Assembly (NCBI GenBank): GCA_950295325.1
Contig: OX485805.1
Location: 9,550,501 to 9,614,500 of the forward strand
Length of the DNA stretch: 64,000 bases
Source: Polytrichum commune
Lineage: Eukaryota; Streptophyta; Polytrichopsida; Polytrichales; Polytrichaceae
Direction of reading: 5' to 3'
In this document: positions 1-64,000 of the stretch, piece after piece
How the letters are laid out: each line of letters opens with the position of its first letter
Position numbering within the stretch: position 1 is the stretch's first letter
Program-made: the position numbers and the translations under genes
The notes under the pieces: generated by a model
What the model was told of the DNA's origin: nothing
The model's input: only the letters and a program-made list of their open reading frames with translations
Database searches by the model: none

Positions 1-714
1 AGACAAGCGGCAACTCGTCAATAGGAAGAATTAGGGCTTTAAAGGATGATGATTACCCTGATGAGGTTGACAAGGCGGCCAATCATGTGCGACGACCTTG
101 AAGTGTTGGAATAGGGGTGGCCCGCATGCTGCTCATATCTGGATCAAGGGCTCAAAACAAATGAGCGTTCCTGGTAAATCAAACAATACCTAGAAACCTA
201 CACTCCCATCACTAATTATTATCGAGCTGAAGTAGGCCATTGAGGACTCCAAAACGCCCTCATTGTCCCCAATTGACAACAATCTATTCAAATTGCAAAT
301 ATCACTTCCTCGAAACACCATTTGATTAGCGTGATTGTGCGCAAAGCTAAGCTACCCACGGTGTTCAAAATGCCAATCCAGCTGCTGAATTCGCTTGCAA
401 GCTTCCGTCAGGATCTGATTTTACAAATTCGCCACCAATGCGACCTCTGAACCACCCCCGAAGGCAGATCTGCCTCTGACAAAAAGTTTGTCTCCATTTA
501 CATCTATCCACTCTCGCTCCCTCTCTCTCTCTCCCGCTCTCTCTCTCTCTCTGTGCTTTATCAGGGGTGAGAGACTACGTCCCGATTCCCCAATCTCTCA
601 ACAAAATTTCCTTCATTACAACATTTCTGCTTACCGACACGAATTCCCACTCGATTGCAAACCAGCACAACCTCAGGGTCTAACCAGATACCTAAAGAAA
701 GAGAGGCCACGGAC
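1..714. other. Presumed first intron of DCAF1 (minus strand) running off the window edge
   Basis: On the minus strand this stretch lies directly 3' of the DCAF1 exon-1 donor. I looked on the minus strand for the expected next exon of the family (a segment resembling NNGRASHNIGRLG) and did not find it, so exon 2 is probably outside the window. The only structure seen is a CT-rich microsatellite at 511-552. Nothing else is recognisable. Confidence 0.4.
511..552. repeat. CT-rich microsatellite
   Basis: Imperfect (CT)n tract interrupted by short C runs, inside the presumed first intron of the DCAF1 gene. Confidence 0.9.
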
Positions 715-1067
715 CTGGATTCCTCCTGCTCCAAGATGCCTGCCAACGCATGCAGCAGGCACGGATTTGGAGAGGCGCGCCCCGCGACAATTCTTCGCAT
801 CAATCCTCTCGCCTTGTGCACTAAATCCTCCCCGGTAGCACCGGTTCCCGTGGTTCCAACGCTGTTGTTGCTGCTCACCGGCACCGCAGCAGCAGCAGCA
901 GGCTCGCGTGGAATGGCTGGAGCAGCCGTGGACGATGCCTCCACGGCGGCTCCCGGTGCATCCGCGGCCACCATATTGTCTGAATAAGCGGCAGCTGCTA
1001 GAGCAGCAACATCCTCCGTGGTGATCAGTGCCGCGCCCTCCGAGTCGTCAGCCTCCCCTCCCGCCAT
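715..1067 (-). CDS. DCAF1: DCAF1 (DDB1-CUL4-associated factor 1), first coding exon, partial gene
   Basis: This is the 5' coding exon of a minus-strand gene whose remainder is off the left edge. From the ATG at 1067-1065 it encodes 117 residues plus two bases of codon 118. Residues 80-117 (GEDLVHKARGLMRRIVAG, then NPCLLHALAGILEQEES and the split R) match my memory of the conserved N-terminus of plant DCAF1, the WD40 substrate receptor of CUL4-DDB1 ubiquitin ligases in the nucleus. The preceding 79 residues are Ala/Gly/Thr-rich low complexity, so the N-terminal extension looks lineage-specific. The donor AG|GTCCGT at 715/714 leaves phase 2, as expected for the E-S-R-Y junction of the family; a second possible donor AG|GTATCT lies at 692/691. 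An in-frame TTG 30 bases upstream is not a plausible start. The sequence 5' of the ATG contains TAGGGTTTT, common in plant 5'UTRs. The family call rests on one short block. Confidence 0.55.
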
Positions 1068-1115
1068 AGCCAAACCCTCCTCTGCGAAAAACTCCAAAAC
1101 CCTAATCTACAATAC
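1068..1115 (-). other. Probable 5'UTR of DCAF1
   Basis: Minus-strand leader upstream of the ATG, containing a TAGGGTTTTGG-type plant leader motif around 1090-1105. No TATA box is evident just upstream. The transcription start is not determined. Confidence 0.35.
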
Positions 1116-1195
1116 CCTTGCGCAAGCCCTCTCTTGAGTGTTTCGTCTCCGCCCTGTCTCCAGTTTCCTCCGGGTCTTGCTCTCTAGGTTACCCC

Positions 1196-1230
1196 CATCA
1201 CATCACTCACATCACATCACATCACATCAC
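1196..1230. repeat. (ATCAC)n microsatellite
   Basis: About seven copies of the pentamer ATCAC with one ACTC interruption. It is followed to about 1400 by two diverged copies of a roughly 80-bp segment that each contain GCATCATGTGA.CCATGC.ATGG. Confidence 0.85.
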
Positions 1231-1571
1231 GCACCATCGTATTCCATGGGTATACATGTGTGGGCATCATGTGACCCATGCGATGGTCATACATCACATA
1301 CCATCCCACTCCTTGGGGAAGTATGCTTGTGCATCATGTGAGCCATGCCATGGCTATGGCCATCGGATGTTTTACATCACATGCCATTGCCATCGGATGT
1401 AACGGGAACTTACGGACCTAACTTGGGTGAACGCCAGCTGGCCCTCTGGCCTCCTCCTAGGGTGAAGGCCCACTCCCCAAGTCATCTTTTCACACTGCTT
1501 TAGTACAGTGCCACATGGGCCAGTTCCACACCAACTATATTACTTTTGAAGTTACGAAAATTCAAGACTGG

Positions 1572-1771
1572 GGGCCACTCCACACACGAGACTGACAGCC
1601 CGTGGCCAGTACACTTCAAGCACTCTCATTGGTGGAAAAAGGCGGAGCCCGTCCAAGTTCGCTTCACACTACGCTTGAGGGACCAACGGAGTATGTGAAT
1701 GCAAGATGGATGTAAAGTCTACATGGATTCCTACATGGCATCGAATGGATCATGTTTCATGGTCACTTGGA
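1572..1771 (+). mobile_element. Harbinger-type MITE family A, 3'-truncated copy A1
   Basis: It begins with the family terminus GGGCCACTCCACACACGAG and is collinear with the complete copies at 20874, 61101 and 63104 for about 200 bp. It then breaks into a T-rich tract at 1772. The right terminal repeat and half of the interior are missing, so this is a dead remnant. Confidence 0.85.
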
Positions 1772-4449
1772 TTTTTTTTTTTTAAATCATTTTTTAATTT
1801 AATTGCAATTAAGAAATTCGATGTCCATTAGGAAACTTGTGTTATTCTTTACTATTGAGCTATAGTGTAGTCATGGCTTGAACGTGTCATCATAAACCAT
1901 GTGTTTGCATGTAAATACAATGTCGATAATATGAAATTCAATATTGGCAATGAGTACGTTATATGTTTGCATGTGCAAATTGAAGACAAATAGGGTGTGA
2001 TTAATATTGCATGGTCCAATACTGAAAATCGTTAAATTGTTTGTAGAAATATGGAATTTGAAAAGGGTGATTGTAAGGTCACATTGACCACTAGCAAAAA
2101 AATCGATAGAAGTTGATCAAGACACACAACTATTAAAGGAAAATAGTCAAGCATAAGATTTTTGGGCGATGGTGACGAAAGAAAAAAATGAATGTCTTGG
2201 TTTGTTCTTACAACCAACAAGTCGATAATACTCTCATCGTCATTCCAATGTTGTTCAATTCATTCACAAATCCATTTGGCCTCTTCTTTATAAATATCAC
2301 AAGTTTTTCAAGTTTTTCTTCACTAAAGACATCTTCAAGAAGAAGCTTCAAGATTTGCCAAGTTATTTGCATCTAGCAGTCACTCATATATGTCAAATCT
2401 TCACATAATAGATATGGATTATCCCAAGCAACTAAGATCACAAAGGAAAATTATTTGAAATGTTCGTTCTATATGTAAAATACCGCTACAAATTGCGAAA
2501 AAAGTGTGACTAACACTTGTAAAATTATGATACGAACAAAAGATCTATAGATCCACGTGTTTAAAAAACACTCATGTGAAACAACCGCAATGTTATTTAT
2601 ATAGTATATATTTTGAAGGTCGTTGAACCATTTAATAAGGTTTGGGTTCACCGGATTTATACAGAAATGCCATTAATGATTCTCATGCATCAAAAAAATA
2701 TACGTCACGCAACAACGTGGATATGTTAGTGATGATTGGATTATGTTCTTTTTGCTTACAATAGCGTGGTAAATACATGAGACAATGTATGAACAATTAT
2801 CGTTTAATATGATATGTTGTTATAAAGATTGGATTGTGTGTTTGGAAGATTATGAGGCTTCTAGGTGAAATGATTCTTTGAGTAATTTAACATATTTATA
2901 TCACTTAGTTATTGAGTAATATTTCAATGATTATTTAATCATATATAATATTATTGCACTATGTATTGCACTAATTTTTAATAAATAATATATATTCTTG
3001 TATAATTTTCTATTTTCCGATTTTTTTTCAAATATCTTTGGGGGTTCATAGCACGCATCATTCTTCTAACATATAAACCCCACAATGAAAAAAATAAAAT
3101 ACAATTGGTCATATACCTTCCATTTAGCTAACATTTTTGTGATAGTTACACATAGTTACATAATATCTTATATTTATCAAGTAATAACTCCAGTATATCT
3201 TAAAATATAGTCACATATAATCTGACTAATATATGAAGATTATCTTTTTTAAATGACATGTAAATATTTAAATGTCGTTAATAATCACGCCTCTATTGGT
3301 TTCTTAGTTGCCTTGGCATTTTTACATATGGTTACATAATAATTCATATTTTTCAAAAAATAAACTTAATATTTAAAATCTAATCCAAAACAACTTGTTT
3401 CTAAACCTATCCTCCAACCCTAACCTACAACTTGCAAATGCAATTTAGAATCATATTTGCAAAGTCTGCTTTCCTAGATGTCTTGGTGTTTTACTACCTT
3501 TCGCTTCAACCCTCTACCCTATACTTCAACTTTCCACCCTCCATAAGTTTTCTTCTAAATGAACATTGCTATTAATTTTGACACACAAATGAAATATTTT
3601 TTAAATAAATCATCTCCAATATATGATATTAAAGCTCTACTTCAATTATGTACAATAGATAAGTACTTATAATACATTCACTCCCTTTAGCATATTAGGT
3701 TTCTCAAGAACACTCGCACCATCTAGAACTCACTAACAAATTATTTTACTTTCTTAAGGTATTTGTTAAATTTGGATTAGAGTTTGAGGATTGATAGCTA
3801 GGGTACAGCTACCAACAACACATGCGTTACCCTTCCAAACCTTAGCCATTATCATCATTTGGTATTTTAAACTCCTAAATTAATTTTCATAGTCTTCAAC
3901 AAAATTGTAAATTAGAACTCAATAATTGATTGAAATATACTGTAAATACCATCAAATTAATGTAAATATCATACCACACTTAAAATAATTATGTAATCTT
4001 ATGAATGTTTCTATTTCAATCACTATTCAGCTCACATCACGACCACCTGATCAATTCCATTGGATTCCATCGTATGTACACATATTATTATGTTTATGTA
4101 CGTGGTAAAATTGCTTAATCAATTATCAGAAGTAAGCTTCAATAGACAAGTAGCCAAAAACATGTATTTTGTTTAATAGACATGAATGAAAATGAATCAA
4201 TGGACACAAGCACACAAAGTTCATCAAACTCTTCCAACAAAATTTGTTAAATTCTTGAAGAGACATGGATTTGATGATCCTTGCAGTTGCAAGAAGATTA
4301 CGAATGCCAACATCCATATTCAAACAAATTCAACCACCTTCCTTCATTTCATTGGGATCGAAAATCCCCCATGAATTGCTACAAAGATTCATCATCATAG
4401 TTTGTGCAGTTTACAAAATGTCAGGATTCATCTTGACTTTTAAAAAAAA

Positions 4450-4850
4450 AATGATGATTTCTTTGGGTCATGGTTGGCAGTATGGAGACCATGATGAAGA
4501 GGAAACCACGTCACTTTTTGAAAGCCTTGGTCACAAAACATAGTGTTAAATGGACTTAGCCCAAACATAGTCTCTTTAATGAAAATTAAGAAAATAGGCA
4601 TTATCTAAACACACATACTTGCTTAAAACAACATGCAGTAAATGGACTTTGTTAAAATGAGGCTTGCAAAAATTTTAATCCTTAAAATATTGTTTCTCTT
4701 CTAGCATATTCACCTTATTTTTCACTGATATAATTTTGTGGGGATCCCTCGCCACAAAATCAAGTGACCATCAAACCATATTCATTCATGCACATGTAAA
4801 ATTTCACATTACTCCCATGTCACTTTCTCATTCATTTTTTACATGCTCAT
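4450..4850 (+). repeat. Dispersed repeat F, copy 1
   Basis: A diverged match to 46860-47222. Shared landmarks in order are GGTCATGGT.GGC, AAGCCTTGGTCA, TTGTTTCT, TTATTTTTC, CGCAAAATC..GTGACCA and CATGTCACTTTCTC. No coding capacity or clear terminal repeats were found, so the superfamily is unknown. Confidence 0.6.
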
Positions 4851-5206
4851 TTCTATTTATTTTTTGGTAACCTTGTGTAAAATGAAGTGAGACTACGACC
4901 CATTTCTTAACGAATGAGAGATTTTTGAAAGTGATGGTCGTAGTCATTGATCACCACATTGTTTACGGTATTTAGTGTCTCATACGCTATTTGCGAAGGG
5001 CCTAAACTAGATGCCTAGAGGTCTCAAAGTGTCACATATGCTAATTTCCAATATGATACTATTCATAAACATAAGTGGTTTTTAAAGTGAAAACATATAT
5101 ACATTATCACATTTAGCATAGCACATTGGGATGCTTGAGAGATGATAGTTCTCCATTGAATATGCAAGGGAAATATCTTATTGAGGATACCAATGGCAAG
5201 TGTTGT

Positions 5207-5500
5207 GTGTTTACATTTTAATATGTAAAAGCAATATATTATTGAGTGTACTAATGCCAAGTGTCATTGGGGTACACTTTAGTCAACTTGTAGATTGTTG
5301 TGTAGCATAGGCTTACATCTCATAACACTATTGAATATACTCTTGCCAAGATATTAGTAAGCGCACTTGAACACCAAGTGTCATGAAGTGACACTAATGA
5401 TGAAGTTGTTAGTCATTAGTGTAACCTAAGATACGCCGCAAAATAGGATAAGTGACATTATTACGCATGTGACATTCAATACCATAAATGATGTAGTCTA
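5207..5500 (+). repeat. Dispersed repeat C, copy 1
   Basis: Closely related to 46034-46327. Shared blocks include TACTAATGCCAAGTGT, TAGTCAACTTGTAGA, AGTAAGCGCACTTGAACACC and GTGACATTAT. Its start also carries a short internal duplication (5159-5207 versus 5220-5265). Superfamily unknown. Confidence 0.7.
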
Positions 5501-6353
5501 AACTAGTCCTAAACTTCAACACACACACCAAAAGAAAAGAAAAGAAAATATATATATATGCAAAGAGAAGGTTGGGGACATTTTGAGGGGGGATTTTCAA
5601 GTGAAAAGTGTTAGTTGGCAACCGGAATGAAAGGTGCATTTTCGTGTAGGCCCTCGGATATACACCAATGTTGGAAGTGGTATATATGTGAAAGCATGGG
5701 CATCAAGCAATCGACACGAATATTGGTATCAATGAATTTACCTCTTTGGATATTAGAATTATAATAACAGTCAAATATTGATAACTGGTGGGTATGTCAA
5801 GGTGAGAGAACCTTTATATGTAAAGGCTCTTGCATGGTATATAGACCCAAATAGTATCAAAAACACAACTACCCATGCCCTAATCATATCATAAAACATA
5901 AAATCCTCATTATAGATACCCAAGTAGTATCAAAAAATCCAACACCAAATTGACACTGAAATACGCATAGACACTCATCATAATGTTGGCATCCACTAAT
6001 ACGTTGGAGTTTTGATAAGATAGCGTTATATAGTGTGGTGAACTCTGACCCTCTATTGTGAAATAAAACTCCTTTATCCTAGAACAATAGCTAGTCGAAC
6101 TTTAAGCCAAATCTTGGTACTTTAAAGATGTTACAATCTGCAATATACAATGTGTTAAAAGAAAGAAATTCGACGTTTAGATATCAAAGCACGTGTCAAT
6201 TCATTGGTCTAGTAACCGCAAGGACAATGGTATGCCGTATTTCTAGATGAAGAGTGTTATGTTAAGAAGCGATCTTAGGCATTTTTGATGTTATCACCGG
6301 TTATTATGGTGAGGTGTTCCTCCCTCCCACCCTCTAGACTTGGAGATCCCCAC

Positions 6354-6754
6354 TACACTAAAAAGGGTATCTAGTGTTTGATTGCATTTAATGTTGTTAC
6401 CACCCTACGCTACTCAACACTACTTTTCAATTCCTTGACAATTAGCGTTAGACATGAATGTGCTGCTACCTTTCATGTTGCCACCTTCCTTTATCTCAAG
6501 GATGGATTTCATTGGACTTATAATTTTAGGGATGGTGCCCCACCTTTTGCTTGTTGATCTCTCGTCTGATATCATTATTAATTTTATTTTCTTCATATCC
6601 TTACTAACACTTAATTCAAACATACAACTTCCACATATTACCATAATTAGTGCTTGAGTTTACATTTAATGTTACTTACTTTCATAAGGTATTTGACATT
6701 TAGTGTGTGCATTCATATTTAGTGTATCAAACACTAAATACCCTTTTTAGTGTA
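6354..6754. mobile_element. TA-flanked MITE with near-perfect terminal inverted repeats (family D)
   Basis: The left end CACTAAAAAGGGTATCTAGT starts at 6356. Its inverse at 6722-6752 matches over about 27 bp with one or two differences. TA lies outside both ends (6354-6355 and 6753-6754), which suits a Tc1/mariner-type duplication. The CACTA start suggests CACTA/EnSpm, but the 3-bp flanks (CTA and TAC) do not match. The interior has no transposase. Confidence 0.7.
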
Positions 6755-7308
6755 CCTTATAGTTGTGTGACGGTTGAAAAGACTTTTTCCACCTTTCTAA
6801 TAAAGTAGGCTCTTACCCTCTCTTGATGGCTTAAGGATGGGATCGTACCTTCTTATCACCATGTGGAGGCCAATTTAAAGCTAAGATTCTCGATCAATAG
6901 TGAATTGAATTGCTCGAGGGACTAGGTAGTAGTAGGTAGAACCATTGTTTTGACCTCATTTGTGAAGTGGAATAATAATGGTGCTCGCTACTTGCACATG
7001 ACATGAAAACTTACCCTTAGAGCGTTCCCATGCATGCATCTTTTCTTTGCTACCATCTAATTGTTTATTTATTTATCTAGTTGAAGGTGCAGTGACATGA
7101 AGAAGGTTTCGAAAAGGTGAGGGGACATGAAGTTCGTTTGTATATTTTATCATGTATTAGGTGGTATTCATTGATCAGTGACACTTCTATTGCCAATGTT
7201 GTTTTATTCCAGAGGGCAATTTGTGGGTCCCAATTACATGTCCCAAGTTTGCATATGAGCTTGTGGCAATGAACAATGTGAAGCATCCCTCATTCACACC
7301 AACACCAA

Positions 7309-7343
<35 letters not shown>

Positions 7344-8204
7344 CAAATTTCAAACCTCTTCGTAGTTTTTTTTATGTCATTGCCGCAAAATCTTTGCAAG
7401 ATGATTAGTTTGAGTTGACTATGAATAGTGTGGGCCACACTAATCATATGGCATGTAGCTTGGTGGACCCTCTTCATCCCATCTCCTAACTTGTCATAGA
7501 TGATAAGGCCAATTAACACATAAAATGTGCACATAAAGAGGATGGGATGATAAGTTGATGATATGCTGAAACTAGTTGTAAATTAACATTTTTATAGGTT
7601 CAAAGTGGTATCATGCGAACAAAGATATATAGCAAACAATTTCCAAACATATGACCATAACTTACCAATATGTGCAAACACTGCCTTTGTTAAATAACCA
7701 TGATCATTACCTAATTTACCTATAGAAGACCAATTTTCACTGGAGCCCATTCATATAGTTTGGTCTCCTGACACTTACCAAGGGGGTAATAGTACAAACT
7801 GACCCCTATGATTTGGTTGTTAATTCATCCCCATTTAAGCTCACTAGGCCGATTCATGATCTCTAACTCTGATTTTAAAGATCAATTTAGCGATTAAAAA
7901 TAATCTTTGGGCTCTACAACAATATTCAACCATTTCACGCTCCCCCCCAGTTCGTCCTCCTCTGAACATGCACCTCCATTCCATAATGTGGATGAGATCT
8001 ACATCGTTCATGACATTTAATGCCACTTACTACTTGGAGTTACGTAGTGCTATCTTTTTATTTTTAACCTAGAATTTAATTTTTACAAAGCGAAGTTATT
8101 TATGTTCTATATTATCTAAAAAAATCAATTCTACTTAAGAACAAAGTTGTAGCATTTTGCACAACTCCAAGTAGTAAGTGACATTAAATACCATAAATAG
8201 TGTG
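6755..8204. other. Intergenic DNA
   Basis: No gene supported. It contains a (CT)n microsatellite at 7313-7340 and a palindrome TAGTGTGGGCCACACTA at 7426-7442 that recurs at 11802-11820. Confidence 0.6.
7313..7340. repeat. (CT)14 microsatellite
   Basis: Uninterrupted CT dinucleotide run. Confidence 0.95.
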
Positions 8205-8213
8205 CCCTGTGCC

Positions 8214-9354
8214 CAGGGTGTTTTTTCACAAGGTCCCTAACATGTCTAGGGACATGTTCATAAAAAAAAACATTTCTAGTGGACGGGTTCTTAGAAAATG
8301 AACCGGTTTTGGGACGTGTCAAATTCACTTTGGACGGGTTCTAAAAATAACATTTTTTAAATTAAAAAGAAAATGGTACAAATATCAATTACGTTATGTC
8401 ATATATGACATGTGAATATAAGCATAATGCAATCAAGCCACTAATACCATAATGGAACATCGGACTTGAAAGTGTCACAATTTCTTCATCGGAATCGTGA
8501 TGGGGCTTGAGACTTGAACCTGCAAAATCAATTCAACTAATAAATAGACAACGCTTGCACTATCCTTGCAAAGACAACGCTTCCACCATCTTAGGCACAT
8601 GTAAGGCTCAAATATCTACTCATACATTGACCCAACAACTTACAAGCTCAACCCTGCAATTTGCTAGGGTTTAACTCGAATTGACAGAAATTTCTTGCAT
8701 AGCCCTCGAATCTGCACTCAACCCACAACAAAAGAGAGGAATAAGACTCTCAAGATTTAGGATGCTAATGAATCGAACATATGCAACTGAAAGCTAAAGC
8801 AACTGAGAGACCAGTGAGAGATAACTTGATTGCAGTCGTCAAATGAACTGGTTGAGTTTGAGAAAACACCTGTTGAAGTTCAAGATTGCAGGAGAAGATT
8901 GTTCCAGCGGCACTCTTCAACTTCTTGAATTCGAGTTAGTTTCAAATGAACCGGTTGAGTTTGAGTGACTGAGTCTAGTTCAGTTTCTCTGAACTAGTCT
9001 GTGGACAAACAGACAAAATGGGGCAGTGGCAGGCTGACAAATTGGTAATTATAATAGAAAAAGCATAAATGAACGAAGATAGTAAGATACTATTGTTTCC
9101 AAGTGGCAAGTGCACCAATCACATGCCGACATCTTTCGGGTTATCTTTATCGATTTGTTTTTTCCTTTAACCTTTTCATGGACGGGTTGGTTTAGAAATT
9201 ACCGGTTTTGGGACGGGTTGTTTTTTCTTCAACCTTTCCATGGACGGGTTGGTTTTGAAATTACCGGTTTTGGGATGGGTTGCAATTTTTTTTGCCTTTC
9301 AATTCGAGGTTTTGGGACGTGGACGGGTAAAAACTTTGTGAAAAAACAGTCCTG
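8214..9354. mobile_element. Non-autonomous DNA transposon (hAT- or Mutator-like) upstream of pantothenate synthetase
   Basis: The ends CAGGGTGTTTTTTCACAAGG (8214) and the inverse of CAGGACTGTTTTTTCACAAA (ending 9354) form imperfect terminal inverted repeats. The 9-bp sequence CCCTGTGCC is directly repeated outside both ends (8205-8213 and 9355-9363). Subterminal regions carry repeated GGACGGGTT and ACCGGTTTTGGGACG blocks, twice as nearly identical 60-bp units at 9180-9285, typical of transposase-binding subterminal repeats. There is no transposase gene; the open frame through the right end is an artefact of these repeats. The CAGG ends suggest hAT and the 9-bp duplication suggests Mutator, so the superfamily is unresolved. 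Confidence 0.8.
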
Positions 9355-9363
9355 CCCTGTGCC

Positions 9364-9654
9364 CCTTCTCACCCTCAGATGAACAGGGCAAACTATTCAT
9401 CCATTGGATGAACGAGATCATCCATACAGAGCGTGGCCGCCGGGATTGAACCGAATCGCATCTTTCCAAATTCAACCCACGACACTCGACGCGCTGGGAG
9501 CTGCGCACACAACTTCGATCGAAATCCAGTCGACATCGCAGCACGCACAAGCGACGGACGCAGATTTGCGTCTTAGTAATTTTTGTCTTGCGAATTTCGG
9601 TTCGGGGATCTTGGAGGTCGTGGGGTGGTCGACGTGAGAATCGATAGGGCAACG
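9364..9654 (+). promoter_or_regulatory. Upstream region and 5'UTR of pantothenate synthetase
   Basis: 291 bp between the transposon at 8214-9354 and the start codon. GC content is higher than in the flanking intergenic DNA and no TATA box is evident. The transcription start cannot be placed; core promoter elements may lie here or partly within the transposon. Confidence 0.35.
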
Positions 9655-12600
9655 ATGGAGGTGATTCGGGAGAAGGAATCGATGCGCGCGTGGTCTCGCT
9701 CGCAGCGCAAGGCCGGGCACCGAATTGCGCTCGTTCCCACGATGGGGTTTCTTCACTGCGGTCACTTGTCGCTCATCGAGGAAGCGAAGAAGCGCGCCGA
9801 CAAGGTGGTGGTCTCGATATATGTGAATCCCTCGCAGTTCGCTCCGGGGGAGGATCTGTCCATTTACCCTCGCGACTTCGAAGGCGACCTCCGGAAGCTC
9901 CAGGTGTGTGTTTCTCTCATCCCCATGGCCTTGTGACAAGCCTGTGCACATCGAATCGATGAATTCTATCGAGTAAAATTTTGCGAGCGAGTTAGTGAGT
10001 GGTTTTGGGAACTCTCGAAAATAAAGTTTCTGGTTCAGCTAGTGATCAGAACACGTATGAATGTGTGTCGATTATTTGTTCATCAACATCCTAACGTGAG
10101 AGATAAGTTTTGGGGTGACTGGGAACAGCATGTTCTCTTTGTCTCCCTGGGAACAGTCTTAGTTGGCATCACTCTGATTTTTAGGATAAAAGTGCGTGAC
10201 AGAGAATATTACTTCAATTTCAGCTGGATTTGAAGGTGAAGGTGGATGGGAGGGAAGGAGGAGGAGGCGTAATTAGGTTGTAGAAAAAGATCATGCTTCA
10301 TAGGCTGAGTGATGTTATGGGTTGGGTCTGTTCGGTTGCAGATTTATTGGGAGGTGGTAGAATTGAATCTTGAATTGAGTTGCTTCGTGTAAGAAGTTAA
10401 TGTATGTGGTTAGAGGTATAGGGTTTAGTAGTGTAAGAAGTTAATGTATGCGGGTTAGAGGTATAGGGTTTAGTAAGGTACTTGGACTTATTATTGTGGG
10501 CACTTCCAACTCCACATATAAGTTTTGCCGCCTGATCGGAATGGATATCGTCACATCTTATTCATTAGCAATTGCGAAACACCAAGACTGCCATTTGAAA
10601 GTATTGAAATTATTGTAGTTGAAATGCAAGCGCTAGAAGATGTCAAACTGAATATTATTTTTCTCTTAAGTGAGATTTAAATAGGCCCTCCCATACTGTT
10701 AATTATTGAGCCTTGAATGGATAACATAGTTTGAGCATGTAGTTCAATCTCATCGTAACACTTGTCATTTTGGTGCATGCGCACAACTACAAGCCTTGCA
10801 ATATGCCACCCAAACACAAGCGTCTGATTAAGAAGAGTGACCACATCAGGCTCACATACCTTAATAGCCCATCCACCCTTCTTCTTTAGCTTTGAAGTTG
10901 CTCCATTGAAATATCATCAGCCTTAAGCATAACATTGTGAAGATAGTGGGGAGCTCACCCTTTTGAACTTAGACATGAGTAGGGTTTACAATGCCATGAA
11001 AGAGCTGTGGTTCACTCCCACGGGGGCTTTACAATGTTATATATGAGGATCTTGCCATTCAATTTCACTTATTTTAGGCATGGCAGCACAATACAGCCCC
11101 TTGACGTTGATGTGGTCTTCAACCCTTACGACCTTTATGTCCGAACCGAGAAGCTACCTTCTCACAATGAAGGTGATCGCGGGCACGAGACATGGATCCG
11201 TGTGGAGAGGCTGGAGAAGCCCTTGTGTGGGAAAGACCGGCCGATTTTCTTCACAGGAGTTGTCACTGTCGTTGCCAAATTGTTCAATATTATTGAACCC
11301 GATGTGGCGGTGTTTGGAAAGAAGGACTATCAACAGTGGCGCATCATTTGCCGCATGGTAAGCTTGGATCACCAGTAAATTCTTTGGTAATCCCTTGAAT
11401 TGGAGTGGGTGGGATCTTTTTGACTAATGGATGATTTTGCCGTTTGGAGAATTAGTAGGATACTAGACTATGTACATGATTTATGAAGTATGGCAATGAA
11501 TTAATGTGAAGTGTTCATATCGTTTTTAAGGAAATCTCACATGTTTGTTTTCAAGGGAATCATGATGCGTTTGTCCTGGAATAAGAGATCATGGATACGA
11601 TAATTGTTGAGTATGTCTCTTTAAGTATCATGTAGGTCTATTTGAAGTAGAAAGAGAACTTGGTTGAATGGATGAGTAATGTTATTTTGATCAGAGTGGC
11701 TTCCCAGACTTGTCATCTTACCAACAAAGTGTCCTATGCCACGTTCTCTAGTTGCCACCCTATAATTGCAAGATCATTTACTTGGGTCTATGATGAATTG
11801 ATTAGTGTGGGCCACACTAATTCAAATGGATACTGTAATTTGGCTTGCACGTGGCATCCGTGCATGTGAATTATAAACGTGTAAGATTTGCAGGCACAGT
11901 CCATGCACTGTGACCACCATGTGTTTATCATCGCCCTGTTGGTTGTTGTGACTTGAATTGTCTTCTTCATGATGGCTTGGACTGAATATTGCTAAGCTTC
12001 ATGCTTCCCCACCCTAGGCATGAGATTAATAAGGCCAACAGTTGGGAATAAACATGCTGTGACAGTGAAGAAATGATGGCCTATGTCTGAGTGTCATGGC
12101 AAGATCCCCATGGAACATGGCATCTGTTTTATTTAGTAAGGGTGAAAGAGCACGAAGCTTAGCATTGTTATGCACTGGGGTCAACCAAGTGGTAATAAAA
12201 CATTCGTTTTGGGTGAAATGCAGGTTCGGGATTTGGACTTTGCTGTAGAGATTGTTGGGTGCCCACTGATACGGGAGGAGGATGGGCTTGCAATGAGTTC
12301 TCGCAATGTGCGCCTTTCTGCAGCTGAACGGCAAGATGTGAGTACCCTTACTCTCAACCTATGATTAGATTGATGACTGAAATTCAGAGATTAGGATTTT
12401 GTTTCTCACGTTGTTATCCTGAATGGTGGGAATGGGTTAGGCTCTTTCAATCAACCGATCATTGAGGGAAGTGGAAGGTGCTGTGAAATCTGGAGAAGTT
12501 GATGTCGCGGTGTTGGAACAATTAGTGTGCAAGGCTATCACTGACGCAGGAGGGAAAGTAGATTATGCCCAGGTGACCTACTTGCTTCACCCTTTTAATC

Positions 12601-13539
12601 AACTTAATTTCTGCTCAAATAGAGGTTCATCACACTGTTCATTGACAAGTCTAGCTTCTTTGTTTAGATACCATTAGTGGCCTGGCAGGCACCAGGAATA
12701 TATATCTATCAGGAGTAGGAGTTGCAGCTGCATCTTCAAGAGAAGTGACATTTTATCATTTGATTGTTTGTTGTCAATGATCATTTCCATCTCAGCCCTG
12801 ACATAACACTCTAGAATACACTAAAAGTGTCCACCTGGGTTTAAAGGCATATCCCTGATGATATTATCGAGTACCCGTTGCAAGATTCTTTCTTCTAGAG
12901 GCACGGTTTTCAGTTGAATATGATAATAACAGAGGGTTTGGTGACTGTTTAGAGCAAGTCCCGAATTCTTTAGAGAAAAATCACCAACGTGACATGTTTT
13001 ACCTTTTTGGTCAACCTTTTGTCTGCTCATCACTTTGTTCACAAGTCTAGCTTCTCTGTTCTGATCTCATTAGTGACCAGGCACCAGGATTGAATAGTCA
13101 TCATAAGTTGCGGCTGCAACTTCAAGAGAAGTGGCATACTATCATTTGATTGTTTGTTGTAGATGATCATTACTCAACCCTGAAATAACATTCTTTAGTA
13201 CACCAAAGAGTCCCTATTCTGCAAGAATCCACTTGAGGCCCAATTTTGAGTTGAATATGATAGTAATGCACGTTCAGTGACTTTGTTGAGAACAAAGTCA
13301 CGATTTGTCTAGAAAGAGAGTACGTAGGAGTCTCTTTTATATGAATGTTATGGATGTGCCTATTGATGCTTTATTCAATATGTTGACTTACTGATCTCCA
13401 TTTATTTGGTCCTTCTCAGATTGTGGACAAAGAGACACTCCAAGAGGTGGAAACAATTCATGCACCAGTTGTATTTGCTGTGGCTGCTCGCTTTGGGAGT
13501 GTCCGATTACTGGATAACATGGAGCTAGAACCATCATGA
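9655..13539 (+). CDS. PTS: Pantothenate synthetase (pantoate-beta-alanine ligase), five exons
   Basis: Ligates pantoate and beta-alanine with ATP to make pantothenate, the last step of vitamin B5 synthesis (EC 6.3.2.1, bacterial PanC; cytosolic in plants as known for the family). Coding exons: 9655-9903, 11097-11357, 12224-12337, 12441-12572 and 13420-13539 (stop included), all joined in phase 0, giving 291 residues. All introns are GT..AG. The nucleotidyltransferase signature [10 protein letters not shown] (residues 28-37, HIGH-like H34 and H37) lies in exon 1. Exon 2 carries [17 protein letters not shown] and FGKKDYQQW (156-164), and exon 3 the KMSKS-like [11 protein letters not shown] (191-201). 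Length is slightly under the roughly 310 residues of Arabidopsis PTS. The ATG at 9655 is chosen because the protein then begins at the family N-terminus; upstream in-frame codons are non-ATG. The exon-2 acceptor is set by protein continuity ([13 protein letters not shown]). No break is seen. Confidence 0.93.
10387..10475 (+). repeat. 44-45 bp tandem duplication in intron 1 of pantothenate synthetase
   Basis: Two adjacent copies of a unit starting GTGTAAGAAGTTAATGTATG (10387-10430 and 10431-10475), differing only by one substitution and one inserted base. Confidence 0.9.
12610..13330 (+). repeat. Imperfect tandem duplication in intron 4 of pantothenate synthetase
   Basis: Two collinear diverged copies, about 12610-13020 and 13021-13330. 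Shared blocks in order are ACAAGTCTAGCTTCT, GGCACCAGGA, TTCAAGAGAAGTG, ATCATTTGATTGTTTGTTGT, GATGATCATT-like, and GTTGAATATGATA. Intronic, with no coding consequence visible. Confidence 0.75.
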
Positions 13540-14432
13540 TTCTAGATTCATGAACAAACATGCATTCTATGTTTCGACACAGCTGGCACCGCATTTTTTT
13601 CCTCTCAGAAACTGAAAACACCATCCAACCCTAAAACTTGGGTCTGAGATGAGTTTGTGCATTCGATTTAAGTTACATCAGATTTTTCAACCTGTCTTAG
13701 AAGCACAGTGCAGCATTGTAGTATCCAATTGAATGTCAGTATTGATGCAGTGCTTGATTTGAATTCTTGTAGATCTCATGCTGTGGCATGCTTTAGCTAC
13801 ATACATAACATTCATCAGCAAGAAGAGTATGTTCTCTTTGGAGAGGAATAATAATGCACTAAGTCACTTGACCAGGTTAATGATGAGACCATCTAGGCCT
13901 TAGCCCACACACATGTTCACGTGGGGAGGCTTGGACGGTTGGGCACGAGCTTTCAACATCTAAGTATGAGGTTAAATGCAGTTGTTGCAATTGGAAATCA
14001 AATTTTCAATATTGGTTGTTGTAAACTGACAATTCGTGAATCTGCACTGATGTGTGCAATCAGGTTGCCCCACATTAATATATTGACATTCCGCACTATA
14101 TTTTGCTATTCACTATCACAATAATAAAACACAATACTTATGGTTATATTGTGGTTACTATATGGATGAATTAACAAGAAAACGGTAGAAACGTGAGGCT
14201 CTGTCCTTTACTATGAAAGACTACAATTATAGTTGTCCACTTTGCTCATGCCAATCCATGGCTATTTACTATACCAAACCTTTCTTGGATTTTGTGTACC
14301 TTCTTATGAAATGCAGGTCAAGGATTTTGATATCATTCGAATTTTTTAGAATAAATAATCAAGAACTGCTGAAATAACTATAATTAACTAGATTTCTTTT
14401 AATGCATTTTAGGGAGCAATTATAGTTCTATA

Positions 14433-14479
14433 TATACATATACATATATATATATACACACACATATACATATATAATT
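14433..14479. repeat. TA/CA microsatellite
   Basis: Alternating TATACA and TATA units. Confidence 0.9.
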
Positions 14480-14862
14480 ATAGTTAACATCCACATTAAA
14501 TAAAGTGGACCAAAAATAACAAGAACAAGTAACGTCCAAGTGTGAACGCAAAGTGGTTAGGAAATTTGCTCTTGAAACGAAGAAGTTGATGCATAGTCTC
14601 TGTCCTACAGACAGAGCCAATAAACTTTTAAGTTTTGTGATATGGTTTTGACCCAAGATAATTTGTGGGTAAAGAAGCAACTTGTTTGCAAAGGCTACGT
14701 AGTTGCACATATCAGGGTTGGTTTAGACTACAGTGAAGAAGTGCACTGGTCAATCAAGAATTTGTGCCCAAGACAATGCTATTTGAGGCAATGCTTGGTG
14801 CTATGGCGGACAAAGATGGGAAAAAAAGAAAATTTTTTAATTTTATTTCTTAATTTTATTTC

Positions 14863-15141
14863 TTAATGTTTCTTTGGAGGCCAAGTTTCTTGTCCAAGGG
14901 GGTGTGGTTGCCCAAGAAACTTGACCTTTGGATAGGTCTTGACCGTAGTGTAAACCTTGGCCGGTAAAGAAGTCATTTTGTAGGCAATCATATTGCTACA
15001 TTCCCCTTTAATTCTTGATTGGTGCACTTCTTCACCGTAGTCCAAAGCATCCCAATGTAGTTGTCTTCTCTCTCTAACCGCTTCATCATCATTGAAGTTA
15101 TCCTTTAAGGAATTGGGGATAGGAAACAAGTCATCCCCCAT
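14863..15141 (-). CDS. Unrecognised 92-residue reading frame
   Basis: The frame begins at an ATG and encodes a mixed hydrophilic protein of ordinary composition, containing DALDYGEEVHQSRIKGEC. I recognise no family. A diverged inverted copy of its central part (GLDYSEEVH) is readable on the plus strand at about 14720-14770, so it may be part of a decayed repeat rather than a gene. No signal peptide or membrane segment is seen. Confidence 0.15.
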   Translation of the reverse strand: MGDDLFPIPNSLKDNFNDDEAVRERRQLHWDALDYGEEVHQSRIKGECSNMIAYKMTSLPAKVYTTVKTYPKVKFLGQPHPLGQETWPPKKH

Positions 15142-18100
15142 TTTTTAATTAAGTGTTTTAAGTTTAAGGAGGTGAAAGTAGAAGTGCCCCCCCCCCCCTT
15201 TAGAGTAAGAAGTGATTGACTTTGATGGCCGAGCCACAATTAAAAAAATCAACTAAAGAGAAGGAGACCGACTCTTTTGGCATGTGTCAAGAAGTGTTAA
15301 AAACGAGTTTGACCTTTGACCCTTAATCATGCAACACACTTGCTTCACGGCATTGTTGCACATACACCACCGTCATTTTTTTACATCCATATTGCATGAA
15401 TATCATTCACACATTGTATACCGTACACTTCGTAAGGTGGGAAAAGCATGTTTTATAAGGTTACGGCTAAATATCACATGTTATAAGGCCCCACTTATAG
15501 AAAAACTACTATAGCATGAACTACACAATTATGAGCTATGAAGAGGAAACTTGATAAATAAACAACATAAACATACTATTAGTCATTTTGGTACTTTCAA
15601 GAGTTCCAAGATAAGGGAATTCAATGGGAAATGTATACTATTGGGAGCATGGAAACACATTTGGAATGATTGGGAACTTATGAGGGCATGATCCTAGGAG
15701 AACGTGGTATTGTGCTATTGAGAAAACACTATTGAAACATGTGAATGAGTCGCTAGGAACACATGAATAATATGTTGGGAAAATGTGAACATACCACTAA
15801 GAGCTTGCTAGTGTGATTTTGGGACCTTGAGAAATGCATTGTTGGAAATAACGATGCAAAATCTTTCATGTACAAAATGCAACAAGCATGAAAAAATTGA
15901 ATAAAATCCAATTTAGTGAAAATTTGACTTTGAGCCTTGTAGAAAATGACAAAATTTGTCAAGGATAATAAATTGGCATGTGAGTAGTCAACCATAATTA
16001 GTCATCAACTTGAAGCCACTTCTATTGCGCATTGTTAGCTATCCATGAACATTCAATACTCAATTTAGTTGTGACTATATGATTGTGAAACACTATTGAA
16101 TGATTTGTTTTATTGCTCGGAAGTTGGACCTACAATGGGTGATGTTGTACTTCATTGAGTGGAAATGATCAACTTGGTGCCCATTGATGTCAGAGGGTGC
16201 GAGTAAGGCCACCGTTCATTATAGGAGGGACATTTGACATACTGCCCATTCACCTTTCAGCCAATTCACAACGCCAAAGATTGTCTTTGGCAATATTTAC
16301 TTGGTTGGCATGGATAAACATTTTTGGCGGCTTCCCATGATTATATGGGCATGGAGGCCCCACGACCAACATGTAATCAAAAGGTTCATCAATCAAGAGT
16401 TGAGTATCTCAAGTTGCGTTTCCCATGCACTGTATTTTTTTACTGTGGTTTTGTCAATGGAAATGACAATGAATCAATCTACCTAAATTTGATGTACATA
16501 CAATCTAGTTGTCTTCAAATTGTGAGATGTTGAAGCTTGATATACCAAATTTGAAGGATCATAAAGTGCCCAATGAACACACCATTGGCAAGCAAAATGA
16601 AGGTGCATGTTGTTGGTGTTTGGGGCCTACATAATGCAAGTTGGCTTCATGATTCTCTCCAATCTTTGCAAGCTCATTGGTTTGGAGGAATGGAATGTGT
16701 GAGCTTGACCGTATTCAAGATTTGGCCAAAATTCTATTTGCCAATGTGTTCCCTCTATCCAAAGATTCGATAAAGGCAAAGAGAAGAGAAGAAACGCTAG
16801 TCTTCTTGGACCAGCATGATTGAAATGGCCGTTCGACCCACCCTTGGTATTATGCCCATTGGGCATAATAACAATGGTGGAGGACTACTAACCCCTCTTG
16901 GGGTGGGCACTATAGTAACCAAGGTAACCAAGGTGACCATGGAAACTTAGTGATTGGATGATTTTTTTACCGATTCTTTGGCTAAAGGCACAAATATCGC
17001 TTCTTTCGTATCAATCTAAAATGTGATGAGAGGGCCATGCACCCTACTATATCCTCCAACGCTATCATGGTTGCAATTCAATGAATCCTTCAATGATAGT
17101 TGCGGGTCAACCTCTGATGTCTCTCTCCACATGAGTATACTTTCATTTGGAAACTATTTTTTCTCGTTGCTCATAAGTTTATATTGCATTACTAGCCACC
17201 CATCGTCCAAAACAAAATGTATTTCCCCACTTCGCAAAATGAACCCCACAAGTGCCTTCCAAGCATGGAGCTCTTCAATCATATGTGGAATGGTGGCCAC
17301 ATTCTTTGCCTTCATATAGGATCTATCAAGAACAAGATGGTGGGATAATTATTTTCATTTAAGAACATGCTCCATCTCCCGAATGAAGCATCTATATCAT
17401 GTTGCTATATCATGAACACACGATCTCATATTGTGGCATGACCGGTCAGACCCTCGGTCATAGGTTTCATAAGGGCAGATGCTCGCCTACATGGGTTCAT
17501 AAGTTCTTGGGTAGGGGTGCCTAACAAAAATTTCAAGGATGCCCGAAATGTTCATCTCACTAAAATGCACGATGCCAACACATTATTGAAGTCCCATTAG
17601 AGTGTATATACGACATTATTTCTCAAAATTTGACTCCAAATGATCGGGTGTACATAATTTTTTTAACATATTATGTTGTATTTGTCAAAGACTAAACTCC
17701 AGTGATTTACATTAGACTTAAAAGAACTCATGGCCAATTTGCAATTGAAGCATATGATCACCAATATTATCATGTATTGAAGGACACCAATAATATTACT
17801 TTTCAAAGCAACTTCATGAACTTATTATGACAAAGACAAAGACAAAGACAAAGTTGGAGAAATTAGAAGACTCGAGAACCAACACATCTAAAACATAAAC
17901 ACTAAAATTGAAATTCATGAAGGAAGTTTGCAACAACCAACACATCCAATTTAATTTTCAATGTTGATTTGCATTTTACATTACATCTCCAAGAGGACAT
18001 CCACCTCCACACATTATTGAGACACATCTTCTAACTAGGTGTTAGAGTGTAATTGGTGAAAAACCACAATAATTGCATCTTGAATATATTGTATATTACA

Positions 18101-18214
18101 TTATGCTATGCAAGTTTAGTACAAATTGCATATTAGAATATCACAATGCATACATGTGAAGTGATAGGAGGAAAATAACATAAAAACAATTAGTGGGAAT
18201 TTTCATTTTTATTT

Positions 18215-18229
18215 GGGGGGGGGGGGGGG
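18215..18229. repeat. Poly(G)15 tract
   Basis: Fifteen consecutive G on the plus strand, one of seven such G/C homopolymers of 12 or more bases in the window. Confidence 0.95.
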
Positions 18230-20336
18230 AGGAAGAAATTGTGATTTTTTTAACCATAATTGTTTCTTTCATTTGGAGGTTCATCTAATCATTTGTCCCA
18301 TGTAAGTGGCCAACAATACATCCACATTCAATGATTGCTTTATGAGTGCATTATGGAATTTCATATTAGAGAAATAACATTTGTTTATGTCCAAGCGTTT
18401 GGCAAACAACACGAGATGTATCTAACCCCAATAATAAACTACAATATGAGTTGGAAATAAATAAATAAATAAGTTTAATAACATTAATATGTTGTTATAA
18501 ATGTCGAGGTTGTATGCTTGAAACAAGTTCTTTTTTTGGATAACAATAACCAATGAATCACTTTATAAAGACATGATTCATTTCATTCAACCCCCTTCAT
18601 ATATCATCACAAATGAGATGATATATTTTCTTGAACAATTTAACATCACAAATATAAAGGTGACAATATGTATGACCATGATATTCCCATTGCAAATCAA
18701 ACAAATGTGAAAGATTCAAAATAATGTATGTATGTATGTATGTGCATAAGGGTTCCGATTTTGCCTTCGTATTTCATATCCCTTGATTTTATTCTCTTTC
18801 AATTCTAGCAAAAGGCCCTTCCCCTCCACATGACTTACTTTTTACATCTCTCCACCATGACCACCAAGATATCCCACCACCCTCCAATTCATAACAAGTC
18901 AATACCATTGTTTTTCCATTTATAGTCAAACTATTCAAAATGCATGGAATGCATTCTAAAATGGAAACTTATATCATTGCTCACTGCTCATTGCTCGCCA
19001 CTGGCTTCCCTCATTTGGACCTCATGTGTCTTGGCCCATTGCACTCGTACATATGTAATTAAAAAGCATTTTAGATTTAGGTTTATTTATTTGGGTGGAA
19101 CAGTAAGATGATGGCCACCACCACCGCATCTTCCATAATAGGTATATAGATTATTCTCTAGATTCTAATTTATTGATATCAATATAAGATATTCAACATT
19201 TAGTTCCTATTATGCCATTGAATTGATTCAAATGGAGGCGAAGGTTGATGACTATCACCATGATATTGTACACCATTTTCCAATTATCACTATATTCGTT
19301 AATTTGGGACATTTTTGGCATTTTGAGACAGTTACAAATATAAGAACATGGATAAAATCACACAGGTTTTTGGAGAATGTTGTAAGATGCAAATACTTTG
19401 AAGCGGGTGTTCATATCAAGAACCCAATTAAGAACTCATATCAAGATGGTTTAGGTAGGACGACCCAAACATTAGACCATGTTGTTGTGGTCCATATATT
19501 AATTTGAGACAAGATAAAGTCTCAAATTAACGAATATAGTGATAATTGCAATGATCAATTGCAATCGGAAGTTGTTTTTTCCTCTCTATGAAGTGGAAGT
19601 TCATATGTATGGCCTAGATTCTAATGATGACTTCACATGCACACCATTTGAAATGCTCCCTTTGCCAATGATTTGTACTCTCCAATTCATGGATACGATC
19701 CCAATATGTTATTGTGTGTGTTCCCAATATGATCATGATTGGTTCCCAACATGTTCCCAATGTGTTCACACTTTGTTCCCATTGCGTTTTCAATACTTCT
19801 CATTAATCGCCATACAACCGTTGATAGTCCCAAATTAATCTTAAGTCCCAAAATTATTAATCATGTTCTTAACTTAGATTGCCTCCCTTGCATGAACCAC
19901 CCAAACTTGAGCTTTGGAGAGAAGGCTTGAGAATGAGCAACATACCTAACTTAGATTGCTTCCCTTGATTCCCTCCTTTCCTATTCTAACATAAGGTAGA
20001 CATGCCTTAGATGGATACTTTTCTCTCTACACCTGGCGCTTCTTGTAAGATATGGAATACACAATTAGTGCAAGTTGATTAGCAAATCCAAATTGTGCTC
20101 GTGATCATTTACATCAAATTTTTTTGAACTCGTATGATTATCTTACTCACTATCAAAGTGAAGATTCTCATGCTCATTAAGTGGTCATATAGTCCTCCCC
20201 TCCCCCATTCATGTTGATAATTGAATTCAAAATGGTTAGCAATATATCTTTAACATGTAGTCGGATTTCTTTTAAACACATATATTTTGGGTGCAAGTTC
20301 TTACTAGATCCACACCAACCACATACCACTCAAATA

Positions 20337-20701
20337 TACACCTTAAACTCTGTGATATTAATCTCTTGAATGCCACTTCTTCTCTTATACCCCTTAAATC
20401 CTAGGGAACGAATGTTCTTGGTTTAAATCCCATTCCTTATTGTCACGTATCCCTCTCATATATAATAAGTTTTGACATTAAAATAAACCACCAAAGTTTT
20501 CAAACCACACACTCGCACACGTCACGTTGCCATCATTATAATTGTTGTCATTATTGCACTACTAACTTTGTGATATTTCATAATGTCACATGCTACACTA
20601 AATTCTCTATTATCACACATCCATGTTAACACTACAAAACTCATATATTTCACATACACTTTGGTTTGCCACAAGCATGATATTATGGAGTTTAGAATGT
20701 A
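20337..20701 (+). mobile_element. TA-flanked MITE family B, copy B1
   Basis: Ends CACCTTAAACTCTGTGATAT (left) and the inverse of ACATTCTAAACTCCATAATA (right), flanked by TA. The interior is collinear with the copies at 21667, 56109 and (inverted) 29602, sharing GTTGCCATCATT, TCACATGCTACAC and CATCCATGTTAACACTAC. Non-coding. The TA target suggests a Tc1/mariner-type element, but I cannot prove the superfamily. Confidence 0.7.
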
Positions 20702-20873
20702 TATAGGTGTCCCAAATTATTGTTGTGTTCGAATTAGCATGGTCTACCTTATAGCTTCCCCCACGTCTCAAGTTTCTATTATGAAGATTCCTCACTCCAA
20801 CTTACACTAGACCATTTTGTAAGCTATAATGGATTAACCCCATTAAACACATGGAAGATTTACATGCTACTTA

Positions 20874-21376
20874 GGGCCACTTCACACACGAGACTGAGAG
20901 CCCGTGACCATTACACTTCAAGCACTCTCATTGGTGGAAAAGGCGGAGCCGGTCCAAGTTTGCTTCACACTACGCCTGAGGGACCAACGGAGTATGTGAA
21001 TGCAAAATGGATGACCAGTAAGTCTACATGGATTCCTACATGGCATCGAGTGGATCATGTTTCATGGTCACTTGGACTATTTTCAAAAACCATTTCTTGG
21101 AGGTAGGCCTAACACAAAACCGGGAGACCATGGCACTCCGAACGCTTTGAACCGTTGATTTATCCTAGTTTATCATGTGTGAGGAACCGCATGAATAAAA
21201 TTTCATTGAATTAGCATTTGGTTGAGGACCTAGTCACATAAGATTTCACACTACACTTGAGGGTCCGTGACCACACTACGTGATTTTGGAGGGGTGTTGG
21301 GACGGCCTTTGGACACTTTCTTTTGGGCTCTCACAATTTCATGGTCACGGCTCTTGGCTCGTATGTGAAGTGGCCC
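20874..21376 (+). mobile_element. Harbinger-type MITE family A, complete copy A2
   Basis: 503 bp with termini GGGCCACTTCACACACGAG and the inverse CGTATGTGAAGTGGCCC. The inverted repeat extends imperfectly to about 40 bp (AGAGCC.GTGACCAT on both sides). The 3-bp target duplication TTA lies at 20871-20873 and 21377-21379, the hallmark of PIF/Harbinger (Tourist-like) elements. No coding capacity; it contains an internal direct repeat around CTTCACACTAC. Confidence 0.9.
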
Positions 21377-21666
21377 TTACACATGCCAAATGACCACCAT
21401 CATTGACTTATATCCATACTCAAATCACATGTTGCATGGTATTCATGCAAACTCACTCACGTAGGTTGGGGTTGTGATGTGGCATGGACACTAGAGTAGA
21501 AACTAAGCTCCTAGTTTTAGTACATCACCAGTGTCCGAGGAGATTTTTGGGCACAATTTGTCAAGATCCTAGTGTTTCCAAGTCCAACCGGTTATATGTT
21601 GATATCTTTCGGATTTTCTTCATTAATTTCAGGTATACTCCACATAGATTTCTTTAAAATGATGGG

Positions 21667-22004
21667 TACACATCAAACTCTATAATGTCATTCCCTCTCT
21701 TCTATTCCCAAACCCTAGAGAATGGACGTGTTCAATTTAAAGTCTTCCTCATTGTTGTCACATTTTTCTCTCCAATATCACATGTATTGACATTAATATA
21801 ATCCATCAAAGAGTCCAAGCCATGCACTTGCACGCATCATGTTGCCATCATTGTCATTATTGTAGTGTTGGCTTTGTGTTATTCCATAATGTCACATGCT
21901 AGATTAATTCTCTGTTATCACGCATCCATGGTAACACTACAAGCCTCCTTAAAATCACATGCACTTTGGTTGCCAAAGGCGTCATATGAGGAGGTTAGAG
22001 TGTA
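21667..22004 (+). mobile_element. TA-flanked MITE family B, copy B2
   Basis: 338 bp with ends TACACATCAAACTCTATAAT and the inverse of TTACACTCTAACCTCC, same interior as B1 and B4. Non-coding. Confidence 0.7.
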
Positions 22005-22149
22005 ATTTTCATGAAGTTTGAACATCAACCGGTTATTTCTCACAATCGACTGGTTCATTTGTAACTTAGCGGTCGATTCTCCCTAGTGTTCAATATTGAA
22101 GTCTTCAACACTTGTCAAATGCCATTTTGGCTGTTTTTTTTTTTTGTTT

Positions 22150-22162
22150 GGGGGGGGGGGGG
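22150..22162. repeat. Poly(G)13 tract
   Basis: Thirteen consecutive G after a T-rich run on the plus strand. Confidence 0.95.
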
Positions 22163-22366
22163 CACTTCACAAAAATGTGCTTTGCAAAGTTTCCACCCTT
22201 CACAGTGAAGGCCTCTCCAAAAACTACATGTCACAAAATACAATGGTTGCAATTTGCAGATAGAAACATAGCTGGACTCCAATCTTGGCACTCTAGCACA
22301 CACTTCCAAATTCTGATAACTCCCGCAATTTTGACTCGGCAAGCACAATTATATGTGAACGTGGAG

Positions 22367-22540
22367 AATTGGATGAAGAGTGATTGCAAAAGTCGATTGA
22401 AACTTGAAACATCGGATGCATTGATGCGAGTGTCACTGTGCGGTCTTATGATGGAGAATATGGATTGGGCTATAAATTTTTTAACTTGGAAATCAACCAA
22501 AAACTGGAGGACTTTGCCTTTGGAGTTGGATGATGATTAA
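22367..22540 (+). pseudogene. C-terminal remnant of a hAT-type transposase
   Basis: The frame ending with a stop at 22538-22540 reads VENWMKSDCKSRLKLETSDA and then LMRVSLCG...MDWAINFLTW. This resembles the tail of plant hAT-family (ZNF862-like) proteins, where a K.RL..ETL.ALMR.SL.G block follows the hAT dimerisation domain. Upstream sequence in the same frame is not recognisable and crosses the G13 tract, and no RNase H-like core is present. I read it as a fragment of a dead element. The match is from memory of the family pattern. Confidence 0.4.
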
Positions 22541-23157
22541 GCGCATTATGTAGAAAATCTAAATAATTTCAGTGCATCATTTTTTTGCATCCACTTCTTC
22601 AATATAGTAAGACATCATACTATTTTCATATTCAATACAAAACGACCAATATCAAGTTTTTTTCTTTGGTGAAGTGTTGCAAAAACGTTTGAGTGAAGTG
22701 TGATTATTTTGAAGCCCTTCACATTGAAATGCATGTGCACACTGAGTTGATTCTCCCCGTTCATTGTACATCACAAAGCTTCCGAAGATGCCATGGCTTT
22801 TTAGTAGGAGGTGAGGTGGCACAGTCCACGTGGCAAGACCTAATGAAGAAACAATCAAGAACATGCTTTCTCTCTCCTCTCTCCTCCTCAGTGTCCGCGC
22901 TTGCAGCGTCGCTTAGTTTGGTTGGCTACCCCTCCCTGCTAAGCGTCTCGCGAGCAACTCCCCGGGCGGGGCTCGCCCTCCTGGCCTCGTCTTCCTTGAA
23001 CTTGCTTTCCTGTTTCCTTTCCCTTCAACCATTACTCTCTGCACACGATAATTCAATTTGCTCGCACTCTCGGTGAGTCTGTCGCTGCGCTCCTGGCAAG
23101 CCTTTACTTACTTTCTTAAGTAGATGTGCTACACTTGCTACGACGACTGCTGCAGCA
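22541..23157 (+). promoter_or_regulatory. Upstream region of the LPAT gene
   Basis: The proximal 300 bp are CT- and GC-richer than the flanks, suggesting a leader with pyrimidine-rich tracts (22870-22890). A perfect palindromic G-box CCACGTGG lies at 22826-22833, a bZIP/bHLH binding motif. No convincing TATA box is seen. The transcription start is unknown. Confidence 0.35.
22826..22833. promoter_or_regulatory. G-box motif CCACGTGG
   Basis: Perfect CACGTG core in palindromic context, 325 bp upstream of the LPAT start codon. Functional relevance is inferred only from motif and position. Confidence 0.35.
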
Positions 23158-26100
23158 ATGGATCCTTTGCAGCAGCAGGAGATGCGCAACGCACCTGTGT
23201 CTGAGGATGAGCCGCTTCTGCTGCGAGGTGATGAGCGCACCCGCGAGGCCGTGGACAATGGCACCGCCCTGTACTGCCCCAACCCCGGATCGCAGGTCAG
23301 TTTCGTCGCTGGGGGAAATTTGAGCACGTTGGGTGATGAGGAATTCGTGGGTTACGAAGAATTGTGGGGGGATCGGTGATGTGAGATTGTTGTTGTTGGG
23401 TTTTAGCGTAGCGAATGGATCTGGTTGGAGTGATGGTGGGATTTTCCAATTCGGGAGTTGGTCGGCTTGTTGTTGTTGGTGAGAGAGGAGTAGCTGATTG
23501 CTACCTGCGATGTGAAATTTTGTCAAATTCCGGAGGAGTAGGGGATGTGGGCGAGTGATTGTAAGCATTTTGGGAAATTAGGGTACACGAGCTTATGATT
23601 CCTCTTCAGTTGCTCTTGGCGAGTGGCAAGGGCTATGAGTGGATTTTCTTATAAGAGGCCGAAATTTACATTCTGTTGAGAGTGGCAATCGTCCGGTGGT
23701 CGGAACATTTGTTGGCTGTTTTTTGACTGAAGAAATTAACGTTGGGTCCTCCTCAAAATACAATGGAGCGAAGAAGTTGGAGGTAAGGAATCCGGGGTAT
23801 TTCTTTCTCATGTGGAGATTCGTATGCCGATGATACCTCTTTAGCTGCTCGTAGCGGGAGAGATTTCAGTTTACCTTCATGGAAAATTCGCAGCCTGAGT
23901 GGCACGAGCTACGTGTGGGATACTTTTCAAAGAGGCGGAAATTGACCTGGTCTTGAGGGAGTTAGGGTTCTTAGCAATCTTGTGGCGGTTGAATTTTTTG
24001 TTGGGGTGTTTTTGGAAGTAGAAATCAATGTTGGGTCGTCCCCAAACCACCAAAGAGGGAAGAAGCTGGAGGGAATCAATTCGGGTTGTATTTCTTTCTC
24101 ACCGGAGACTCGTGTGGCGGTGCAGGCGAGCGACATGCAATCACAAGCCCATCGTCCATTGACCCTGTATAGAAGGGTGCGGGGATTCGTGTGCTTGATC
24201 ATCCTGCTATCAACAGCGTTTGTGGCGTTGGTCATCTTGGCTCCCTTTGCTTTCTTGTTCCTGCGCCTCTTCAGTGTGCATTACAGTCGATATTGGACAT
24301 CCTTCTTCATGGGTCGATGGCTCTCCATGTGGCCCTACTTGTTCGAGACAGTCAACGAAACAAAGGTACCCTGTTCTGTTGCTCCCTTCGTCTGTCTGTT
24401 GTCCTTGAAGAATACCTGTCGACTACATTGTGCATTATCATGTTGAAGAGAGACAAACCTTTTAGCCCCAATAAGGAACTGAACAGTATGCATATAGACA
24501 CTTCCGTAACATAGGTCCAATCAAGTCCTTGTATTATAATGTTTAACTGCACAATGAAGTCCACTACTAGTCTTCGTCAAGATCACGCAGAGGAATGATG
24601 TGATGTTGATCCTGACTCAAAAACATTCAGGCCCAATTAGGAAACTGTACTGTATGCAGTTAGACATCCTCAGCACTGTTGCAATGTGGTCTTTTCCTCG
24701 AGACTGGTTGGTAGATATCACGAATTCATAATTTGATACTTGCATGAGAAAAATGACCGAGTCAGGATCAATATCACATTATTCCTACGTCTGTTGGTTT
24801 TGACAAAGAATGCTACTGGACTTCATTGTGAATTTGTACACTAAAAACAAGAGGATTTTATTGCAACTGTACAGTTCCTTGTGGGGCTATTGGGCTAAAT
24901 CACTGTACAGGGTCAATGTTGTAATCTTTTCAGTTGTTGGCATTTGAGAGAAACTGGAAGGCCTATCTGACATGACTGGGTGACATGAAGGTCATATTTT
25001 CAGGTGACAAAGTACCTCCAGAGGATCGTGTGATGTTAATGTGCAACCATCGTACGGAGGTGGATTGGATGTACTTATGGAACCTTGCACTTCGGAAAGG
25101 GAAAATTGGTTATTGCAAGTATGCTGTCAAGAGCTCTGTGAAGAACTTACCTCTCTTTGGGTGGGCGTTTTATGTGTTCGAGTTCCTTATGCTCGACCGA
25201 AGGTGGGAAGTGGATGCCCCTGTTATCAAAAAATATCTTGATAGCTTCCAAGACCCAAGGGATCCCATTTGGCTTGTTGTCTTCCCCGAAGGCACAGATT
25301 TCACGTAAGTTCCAATTGAACGTCTCTCTCTCTTCTTTTCTGCATATTCAATTGCAACCAGTTGATAAAATTCTTGAAATTATAATCTACGTAGTCTCCT
25401 GGCCCAAATGGAATTCTTTTTAGGTTATTTATAGTTTATTCCATTTGGGGCTTACCCCTTGAATTGGAGCTTGGTAGATGGGAGTATGCTTCCCGTCTGA
25501 AAATAGGCAACAATGAGTTGTCAACTAATGTGAGCTTGCCACTTGACTGTGCTCTGCATTATAGAAGCTAGAATAGTAAGGGAACATCCTTACAAGGCTC
25601 ATTAATGTTATGTGTAAGGGGTGAACTGTCAACCTTTGATATCCTTGCTTGTTGAGAGTAATGCCAAAAAGGGTAGGTTGGTGACGAAGCTAGACGTATA
25701 CCAGCCAGATAGCATCTGAGCAATCGTGCGTGCCACTAAAAGAGTTTTGGTAAATTTACATCCTTTCCTAATTATAGATGGTTGTTTTTGCTACAGGGAA
25801 GCAAAAAGGGACAAAGGCAACAAGTATGCAAAGGAGAATGGTCACCCAGAACTCGTCAATGTGCTTCAACCTCGCACTCGCGGCTTTGTGGCTTGCCTTT
25901 CTGAACTGCGCGGCTCTTTGGATGCGGGTAAGAATGTGACAGCTGCATTAAGAAAAATGGAGATGTTTATTGTACTTCCAATATCCTTCGTGTATGACTC
26001 AAAGTTAAGCTGTGAATGGTGCATGCCCTTTCTTTTAACTGTAACTAAAATGGTTCTCTTAATTGTGCAGTTTATGACCTCACTATAGGTTATAAGAACC

Positions 26101-26507
26101 GGTGTCCGTTGTTTATCAACAATTTATATGGCACCGATCCCGCAGAAGTGCACATGCACATACGCCGCATTCCACTCTCTGAAATTCCTGAGTCAGAGGA
26201 GGACATGTCACGATGGCTTTATGAAGTGTTCTACAAAAAGGACCAGATGCTAGCTTCATTCAGTCAGGAAGGTTCTTTTCCAAACAGTGGAAATATAGAG
26301 AAGCCCCTGAACATCGCAGAGGGCCTCTGCACCTTGATTCTCTTCCTTGTGTCCAGCCTCTGGGTCTTCTGGTGGTTGATCAGTTCATTTTGGTTGAGGA
26401 TATATGTTGTTTTCATTTGCTTAGTACTTGCTTTTGGCACATATTTTGATTGGAGACCCTCACCCTTTTTTTACACCCGTCTCTGGACCAAAAGAAAAAG
26501 AGTTTAA
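23158..26507 (+). CDS. LPAT4/5-like: 1-acyl-sn-glycerol-3-phosphate acyltransferase (LPAT4/5 type), five exons
   Basis: Acylates lysophosphatidic acid to phosphatidic acid at the ER membrane (AGPAT/LCLAT1 branch). Coding exons: 23158-23295, 24126-24365, 24991-25304, 25797-25927 and 26071-26507 (stop included), total 419 residues with all junctions in frame (phases 0, 0, 2, 1) and all introns GT..AG. Acyltransferase motif I NHRTEVDW (HX4D, H146 and D151) and motif FPEGT (224-228) are intact. Other family blocks are [41 protein letters not shown] split across exons 4/5, and [11 protein letters not shown]. There is an N-terminal membrane segment at about 67-92 and a C-terminal hydrophobic pair at about 359-399, followed by a basic tail KRKRV. 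The hydrophilic first exon has an ELxLL-like acidic stretch (EDEPLLL). Length is near the family's usual 370-400 residues. The last intron is short (143 bp). Confidence 0.92.
23598..24125 (+). repeat. Imperfect tandem duplication in LPAT intron 1 reaching the exon-2 acceptor
   Basis: Two collinear diverged copies, about 23598-23830 and 23831-24125. Shared landmarks in order: GAT.CCTCTT.AG.TGCTC, GAGTGGCA, AGAGGC.GAAATT, GTTGG.TGTTTTT, AA.GTTGGGTC.TCC, GAAGAAG.TGGAGG and GGGTATTTCTTTCTCA or close variants. The second copy ends in the functional acceptor (TGCAG|) of exon 2; the first copy lacks it (GTATGCCGATG). Confidence 0.75.
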
Positions 26508-29500
26508 TGTAAATGCAGCAATGGAGAGAAGTGTCCCACCTCCACAGTCTCCACTGATAGTCTTGAAGGTCAAAAGCCTTGTGGAAGCCACCTAATTCGG
26601 TGAAGTTTGTGTAGGTTTTACACCAATGTCTGTAAGCTTATTAGGTTTTGTTTCTTGTACGCATAATCATGTAGGTTCTTCCATATTGTGTTGGACGTCT
26701 TTGCCAGTCAAGATTCCTGTGCACCCTTAAAAACGTTTTAATCCTTTTCCCAATTGTTAGGGTGGTTAGCAGAGGAGAGAGGTCAATTCCTGTTGAATAT
26801 CTATCACCGCCTTATGCTTGTGTGCATGCTATATGGCCATTATCTCCAACTGGCTTTCTTCAGTATACTGACTCCATCTAGTAAGACACAACATCACGCA
26901 GGATGTTTTAAACTTATTGCTTCCTTTCGATCTAGTCTTACAGGACTTGACTAATCTTGAGAAATCAAGCATGATTCTTCAGGTTGCAAAAATTCAGGCA
27001 ACAAATTAAGTTCACATTTGATTTGAGTTCAAGTTGATAGTTAAGTAGCTGCTGCTTCTTTCAGAAATTATCTGCTCCAGTCTTGATGTGTTCGATTGAG
27101 TCACAAACAACCTATGGAAGATGGTACTGATAAGGCACCTTGCTTTTTCAGTCTTGCATGTATTATTATATAATGAAAGTGCTAGCACAATAAAGAACAC
27201 GTTTCTTCACATTGGGTGCATTTTGCTGCACTTTACTTCATGCAGCTGATGAGAGTAATTGCGCAACTTAGAGGCATCTATGTCAAGTTTAGTCTTAATG
27301 CTCAGTACTGATTTTGCAGCAAACAGATTGACTATCTGGTCAATTTAGAGATAAGTTAAACAGTGAAGGTCACATACCAAAGTATCAGGCTCCTTTTTCC
27401 AAGTTCTATTTGCAATGATGACATTACAATGATATCACTTTGACTTGGTTATTAGATTAGTTTCCATCTTACACAGTTTCTCCATGCTTTTACTTCAAAC
27501 ATCTTCTCATGATCTTTCTCCATTGTAAAGAGTCAATCATTTGAAAGGTATTCCTTTACTGTTTTTAATGATGATGTTTGTGGGCAGAGTCTGGAACTTA
27601 CAAAGGGTGAGTTGGTGTGCTTGTCTCTTCTACAAGGTCTGCTGCAGGTATTCTCCCCATCTGTGTCTATCATACAGTGGACTTAGAGATTTATCCAAAA
27701 CAGTGTTTTGAACTTATACAAATGTGCAATAAAGGTATTATTTTTGCAGTCAAATACTTCATCATATTTTCTGGAATTTTAATTTTCTTTGGTAATGATC
27801 ATTATATATGCTCCTGTGAATTTAAGAGACCACACATGCCATAGATTCCATAGTTACATGCAAACGAAGGTTCGTTTCTCCACTGGAATACTCAGGTCTC
27901 AAAAGAATAAAGATGAGAGGCCTAAGTGTCTCTCACCTAGTGCTATTGAACACTTGATTGTAGTAGTGATTTCTCAAAAATAGTTGGCACAAAAGGGCCC
28001 TCTGACATAATTACATAAGGACCTGGCACTGACAGATCCTGAAAAGGGGAGCCAATCGAACCACTGAGTGTTACAAAATTGTTACTTAAAATGGTTGTCA
28101 CATAATTGATGCCTTACAAAATGAAGCGAAATTCACTTTAAAGTCTGGGAAGCCAATAGTCTGATTATTAACTGAAGAATATTCCACAAGCACCTGCATT
28201 TGAATTTGATATGGCAGTGAGTTTCCCCCCAAAGAAGTTTAGCTCAAGTACTAACACTCTATCCCAAAAAGCAGATGATACAAGATATTGAACCTTCAAG
28301 AGAATATCATACTTTTGGCACCTTGTACTTTCCGCCTGAAAAGTAACAACATACATACCTCCCAAGAAGCATCATCACCAAGTTCTGTGTGCCAGTTTTG
28401 TTGTAGGACTGCAAATGTACGTGTGATGTTCTGCACTCAATCTTAAAACAGAAGCTGAGTAATTGTATCAACATTGCAAACAAATAAGATATGAATCTTG
28501 CCTTCTTTTTAAATTTCCCACTAAAGCACTAGGTTTGACCATAGAGCCTTGCTACGCACCATCTCAGCCACCTTAGCACACCATAAGCTATGTGTTGTAT
28601 TCTTCATTGCATGTCTGATGATGTGCCAAGTCTCCTGTAACCTCCTGAGTCCTGACTCCAAAAAACATCATTCCTATGAGAGGAATATGGTATCTGTGAA
28701 TTCTTAGAGAAAGGAGGATCTGGACATACAACCAGAGACACTTTTCAAAAGAATATACTCTCAACTTACTGTGTGGCCATGATGAATAAGAGAATATCTG
28801 TGAGCCTAAACTAGGTGTAAATTGGATCACTGTGCAACTGGCAATGTGAATGCCGTTCAAGAGTACATATACTGAGGTTGCTTTTCAGCAAGGACATACC
28901 TATGTGAATAAATATTGTCCTGTTCTTTAGGTTGCTTTCTTAATGTACTCTTTAAATTTTACATGGCTGAGTACTTTGACAATGACTTGATGGCAGTGAT
29001 CATGTACCTCCTGGTGTAGTATGTTGAAATTTTTATCAGTAAGTTTAAATACATACCAGATCATCACAATTCCAGAATTTCAATAACTATGACGAAGTCC
29101 ACATTGTCGGCTGATGACATTTCATACAGAAAGTGTTTTCAAAGAGAAAGAAACTTTGGCAACTTGAAGTTGGTCCTCCGCACACCTGTTTCAGGTAGGG
29201 CTGATCTCCTGAGTCCTCTAAGGATGAAGATGTCGGTGATACCACTCACTGCACAAACATTAATCTCAATAAATTACACTCCACTCTCGTTAAAGAAGGA
29301 TCTTTCTTGCTTAGTTTCTCTACAGCCCTGCAAACAGTTGCATGTGCTATTTGGGTCTTTGGATACATCTTAAATAATTAAAGGACATGAGGAAATAAGT
29401 TGAGTCCTTAGACTTTCCCCCCCTTTGTACAAGCTCAAATACATGGACCAGGGCCCAATGAGACCTAGACTCCCAAAGTTTTTCCAGGCATTCTTGACAG

Positions 29501-29601
29501 GTGTCAAAAAAGAGAGAAGGGAAGTGTAAGGCATGATAAGAGACCCTCCCAATATGAATACATAATATAATACCACACTACCTAATTCAAATGATACAAA
29601 T
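26508..29601. other. 3' flank of LPAT and intergenic DNA
   Basis: Contains the LPAT 3'UTR at its start; I cannot fix the polyadenylation site. The rest has no reading frame with recognisable domains and no clear repeats. Confidence 0.5.
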
Positions 29602-30094
29602 TACACTCTAAAATCTGTAGTATCACACCTGTGGCAATCAAAGTGCACGTGATATTACGGAGTTTTGTAGTGTTAACATAGATGCGTGATATTATAGAAC
29701 TAGTGTAGCATGTGACACTATGAAATAACACAAGGGAGATGTGAGGACAATTTGAATTCGTTCTCCCGTCACCTACGCTAGTGTGGTCCACTCCACTTGG
29801 CCTTCCCGGGCGATGTGGCAAACACATGCACCAACATTCAACAAGTGGCATAAGAAGAAGAAGAAGAAGAATAGGAATAAGAAGGCAACACTCCACGTGT
29901 TGACACATGACGCAATGCAAGGGTGTGGGTTAACTTCTTGGGGGTTTGCATTAATGATAAATTTCATGATATAAGGGAGAGAAATGTGACAATAAGGAGT
30001 GGGATTTGAACTACGAACATCCGTTCCCTAGGTTTTCGGGATATTAGAGAGTGTGTGACAGTATGGGGGTTGATATTACGGAGTTTAGGGTGTA
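29602..30094 (-). mobile_element. TA-flanked MITE family B, enlarged inverted copy B3
   Basis: Read on the minus strand it begins CACCCTAAACTCCGTAATAT inside TA (30093-30094) and ends at TA 29602-29603 with the inverse terminus. The interior matches B1/B2/B4 (for example AACGGATGT, TTGTCACAT and the TGTTAACACTAC block) but is about 150 bp longer, including a (AAG)n run near 29848-29866. Confidence 0.7.
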
Positions 30095-33000
30095 CCTTCA
30101 AACTGCATGTTAGAGGTCAAATAGGTGCATGTGATATCATTACAAAGAATCTGGGCATGGATAACTCATGATACTGGTTAGTCAGTGTAAATGAAAAGCC
30201 AACAGTTTGATTGCACTATCACTCTTAGAATATTAGGAGGAATAAAACCATACGATACCACATCTTTTATATATATATATAAAACTGAACCAATTAACCT
30301 GAGAGACTGAAGTAGTTGGAACCTCCTGCATGCACTGTTCGAAACCCTTCTCAAAAATATGTGAGAGTTAATACGGTCATTTAATTAATAATGTGCATGA
30401 CCTTCAGTGTATTCTTCTGTGATTCTTGTGAGTTACATCAATGAAAAAAATTAATGATGTAAAGATACTCAATTGGAATCCTATATCATAGAGTTGCCTG
30501 TGTGCGATAGTTGGAAACTCAACAGATGTAACTTCAGTTTATTGCCATAGTATTTTCATAAATAACTCAAGGCAGAGCTGCAAAAGCCTTCCACGTACTT
30601 TGTGGTTGTTACTTTGATTCATCTGATTCGTTATGTGTTGTTGCGTACGAATGCATGTGCATAGTCTTCAGTTGACAAGGTCTGTTGAAAACAGGGAGAC
30701 ATTGGTCAGTCAATTGGCATGTCCCTGGCCGACCAGCTCCAATCCCCCATATCTTGCTCACAATCCCCTGGTACGCCAGTCACCTCCATAGTGCAGTTGA
30801 TGACCAACTTGTAGCTTAGATAGGAAGCAACACACGTCAGTAGTGCACTCTGCATCTCACCCCAACGACTTTCGATCCTGTACTGGTCTTAAAAACAGTA
30901 TAAAATAGCCCTTGCTCGTTAAACCCGAGAACCTTGAGAATATAATATATTGATTACAAATTGATGTCTCAGAATTTGATTTCCAAGTTCTTCAAAGGCA
31001 TTTAAAGTCCAGTACAGAAAATAATATGATTCTTCTGAGCACTTCTGCATCGTCTATTTTACAGTTCACGAACATATATGATACCTCAAGAACAAGAGAA
31101 GTCCATGCAAGTGCTGCATTGCAACCAATCAACTACCCATTGCCTGGCATTGTTGAGTTTTCAAAGCAGCGGATCCAAGTTCATCCTGAAACGTGATTTG
31201 TTTGTAGGATTTGCATTCATCAGCTGTGGTGACTCAAATATTGAGAGGATATTGAGTACTCCCACCACAGATCCAGGATGAACTGGTTAGCAAGATTGTT
31301 GTCTAGATCTTTCCAGAGTCTTTCTCAGGAAACATCATTACCGAAAACCAAAAAACTTGTGGACAAGATGTCTCTGAAGCTGATTCCCTCAGTCTGTACA
31401 ACCCATCATAACCACAGAATGAGGTTTTGTTCATTTTGTTGGAAACACAAGATTCGGTCTTGATAATCTAGAGTGTTCTGTAGATTTTTCCGTATGGGAC
31501 ACCAAGAGAGACGCCAATAGACTTTCACCTTGGTGGGTAATTTGACTGCAGCCAGTGAAGGCTGGGCTGTACTAACTTAATCTGTCAGAGCTGCATACGT
31601 AGAGTGCCAGTTGAGATTAAAGTTGTACGAGCAAGTGTACTGATTACCCAACTTGATAAGCAAGAGGACTTTATATGGTTGTGTGTTCCTAAGAAACAAT
31701 TTTTTTATGGATTTGTTGTGCTCCTCGAATAAAGAAACTATCCCACCATTATCTCGGCACAATCAAATCACTTTCATACAGTGAACGAACCTATTCCAGG
31801 TACAGCAAGATTTCGAAGCTTCCTCCATCTCTGATAAATACTGCCTATCTAATGCAGGATCAATATTTAAGTAGCCGTTTTGATCCTTTGATAAATTTTG
31901 ACATAATCCCTAGACAGTAATAAATACTTGATGATATATTAACATTGATAAAAAAACACTTTGGATTATAGCAAATTGAATGCGACAGTAATTGCAAATA
32001 ACTGCAGGCAAGTAATGGAATGAATAAACAAGCAGACCAGTCACTGGTAAGGTAGCCTCCAATATTGTGATAGTACAAGATAATTGCTTGAGTACTTACA
32101 GTGCTCCAAATTGATTGCTGCTAATTTCAGCATTACCAAGTGACGTGCCTCAGTTCTTGCAGCCTTTGAGAACAGGTAATTTGAAAGTGAGTTGAATGAA
32201 TATAAGATACATCAAATACAATCCTAAGTCAGGTTTATTTATACTTCCTACCTGATATTGTTATGCCACACCATCGGAGCATGTTTTCTGCACTTCACGT
32301 CCCCATAAACGATAGCCTTCCAAAGGACAAACTGCAATGCCCAAACATCAAAATTAATATATTAATTCATTTTTTTGGTTTTGTTATGTATCTTGAAGAT
32401 TATCTCAAACATAGTTCCTTTGTGTAAATGGGTTAGAGTATTAATGCTTACCTAAATGAATCATACTGACTGCAGATAGCTTGTACACAAGTGTCCAGGA
32501 GATTGTACCTCATAATTTGACAACAAACCTCATTCTCCGAAATTGGTAGTACTGTAGTAGTGATATGTTCCGACTCTGACTGAGTCTTATTATAAATTTA
32601 AATGGCAATGTATTCAACCCATGCTTATTTGAATAGTCATTGTGGAATATTTTGAAGTAATAAGATTCAAGCTCCAGACTGCAGTCTTATGGTGCTACTT
32701 AACTCATGTAATCTTATAAGAATAGTTTAATCCATGAAGACAAACTTGGCTGTGTTCGAACTTTAAAGGTACCGTTGCAGGCTTTGTAAGTTGGAGCTCC
32801 AGTCCTTGGAGTCTGCAAGATGAGTGATTTGCATTGTATTAAATTGCAGATCAATGATGATTGAATATCTGGGAAGTTGTAAGCCTGAAAGATTAGAATC
32901 TCAACGTTTTAAGGGATACTGCAGATGTGCATTGATTTAAGCAGACTGAGAGTGTTTAAGGTATATTTTAGTATGTACGAATGGACGTACAGACATCCAC

Positions 33001-36000
33001 CCTTTTGCAGAAGGCTCAAGCTTCGTGGTGTCTAGTAACTGATCGGGCTCCAGTAAAAATAAGTCCCTTTTAAGTTGTGAGCTGATGGATTCCAACTAGG
33101 CCTCACAATACAAATTTGGGATAACTGATGCTAGTTTTGGAGTCAAATTGGACAATTAAAAATACAATCAAGCTATAGTATAGTTCACTGCGTTTTTCAC
33201 CTTCCCAGTAGGCGATTTACCTAAACACCACAAAGCTCTAGCCTTTTGCACAATCTTCTCCAGCACCATGCAGAAAGAGCCAGGCCACAGCACACGCTAT
33301 AGACCCAATTGGCCCCTTTGCACCGTGCATGGGTGGCGCGCATGTATATTCTACCTTTACACCATGTCAAGTGTACCTGCCAACCAATGCTGTCCAGGAA
33401 TTCAGTTTTAATGTCAGTGACCATCATAAATCTCAAAATGGATCAGATGTTATTTATCTCCCAAATTATTGAATTTATTGACTAGTGGGATAGGGAGGTT
33501 GAGATTTCAAGCATCGAATACCAACCTTTACTGGTAGAGCCATCCAGTACGAACATCGACTTCCAACTCCCTGTAATTTCATAGCAAAGGAACTTGTAGA
33601 TTGGTGTGCAACTGCTGTTGTTGTTTCTTTTTCAGAACTTTCCAGAACCTCCTTCACACAAGCTTCCAAGCAACACCTGAAATAAGAAGGGTCTAGTGCT
33701 CTATTTTGAATTTGATTTAATTTTTTGTTAATTATGAGGCTGAATTTTAGAATCTCCTTGTTTCTGATACATTTTCCGCATACTATGACGCTTGTTAATC
33801 ACTTGCTAATATAGAATTAAACATGCTCACGCTTTATATCCACTAAACATCCTACCTTCTTGCGCAATTCCCAAACATGATTCTGCAGGAAAGGAAAAGG
33901 TATAATAAGGCATTGGCACAATCTCAGGTCAGGACACAATAGATAATACAGGCACTATGTGAGCCATCATCAACAACCTCATCCTGTTATTTTTCAATCA
34001 CTTAGGGACAAGTATCACAAGATATTGTGAATAAACGGCGTTCTTTTTCAGCAAACCAAATTTATCCAACATGCTTGTTGATATTCTGTGAACTACTCAA
34101 TGTTTTCTTTCACGCTCATGTTAAACAAATCCCCCCCCCCCCCCCCCCCCAAGCATGGATTGCATCGCAAGTATAAATTGCAAGGTAAAGACAATCTAAT
34201 TCGGAGAGGGAAATTAAGGACGTGACGGAACACGACCCTGGCAGTACTTACAATATTGTCCCCATCCAGTCCTCTGAACGACAGTGTTTGGTCGCACACT
34301 GTCCAGCATTGGGGTCTCTCAAGCCACCACAAGTGCCAAAAGTACTGCAAGGTTCCACATCACACAAGTTACTGGCATCTGATATTTCACTAGGCAATGG
34401 AAGATGGGAAGATCATTCGTAAGAAACTGGTGCAGCTAGCCGCAGTGCAATTCGCAGCTAGCAATGTACTGATAACAGTACAGAATTTGTCGTGAGTCTG
34501 TTTGACAAACTCCAGACCTCCGTAGGTCTATCATTCAATTGGGTGCCCCACTCTGCAAGTGGCGCGGTCCCCACAAACGGGAAGACGAGGCGGTGGAATA
34601 AAATCATGAGTCAATCTGCGTACTGACGAAATTAAGCAACTAACCAGGCTCTTCTTGTGCAAGCTTCTAGACCTCCACTTGTATCACGTAGATTATTTGT
34701 TGCCCCATCCGCAGCTCTATGGAGCTTCATGTTGATTAACATATTTCAGAGTACTTAGGTTTGCAGTTTCCTCTCTACGCATTGTGCCTGGAGGCAGATT
34801 AAGGAGACAAAGCGAGGTGAAAAATTGAGCAAGGTGTCTCCATATAATAGGAATTTATACACACTCGCACATTAATCCGAAGACATCCTATTAGCTAGCA
34901 TGTATCCCAGAGATGCTCCAATAGCACGGAGGCAATTCGAAAGAACATGAGCAATTAATTAGACCAAGGAAAAGTGAAAATGTCAGCTGCGTACGAAATT
35001 GTCCAGATAGCAGACCACAATCATGACATTAGCTGCCAGAAAGATGCCGATCTTTACCATAGAGTGCCTAGATAACGATCGAAGTCCGGATCCATCCAGA
35101 AAAGTTCTGTGCGCTGCGAGACAAAGAAAAGCATACTTGTGAAGAAATCACTAGTACAGAACTGAGGTAGCATTAAAGGAAATTCGATTGCGATAAATAC
35201 AAGTGTGCTGAGGCTATGAATGATGGTCAAATGCCTGCATCTCACGAACGGGACGCACACATAAACATAAAGATGAGGCCCAGATGAGAATGAAGCAACA
35301 ACTAAAACGATCGAAGCGAGACACTCCACGAGGCACGTTGCAGAGACTGAAATATTCGATTCGTAAACTTCACATTGGAGAAGGGACGAACTATGGTCAA
35401 CCAATATCAAAAGTTAGTCATTGAAAAGCCTCATTAGATTTTAACAACGTGCGCCAGCAGCTGGACATGGAATGGATACATACTGATGGTATCTTGATAG
35501 TCGATACAGTTCAAATGCCTAACACTGCAGACGCAATAAAAGTGTTAGAGAGGGCCTGTACAAAGCGACAAATCAGGTGAGCCAAAGACGCGTTGAATTT
35601 AGAAGCGAAGGAAATCAATTTTACTGAAATACCTTACAGATAAGGGTAAATTGGAAGGAGATGATATAATTTCCTGGACTTCCTTGAAGGAAACCAAGTC
35701 AAAATCTCATAATATACCTCGGACCAGATTGTAAAGCCATTCACCAGTCAGTAGAGTTTACTTACGTCATGAAAGCCTGCGCTAAGATGGATGCATAATC
35801 TTCCATGTGGGACCAATCATAATTTCTATTGAAAAGTAATTCACAACACATGACTACTTTCTAAGTCAGCCAGTAACTATTTGCGAGGTCTAGGAATAAC
35901 AAGGCATCATTGGTCTTCTATGCAATATTCTACTCTAAACACATAACAAGTCAGAAGACCTCTCTCGTAGTACTACTAACTGCTGGACTTGGTCATGTGC

Positions 36001-37178
36001 CTGCATAAGCACTTCCTCCCGCCTTCATAAGGCTCCAAGACGATTGCCAAGTTTCTCCCATCTGTTAAGTATAAGAAGAAGAAAGTTAGTGAAACGCGGA
36101 ATGATAATTTCAAGTCCAGTAAGAAGTTGAGTATGACATGCGCACTTCGCGTCCTAAGCAACATGGACTTAGAATTGGCAGGGTAATCGCTACTAGAACA
36201 TCAGCCACGTGATATGGAAAGTCACACTCATGAAACAACTGGGAAGTATTGAGAAATCAAATTTGTAACCCTAGAGTAGCTTGTTAAGTACAAGGACATT
36301 TACAAAAACATTGAAGTGGATTCAGATACTCTCTATTCACTTCTTCAGGAAGCCGACAAACAGATCAGCCTGCGGAGCTTTGCAAGGAGCCTCTCCGACC
36401 GCTTCAGGTAATTAAACTTCTTATCTTTCAAAAGCATAGTCTGTACAAGCTGGGATGCAATTGAAAATGAAGGCTCCGCTTTACTTCCACGACGCTAGCG
36501 AATAAGGTCAACTTAAATCTCAAAGAGAAGAATGTAAGCTCATGTTAGTTCTAACAACGGAAAGCATAAGTAGTATATAGATCCGATGACGTCATCGTAA
36601 ACTCTGCTCAGAAACTTTATGAACCACACAAAGTTTATGAACTTCAAGACGTCCTGCATGCACCGATATTAGCACGCCTGCATCAATCTATTTTCATCAG
36701 CCTCAGGACAAATGGTCGATGACGCATACTGCATGATGCTAGTCATCTATTAATCAGCTGGTAATCATATATAATCCCCTCCAAATACATTCTGCTTTCA
36801 TCACCGCACATAGGAATTCAAAAACAAAATATCACCTATCTCAACTTATTCTGGTTCTGGAATCTGCATCCAACGATATGTGCTACTAAAAACATAGTAT
36901 TTTAATTCACATTGTCAGAGACTTTAACTTAGTGAAGTGCAACATCTGCAAATTTAAAATCGTTAACTCAACCATCAGCTGGTTGAAGAGTTTGAAAAGT
37001 CATTGCAGATAATCGAAATCAATCATGCACCTAACTTCCGATGGTATTTAATTTTGATCACACTAAGTTCAGCCATACAGTTTTAGCAATGCAGTGGACG
37101 AGCGTACCTTTGAAGTATATAGAGCAGATGTATGTCATTCTTTTGCATATGCCATGCTCTTCGGGGTAGGCTCAGGAT
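30095..37178. other. Long intergenic or non-coding transcribed region downstream of the MIR390 array
   Basis: No protein gene supported on either strand. Possible short exon-like frames (for example minus strand 33475-33669) have no recognisable family. C20 homopolymer at 34131-34150. If the MIR390 primary transcript is long, its 3' part would lie here on the minus strand; this is inference. Confidence 0.4.
34131..34150. repeat. Poly(C)20 tract
   Basis: Twenty consecutive C on the plus strand (G20 on the minus strand), the longest of the seven G/C homopolymers. Confidence 0.95.
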
Positions 37179-37307
37179 AACACAGTTGCAAAGCACAGAA
37201 TGGATAGCGCTATGCTTGAGTGCAACTGTCACACATCTTTCAATGGGAGAAGTGCAACAGAAAGCCCTGATATAGGCGCTATCCCTCCTGAGCTTGGTTA
37301 CTGTGTC
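37179..37307 (-). ncRNA. MIR390: MIR390 hairpin 1 (most 3' on the minus strand)
   Basis: The mature sequence at 37295-37275 is exact miR390. The star (CGCTATCCATTCTGTGCTTTG without its last base) lies at 37209-37189. The 64-nt segment between the arms differs from the other units, so this is the most diverged copy. Its lower stem (GACACAG against CTGTGTT) differs from the other copies (GACATAG or GATATAG against CTATTTC) by a compensatory pair, evidence that pairing is preserved. Confidence 0.9.
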
Positions 37308-37497
37308 ATCCAGAAATGTAGGCAAATCAATGAGTCACTTATACCAAATCGCCTTGAGTATGATCAGGGTGCAACGACAATATAAACATCTAGTGTAAAT
37401 AACAGGAAACAATAAAGAGGTGCTTTCCACTATATGCAAAATATCGTCTTGGTAGCTCGTCATCGCCGGGAAATTGAGCTTCAGGACACCTTAGAAT

Positions 37498-37633
37498 GAA
37501 ATAGTTGCAAAGCACAGAATGGATAGCGCGTTTTGAAGCTTCTGATTCTTGTCAATGAATTCTGCGAAAACACTTCCAAGTCACAGAAGGCTCTAATATA
37601 GGCGCTATCCCTCCTGAGCTTGGTAACTATGTC
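37498..37633 (-). ncRNA. MIR390: MIR390 hairpin 2
   Basis: Exact mature miR390 at 37621-37601 and star at 37528-37508. Below the miRNA duplex at least 13 of 16 positions pair (GACATAGTTACCAAGC against GCTTTGCAACTATTTC), giving the long lower stem needed for base-to-loop DCL1 cutting. Above it another partly paired segment (GAGCCTTCTG against CAGAAGCTTC) precedes the loop. Confidence 0.92.
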
Positions 37634-37823
37634 ATCCAACAATGTAAACAAGTCAATGAGTCACTTATACCAAATCGCCCTGAGTATGATCAGAGTGCAA
37701 CGACAATGTAAACAGCTAGTGTAAATAAGAGGAAACTTTAAAGACGCGCTTTCCAATATATGTAAAACATCGTCTAGGTAGCTCGTCATCGCCGGGAAAT
37801 TGAGCTTCAGGACACCTTAGAAT

Positions 37824-37959
37824 GAAATAGTTGCAAAGCACAGAATGGATAGCGCGTTTGGAAGCTTCTGATTCTTGTCAGTAAATTCTGCGAAAACACT
37901 TCCAAGTCACAGAAGGCTCTAATATAGGCGCTATCCCTCCTGAGCTTGGTAACTATATC
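37824..37959 (-). ncRNA. MIR390: MIR390 hairpin 3
   Basis: Exact mature miR390 at 37947-37927 and star at 37854-37834. Arms and loop are nearly identical to hairpins 2 and 4, with 71 nt between the conserved arm blocks. Confidence 0.92.
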
Positions 37960-38151
37960 ATCCAGCAATGTAGACAAGCCAACTTGAGTCACTTATACCA
38001 AGTCGCCTTGAGTATGATAAGAGTGCAACGACAATGTCAACATCTAGTGTAAATAAGAGGAAACTTTAAAGACGCGCTTTCCAATATATGTAAAGCATCG
38101 TCTCGGTAGCTCGTCATCGCCGGGAAATTGAGCTTCAGGAAACCTTAGAAT

Positions 38152-38287
38152 GAAATAGTTGCAAAGCACAGAATGGATAGCGCATTCTGAAGCTCCTGAC
38201 TCTTGTCAGTGAATTCTGCGAAAACACTTCTAAGTCACAGAAAGCTCTAATATAGGCGCTATCCCTCCTGAGCTTGGTAACTATATC
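38152..38287 (-). ncRNA. MIR390: MIR390 hairpin 4
   Basis: Exact mature miR390 at 38275-38255 and star at 38182-38162. The flanking lower-stem blocks are the same as in hairpin 3. Confidence 0.92.
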
Positions 38288-38409
38288 ATCCAGCAATGTA
38301 GACAAGTCAATTTGAGTCACTTATACCAAATCGCCTTGAGTATGATCAGAATGTAACGACAATATAAACATCTAGTTTAAATAGGAGGAAACTGTAGAGA
38401 TGTGCTTTC

Positions 38410-38544
38410 ATATAGATGTACAACACAGAATGGATAGCGCATTTTGAAGCTTCTGACTCCTGTCAATGAATTCTGCGAAAATACTCCTATATCGCAAAAA
38501 GCTCTATTATAGGCACTATACCTCCTGAGCTTCGTAACTATTTC
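38410..38544 (-). ncRNA. MIR390: MIR390 hairpin 5, decayed or variant copy
   Basis: The mature position 38532-38512 reads AAGCTCAGGAGGTATAGTGC plus C, two changes from canonical (G13 to T and C18 to T). The star block at 38440-38422 lacks one base of the GTGCTT end. The lower stem on the star side is poorly conserved and this unit is shorter (257 bp). It is the 5'-most copy on the minus strand and is probably losing function. Confidence 0.75.
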
Positions 38545-40583
38545 AACCAGCAGTCACGCTACCTGATATCTGCACAGTGATCCACAAATACATTCCCTCG
38601 TTTGTGTGCTCTCAAGAAGTACACAACTTACTACGTCACTCAGATTACAATTTGTGCATTAGAGTATTACAGCTCCTGAATTACACCTATATCCTTGCAT
38701 CTATAGCGTAAGAACTATCATGATGTATATTCTACATCCTAATTGGCTTGAACTAGCAACAGAATTGTGACTCCGGACTCTCGAAGTTTTAACTCAGTAC
38801 ATAATTCCTGGTGCTTTAAACACATGTTCCATCAACTTGCAATATGAGAAGTGCCAAGCGCCACTACCTGCAAAAGAAGAACCTGTCATAGGTTACCTAC
38901 TAGCCTTAGTTCTGAGTCCACTGTAAAAGAAGAACCTCCTGCAGGTAACAGTGTCTGTAAATTTCCCTAACCTACGTCTCTGAGACCACTAGAGATGCCA
39001 TGCGTAGGTCAACTGAGGCCAATATCATGGTACATCTATAATCACACCTTTAGAGTGATCAGGGAGTTAGCAAAATAGCTGCAAATTCAGCTGAATTAGT
39101 GCGGCCCCTTTTTAATCAGCCTGATTTAGTGAGGCATCTTTCAATCACTTCCCAATGGTTACAGCGGTCAAATACTGACAAGGCAAACTTTGAGAATGTG
39201 GCAAGGAGCTCAAATTCTAAGGCTGGCTACTGAATCTCTGTCAAAAGTTTGACAGGTTCTCAGAAAGCTAAATGAGAGAAAAAGCTTGAGTTACTCCAGG
39301 GATTTCATTTGGCCGATAGTGACTCATCATCTGTAAATAGGTTACACCAGACTTGCAAAGTTGTCAAGACTAGCGTGCGAAGTTCCTCTAGCGTTTGTTC
39401 TTGCTGAGCAGCCCTTACTTGTCCTTCTATTTACTAGCTGCAACCATTCTCTTCTCCCCTGTTTCACATAAATCAGGCTCAGGTGCAGAAGATTTCAAGC
39501 CAAACTCCTAAGAATTCTCCGCAGAGTGGATTTAGGTCATAACAATGCACGTCCGGGTGCTTGCAGACATTGCGACTGTTTAAGCATGAGTTCTTTCTTT
39601 CATTTATTTCACTCTGGCGCCAAGGGAGCCTTAATGATCTTGATAGCTCTGAGATCCGCAAAGTGGAATCATTGACGAATCTTGAAGACAATCTCCAAGA
39701 ATATCACTGCGATGTCTATCAAAACGCACTGCTGGTTCCTATATATTTCGTCGTACACTGGAGTTCATTTTCGAGGACATGTAGCATGTGCAAGTTCGGC
39801 AAAGAGACGAGGAACTCGCAACTACGTAAGACTCCTTCACAACTCAAAAGGACGTCAATCTGGAAACGCCAATCTCTCAGCTAGTTGTGACTAGTATCAT
39901 GCTTAATGCCACTTGACATAGTTACTACCATTACCAATCCCTAAGGAAGCCATACGCCTCTTATTGCCGGAGTCGTACACTTAACAACGAAAAACGATCC
40001 CAGAAAATTGAGGTTGGACATACATACACTGATGATGTGGAGATATTCACAATACAGGGAGAGACAACTCGAGGCGCGATCTCTTCTCATCCATGTGTCC
40101 AGGTAAGGCAACACGGGTGCGAGGTAACTCAGTAACCTGGAAAGACCATCTGATCGCAAGTCTCTTGGTTACAAGACAAATCTAAGTCCATAATTCGGTC
40201 AACAAGATACTCAGTGTTCCACTATAGTTTCTACCGCCACAATGTAAACTACCGCCCTAGCTGCCAAAGCAGGGTCGATTATTCCGATATTACTTGCATC
40301 AGGGCTGTCAGAGCAGCGCATGCATCTTCTACTAGCAAACGAAAGCCTCGACTCCAGCCGCATGAAAGATGGCCGAAAGAGCTCTAGAGCGCGCCTCATC
40401 ACCATACCACAACATAGAAGAAGAAGAAGAAAGGTAACAATGGTCACCGTGACAACCTGATATCCAAACAAAACACATGATGAGCTTGTTCCCCTTCAAG
40501 CAACATCGATCGGGGTACCCTACGTGACATATACTAGCAAGCAAGCGGTGCAGATGATGAACAAGTGGTAACAGCATGAATGC
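38545..40583 (-). other. Upstream part of the presumed MIR390 primary transcript
   Basis: Lies between a candidate minus-strand TATA box and the first hairpin. No protein-coding frame with a recognisable domain. It may contain spliced leader exons of the primary transcript, but I cannot assign splice sites with confidence. Confidence 0.3.
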
Positions 40584-40590
40584 TTATATA
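40584..40590 (-). promoter_or_regulatory. Candidate TATA box of the MIR390 primary transcript
   Basis: TATATAA on the minus strand in the context GCTATATAAGC, with CT-rich sequence upstream on that strand (GAAAGAGA repeats on plus at 40708-40730 and 40879-40905). A start would be expected near 40556, about 2 kb 5' of hairpin 5. Assignment to the microRNA locus is by orientation and the absence of any other gene. Confidence 0.3.
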
Positions 40591-40599
40591 GCATGAAGT

Positions 40600-43500
40600 G
40601 TGGTTGAAGGTTCGGAGGAAACCAAAGAACAAGTTCTCGGCAAATTCTGCTCGTGCGGGTTGCGAGGGTGAAACCGTTAACAAAAGCGAGACGCGGTGGG
40701 CCTTCACGATGAAGGGAAAGAGAAAAAGAGCGGGGAAGGAGCACCTAGAGGTATTTCACATTCACCCCCTAGAGTTATTATCTCCCCACCTAACCTAGGT
40801 CGTTGATCTCCATGATCGGAGGGCCCAGAGGGGAGGGCGTCGAAATAGTTATGTCTCAGTATACATTCAGGCCTTCCCCATGAAGGGAAAGAGAAGGGGG
40901 GGGAGAGAAACGCACAAGGTGGACGGTTTTAAAACAACAATTTCTTGCTTGTTACATAACACAACTCCGATTCGTGAACTCTAAAGTTTGACTCATCCAC
41001 ATTCATTTGCAAAGAAATTAAGAGCCCATCTTGAATTCATGTGAAACAAAGGTGACGGCAAGGAGCCACAACTAAGTCGTATAATGCAAAATATGCCTTT
41101 TTCCAGTTGATTTCCATTATTCTAGGCTCCTGTATTGAGAGTGCCAAAATGGTTATTTCAAATAACCACACTCAAGGCTCCCGGGCTTCGAGGTTTACCT
41201 AGCCCGTAAATTCCATAGGAATAGCTTATGCATTCCACCTGAAGTTGTTTAGGAGCACAAATTTCACCAACAAGTTGTCATCTATCTTGCTTGCATCAAA
41301 CCAATTGTCTACAAAGTTCATTTCAAATGATGTGTTGAGTCCCTTCCTAATGGAGACTACATCAATAAATAAGTCATTGTGTGGATGTAGCTCACAACCA
41401 CCCAACCTCTCATTCATGTACACCCAATGACCATTATCTAGTAGCCAAGGACTAGGAGACACATAACCATGTTTTCTAGATTTTGGTTAATGATTTTTGG
41501 TTTTTGTACACAAAATTCAGTGATCTATTAAAAAAATGCCTCTTTCAAGTTGTAAAGAAATAATTTCTACAAAATTTCTAATCCCACATTATGTCCATAT
41601 ATTCTATTTGATCTCTCAATGACCTTCAAGTTTTGTTTTATTACAAAATGTACTACAGAGTGGACAATATAATCTTATGGAGATGATACCCGTGATTCAT
41701 GAATCCCAGTTTCAATCATGTTATGTACCTTATAATATATAGCCACTTGAACCAAAGTTCAAATTTATATAATCCTTATTGGAATGATGACATGAAAGAA
41801 TATAACCATCACTGATAAAGTTCAAATCTACAACTATATAGAATCTAAATTTCATCCACCATACCTCTCTTTTGAAAGTTGAGTCCAGAGTAATTCCTCA
41901 AATCTCATGTTACTTTTTGTATACATAGGGCACTAGTTTCCTTGGGAGGGCATGACTGTTTTTTCCACCGTCGGATCAAGAGTATTTTGTCATAAATTTT
42001 GGGGTATAGGAACCATTGGGGTATAGGGGTATAAGGGTGTTGGGTGGTGTGTTAGGGATTGGATGTGGGGGTAGTATGAGAACTTCATTGGGGGAATGTT
42101 GGGCCATGTGTAGATGCATATATATTGATAGCATATTGTCATAGCTTTAGGGCCTAGTTCTAATTGGTCAGTGTAGCTTGGGAATGGGTTGTTCGTGTGG
42201 CATTGTGTACGTTATATTTCATGGAAAATAAGCTAAGAACTTTTGGGGGTTCTCCATTGGGGTTAGTAATGTGTTTTAATATGTGTTAGCCTGGATAAGG
42301 AGGATGATTAAGGTTGTGAAATACTAGAACGCAAATATTTAATCCCATTTGAATTAAAAAAAATCAGTAAGATCATGAGAAGTTTCTCATCAAATGATCA
42401 GTAAGATTGTAATTCCACGTGTTGTTGGCCTTTTTGATACCAACATAAGCCAATCCCCATGTTTGATATACAATCCATGAAGTTGATTGGATCCCTATAT
42501 TCCACCTAATGATTACCAAATTTTCCACGCATCTTATGAACCCTCCCAACAAACCAAACCTACATTGGAGCTAAATTTGTTGGTCTACCATATTTTTGGA
42601 CAATTCTAGCTTCAAGTGTGTTCTTGTCTTGTCTTGAGTTTCCATGCATGCACCTTGTAGTTCTTATAGCAAACAAATCCAAAGTATCTTGAACCCAAAA
42701 AAGCTACTTGATTCATTGTATTTCACTTGTTAATTGGTCTCTACCATGCATGCTTTAATCATAGCCACAACTTGGTTGGGAGACAAGACAAGCACGGCGC
42801 TCTTTATTCAAAACCAAGAATTCAATTAAAGGAAGATTTTATCTATAAACACCTATTGTTGCTTCCACAATCAAATACCCAAAACCCTAAGCAAGAAGTG
42901 ACATCATTCTCAACTCAATGACCTCTTCTTTATCCCTAATATTGCTTCTTCCATACACGCATGGATGAGACAAGGAAATGCAAAAATTATTCATCGTAGT
43001 TTCACCCAATACTAAATACTTATTCCATAAAGTCTAGTGATACTATCATACAAGTACAAGTGTTGTATATTTTCCAGAGGTCCTTCTTCATACATGTACA
43101 TAATTACGAGCTATAATTTTGTGTAGCATATGTATATGTAAGACGGCAAAGTTCAAATTAATGCCCCTATTGTGCGCTCATGTATACTCATACATGTTAT
43201 GTAATCCACATGTATTCCACGTAATGATTACCTCAGGATATTGGTATGCCATAACTATATATAAAAAAAATGAAGTAGGAGAGTGAGCTAATGTGTTGGC
43301 AGGATGAGGAATGGATATGTGCCTTAGAGTTCACTATGTATATTATGTGAGTTTGGGTTGAAAGAGTGCTACATACCTTATAATATACCCATATAACTTC
43401 CAAATGTCAAGTCATTCAAGTGGAACCATTACCCAAAAGCTAAACCCAACCCTCAACCCAAGTCCAGCGAATATTTTGCAAAAATAATCAAGATCTGACT

Positions 43501-45125
43501 TTAATGATATTTAACTATATTTTAGTCATTACTCAAGCTTCACAAGTTGGGACTTTGCCTCCATGTTGGGACTTGCTAACATGAGTGAGACTTGGGATTT
43601 AGGGCCCCATGTGAACCAACCCTAAGTTAAAATATGTTATAAAATGGGCCATATCACTAATAAATTGCTTTCTAATCTATCATACTAAGATTAGTGGATT
43701 AAACTAGGTTGCACAAGCCAATCAATCTTTACCAGTGCGGGTCTTATGGGCAAATCCTATTATAATTATCATAAATCACTCAAAGTTTTTGTAACATGAA
43801 ATAGAAAGCCCAAAGAGTTTCATACAACCTTTAAAATTAGGGATCCAGAGATGACAATCTAATAGAGTTATCCGTGGGTTTGATCCTTCTTTGAGAAACC
43901 TTCCTAGTAAGAGCTTGTTAGCTCATCGAGTTGTGAAGACTATTTTGAAAGTTGGGTGAAACTTTTGAGACATGTTCTTTCCACCTCTCAAACCTTCTGA
44001 GAATTTTAGGATCTAAAAAGGGTATGCGGATCGAACCACTATCCTTAATCCTAGTTTGGCCTATGCAAGGCTAACTTGACCAACCATCCTAGTAGGACAA
44101 GCTAGAAAGCCAGTTTTTAAAAGCCTCACACCACTCGTTGTGTATGTTAACTTAAGCATTAAGAAAACTTATGCCCCCTCCCCACCTAACTTTAGCTAAG
44201 CCCGAAAGTTGGTTCTAAAAACACCTCCTTCACACCATTGACATTATCTAGCGCCGAGCCTAGTTGGCAAATGATGTGGCATGGTTTAAGAGTGGAGGAT
44301 TTAAGCCTCAAGCACCGACCCTCCCATTGGTACCCAGACATGAGGCAAGAATGTAGGTCTTTTGAAAGTGTCGCCTCCCGCCCTTGTGATTGGTTGCTTT
44401 CAGTCTTAGCTATGAGGGCACGAGGAGCTTCATTAACAAAAACCGACAGTAAGATAGATGAGTAGTAAGGCATTTGGGGACGGGACAAAAACTATCAAAC
44501 ATTCATTGCTTGGTAGATAAAACAATGAACATGTGTGAAAGCTACTTAACTAAAACCTACTCGACAATCTCTAGAGCAAGTTCTCGTAAGTGCATTGGGA
44601 TAACCGGATGCCTCCGCTATAACCGAGGGAGCTTTACCCAATTTTAAGAAAAAACTTTGGTTATTTGATAAAGTCAGGTGTGGAGGGGACATTAGATGAT
44701 TATGTTAATACTCATAAACTCACGGTTTGAGACTAAACCCATGGTTTCATTTGCTTTACCTTTACAAAGAACTCTAATTAGCTCTAAAAGAAACGTCCCT
44801 CAAAGAGACACCCAACCCAACTCCTAGTTTGGTTTGGTCCCTCTCTTAGGGACTTTACGGACAACTCTAACGTTTGCATACATAGAGACAACATACTTTG
44901 TACAGTACGGCGGGCTTGTACTTAAGTGCTTTAACTGCATCTTGGCTGTATTCCATGTGGACCGAATTCCTCAATCCATGGAACTTCGGTTGGTCAAAAT
45001 GGGTTATTAGAGCTAAAGATAAGTCCATATATAGGTCCATCTCATAATTTAGACATAATCTGTGGTTCAAGTAGAGGCTCACCGGTATCTAAGATTTAGA
45101 ACTTCAGATTCAATCTGCCATCTAA
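40600..45125. other. Intergenic DNA
   Basis: No gene supported. A minus-strand 78-residue open frame at 41226-41462 has ordinary composition but no recognisable family. From about 43900 base composition becomes more balanced, without detectable domains. Confidence 0.5.
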
Positions 45126-45496
45126 GGGTGAGTTTCCATGTAGGCTACTCACCCGCTAGATTCTAGTGGGAATAAAGACAAACTCGCCCACATGTAGATG
45201 GAATCTAGTGGGGCAGGGTTCGTATGTGCCAACTAGCAACTTTAATTTCTCAAATCGAAGCTGACTTACTAACCTCCTCCCCCATCCTCAAAACTTTTGC
45301 TTCCTCCTCCTAAAACTAGTCTTCAATCCTTCGGTGACCGGCACTTGTAGGTTAAAAAGAGCTTTAGTGGGCCATGTCAGTAGCCCATGTTCATGGCCCT
45401 TCACATTCTAATAGGCCACCATAATGTGGTTGGAACACCTCCAACCCACTATTATCTAGAGTATAGTGGGCGAGCGACCTACATGAAAACTTACCC
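45126..45496. mobile_element. Harbinger-type MITE family E
   Basis: 371 bp with ends GGGTGAGTTTCCATGTAGGC and inverse GGGTAAGTTTTCATGTAGGT; the inverted repeat continues imperfectly to about 30 bp (CTCACCC versus CTCGCCC). The 3-bp target duplication TAA lies at 45123-45125 and 45497-45499. Non-coding Tourist-like element, distinct from family A. A possible solo right end of this family ends at 7016, next to TTA. Confidence 0.8.
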
Positions 45497-46033
45497 TAAG
45501 CTTAACTCTTCAAGAAAACACCCACAAGGGACTGATGTGTGCCTACTTTGAAATCCTTTCAACCACAGCCCACAACCCTCAGACTTTGAAACTACAAGCC
45601 ATGGCAATACCACCTATTACACCGTTCATTCCATTGGTGACCTAAAGTTGGAGATGGTTTAGTCGTTTGGGTGAACTAACAAATCTCAACCATGATCAAC
45701 CATGCTCAACATAAATTTTTGGCATGTTTTGTATAGGCGCATTTTATGATTTAGATTAGAAGAAGATTTGATGAGTCTAACGTTTGGAGCTTATAGATGT
45801 GGTAGTTGGAGACTTCACATATGTTTAAACAACAATAAGTAGTGGTTTTAAAATTTTTAGCTACTTGTGCAAAGAATTTAGATTGGAAGAAGATTCAATG
45901 AAGTTGATGTTTGGAAATGTCAGCATGACCCAGTTGATTGAGTATGAGTATTAATAAGTTTCAGGCGTCATAGATGTGGTAGTCAGAAACCTCACATAAC
46001 TCATGTCTGATAATGGACCTAAGTAATAATCAT

Positions 46034-46327
46034 GTGTTTACATTTTAGTTTACAAGAGGAAGATATCCTTGAGCATACTAATGCCAAGTGTTATTTGTGT
46101 GCCTTTTAGTCAACTTGTAGACCCTTGTGTAAGATAGGCATACACCTCAACCCACTATGGAACATGCCCATGCTAAGATATTTGAGTAAGCGCACTTGAA
46201 CACCAAGCGTCATGAGGTGACACTAATGGTGAAGTTGATGATCATAAATGTAACCTAGCATACGTCTCAAAATAGGGTAAGTGACATTATGATGGATGTG
46301 ACACTAAATACCATAAAAGGTGTAGTA
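46034..46327 (+). repeat. Dispersed repeat C, copy 2
   Basis: Matches 5207-5500 in the same orientation with moderate divergence; shared blocks include AGTAAGCGCACTTGAACACC and AATACCATAAA. Non-coding. Confidence 0.7.
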
Positions 46328-46859
46328 TACTAGATTATCGTATGGAGTCACACGATGCTATATTAGCTATATAATAACAATTTCATTGTCTAATTGGATA
46401 GCATAAATAACTCACCAAATATGATCCATAGTGTCACCAATTCTAATTGTCTCGCTCAATACTAATTGTAAACCACCGTATAGTGTCACCAACACTAAAT
46501 GTCAACCCAACAATATTTGTCATTCCTTGTAATTTTTTTGGGGGATTACAGTTTTATAGTGTTGCAATAACTATCACTTACCAAGTGATTTTTCATCCAA
46601 ATTTCAATCATCCATGACAATGTTTCATCACAAGTTGTTGACAAGAGAAGGTAGGGTTTTGGCCAATGGACGAACTCATCCATCATCCATGACAATATTT
46701 GTGGACTCATTCACAAGAAGTGTCATCCAAGTTACCACAATGACATAAAATATCATATTTAGTGTAGTATGCACAACAAGGAGCATGATATAATTTACTT
46801 TGCAGAATATGAGACTTGGGCCTGTTTTACACAAAAGCACAAAGGTTGTAATTTTTTTT

Positions 46860-47222
46860 AACACCGTTTCTTGTGGTCATGGTCGGCGGTCCAAATATCA
46901 TGACTAAAAGAAAATCACATTACTTTTGAGAAGCCTTGGTCATGTGATACAATGTAAAATGGTCTTAGATCAATACAATTGTTTTCAATGAAAAATTTAT
47001 AAACCCTTACTTTGAACTAAGATATGCTTAAAAAAAAATTGCCAAAATCATGTACTTCTAAAATTAAAATTTGTCAGATTATAATGTTTCTTTTGACATG
47101 GTCAACTTATTTTTCGTTGAGACAACTTATTTGAGTTCTCTTGCCGCAAAATCCGTGTGACCACCAAAACTATCCAAATATGGACATGTAGGATTCCATG
47201 TCACTTTCTCGTCCATTTTCAA
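46860..47222 (+). repeat. Dispersed repeat F, copy 2
   Basis: A diverged match to 4450-4850 in the same orientation, ending with the shared CATGTCACTTTCTCGTCCAT-type block. Confidence 0.6.
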
Positions 47223-48258
47223 ACTTCTTCTTCTTTTACTTCATGTTTTTTAACACAGGAGGTGCTTGACCACCTGGCTAGTTTTCCGTCAAGTAGAGAG
47301 ATGATTTCACGGCTGGGAATCGAACCGCCAAGCACTTTGTTCGGTTTGGGTACCTCTCCACTATCATCCGGTAGTTTAGGGTCATCTCTGACCTTCATTT
47401 TCAAACATTTCAAAAACACATAATGTTTGCAACTTCCCATCAATCTATAACATATCCAGAGACTTAGCAATCGTATCAGATTCTCAACAAAACCAAGTTT
47501 GTATTTCTTGTTGAAAGTTCGAAGTGGTCGCTTTAATTTAACAACTACGATAAATATTTATATTTTGGAAGAAGATTTTTTTTAAAAAAAAAAATCATCA
47601 TGATTGCAAATCTTGTTGTTTTCATGAGAAAAATGGTGTGATTAGCTAAATCTATTAAAGAAAATTAATAAATTGGTGGAAAGGTTCGAGCATAACGTGA
47701 TAATGAAGTGATTCAACTATCAAAACATCTATAGAGATGTGAGCACTTCATGACAAATAGACAATCACCATGGACGATATTTCACGATCCAACTATTGGA
47801 GGTATTTGATGAATGTAGTAGCTATGCTTAGGGGACAAAGTAGTTCTTAAGCATTGCTACTTTGTTTTGAGCAAAATCCAATCATTGAAATTGAGGGTCC
47901 ACATGTGGACTTTTAAGGGTGAAAGTAGTCACAAACTAGGAATCTAAGAGGTGGCAAATTGGAGGAGGCGGCAACATGCGATAAAAACATCTCCAAAGTG
48001 GAAAGAGGTGACAACAACACACACACAAAGAAAAAAGATTCACACCTCCTCAAACACAAAGGAGGTGACGTTATCACCAAGAATTGTCCACTTGCAACTA
48101 ACTCCTAAAAGAGGTCGATGACACATACAAACCACATGAAGATACTCAAAATAGATATGAAATCAAATCCTTGTCAATCACAAATGATTTTGCCTCCTAA
48201 TAAAATAAACAAAGAAAACCCATTGTCCCACCACATTCTTTTAATTAGATATTGATTG

Positions 48259-48271
48259 CCCCCCCCCCCCC
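48259..48271. repeat. Poly(C)13 tract
   Basis: Thirteen C on the plus strand, 57 bp before the Harbinger element. Confidence 0.95.
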
Positions 48272-48371
48272 AACTACATAATGCCCTTGGTTTCAAGCTT
48301 GTGAGACATGCTTTTGTACTACACCTTAGGGCATCTGCAGCCGGCTCGCCAACGGCTCCCGCCAACGGCGC

Positions 48372-50005
48372 ATGGCGGGCCCGGTGCGAAAACGGCCTCC
48401 CAACGGACACTGCACAGCTCCCTCCAAACTGCCGAGGGACGCCATTGAGCTCCCGGTCTCTCCAAATTTTGCACCTGTGGAGGGAGAAGTTTTCCTCCCT
48501 TCAAACTCAGTCAACGCCAGCATGGCAGGGTTGGAAGCGGGAAGGGTGAGGAAAGGGAAGAACTTTACAGCAGAGGAGGAGACATGCTTGTGTAGGAGTT
48601 TTTTGGCAGTGTCGCAGGATCCAGTGTGCGGAAATGGGCAACGCAACACCGCATTCTGGGAGCGCATCACTGCTCTCTTCAATCGCGTGAAGGCAAGGGG
48701 GAGTCCGTTGCGACCTTCAAGGTCTCTAGAGACCAAGTGGGGGAGCATCAAGCATGATGTCTCGAAGTTTTGTGGTGCGTACAAGCAGGTTTTGGATTGT
48801 AGAGAGTCGGGCACTTCACTAGAGGATGTGCTAGATCGTGCATTGGAATACTATAGAGACAGACACCCCAAGCAACAAGGATTCACCTTCCTGCATTGTT
48901 GGGCTTTGTTGAAAGAGGTGCCCAGGTGGTGGGAATCTCCTCTGGACGTCCAGAAGAGAAATCACGGTGGAGAGGGGAGTCCGGGAGGTGTGGCTATGGC
49001 AGCCCGGAGAGCGGTTGTGCACACGCAGCCTGCTGCTGTTGTCGAGGGGGATGCTGTGGAGGGTGCCAGCGCCGAAGGGGAGGGTTTTGGTAGTGTAGAG
49101 AGCGCAGCCCGGGAGTTGGTGAGGCCCAGGGGCCAGAAGGCATCGAAGCAAGACCTGGTGGAGGTTGGGCGCCGAGACTCAATCTTGAAGTCTCAGGCAA
49201 GGGCTACTGAACAAATGGCCGCCGCCAACATGCGGAAGGCGGAGGCAATGCAGGACCACTCGGCGATGGCATTGTTCAAAATGAACCTGGATGAGTTGGA
49301 CCAAGGCGCCAGAGAATACTTCGAGCTTCGACGCTCCGAAGAATTGGAGAGGATAAGGCGCCGAATTGATGCGGAGAAGAGGGTGGCCGACCAGGAGAGG
49401 GTGGAGCATGATAGGCTCATGCTGGAGCAGGAGGCAGATGGGCTTCGGGGGAAACGACCGAGGACTGCACCGACGAACGCCGCTCCTGTAACCGCACAGA
49501 CAGCTCCCTCGCCGAGAATTCCTGCTCCTGTGCCCGAATCGACAGCTCCCTCGCCGAGAATTCCGAGTCCTCCTCCGGTGGCACCTCCTTCATTGCCAGG
49601 TAAGGATTTTTGCAATCTTTAGGGGTTTACAGGCTTCAGGGATTTCTTCATTCTTGAGGTACTGGCCGCTCGGGAGACCAGCAGAATTCTTTTCTGCTGG
49701 TTTGGTTTTGTTTTTTTTTTGGATTTCTTATTCGGCTGTGCTCTTTTGCAGATGATTCCCAAGGTGACTACTGGGAGGATTCAGGGATCATCCCAAACAC
49801 CCAACACCAATCTCAAGCACCAAGCATTCAATCTAATTACCAAACACATAGAAGTGTAGCCAGCTCTCACCCTCAAGGATTGTATAGTGTAGAAAACTCA
49901 AGTGCAGTGGATGGAAATCCCAATGTGATTCTAGGAGGTCAAGAATATGTGTACAGAAACTTTGGACAAGGTCTAAACCTAAATGCCCATTTCTACTCTC
50001 AATGA
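48372..50005 (+). CDS. Harbinger ORF1: Myb/SANT-like (trihelix-type) DNA-binding protein, two exons
   Basis: ORF1 proteins of PIF/Harbinger elements bind subterminal DNA and help the transposase enter the nucleus. Exon 1 is 48372-49599 and exon 2 is 49752-50005 (stop 50003-50005). The intron is GTAAGG..TTTTGCAG, 152 bp, phase 1, giving 493 residues. The Myb/SANT-like domain spans about 60-188 (RKGKNFTAEEE, W96, ETKWGSIKHDVSKFCG, TFLHCWALLK). A basic, Glu/Arg-rich probable coiled coil follows at about 265-350, then a Pro/Ser/Ala-rich linker. The layout matches plant proteins often annotated as NAM-associated or trihelix-like. An alternative start at M51 (48522) gives 443 residues; the first 50 residues arise from terminal-repeat-proximal sequence, so M51 may be the true start. 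No break is seen. Confidence 0.85.
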
Positions 50006-50039
50006 CAGTGTATTTTATCTCAACTTTCTGCATTCTTCA

Positions 50040-50400
50040 CTAGCCTCTGAATTTCTGCAATCTGCTGTATTGTTGTGGCCTGTGAAAGCTGGTAGAGTCT
50101 GAAATTTGTTCAAATGTAGTAGACTGCGAACTGTGCTAGGGTCTGAAATCTGGTGATATCATGTAGCCTGTGAAATCTGATAGACTATGAAATCTGTTGA
50201 TATGTAGCCTGTATGGCTACACTCTGAAATCTGCTGAAATCATTATAGACTCTGAAATGTGCACCCGAATGTTTTTAGACTCTGCAATCTGCAGCCGAAT
50301 GGTGTAGCCTGTAACCTTTGCTAGACTGTGAAATGTACTGAAATGTTTGATAGACTTTTTGTAGCCTGAAATCTTTACTGCACTCTATTTGTTTCATTTG
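50040..50400. repeat. Degenerate short tandem repeats inside the Harbinger element
   Basis: Recurring TGAAATCTG, TAGACT(G/C)TG and GTAGCCTGT words with irregular 20-40 bp period, directly after the ORF1 stop. They may be 3'UTR or transposase/ORF1 binding repeats. Confidence 0.65.
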
Positions 50401-50570
50401 CTTGATTTCATATAGACTTATGAATGACACACAAAGAACTTGATTTCATATAATCTTATCAGTGACACACAAAGAACTTGATTTCATATAATCTTATCAG
50501 TGACACACAAAGAACTTGATTTCATATAATCTTATCAGTGACACACAAAGAACTTGATTTCACGCATAAA
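50401..50570. repeat. 38-bp minisatellite inside the Harbinger element
   Basis: Units start CTTGATTTCATATAATCTTA and end GACACACAAAGAA, at 50401, 50439, 50477 and 50515 with a partial fifth at 50553. Copies 2-4 are identical; copy 1 has several changes. Confidence 0.95.
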
Positions 50571-50941
50571 AATGAACAAACAGTGGGATTGGCTATCACA
50601 TTGATGGAAAGAAGAAACTCGAAAAGAATCTAAAATCGACATGTGAGCAGTTCATCATGTTGGTCACTAAGATTACCGTTGAGCCTTTACTCTCTTTCAT
50701 GACAAAGGTCACAGCTACGGAATTCTTCCACTCGATCAATATTGTTCAAACCCATGAAGTCCAACATATTGGAAGTACATGGGCAAGTGTTTTCTTTGCT
50801 AGAATAAGATTATACACAAGAAGAGACTGCACAGATTCACATCATGAAGCTCTCTGATTTGCAATCATTTCTTGAGGGTCTTTGCTAAGCCAACTCTATA
50901 GCTTCATTATATCCAATCCTATATTGCATTACAAATTAAGT

Positions 50942-52330
50942 TCACCTAGCACGTCCTCTCAACATCCAAAGGTGGTCAATCAAATCATTTCTCAATGCAA
51001 AATGGGACTGTACATTCTCTATCTCTCTAGTCCCACTTTGCAAATCATAGAATGTGAAGGGGGAAGGGGTAATTGCCACTGGAGCTCCAAGATCAACAAG
51101 AGGCTCTAGGCCTAAATCACGCTCATCCTCTATAATCATGTTATGCATAATGATGCAAGCGATCATGATGTTCGTGATGACACCTAGATCCCAATGCCGC
51201 ACTGGATTTTTGATGATGTCCCATCGAGACTGTAAAACGCCAAATGCCCGCTCAACATCCTTCCTAGCACCCTCCTGGCACTTTGTAAAATGCTGCTTCA
51301 TCTCACCTTGAGGCTCATGAATTGGGTGCACAAAACAAGACCAAGGTGGATAAATCCCATCAGTGAGCACGTAATACCGGGAGTAGACATGGCCGTTTAC
51401 CTCGAATGTGAGGTCTTGCCCAGGACCCCGCAACATCTTCAACAAAAAAGGGGAACGGTCTAACACATTAATGTCGTTGTTTCCCCCTGGCAACCCAAAG
51501 AAGGCATGCCAAATCCATAGACTCTGGTCAGCGACTGCCTCCAATATAATGCTCCTGTTCTTGTCCTTGTCTTGGAATTGCCCTTGCCATGCAACGGGGC
51601 AATTCTTCCAATTCCAGTGCATGCAATCTAAACTACCAAACATCCCTGGAAACCCCCGGTTCTCATTGATACTCATTTGCAAAACCAAATCGTCCCTAGA
51701 TGGTTCTCTCAAGTATGTAGACTCAAAACAACCCCTTATAGCCACACAAAACCTCCTCATACACTCTTGGGCAGTGGACTCACCCAACCTACAATATTCA
51801 TCGGTTGCATCTGCACCCGAACCGTATGCAAGCATGCGAAGTGCAGCAGTACACTTTTGCAACGGTGATAAGCTCAAGCGTCCACAAGCATCCAGTTTTT
51901 GCAAAAACCATGGATCAAAATTGCCAACCGCATCCACAATCCTCAAGAACACCTCCCTCCGCATCCTAAACCGTCTCCTAAACACGCTAGGTCCATAAGT
52001 CGGGTTGTCCGAAAAATAATCAGTCACCAACAAATTATGATAGGTTTCCCTATCACGAAACACATTTTTCCTTCCAGGTACACTCCCACGAACCACGGGA
52101 GTAGAACTACATTGCCCCAAAATTTCAGATGACACAACATCAACCATCTGCATGAATAGCTCATTCTCAAATTCATCCTCCATGTCTTCTTCAAACCCTA
52201 AATCAAAACATAAGTTTCTCTCAAGCTCATCCTCCCAACTATCCATGACACCTTCCCAACAAGAAAGATTTACAAGTCCTAACCCTAAAACCACACAAAA
52301 TACACTCCCCTCAATAACAAATCGCCACAC
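50942..52330 (-). CDS. PIF/Harbinger DDE transposase (HARBI1/ALP1-like, DDE_Tnp_4)
   Basis: Catalyses excision and insertion of the element. Intronless frame of 462 residues; the likely start is M29 (52246, MDSWEDELERN, acidic N-terminus), giving 434 residues. An N-terminal HTH-like region reads YGPSVFRRRFRMRREVFLRI (113-132), followed by LSPLQKCTAALRMLAYG. The catalytic triad is present: D235 in GSLDCMHW, D324 in LTDGIYP, E360 in RKDVERAFGVLQ, with exactly 35 residues between D324 and E360. FFGLPGGNNDINVL (278-290) and ACIIMHNMIIEDER (391-404) are the other family blocks. No stop or frameshift. Plant relatives are annotated as nuclease HARBI1 or ALP1-like. It needs ORF1 (plus strand, convergent) as partner. 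Confidence 0.95.
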   Translation of the reverse strand: MWRFVIEGSVFCVVLGLGLVNLSCWEGVMDSWEDELERNLCFDLGFEEDMEDEFENELFMQMVDVVSSEILGQCSSTPVVRGSVPGRKNVFRDRETYHNLLVTDYFSDNPTYGPSVFRRRFRMRREVFLRIVDAVGNFDPWFLQKLDACGRLSLSPLQKCTAALRMLAYGSGADATDEYCRLGESTAQECMRRFCVAIRGCFESTYLREPSRDDLVLQMSINENRGFPGMFGSLDCMHWNWKNCPVAWQGQFQDKDKNRSIILEAVADQSLWIWHAFFGLPGGNNDINVLDRSPFLLKMLRGPGQDLTFEVNGHVYSRYYVLTDGIYPPWSCFVHPIHEPQGEMKQHFTKCQEGARKDVERAFGVLQSRWDIIKNPVRHWDLGVITNIMIACIIMHNMIIEDERDLGLEPLVDLGAPVAITPSPFTFYDLQSGTREIENVQSHFALRNDLIDHLWMLRGRAR

Positions 52331-52948
52331 ATGCCCTACAATCTCAAACGATAATTCAACAGCTTCGAAAAAGCTTGCAGCTCTGGCCCTTTCAACTCTG
52401 GTTTCGGGTGATCAGCTACTGGAGTGCTCCGGTTTCAGGATAACAAGCTCACACAAAACTATGGCCAACTGGCAGGCCACGCAGGCTTGCCACCCACCGC
52501 GGTGGCCCCACCCAATACCCTTCCCGCGCGCATACAGGGGGCCCTTGCAGGGCGCCGACTGGGCGGCCCTCCCGGCACGGCCCTCCCTCCAAATTAAGTG
52601 CCCGCGTCAATGCCCGTTGCTGGGACCCTTTGCCGTGAGCCGACTGCAGATGCCCTTAGAATGTGCAATACTCCTCGTCCTGTAAAGGGTTAAAGTGCAA
52701 TGTGCATGGCAGCCATAAAAAGAATTCAAAAACAAAACCCAAAAACAAACAAAGAACAAACATCCAAGTTGCATGCAAGTGAAGATGAAAATCTGACATT
52801 CTACATAACTTACTTATTACCTAGTCACAGTTGGTGAAGTGGAAGCAACCTTTCAAGAGACGGTCGACTTGGTCAAAACACTCCACTTCAACATTAAAGG
52901 TGGATAATGGTCCATGTCACATGGTTGCTTTTCAAATACCACAAGTAA

Positions 52949-53742
52949 GGGGCACTTCACACACGAGCCAAGAGCCGTGACCATGAAATTGTGAGAGCCC
53001 AAAAGAAAGTGTCCAAGGGCCGTCACACGACACTTCCAAAATCATGTAGTGTGGTCACGGACCCTCAAGTGTAGTGTGAAGTCATATGTGACTAGGCCCT
53101 CAACCAAATGCTATTTCAATCAATTTCTATTCATGCGGGTCCTCACGCATGATAAACTAGAATAAATCGACGGTTGTGAATGTTCGGAGTGTCGTGGTCT
53201 GCCGGTTTTTGTGTCAGGCCTACCTCCAAGAGGTGGTTTTTGAGAATAATCCAAGTGACCATGAAACGTGATCCATTTCATGCCATGTAGGAATATGTGT
53301 AGGCTTTACATCCATCTTGCATTCACATACTCCGTTGGTCCCTCAAGCGTAGTGTGAAGCGAACTTGAACTGGCTCCGCCTTTTCCACCAATAAGAGTGC
53401 TTGAAGTGAAATGGTCACGGGCTCTCAATCTTGTGTGTGAAGTGGTGCTCGAAAACCATCTCTTGGAGGTAGGTCTAACACAAAACCGGGAGACCATGGC
53501 ACTCTATACGCTCACAACCGTTGTTTTATTCTATTTTATCATGTGTGAAGACCCACATGAATAGAAATTCATTGAAATGACATTTGGTTGAAGGCCCAGT
53601 CACATATGACTTCACACTACACTTGAGGATCCGTGACCACACTACATGGTTTTGGAAGTGTCTTGTGACGGCCCTTGGACACTTTCTTTTGGGCTCTCAC
53701 ACTTTCATGGTCATGGCTCTTGGCTCTTGTGTGAAGTGGCCC
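52949..53742. mobile_element. Composite of two Harbinger-type MITE family A copies (A3 inverted, A4 truncated)
   Basis: 52949-53445 is a nearly full family A copy in inverted orientation (GGGGCACTTCACACACGAGC at left, GTGTGAAGTGG at right). At 53451 it is joined to the 3' half of a forward copy that begins at AAAACCATCTCTTGGAGGTA and runs to the terminus GTGAAGTGGCCC at 53742. The outer flanks are TAA (left) and TTA (right), which do not match, consistent with recombination or nested insertion with deletion rather than one simple insertion. Confidence 0.85.
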
Positions 53743-56108
53743 TTAGTAGGCAACTCAACTCTACCTAGTTATAAACTCCAATGTGATGTTGTGTTTTCGA
53801 CACTCACCGTACCAAGTACATGCAAGTTATGGAACTTTGAAACATTCTTGAATTCTCATCCGTTACGCTACACTATACATCTAATGTAGTGTGGCCCACA
53901 TTTAGCTTAGGTACTTATCATCATAAAATGGTCTTGCAATCCATGGGTGGAAACCAAAGAAGGTAACATCAAACACTTGTTATTACGTGAAAAGTCATGG
54001 AGGTCACCCCACATAACATGGCACATCAAATTTATTATCACTACAAAATGCATGCAAATTTGAATTTTGAATGGTTCTCAAGTTCCCATATGCATCCGTT
54101 TTCTACACTATACATATGGTCTAGTGTGGCCCACACTAAGCAAAGGTACACTAAATCCACAACCTCCAAACATGCATAAATAAATGCCAACACAAAAAAG
54201 AGCTACAATTGTTAAAGATAAACTTGCCTATGTTGACAAAAATGGGTGTCTAACAAGCAGCTTGACCAAAAACTCTCAACCCATTTTTGGAAGGCCCCAA
54301 GCATATTCGATGCACAAATTACACAAACTTTCAAATTTTGATATGCCCAATACATGGGAACTGCAAAACAAACATCTTTTGGCCACTAACACACCCCAAT
54401 CCCTACTACACACTCAGCCCAAACCATGAAACGGGCACGTGGCCACACCTACTCTCCACATGCACTCACCCACACACAAAAGGCCTTTGCATAGCCCAAC
54501 ATAACAAACTTGTACAGCAAATAGCCCACACACTCCAATCCAACAAACATACAAGATGCTACACCCTCATAAATGTCGGCAACTAACACAACCGGCCCCA
54601 AGACATGACAATTCTGGAATGGTTAATACAATGCGCATGCCTCCCCAACACCTGCACATGCATGGCCCAATTAAGATCCAACATCCTATGTATTCTAGGA
54701 AGCCCCATAGATAGCCACATATCCATCCCCCCCGAACCCACCAAACACCAGACAGTTCATAGGTCTCACATAATGTCGCGATAGATTCCCCCATACTGCC
54801 ATACGAAGGAAAATCGAACAAGTATGCCCCCCTCATTCAAACATCAAGATTGCCTGATGGAATGGTAACTTCTTTATTGCCATCACCACAAGGGTATGTG
54901 GAGCCATTCACAAACAATCACCAAAAGCACTACACAACCTCAAAATACCGCTGCCAGAAATCAAGAAACTCATGAAACACATACACCAAATAGTCATAAA
55001 ATACCTCACGTACCTTGTTCTAAATAAAAGGAAGCTCAATAACAACCAATCACCGGTCAACATGCCCCCATGAACTCAAACACCGTAACCACCCACACCA
55101 ATGGATCACAAAACCTTCCCTTGAAACTAGTACTTAATGGAACCCACCTCCGGAAGGTAGGAAGTAAGCCTATCCTCAAGCCTAGTCAAACGAGATCAAG
55201 TTAAGGATGAACAAGCTCCAATTCACGTTGGTGCAAATTAAAACATTAATGTTCCTTTTTAGCTAGTAGCTGGTCGAAATCATATGTAGAGCAAACATGC
55301 TTATTTCCGTAAACTTAAGCAATTTCGCATAGGTGCATATGTAACAACTTTTATGAATTTCACATGCACTTGAGTTCATCCATCTCAACTAGGCTCTCTT
55401 CTTTCTTGGAGTCCATGTGTGTTATTGAGGTGATTTTTCACATGTCTAGAAATTGATATCACAACGTCTAACAAAAAAAATCACAATTTATTTTGAAATT
55501 TGAAATTATTGTAAAATTTCAAAGGCAAGATTTTCTTCCAATCCATATTCACAACATAGGTTGACTTTATTTCTAATAATAGGAGACAACAAACTTAAGT
55601 ACAATTAGTGTCCTTTTCAAGGAACCCAACTCTATGCCCTTTTAACTTACATTTTCTAGCATGCCGAATGTGAAGGCGACATGTGTGAAACTTCACAGTT
55701 TTTCCCACCATGTTAGAAAATGACGACTACATGTGTGGAACCTCACAAAACTCTATATATTAACATGAGGGGAGGGGGAAGTGTTGGAAATGGGTATGTC
55801 TACTCTAGGTATTGGTTGGGGGTTGCCCAACTCCAGTGGTTGGTAATGTTGGCACTTGGTGGCCATTAGTATACACTTGCATCACCTCAAGAACTTGGCT
55901 ACGACGGTGGCAGTCGCCCAATGGATCATGCTTGGGTCAAGCTAAGGTAGACATGCCTAAATTGGTTAGTTATCTTAATTGAACACCTATATTTGAGTGG
56001 TGTGTGGTTTAGTGTGGCTCTAAGAACCGATACCAAAAAGACATGTTTGTAAAAGAGATTGAACTGCATGTGTGGACTTTATGTACAATAATGTGGGGTT
56101 TCTAAAGG
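53743..56108. other. Intergenic DNA, with a G-poor block
   Basis: No gene supported. 54180-55100 is strikingly poor in G on the plus strand (C/A-rich) and contains interrupted open stretches in several frames, for example 54850-55070, without a recognisable family. Related short segments with GTGTGGCCCACA occur at 53887 and 54121. Confidence 0.45.
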
Positions 56109-56447
56109 TACACCCTAACCTCCGTAATGCCACTCCCTCTATTATATCCACAAACCCTAGGGAACGGATGTGCTCAGTTCAAATCTCCCTCCTTGTTGTC
56201 ACATTATCCTATCATATATCATGGGTTTTTACATTAGAATAATCCACCAAAGAATTCAATCCACACGCTCGCACGCATCACATTGTCATCATTGTCATTA
56301 TTGTAATTTTGACTTGGTGTGATTTCCCTAATGCCACACACTACACTAAATCTTTATTATCACGCATCCATGTTAACACTGCATACCTCCTTAATATCAC
56401 ATGCACTGTGGTTGCCACATGCTTGATATTAGGGAGATCATAGTGTA
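56109..56447 (+). mobile_element. TA-flanked MITE family B, copy B4
   Basis: 339 bp with left end CACCCTAACCTCCGTAATGC and right end inverse of CACTATGATCTCCCTAATAT, TA on both sides. Interior collinear with B1 and B2. Confidence 0.75.
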
Positions 56448-56788
56448 ATTCCGGTGTCAATTCAACTTTAAAGGGTAACCTTAGGGTTGCACACTATTCT
56501 AGGGCGTTTATGTTAGATGAATGAGAGGTACACTCGCATATGATAACTCCCTCTCTCCAATGGCCGCAGCTTGACTTAAGCTTAGAAAATAGTAGATGTG
56601 AATGTGTGCAAAGCAAGGCATCTACTTTTGCCAAGTGGCGACTTCATAAATAATGTAGTGATGAAGTGTCAGCACCCCATAGGTGTTGACCCAAATTAGA
56701 CAATTAAACCTCGTAATGAGCTACTGCTATGTGAACATGCAAACTTTACAAGGGGTTCTAATTAAGCTTTGTGTATACACCGTCATTA
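56448..56788. other. Intergenic DNA
   Basis: Nothing recognisable. Confidence 0.5.
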
Positions 56789-56792
56789 TTAA

Positions 56793-57394
56793 CCCCTAAA
56801 GGACCGGGGGTGTTTTAGCTTAGGTCATGTTTTCTTGATTAGCTCTTGTAGCAAGCTCAATTTCTTATTAGTGTGGGGTAATTTTCACGATCGGCACCGT
56901 TGAAACTAAAGAAGACTTACATAGCTTGTTTATGAAAAAAAGATCAACAAGATCGTACAATTTCTGAGAAATTGCCACCGTTGAGAAGATTGATGGAAAT
57001 TGTTTGGGCAGGGGGTACTTCGTACTTATGCTGGAATCAGATTGCTTGGAAGTGCTCCAAAACATCTGAAATTTTTACCACATGTAAAGAACATTATGAC
57101 CCTCATGTGGAATTTTTTTCGTCAAATTCTGAGGTGTGGAAAAAAAGATATGGGACTCTGAAGTCTCCAAGCAATGACATTGGGCCCAAAAACTGAAAAC
57201 TCAAAGAATTCGCCAAAAATCCAATCCTTCATCATTTTCTGATCGGAAAAGACCATTGGATCCATCTCGCAAAAACAACCAGGGTCTTCTCCCCGCAAAT
57301 TTGGGCTTCTTTGGAACAATCTCATCCAATTTGCACTTTTCTACAATCAAAAGCCCCATGGGGGCCCCCTGGGGGCCTTACGGTCCTTTAGGGG
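56793..57394. mobile_element. TTAA-flanked element with piggyBac-like ends
   Basis: 602 bp. Perfect 14-bp terminal inverted repeats CCCCTAAAGGACCG (56793-56806) and CGGTCCTTTAGGGG (57381-57394) are directly abutted by TTAA on both sides (56789-56792 and 57395-57398). TTAA targets plus CCC termini are the signature of piggyBac. Subterminal G/C palindrome GGGGGCCCCCTGGGGGCC near 57361-57378. No transposase, so non-autonomous. The alternative reading is a Harbinger MITE with TTA/TAA targets starting at A or C; that would leave asymmetric ends. Confidence 0.65.
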
Positions 57395-57398
57395 TTAA

Positions 57399-57953
57399 GT
57401 AGGGTCACGTGAGCTTGAGAGACATCGAGTGAAACAAAACAATCCCCAATCCATGTGCTGTAACGAGCAGTTTATCTCCTCCTTTTCACTATAGTTGAGG
57501 CGTCTATTTCCAATCAGGATCTCATTGGTAATTTATTGGGTACCAAAATTTCGATATGGTTGGGATTGAATTTCAATTAGGCCAGAACCAATAGTGTCAT
57601 GACACATGTCATGGTTTTGAGTTCATAAGTGATGAGGAATGAGCGGTAAAAATGAGCGGTTATGGAAAACTCTAGGCATTGATAATATGTTTGGGCCAAC
57701 TTTTGGCTTCATAAATTCACGGTAATTTTAATCCAAGGAATCAAATTACCAAAAAAAAATTACGATTCCTTTGATTTCTATCTGCCTACATGGGAAAAAT
57801 TTGTATTGCCTTGTACTTCTCCAAATCTAGCATAGAAACTCTTTTGTGATCGGTTTTAGGCGCCTCTACTCTATATCCTCCTCTTTCTACCCCTACACCT
57901 CCACCTATTCCAGCACAACTAACATAGCTGTGAAGAATATGTTCAATTCAACC
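57399..57953. other. Intergenic DNA
   Basis: Nothing recognisable. Confidence 0.5.
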
Positions 57954-58347
57954 CACGGGGAGGTCACTCCATTGTCAAGTTGAAAACCACGTGCGAACAA
58001 AAAAAATCTACTTTTTCTAAGTTGCATCAACAAAATGGGTCAAACTTTTATCAAAAAAAATTTATGAGTACATATACATGGTATCTATTACATAGTAAAA
58101 ATTGATAACCAAAATTGATAATTTTTTTTCTTCTAGAAAACATACCGTTTCTAACTAGAATGACGCAGAATTGAACTAAAAAAATTACTAGAAAAAATGG
58201 ATATGACTAAAAATTTCAAAAAAAAATACAAAAGATATTATCAATGGATATCTATATATAGAAAAATTATCTATGGCATATAATATAGGGGTAACAAACT
58301 TTGTTCGCACGTGGTTTTCAACTTGACAATGGAGTGACCTCCCCGTG
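57954..58347. mobile_element. Mutator-like foldback MITE with 48-bp perfect terminal inverted repeats
   Basis: Left repeat 57954-58001 starts CACGGGGAGGTCACTCC and ends ACGTGCGAACAAA; its exact inverse is 58300-58347. Flanks ATTCAACC (57946-57953) and ATTAAACC (58348-58355) agree in 7 of 8 positions, so an aged 8-9 bp target duplication is likely. The AT-rich interior has no coding capacity. Long perfect repeats and 8-9 bp duplications point to Mutator-like elements. Confidence 0.8.
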
Positions 58348-58355
58348 ATTAAACC

Positions 58356-59636
58356 CTCGTGTCAAAATTTAAAATATGGAATGTACATATATAGAACATG
58401 ACCATGCACGGTGCCTGAGCACTTCAAAGTTCATCACAAAGCGCACAAGCCATCTCTGACTTTAGGTCGTCAATAAAATAAATTTGGTAGACAAGCAAAG
58501 GCTTTTAGTTGCGAATTTTTAACAATTGGCAACCAAATATCTCTAGTTGAAAACCAAAATAAAATAAAATTTATACATTTTCTCTCTGTGAGTTGCAACG
58601 GACTCGGGGGTGCACTCAATGTGGCCTGCATGGAACCACATGGGTGCACCAAAGGGATATTAATTGTGCTTATGAGTTATAATATATACATAAGCTATGG
58701 GTATTCTTTATTCTAGCTTTATAAATATACTAGGCATATTATTCATATAATCCTAGTTGTATTTCTACCTTTAGGCCCACAATCAATTATAATGAAGCAG
58801 GTATTCTAGAAGAGGTTCAAATGAATATTTCATCCAATAATAAGTGAACCACAATCATCCTTGAAATTTAGGGTTTAGGACAAGAGGGGGAAAAACCATC
58901 CTTTGGAAACCCTAGAGGTTTCTCATTGTGGAGCGAGGGTGGAGCTTGTGGGTGGTTCTTCTTGTGGTTACTTCTCTAGCTTTTGGGTTTAGGGTTTGGT
59001 TAGAATATGCATTTTTTGCCTTGCGAGGCATTCTAGATTTGAAGGAGTTGGTTTTGGGTGGGAAATTCATGCGATATTGTTGCTAGTGAGTTTGTGTTTT
59101 GTTTAGATGCGGTTTTTTTTCGAGCTTTGGCATATAGCACTCTATTTGAAGCTTGCATTGGTGGCCTTGCACCGGTTTGAGAGTGACTTGTTTAAATAGA
59201 TGTCCGATGCCCGGAATAAAGCTTTGCTAGAAAAAGACAATGTTTATGCAAGTATGAGGCATGGTCTTATATATTGCACAAAGACTTTGTCGACTACTTT
59301 TTGCCAACATTTGTCAAAATCAACCATAAATATATGAAAATGATGTATTGAATGAGGTCATGTTTAGGGTTTCGAGGTTTCTCTAGCTTTGGACTCCATA
59401 GTTGTTCGTTTTGACACTGCATTGGAGTTGATGTGCAATTCTTTGGGAGTTTGGAAGTATAGGATTGTAGGCTTTGTGCAACCTTGTTACAAACAGGTTC
59501 GTGTTTCTTGATTTGCGGCTTATTTGCTTTTGGAATATATCAAAATAAGGTCGTGCAAAGGTCCATCTCAGCTGCATGGACTAATGTGTATGGAGGTGTG
59601 CTAGGTAACCATCACGACTTCCACTTTTTGTAATAC
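58356..59636. other. Intergenic DNA
   Basis: No gene supported; G-rich plus strand around 58860-59120 without recognisable frames. Confidence 0.5.
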
Positions 59637-59639
59637 CAA

Positions 59640-59979
59640 CACTAGTAGAAAACTATGCCAAAAACAACCACAGCCGAAATCAATTGTTGTTGTTTTGACC
59701 AGCCTGATCTGCAGTCACGAAAGGATTGTACATTTGTTTTTATTGGTTTAGTAACTGAGAGTTTAGGAATATTCATGCATGTAATATACCGTTGGAAAGG
59801 TCTTGAAAAGACCTTTCCAACGGTATATTACACGCCCCTAAAATAACTAAACTTTCAGTCACAAAGTGAGAAAAGAAAACAATATATAGTTGTTTAGCGA
59901 GTACAGAGCAGGCTGGTCAACAAGACCACAGCCAAAATTGGATGTGGTTTTGTTTTTGGAGCATAGTTTTCTACTAGTG
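59640..59979. mobile_element. CACTA-type foldback MITE
   Basis: 340 bp with termini CACTAGTAGAAAACTATG and the perfect inverse at 59962-59979, and the 3-bp target duplication CAA on both sides (59637-59639 and 59980-59982), as in CACTA/EnSpm elements. Nearly the whole element is an imperfect inverted repeat centred at 59806, where 24-bp perfect arms (59781-59804 and 59808-59831) surround a 3-nt loop. Transcribed, it would form a long hairpin. Confidence 0.9.
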
Positions 59980-59982
59980 CAA

Positions 59983-61097
59983 GTACTAATTAGATGCCTA
60001 GTTTAATGTTCAAAAAGTTTATACTCAACAATTATTTGGCTCCAACATCATGATTATAAACTAAGTTGTGCTTTTTGTCATGTGGAGAGTTGCCCTTTCT
60101 ATTGTAGCTATGCAGCTGGCTAATGTGATGACAAATTTGAATGATGGCAATTGAGTTTGTAGATGAATGATGCAAAGCTTTTCTCTTTTTTTTGCCCTTC
60201 TTCTTATTACTATGGTTTGTGAGGGGTGCGATGAGATCACAATAATGCTCTATATTCGTTATTAAAGGCCATTTGAGTTGAAACTATAAGTGTATAGTGT
60301 TTATTCCTTGTTGTGTTCTTGTTTGCTATGTTCATTTGGCAAATTTATGGTTACATGTTTTATGTGGGTGTTGCAATCTTGGGTGATGAAGCCATGAAGG
60401 TGTTTGCAAACACCTCATTTTACCAACATGTGTGCACCTTTTCTTTGCCGTGACTGTGTTTTGTTTTTGCATGGGCTTTACAACATCAATGTACATGTAA
60501 GCTCACAACAAAATTTGTTGAGCATGGATGCTACAGTATTCTCAAGTGTTCTATGACTTCATCAATTATAAATAAACATGTCTTGTTAAGAGTATTTTAC
60601 TCATATTTTTCACATGATCTTTTTGGTGTATACATATGATTGGGGTCTATATAATTTATTTACTTTTCATTTGTATATGCATTTGGGGGGATTATCGAGT
60701 TACATATTTGTGTGTACATCGTTTTTAGGAGGGGAAAATATTTTTATAGTAGGGATAATAATTTCATGGTCATGCACACATGTGATTCCCAGTTCTAAGT
60801 TAAGTGCACTACCCGAGGCAATGAACAAGTTGCAACAAGTGGTTATAATTAACACGTTCTCTTTTAGCAAAATGATCTTGCAATCATGAGGTGCAAACCA
60901 AAAAAGGCACCATCAAATAATTCCAAGGACCCTACAAAACTTTGATCAACCATGGTGGGCTAAGTTCTCCATCAAATATAATGTTGGTAAACTTTTACAG
61001 ATTAGCTTCTAATGCAAAAAAAAAAAAAAAAAAAAAAAAAGGAAAAAAAAAGCCTCCTAATTCAAATAATAATGAATGCAAACTTGAAGGCCCCAAC
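59983..61097. other. Intergenic DNA
   Basis: No gene supported. A25 followed by GG and A9 at 61016-61051, without a recognisable retroelement 5' of it. Confidence 0.5.
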
Positions 61098-61100
61098 TAA

Positions 61101-61592
61101 GGGCCACTTCACACACGAGACTGAGAGCCCGTGACCATTACACTTCAAGCACTGTCATTGGTGGAAAAGGCGGAGCCGGTCCAAGTTCGCTTCACACTAC
61201 GCTTGAGGGACCAATGGAGTATGTGAACGCAAGATGGATGTAAAGTCTACATGGATTCCTACATGGCATCAAATGGATCGTGTTTCATGGTCACTTGGAC
61301 TATTTTAAAAACACCCTCTTGGAGATAGGCCTAAATTAAAAGCAAAAGACCATGGCAATGCAAACGCTCACAACCATTGATTATTTTATCATGTATGAGG
61401 ACCTGCATGAATAGAAATTGATTGAAATAGCATTTGGTTGAGGGCCCAGTCACATATGACTTCACACTACACTTGAGGGTTTGTGACCACACTGCATGAT
61501 TTGGGAAGTGTGTCAGGACGGCCTTTGGACGCTTTCTTTTGGGCTCTCACAATTTCATGGTCACGGCTCTCGGCTCATGTGCGAAGTGGCCC
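61101..61592 (+). mobile_element. Harbinger-type MITE family A, complete copy A5
   Basis: 492 bp, termini GGGCCACTTCACACACGAG and inverse ending GCGAAGTGGCC; target duplication TAA (61098-61100 and 61593-61595). Non-coding, collinear with A2 and A6. Confidence 0.9.
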
Positions 61593-61595
61593 TAA

Positions 61596-62004
61596 GTTTC
61601 ATGCCTCAATTATGAGAGATTTGAGAGAAAGGCATATACCGGGGAGAACAAACAGACCAAACAAGCAAGAAAAAGGTCAAGACAATCTTGCCAAGGGCTC
61701 AAATCTATTTTAACAAGGTTGAATTAGTGTCTTAAAATATCCAATTGAAGCTACAGAAATACTATTGTGTTATATATGTTTTTGATGTATTCAAGTTCAA
61801 ATGAAAACAATCTACAACCTGAAAAAGTTCTCTCATGATCGATTGTAAGAAATATTGCAAATGAATGTACCTCTCCAATCCATTTAGTGAAAATTTGTTG
61901 TAAAGCACTTAGGTATAAATTAACCCTAGATGTATCCTTCTCTAGCTTGGAAGTATCCCAAGGTAAGGTTGGTTTACACTAGGGTCTAGGGTCCAAGAAA
62001 CTTA
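61596..62004. other. Intergenic DNA
   Basis: Nothing recognisable. Confidence 0.5.
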
Positions 62005-62013
62005 GGGTTCGAT

Positions 62014-62361
62014 CTCGGGGGGGGGGGGGTAGTCATTGGTTGGAGTAGCAATATACGTGCGAACAAATGATAGGGTATTTTAAAAACATGGGGGCAAAAA
62101 ATTATAAATGGACCTAAGAGTAATATAGGGTATCAAAAATGGCACTGGACATCTTTAAAGTATTATAGGGTATGGAATAATAAGTATTTTGGAATTATAA
62201 GTAATGCAAGCCATTTTTCTATTAACCCAAAGTAGAAATTTACATAATGAGAGCATGTGAAAAAAAGAAGAGAATTGAAAGTAATACCCTCCTATAAAGT
62301 AGTGGTTGTTCGCACCTATATCCTTAACTTTTTTAACACATTGCCCCCCCCCCCCCCCCGA
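62014..62361. mobile_element. Mutator-like element with poly(G) terminal repeats
   Basis: About 348 bp. The left end reads CTC then G13 (62017-62029); the right end is C16 (62344-62359) then GA. The inverted ends share a second block at their inner side, ATATACGTGCGAACAA versus ATATAGGTGCGAACAA. The sequence AGGGTTCGAT is directly repeated on both sides (62004-62013 and 62361-62370), a 9-10 bp duplication. The inner block GTGCGAACAA also ends the repeats of the element at 57954-58347, so the two are related. Confidence 0.65.
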
Positions 62362-62370
62362 GGGTTCGAT

Positions 62371-63100
62371 ACACTCTCTTAATGGACTTCATCTTTGGGA
62401 TGAAGATTGGATCCAAGTTTGACGATTGGTCCTCAAACCAGGAGGAATATCCACATGAATAGTAACTGCTCATATTTTGTGAGAAAACGATGCCACGTGA
62501 ACGCGACTGCAATTTTTCCGTACCTTGGACCCAAACCCTGGTGGAAGCTCTTTGGGTCTGAAAATTTGTCTCTTGACCAATAAGATCACCTGATTTTTGA
62601 AGTTCCGTTGGTCTTGGATGCCAGTGTACACCTATCCTTGAGGAACAAATAGGATTAAAATTAGCCACAAGCTTGGAGGGGGAAAAGTTTTAGTCCACAT
62701 GGATTAGAGGTACGGTTGTATACAACAATTCCCACAGCCCTATCGCATGAACTACACTTTGATTGGCCAACTCATATTTCAAGTCCTCCACCGAAGTAGA
62801 GGAATAAAGTTGTTTTCTCTCTCCCTCTCTTTCGAGAAGAGAAGCAAAGTGTAAGTGGCATCCAAGTTCGGTTAACCAATGAATGGAAATTTTACATGCA
62901 TTGGTACTCGGATATAGAAAGTCTTGCAAATAAGTAGACAAGCATCATGTTGCTTGTACTATTTATGAAGTTAGTTGGACCCTCTCGGATCAGTTAGCAT
63001 ATAGGATCCCATATTCGGATAGTGAATTATGAATTATTGTGGTCAATACCCACCACATTATGCTGTTTCTTTTTGAAGATATGAGAGCATTCACACTACG
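62371..63100. other. Intergenic DNA with unrecognised minus-strand open stretches
   Basis: Minus-strand frames at 62333-62668 (partly inside the preceding element) and 62690-62941 have ordinary amino-acid composition but no family that I recognise; they may be fragments of a decayed gene or transposon. Confidence 0.3.
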
Positions 63101-63103
63101 TAA

Positions 63104-63603
63104 GGGCCACTTCACACATGAGACTGAGAGCCTGTGACCATTTCACTTCAAGCACTCTCATTGGTGGAAAAGGTGGAGCCGGCCCAAGTTCGCTTCACAC
63201 TACGCTTGAGGGACCATGTGGAGTATGTGAATGCAAGATGGATGTAAATTCTACGTGGATTTCTAGATTGCATCGAATGGATCATGTGTCATGGTCACTT
63301 GGACTATTTTCAAAAACCATCACTTGGAGGTAGGCCTAACACAAAACCAGAAGACCCTGGCACTCCGAACGCTCACAACCGTTGATTTATTCTATTTTAT
63401 CATGTGTGAGGATTCGCATGAATAGAAATTCATTGAAATAACATTTGGTTGAGGGCCCGGTCACATATGACTTCACACTACACTTGAGGACTTGTGACCA
63501 CACTGCATGATTTTGGAGGTGTCTTGGAACGGCCTTTGGACACTTTATTTTGGGCTCTCACAATTTCATGGTCACGGCTCTTGGCTTGTGTGTGAAGTGG
63601 CCC
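63104..63603 (+). mobile_element. Harbinger-type MITE family A, complete copy A6
   Basis: 500 bp, termini GGGCCACTTCACACATGAG and inverse CTTGTGTGTGAAGTGGCCC; target duplication TAA (63101-63103 and 63604-63606). Non-coding. Confidence 0.9.
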
Positions 63604-63606
63604 TAA

Positions 63607-64000
63607 GCCTCGTGCCTTTGTTATTGGGACCGAGAATCAAAGGGATTTCAATTCCAACATGAAAGGCAAGTCGGGACAATCTTGGTACATTTTCAACTTG
63701 AATCTAAGAGTCAATAGCATATTATTATGCATCTTCTTGGTTGTGTTCCGTGGGCCCATGTACTACATGAGCATAATTCTTTGTTAATTTCAAAATTCCC
63801 GTTTACGGGAAGTAATTGGGTTGTGGGAATTGTGAATTATTTTACAAGCAATTATAAATTATCAAAGTTAATTGATTGCAACCTCTTTCTTTGGAAACAT
63901 ATTGTCATGTAGTTGCTTGGTATTGCTATGGGGAGTGCTAATGCAATTTATAGATAGAAAACGGAGTAGTTGGGTGGGGCAATAGCTAGGTTAGGTGTAT
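63607..64000. other. Intergenic DNA at the right edge
   Basis: Nothing recognisable. Confidence 0.5.

Follow-up and report, generated by a model that had tools for sequence, protein, structure and literature searches.

Why does a moss genome carry miR390 five times in close succession, and are these copies hairpins that could supply the microRNA? miR390 ranks among the most ancient microRNAs of land plants, and a small number of separate genes usually produces it. The stretch of Polytrichum commune DNA analysed here (64,000 nucleotides, referred to as the window) is situated on contig C3 of a genome of 407.8 Mb in 64 contigs, seven of which, measuring 42-78 Mb, contain 406.07 of the 407.81 Mb. 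On its minus strand, miR390 occurs five times head to tail between 37177 and 38548, as four exact 21-nt copies and one two-base variant. The chance expectation for these matches is 0.00 and none of 100 shuffles was as good, which confirms an earlier note that had claimed four exact copies and a two-base variant on one strand. The features of the array are as follows.

37177..38548, minus strand: MIR390 tandem array of five units; in a transcript, unit 5 (38.5 kb) would come first and unit 1 (37.2 kb) last
37177..37311, minus strand: unit 1 hairpin; exact miR390 at 37275-37295, predicted star at 37189-37209, loop unlike that of units 2-4
37496..37637, minus strand: unit 2 hairpin; exact miR390 at 37601-37621, predicted star at 37508-37528
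37638..37821, minus strand: one of the spacers, about 180 bases long
37822..37963, minus strand: unit 3 hairpin; exact miR390 at 37927-37947, predicted star at 37834-37854
38150..38291, minus strand: unit 4 hairpin; exact miR390 at 38255-38275, predicted star at 38162-38182
38407..38548, minus strand: unit 5, probably a decaying hairpin; variant miR390 at 38512-38532, star-like arm at 38419-38439, short lower stem

Successive miR390 copies are 326, 326, 328 and 257 bases apart. The unit length of about 326 bp given in the earlier note thus holds for three of the four intervals and fails for the last. Tandem Repeats Finder reports a single array at 37257-38425, with a period of 328 and 92% matches. 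From miR390 to star, the coordinates of the five units span 107-114 bases. The two mismatches of the unit 5 miR390 are located at positions 13 and 18.

Folding indicated that only four of the five units look processable. Units 1-4, folded singly, have z scores of -5.92, -6.97, -7.21 and -5.60, respectively, and none of 200 shuffles was as good. Each has a 21-nt star, three unpaired miR390 positions and 13 pairs below the duplex. All four carry miR390 on the 5' arm opposite a star with at most five duplex mismatches, the limit used for membership. Unit 5 folds weakly (z -1.26 with 21 of 200 shuffles as good; -1.98 with 7 of 200 when trimmed), with four miR390 positions unpaired and eight lower-stem pairs. 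In the fold of the whole 1521-nt array, units 1-4 retain their own hairpins, with a mean local pairing probability of 0.83-0.85 and distant pairing of at most 0.011, and cross-pairing among them is nearly absent despite their interchangeable arms. In the minimum-energy fold, the miR390 arm of unit 5 is not paired with its own star. The claim that every unit has a star arm and a paired lower stem is borne out for units 1-4; unit 5, with its eight pairs, falls short of a full lower stem. Likewise, the proposed check of folding each unit places miR390 and star in one stem for units 1-4, and for unit 5 this arrangement is lost in the whole-array fold.

All five units match the Rfam MIR390 covariance model (RF00689) on the minus strand, with E values of 1.5e-8 to 2.1e-4 and scores of 32.7-47.5 bits. 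These scores are below the curated 77-bit cut-off, and no unit is found at the gathering threshold. The loop is the weak part in the three alignments shown. The units share with the family a 5' arm bearing the identical mature 21-mer, the star arm, the lower stem and a hairpin of about 140 nt. They differ from it in their sub-threshold scores and in being copies in two arrays (the second is described below) rather than a few separate loci.

The strand has to be considered because the hairpins are near-palindromes, so that the plus strand of units 1-4 also folds (z -3.3 to -6.7). Four of the five units match the Rfam model on the plus strand as well, more weakly than on the minus strand. A plus-strand transcript would necessarily contain the perfect miR390 complement four times, and could act as a miR390 sponge or a source of tasiRNAs. 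We regard this as very improbable. A model trained on the hairpins of the two arrays, eight in all, gives 120-159 bits on the minus strand of the window and 24-71 bits on the plus strand, the window hairpins being within its training set, and favours the minus strand by 58-102 bits. Conservation extends beyond the miR390 site to the whole stem, including the star arm and lower stem, and the antisense of any MIRNA gene has the same property. The minus-strand assignment rests mainly on the canonical 5'-arm miR390 and the better minus-strand scores.

The copies differ widely in similarity. The hairpins of units 2-4 are 94-97% identical to one another, and over the whole unit the identity to unit 3 is 94% for both unit 2 and unit 4, which supports the local amplification proposed in the earlier note. 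Unit 5 is 83-86% identical to units 2-4 in the hairpin. The unit 1 hairpin is only 67-69% identical to those of units 2-4, and 68-70% identical to the hairpins of the C1 array. We favour, without regarding it as proven, an old tandem residence on C3 with a recent burst of units 2-4, over a fast-changing unit 1 loop. Tandem repeats commonly cause assembly errors in which one locus is written repeatedly. Such an artefact is hardly credible for this array. Neighboring units differ by about 6% through scattered substitutions, units 1 and 5 differ strongly, the spacings are unequal, and the C1 units are just 70-73% identical.

Substitutions are unevenly distributed between stems and the remaining sequence. 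Among units 2-4, 1 of 73 stem columns varies, versus 33 of 253 columns outside the stem, in loops and spacers (Fisher's test, p 0.0013; this and the following tests take columns as independent). For units 1-4, the counts are 7 of 73 versus 91 of 253 (p 3.5e-6), a comparison that is weak in that the flank of unit 1, at the array end, barely aligns. For the C1 array, the variable columns number 9 of 69 in the stem and 174 of 458 elsewhere within BLAST-supported ranges (p 1.5e-5). When units 2-5 are compared, there is no significant contrast (p 0.24; 10 of 73 versus 46 of 253), which would follow if unit 5 has been released from selection.

These distributions bear on the possibility that the array is mostly a relic, with one or two hairpins in use and the others decaying as neutral tandem copies. 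Unit 5 folds weakly, has a short lower stem and carries two miR390 changes; it is probably decaying as this explanation predicts, and the likeness of units 2-4 may mean that there has been little time for decay. However, units 2-4 have changed almost exclusively outside the stem, and the older C1 array has kept the stem in all three hairpins despite its low unit identity. We therefore consider a relic unlikely.

Pairing across all eight hairpins is also well preserved. No more than one hairpin is unpaired at any of the 29 stem pairs, 15 of which never vary. Paired cells amount to 96.5%, a share that falls to 28.6-43.3% if the partner column is shifted by 1-3 positions. The covariation signal is weak. 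Changes on both sides are seen in two stem pairs, a number reached by 52 of 500 shuffles; the percentage paired was reached by 34 of 500 and the covariation score by 20 of 500.

Our genome-wide scan also revealed a second array, which is older and lies on a different chromosome. Outside the window array, exact or one-mismatch miR390 is found only at C1:52889713-52891336. Two exact copies and one with a single change, 991 and 612 bases apart, lie there in three hairpins with z scores of -6.2, -4.3 and -4.7 and lower stems of 13-14 pairs. Both loci are homotypic clusters on one strand, with five units in 1372 bases on C3 and three in about 1.75 kb on C1. The C1 stems are conserved even though the repeat units are 70-73% identical. 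When the 64 kb window is compared with 46 kb around the C1 array, the common elements are the hairpins and pieces resembling dispersed repeats, most of which occur in multiple places. A fragment of a further repeat unit is located at about 4431-4797 of the extracted C1 locus (L009); the model finds no hairpin in it, and it is perhaps a lost fourth copy.

In total, 31 places in the genome are within three mismatches of miR390 or its complement, a limit at which copies with more than three changes could be missed. Ten of them are miR390 or star arms of the two arrays, and the remaining 21 give no match to the eight-hairpin model at E values up to 10. Two other families served as controls for clustering, a small sample searched at one mismatch or fewer, in which diverged members would be missed. 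miR166 is found at one place only, an exact match that folds. miR156 is found at four places (two exact, two with one mismatch) on four different contigs, with one match in the reversed control. Neither family forms a cluster.

Taken together, we consider it highly probable that the window contains a homotypic MIR390 tandem cluster which arose by repeated local duplication, whose stems are under selection and whose likely use is miR390 supply. A unit of about 326 bp would have been duplicated locally and repeatedly; unequal crossing-over is the usual route of such tandem duplication. The resulting array would consist of a diverged end copy (unit 1), three recent, nearly identical copies (units 2-4) and a decaying one (unit 5). 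Units 1-4 would act as independent hairpins: the 5' arm holds miR390, the star fits a 21-nt duplex that leaves 2-nt overhangs, and 13 pairs make up the lower stem. Plant hairpins of the MIR390 type are processed from base to loop by a DCL1-type enzyme. By analogy with plant MIR390 biology, transcription would be by RNA polymerase II, such an enzyme would release an identical miR390 from each hairpin in the base-to-loop direction, and miR390 would act on TAS3. Selection would hold the stems, and loops and spacers would drift. The likely benefit would be that tasiRNA production has more miR390 to draw on, or a more dependable supply of it.

We lean towards a single primary transcript common to all units, as proposed in the earlier note. 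Two points make a polycistronic RNA attractive: the hairpins are separated by 180 bases, and 25% of the miRNAs of P. patens are polycistronic (PMC9291395, in the available extract, citing Axtell 2007). Alternatively, the units may be separate small genes, with the duplicated segment bringing a promoter and a hairpin each time. On C1, a TATATA-type block is located upstream of each hairpin (at about 1852, 2651 and 3660 of L009, with miR390 at 2214, 3205 and 3817). On C3, units 2 and 3 are each preceded by ATATAT at a distance of about 140 bases (37761 and 38089). However, the motif distances vary from about 160 to 555 bases, the motif is present in two of the five C3 units, and TATA[AT]A occurs anyway at about 1.3 per kb and strand in the window. 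The spacers of about 180 bases are also short for promoters. Separate genes are doubtful on this evidence, and keep some probability through the repeated TATA-like blocks on C1.

A host gene for the C3 array was sought among 98 open frames of at least 55 amino acids between 26.5 and 48.3 kb, none of which has a match better than E 0.01. The single match at E 0.01 is to DUF325, a viral family. Further along the window, a frame with a NAM-associated C-terminal domain (48330-49622, plus strand) and a plant DDE transposase frame (50942-52411, minus strand) are found (PF04827, PF13359), a pair which we take to be the make-up of a PIF/Harbinger-type element. Tandem repeats at 50401-50562 (38 bases, 4.3 copies, 96% matches) and 50074-50203 (44 bases, 3 copies) are located beside the transposase frame.

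The mechanism is a known one; what is unusual is the arrangement of the MIR390 hairpins found, which are grouped in two tandem arrays that differ in age. The earlier note had held MIR390 genes to be mostly single dispersed loci, and this fits the counts given in the available part of PMC3835848, three MIR390 loci in P. patens (Physcomitrium patens) and single copies in Pohlia and Ceratodon cDNA. Homotypic plant MIRNA clusters have been described for miR395, miR169, miR156 and miR1219 (PMC2358906, in excerpt). Like the present arrays, these have same-family hairpins close together in one orientation, via tandem duplication. Unlike them, the P. commune genome has two arrays of different ages, and miR390 is not named in that excerpt. 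In Marchantia, Mpo-MIR390 and Mpo-MIR11676 share a locus with a common transcript (PMC9291395, in excerpt). This is again a bryophyte MIR390 hairpin in a multi-hairpin locus. It differs in that MIR390 is joined there with another miRNA and the common transcript is reported; here all hairpins are MIR390 and are known from sequence. A Pellia pri-miR390 is said in the excerpted text of PMC4368373 to yield miR390 and miR390a, which are perhaps isoforms of one hairpin. No MIR390-only array appears among the matches listed for the miR390 literature, as far as their excerpts extend; one may still be described in the main survey. An array could go unseen in PCR surveys in which each moss yields a single main band of about 100 bases (PMC3835848, in excerpt), the C3 units measuring 107-114 bases.

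A bolder proposal is that all MIR390 genes of this lineage are in homotypic arrays formed on more than one occasion, the array on C1 being old and that on C3 layered with a recent burst, and that selection retains several identical hairpins in each. We hold it tentatively, as rather less than an even chance. If it is true, the number of copies per array would determine how much miR390 is supplied and would act as a dose device for the tasiRNA switch, with miR166 and miR156 left unamplified in this genome. Two arrays of unlike age in one genome make it possible to ask, in a natural setting, whether the moss tasiRNA pathway is sensitive to microRNA dose. They also show how identical hairpins persist or vanish after tandem duplication.

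The expected partner of miR390 was sought with several patterns. The tasiARF pattern with up to three mismatches gave three scattered matches in the genome. Patterns for a double miR390 site gave one repeat-like match, none, and three versus two in the reversed control. A codon pattern for the ARF site had no matches. A relaxed single-site pattern gave 15 matches, nine of them in the two arrays, and the other six were equalled by six in the reversed control. No convincing two-site TAS3 locus was recognized among 13 places scanned with their flanks (six relaxed and seven three-mismatch matches), in which the best tasiARF-like stretch has mismatches at 6 of 21 positions. Two of these candidates, L014 and L019, have a weak second site on the same strand (381 and 176 bases off) and were rejected, both reading by eye as leucine-rich-repeat coding sequence. 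Either the patterns may be too strict or the sites may have diverged; absence of TAS3 is not implied. Two TAS3 of 227 and 262 bases are given for P. commune in the available part of PMC3835848. In P. patens, TAS3 is cut at both sites and AGO7 is given as not identified (PMC3565333, in excerpt), and the AGO7 step of flowering plants is therefore not to be assumed here.

Leucine-rich-repeat (LRR) sequences are prominent among the near-matches. The perfect miR390 complement in frame reads GAIPPEL (for example at 37275-37295 of the window, plus strand), which we take to resemble the plant LRR consensus. LRR genes surface as near-matches because of this reading, and the likeness may lie behind the frequent prediction of LRR genes as miR390 targets. 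In excerpts of PMC10473749, R genes are reported as miR390 targets in Wollemi pine. Among the 21 near-matches outside the arrays, one is an LRR gene and 12 are copies of one dispersed element that carries an LRR fragment. In the gene (L032, C1:70077370; Pfam LRR), all 21 positions would pair with miR390, two of them as G:U.

The 12 copies of the dispersed element (L008/L010 at C1:42.65 Mb, and L033-L043) are found on C1, C2, C3, C4 and C6. They are 94-100% identical over 621 bases and form two subfamilies. The element carries a 302-base piece that is 94% identical to the LRR gene at L032 (C1:70077070-70077690). In 10 of the 12 copies, the miR390 site has one G:U and one mismatch at position 9; the remaining two have one further change. 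The element looks like a young mobile element with a captured gene fragment. As a bolder side-reading, part of the demand for miR390 might come from LRR sequences, namely the L032 gene and the 12 mobile, nearly complementary sites.

A separate observation concerns LEAFY. Type I and type II LEAFY have been reported to occur together in Polytrichum commune and in mosses outside Bryopsida (PMC6588583, in excerpt). Three LEAFY genes are found in this genome, at C1:40571425-40572195, C1:62298386-62299612 and C7:8635861-8637757 (L011, L012 and L030, respectively). The site that distinguishes type I from type II is H in one copy and D in two. Two of the three copies were searched against solved structures, and the best match is 4bhk, which we take to be the moss LEAFY structure.
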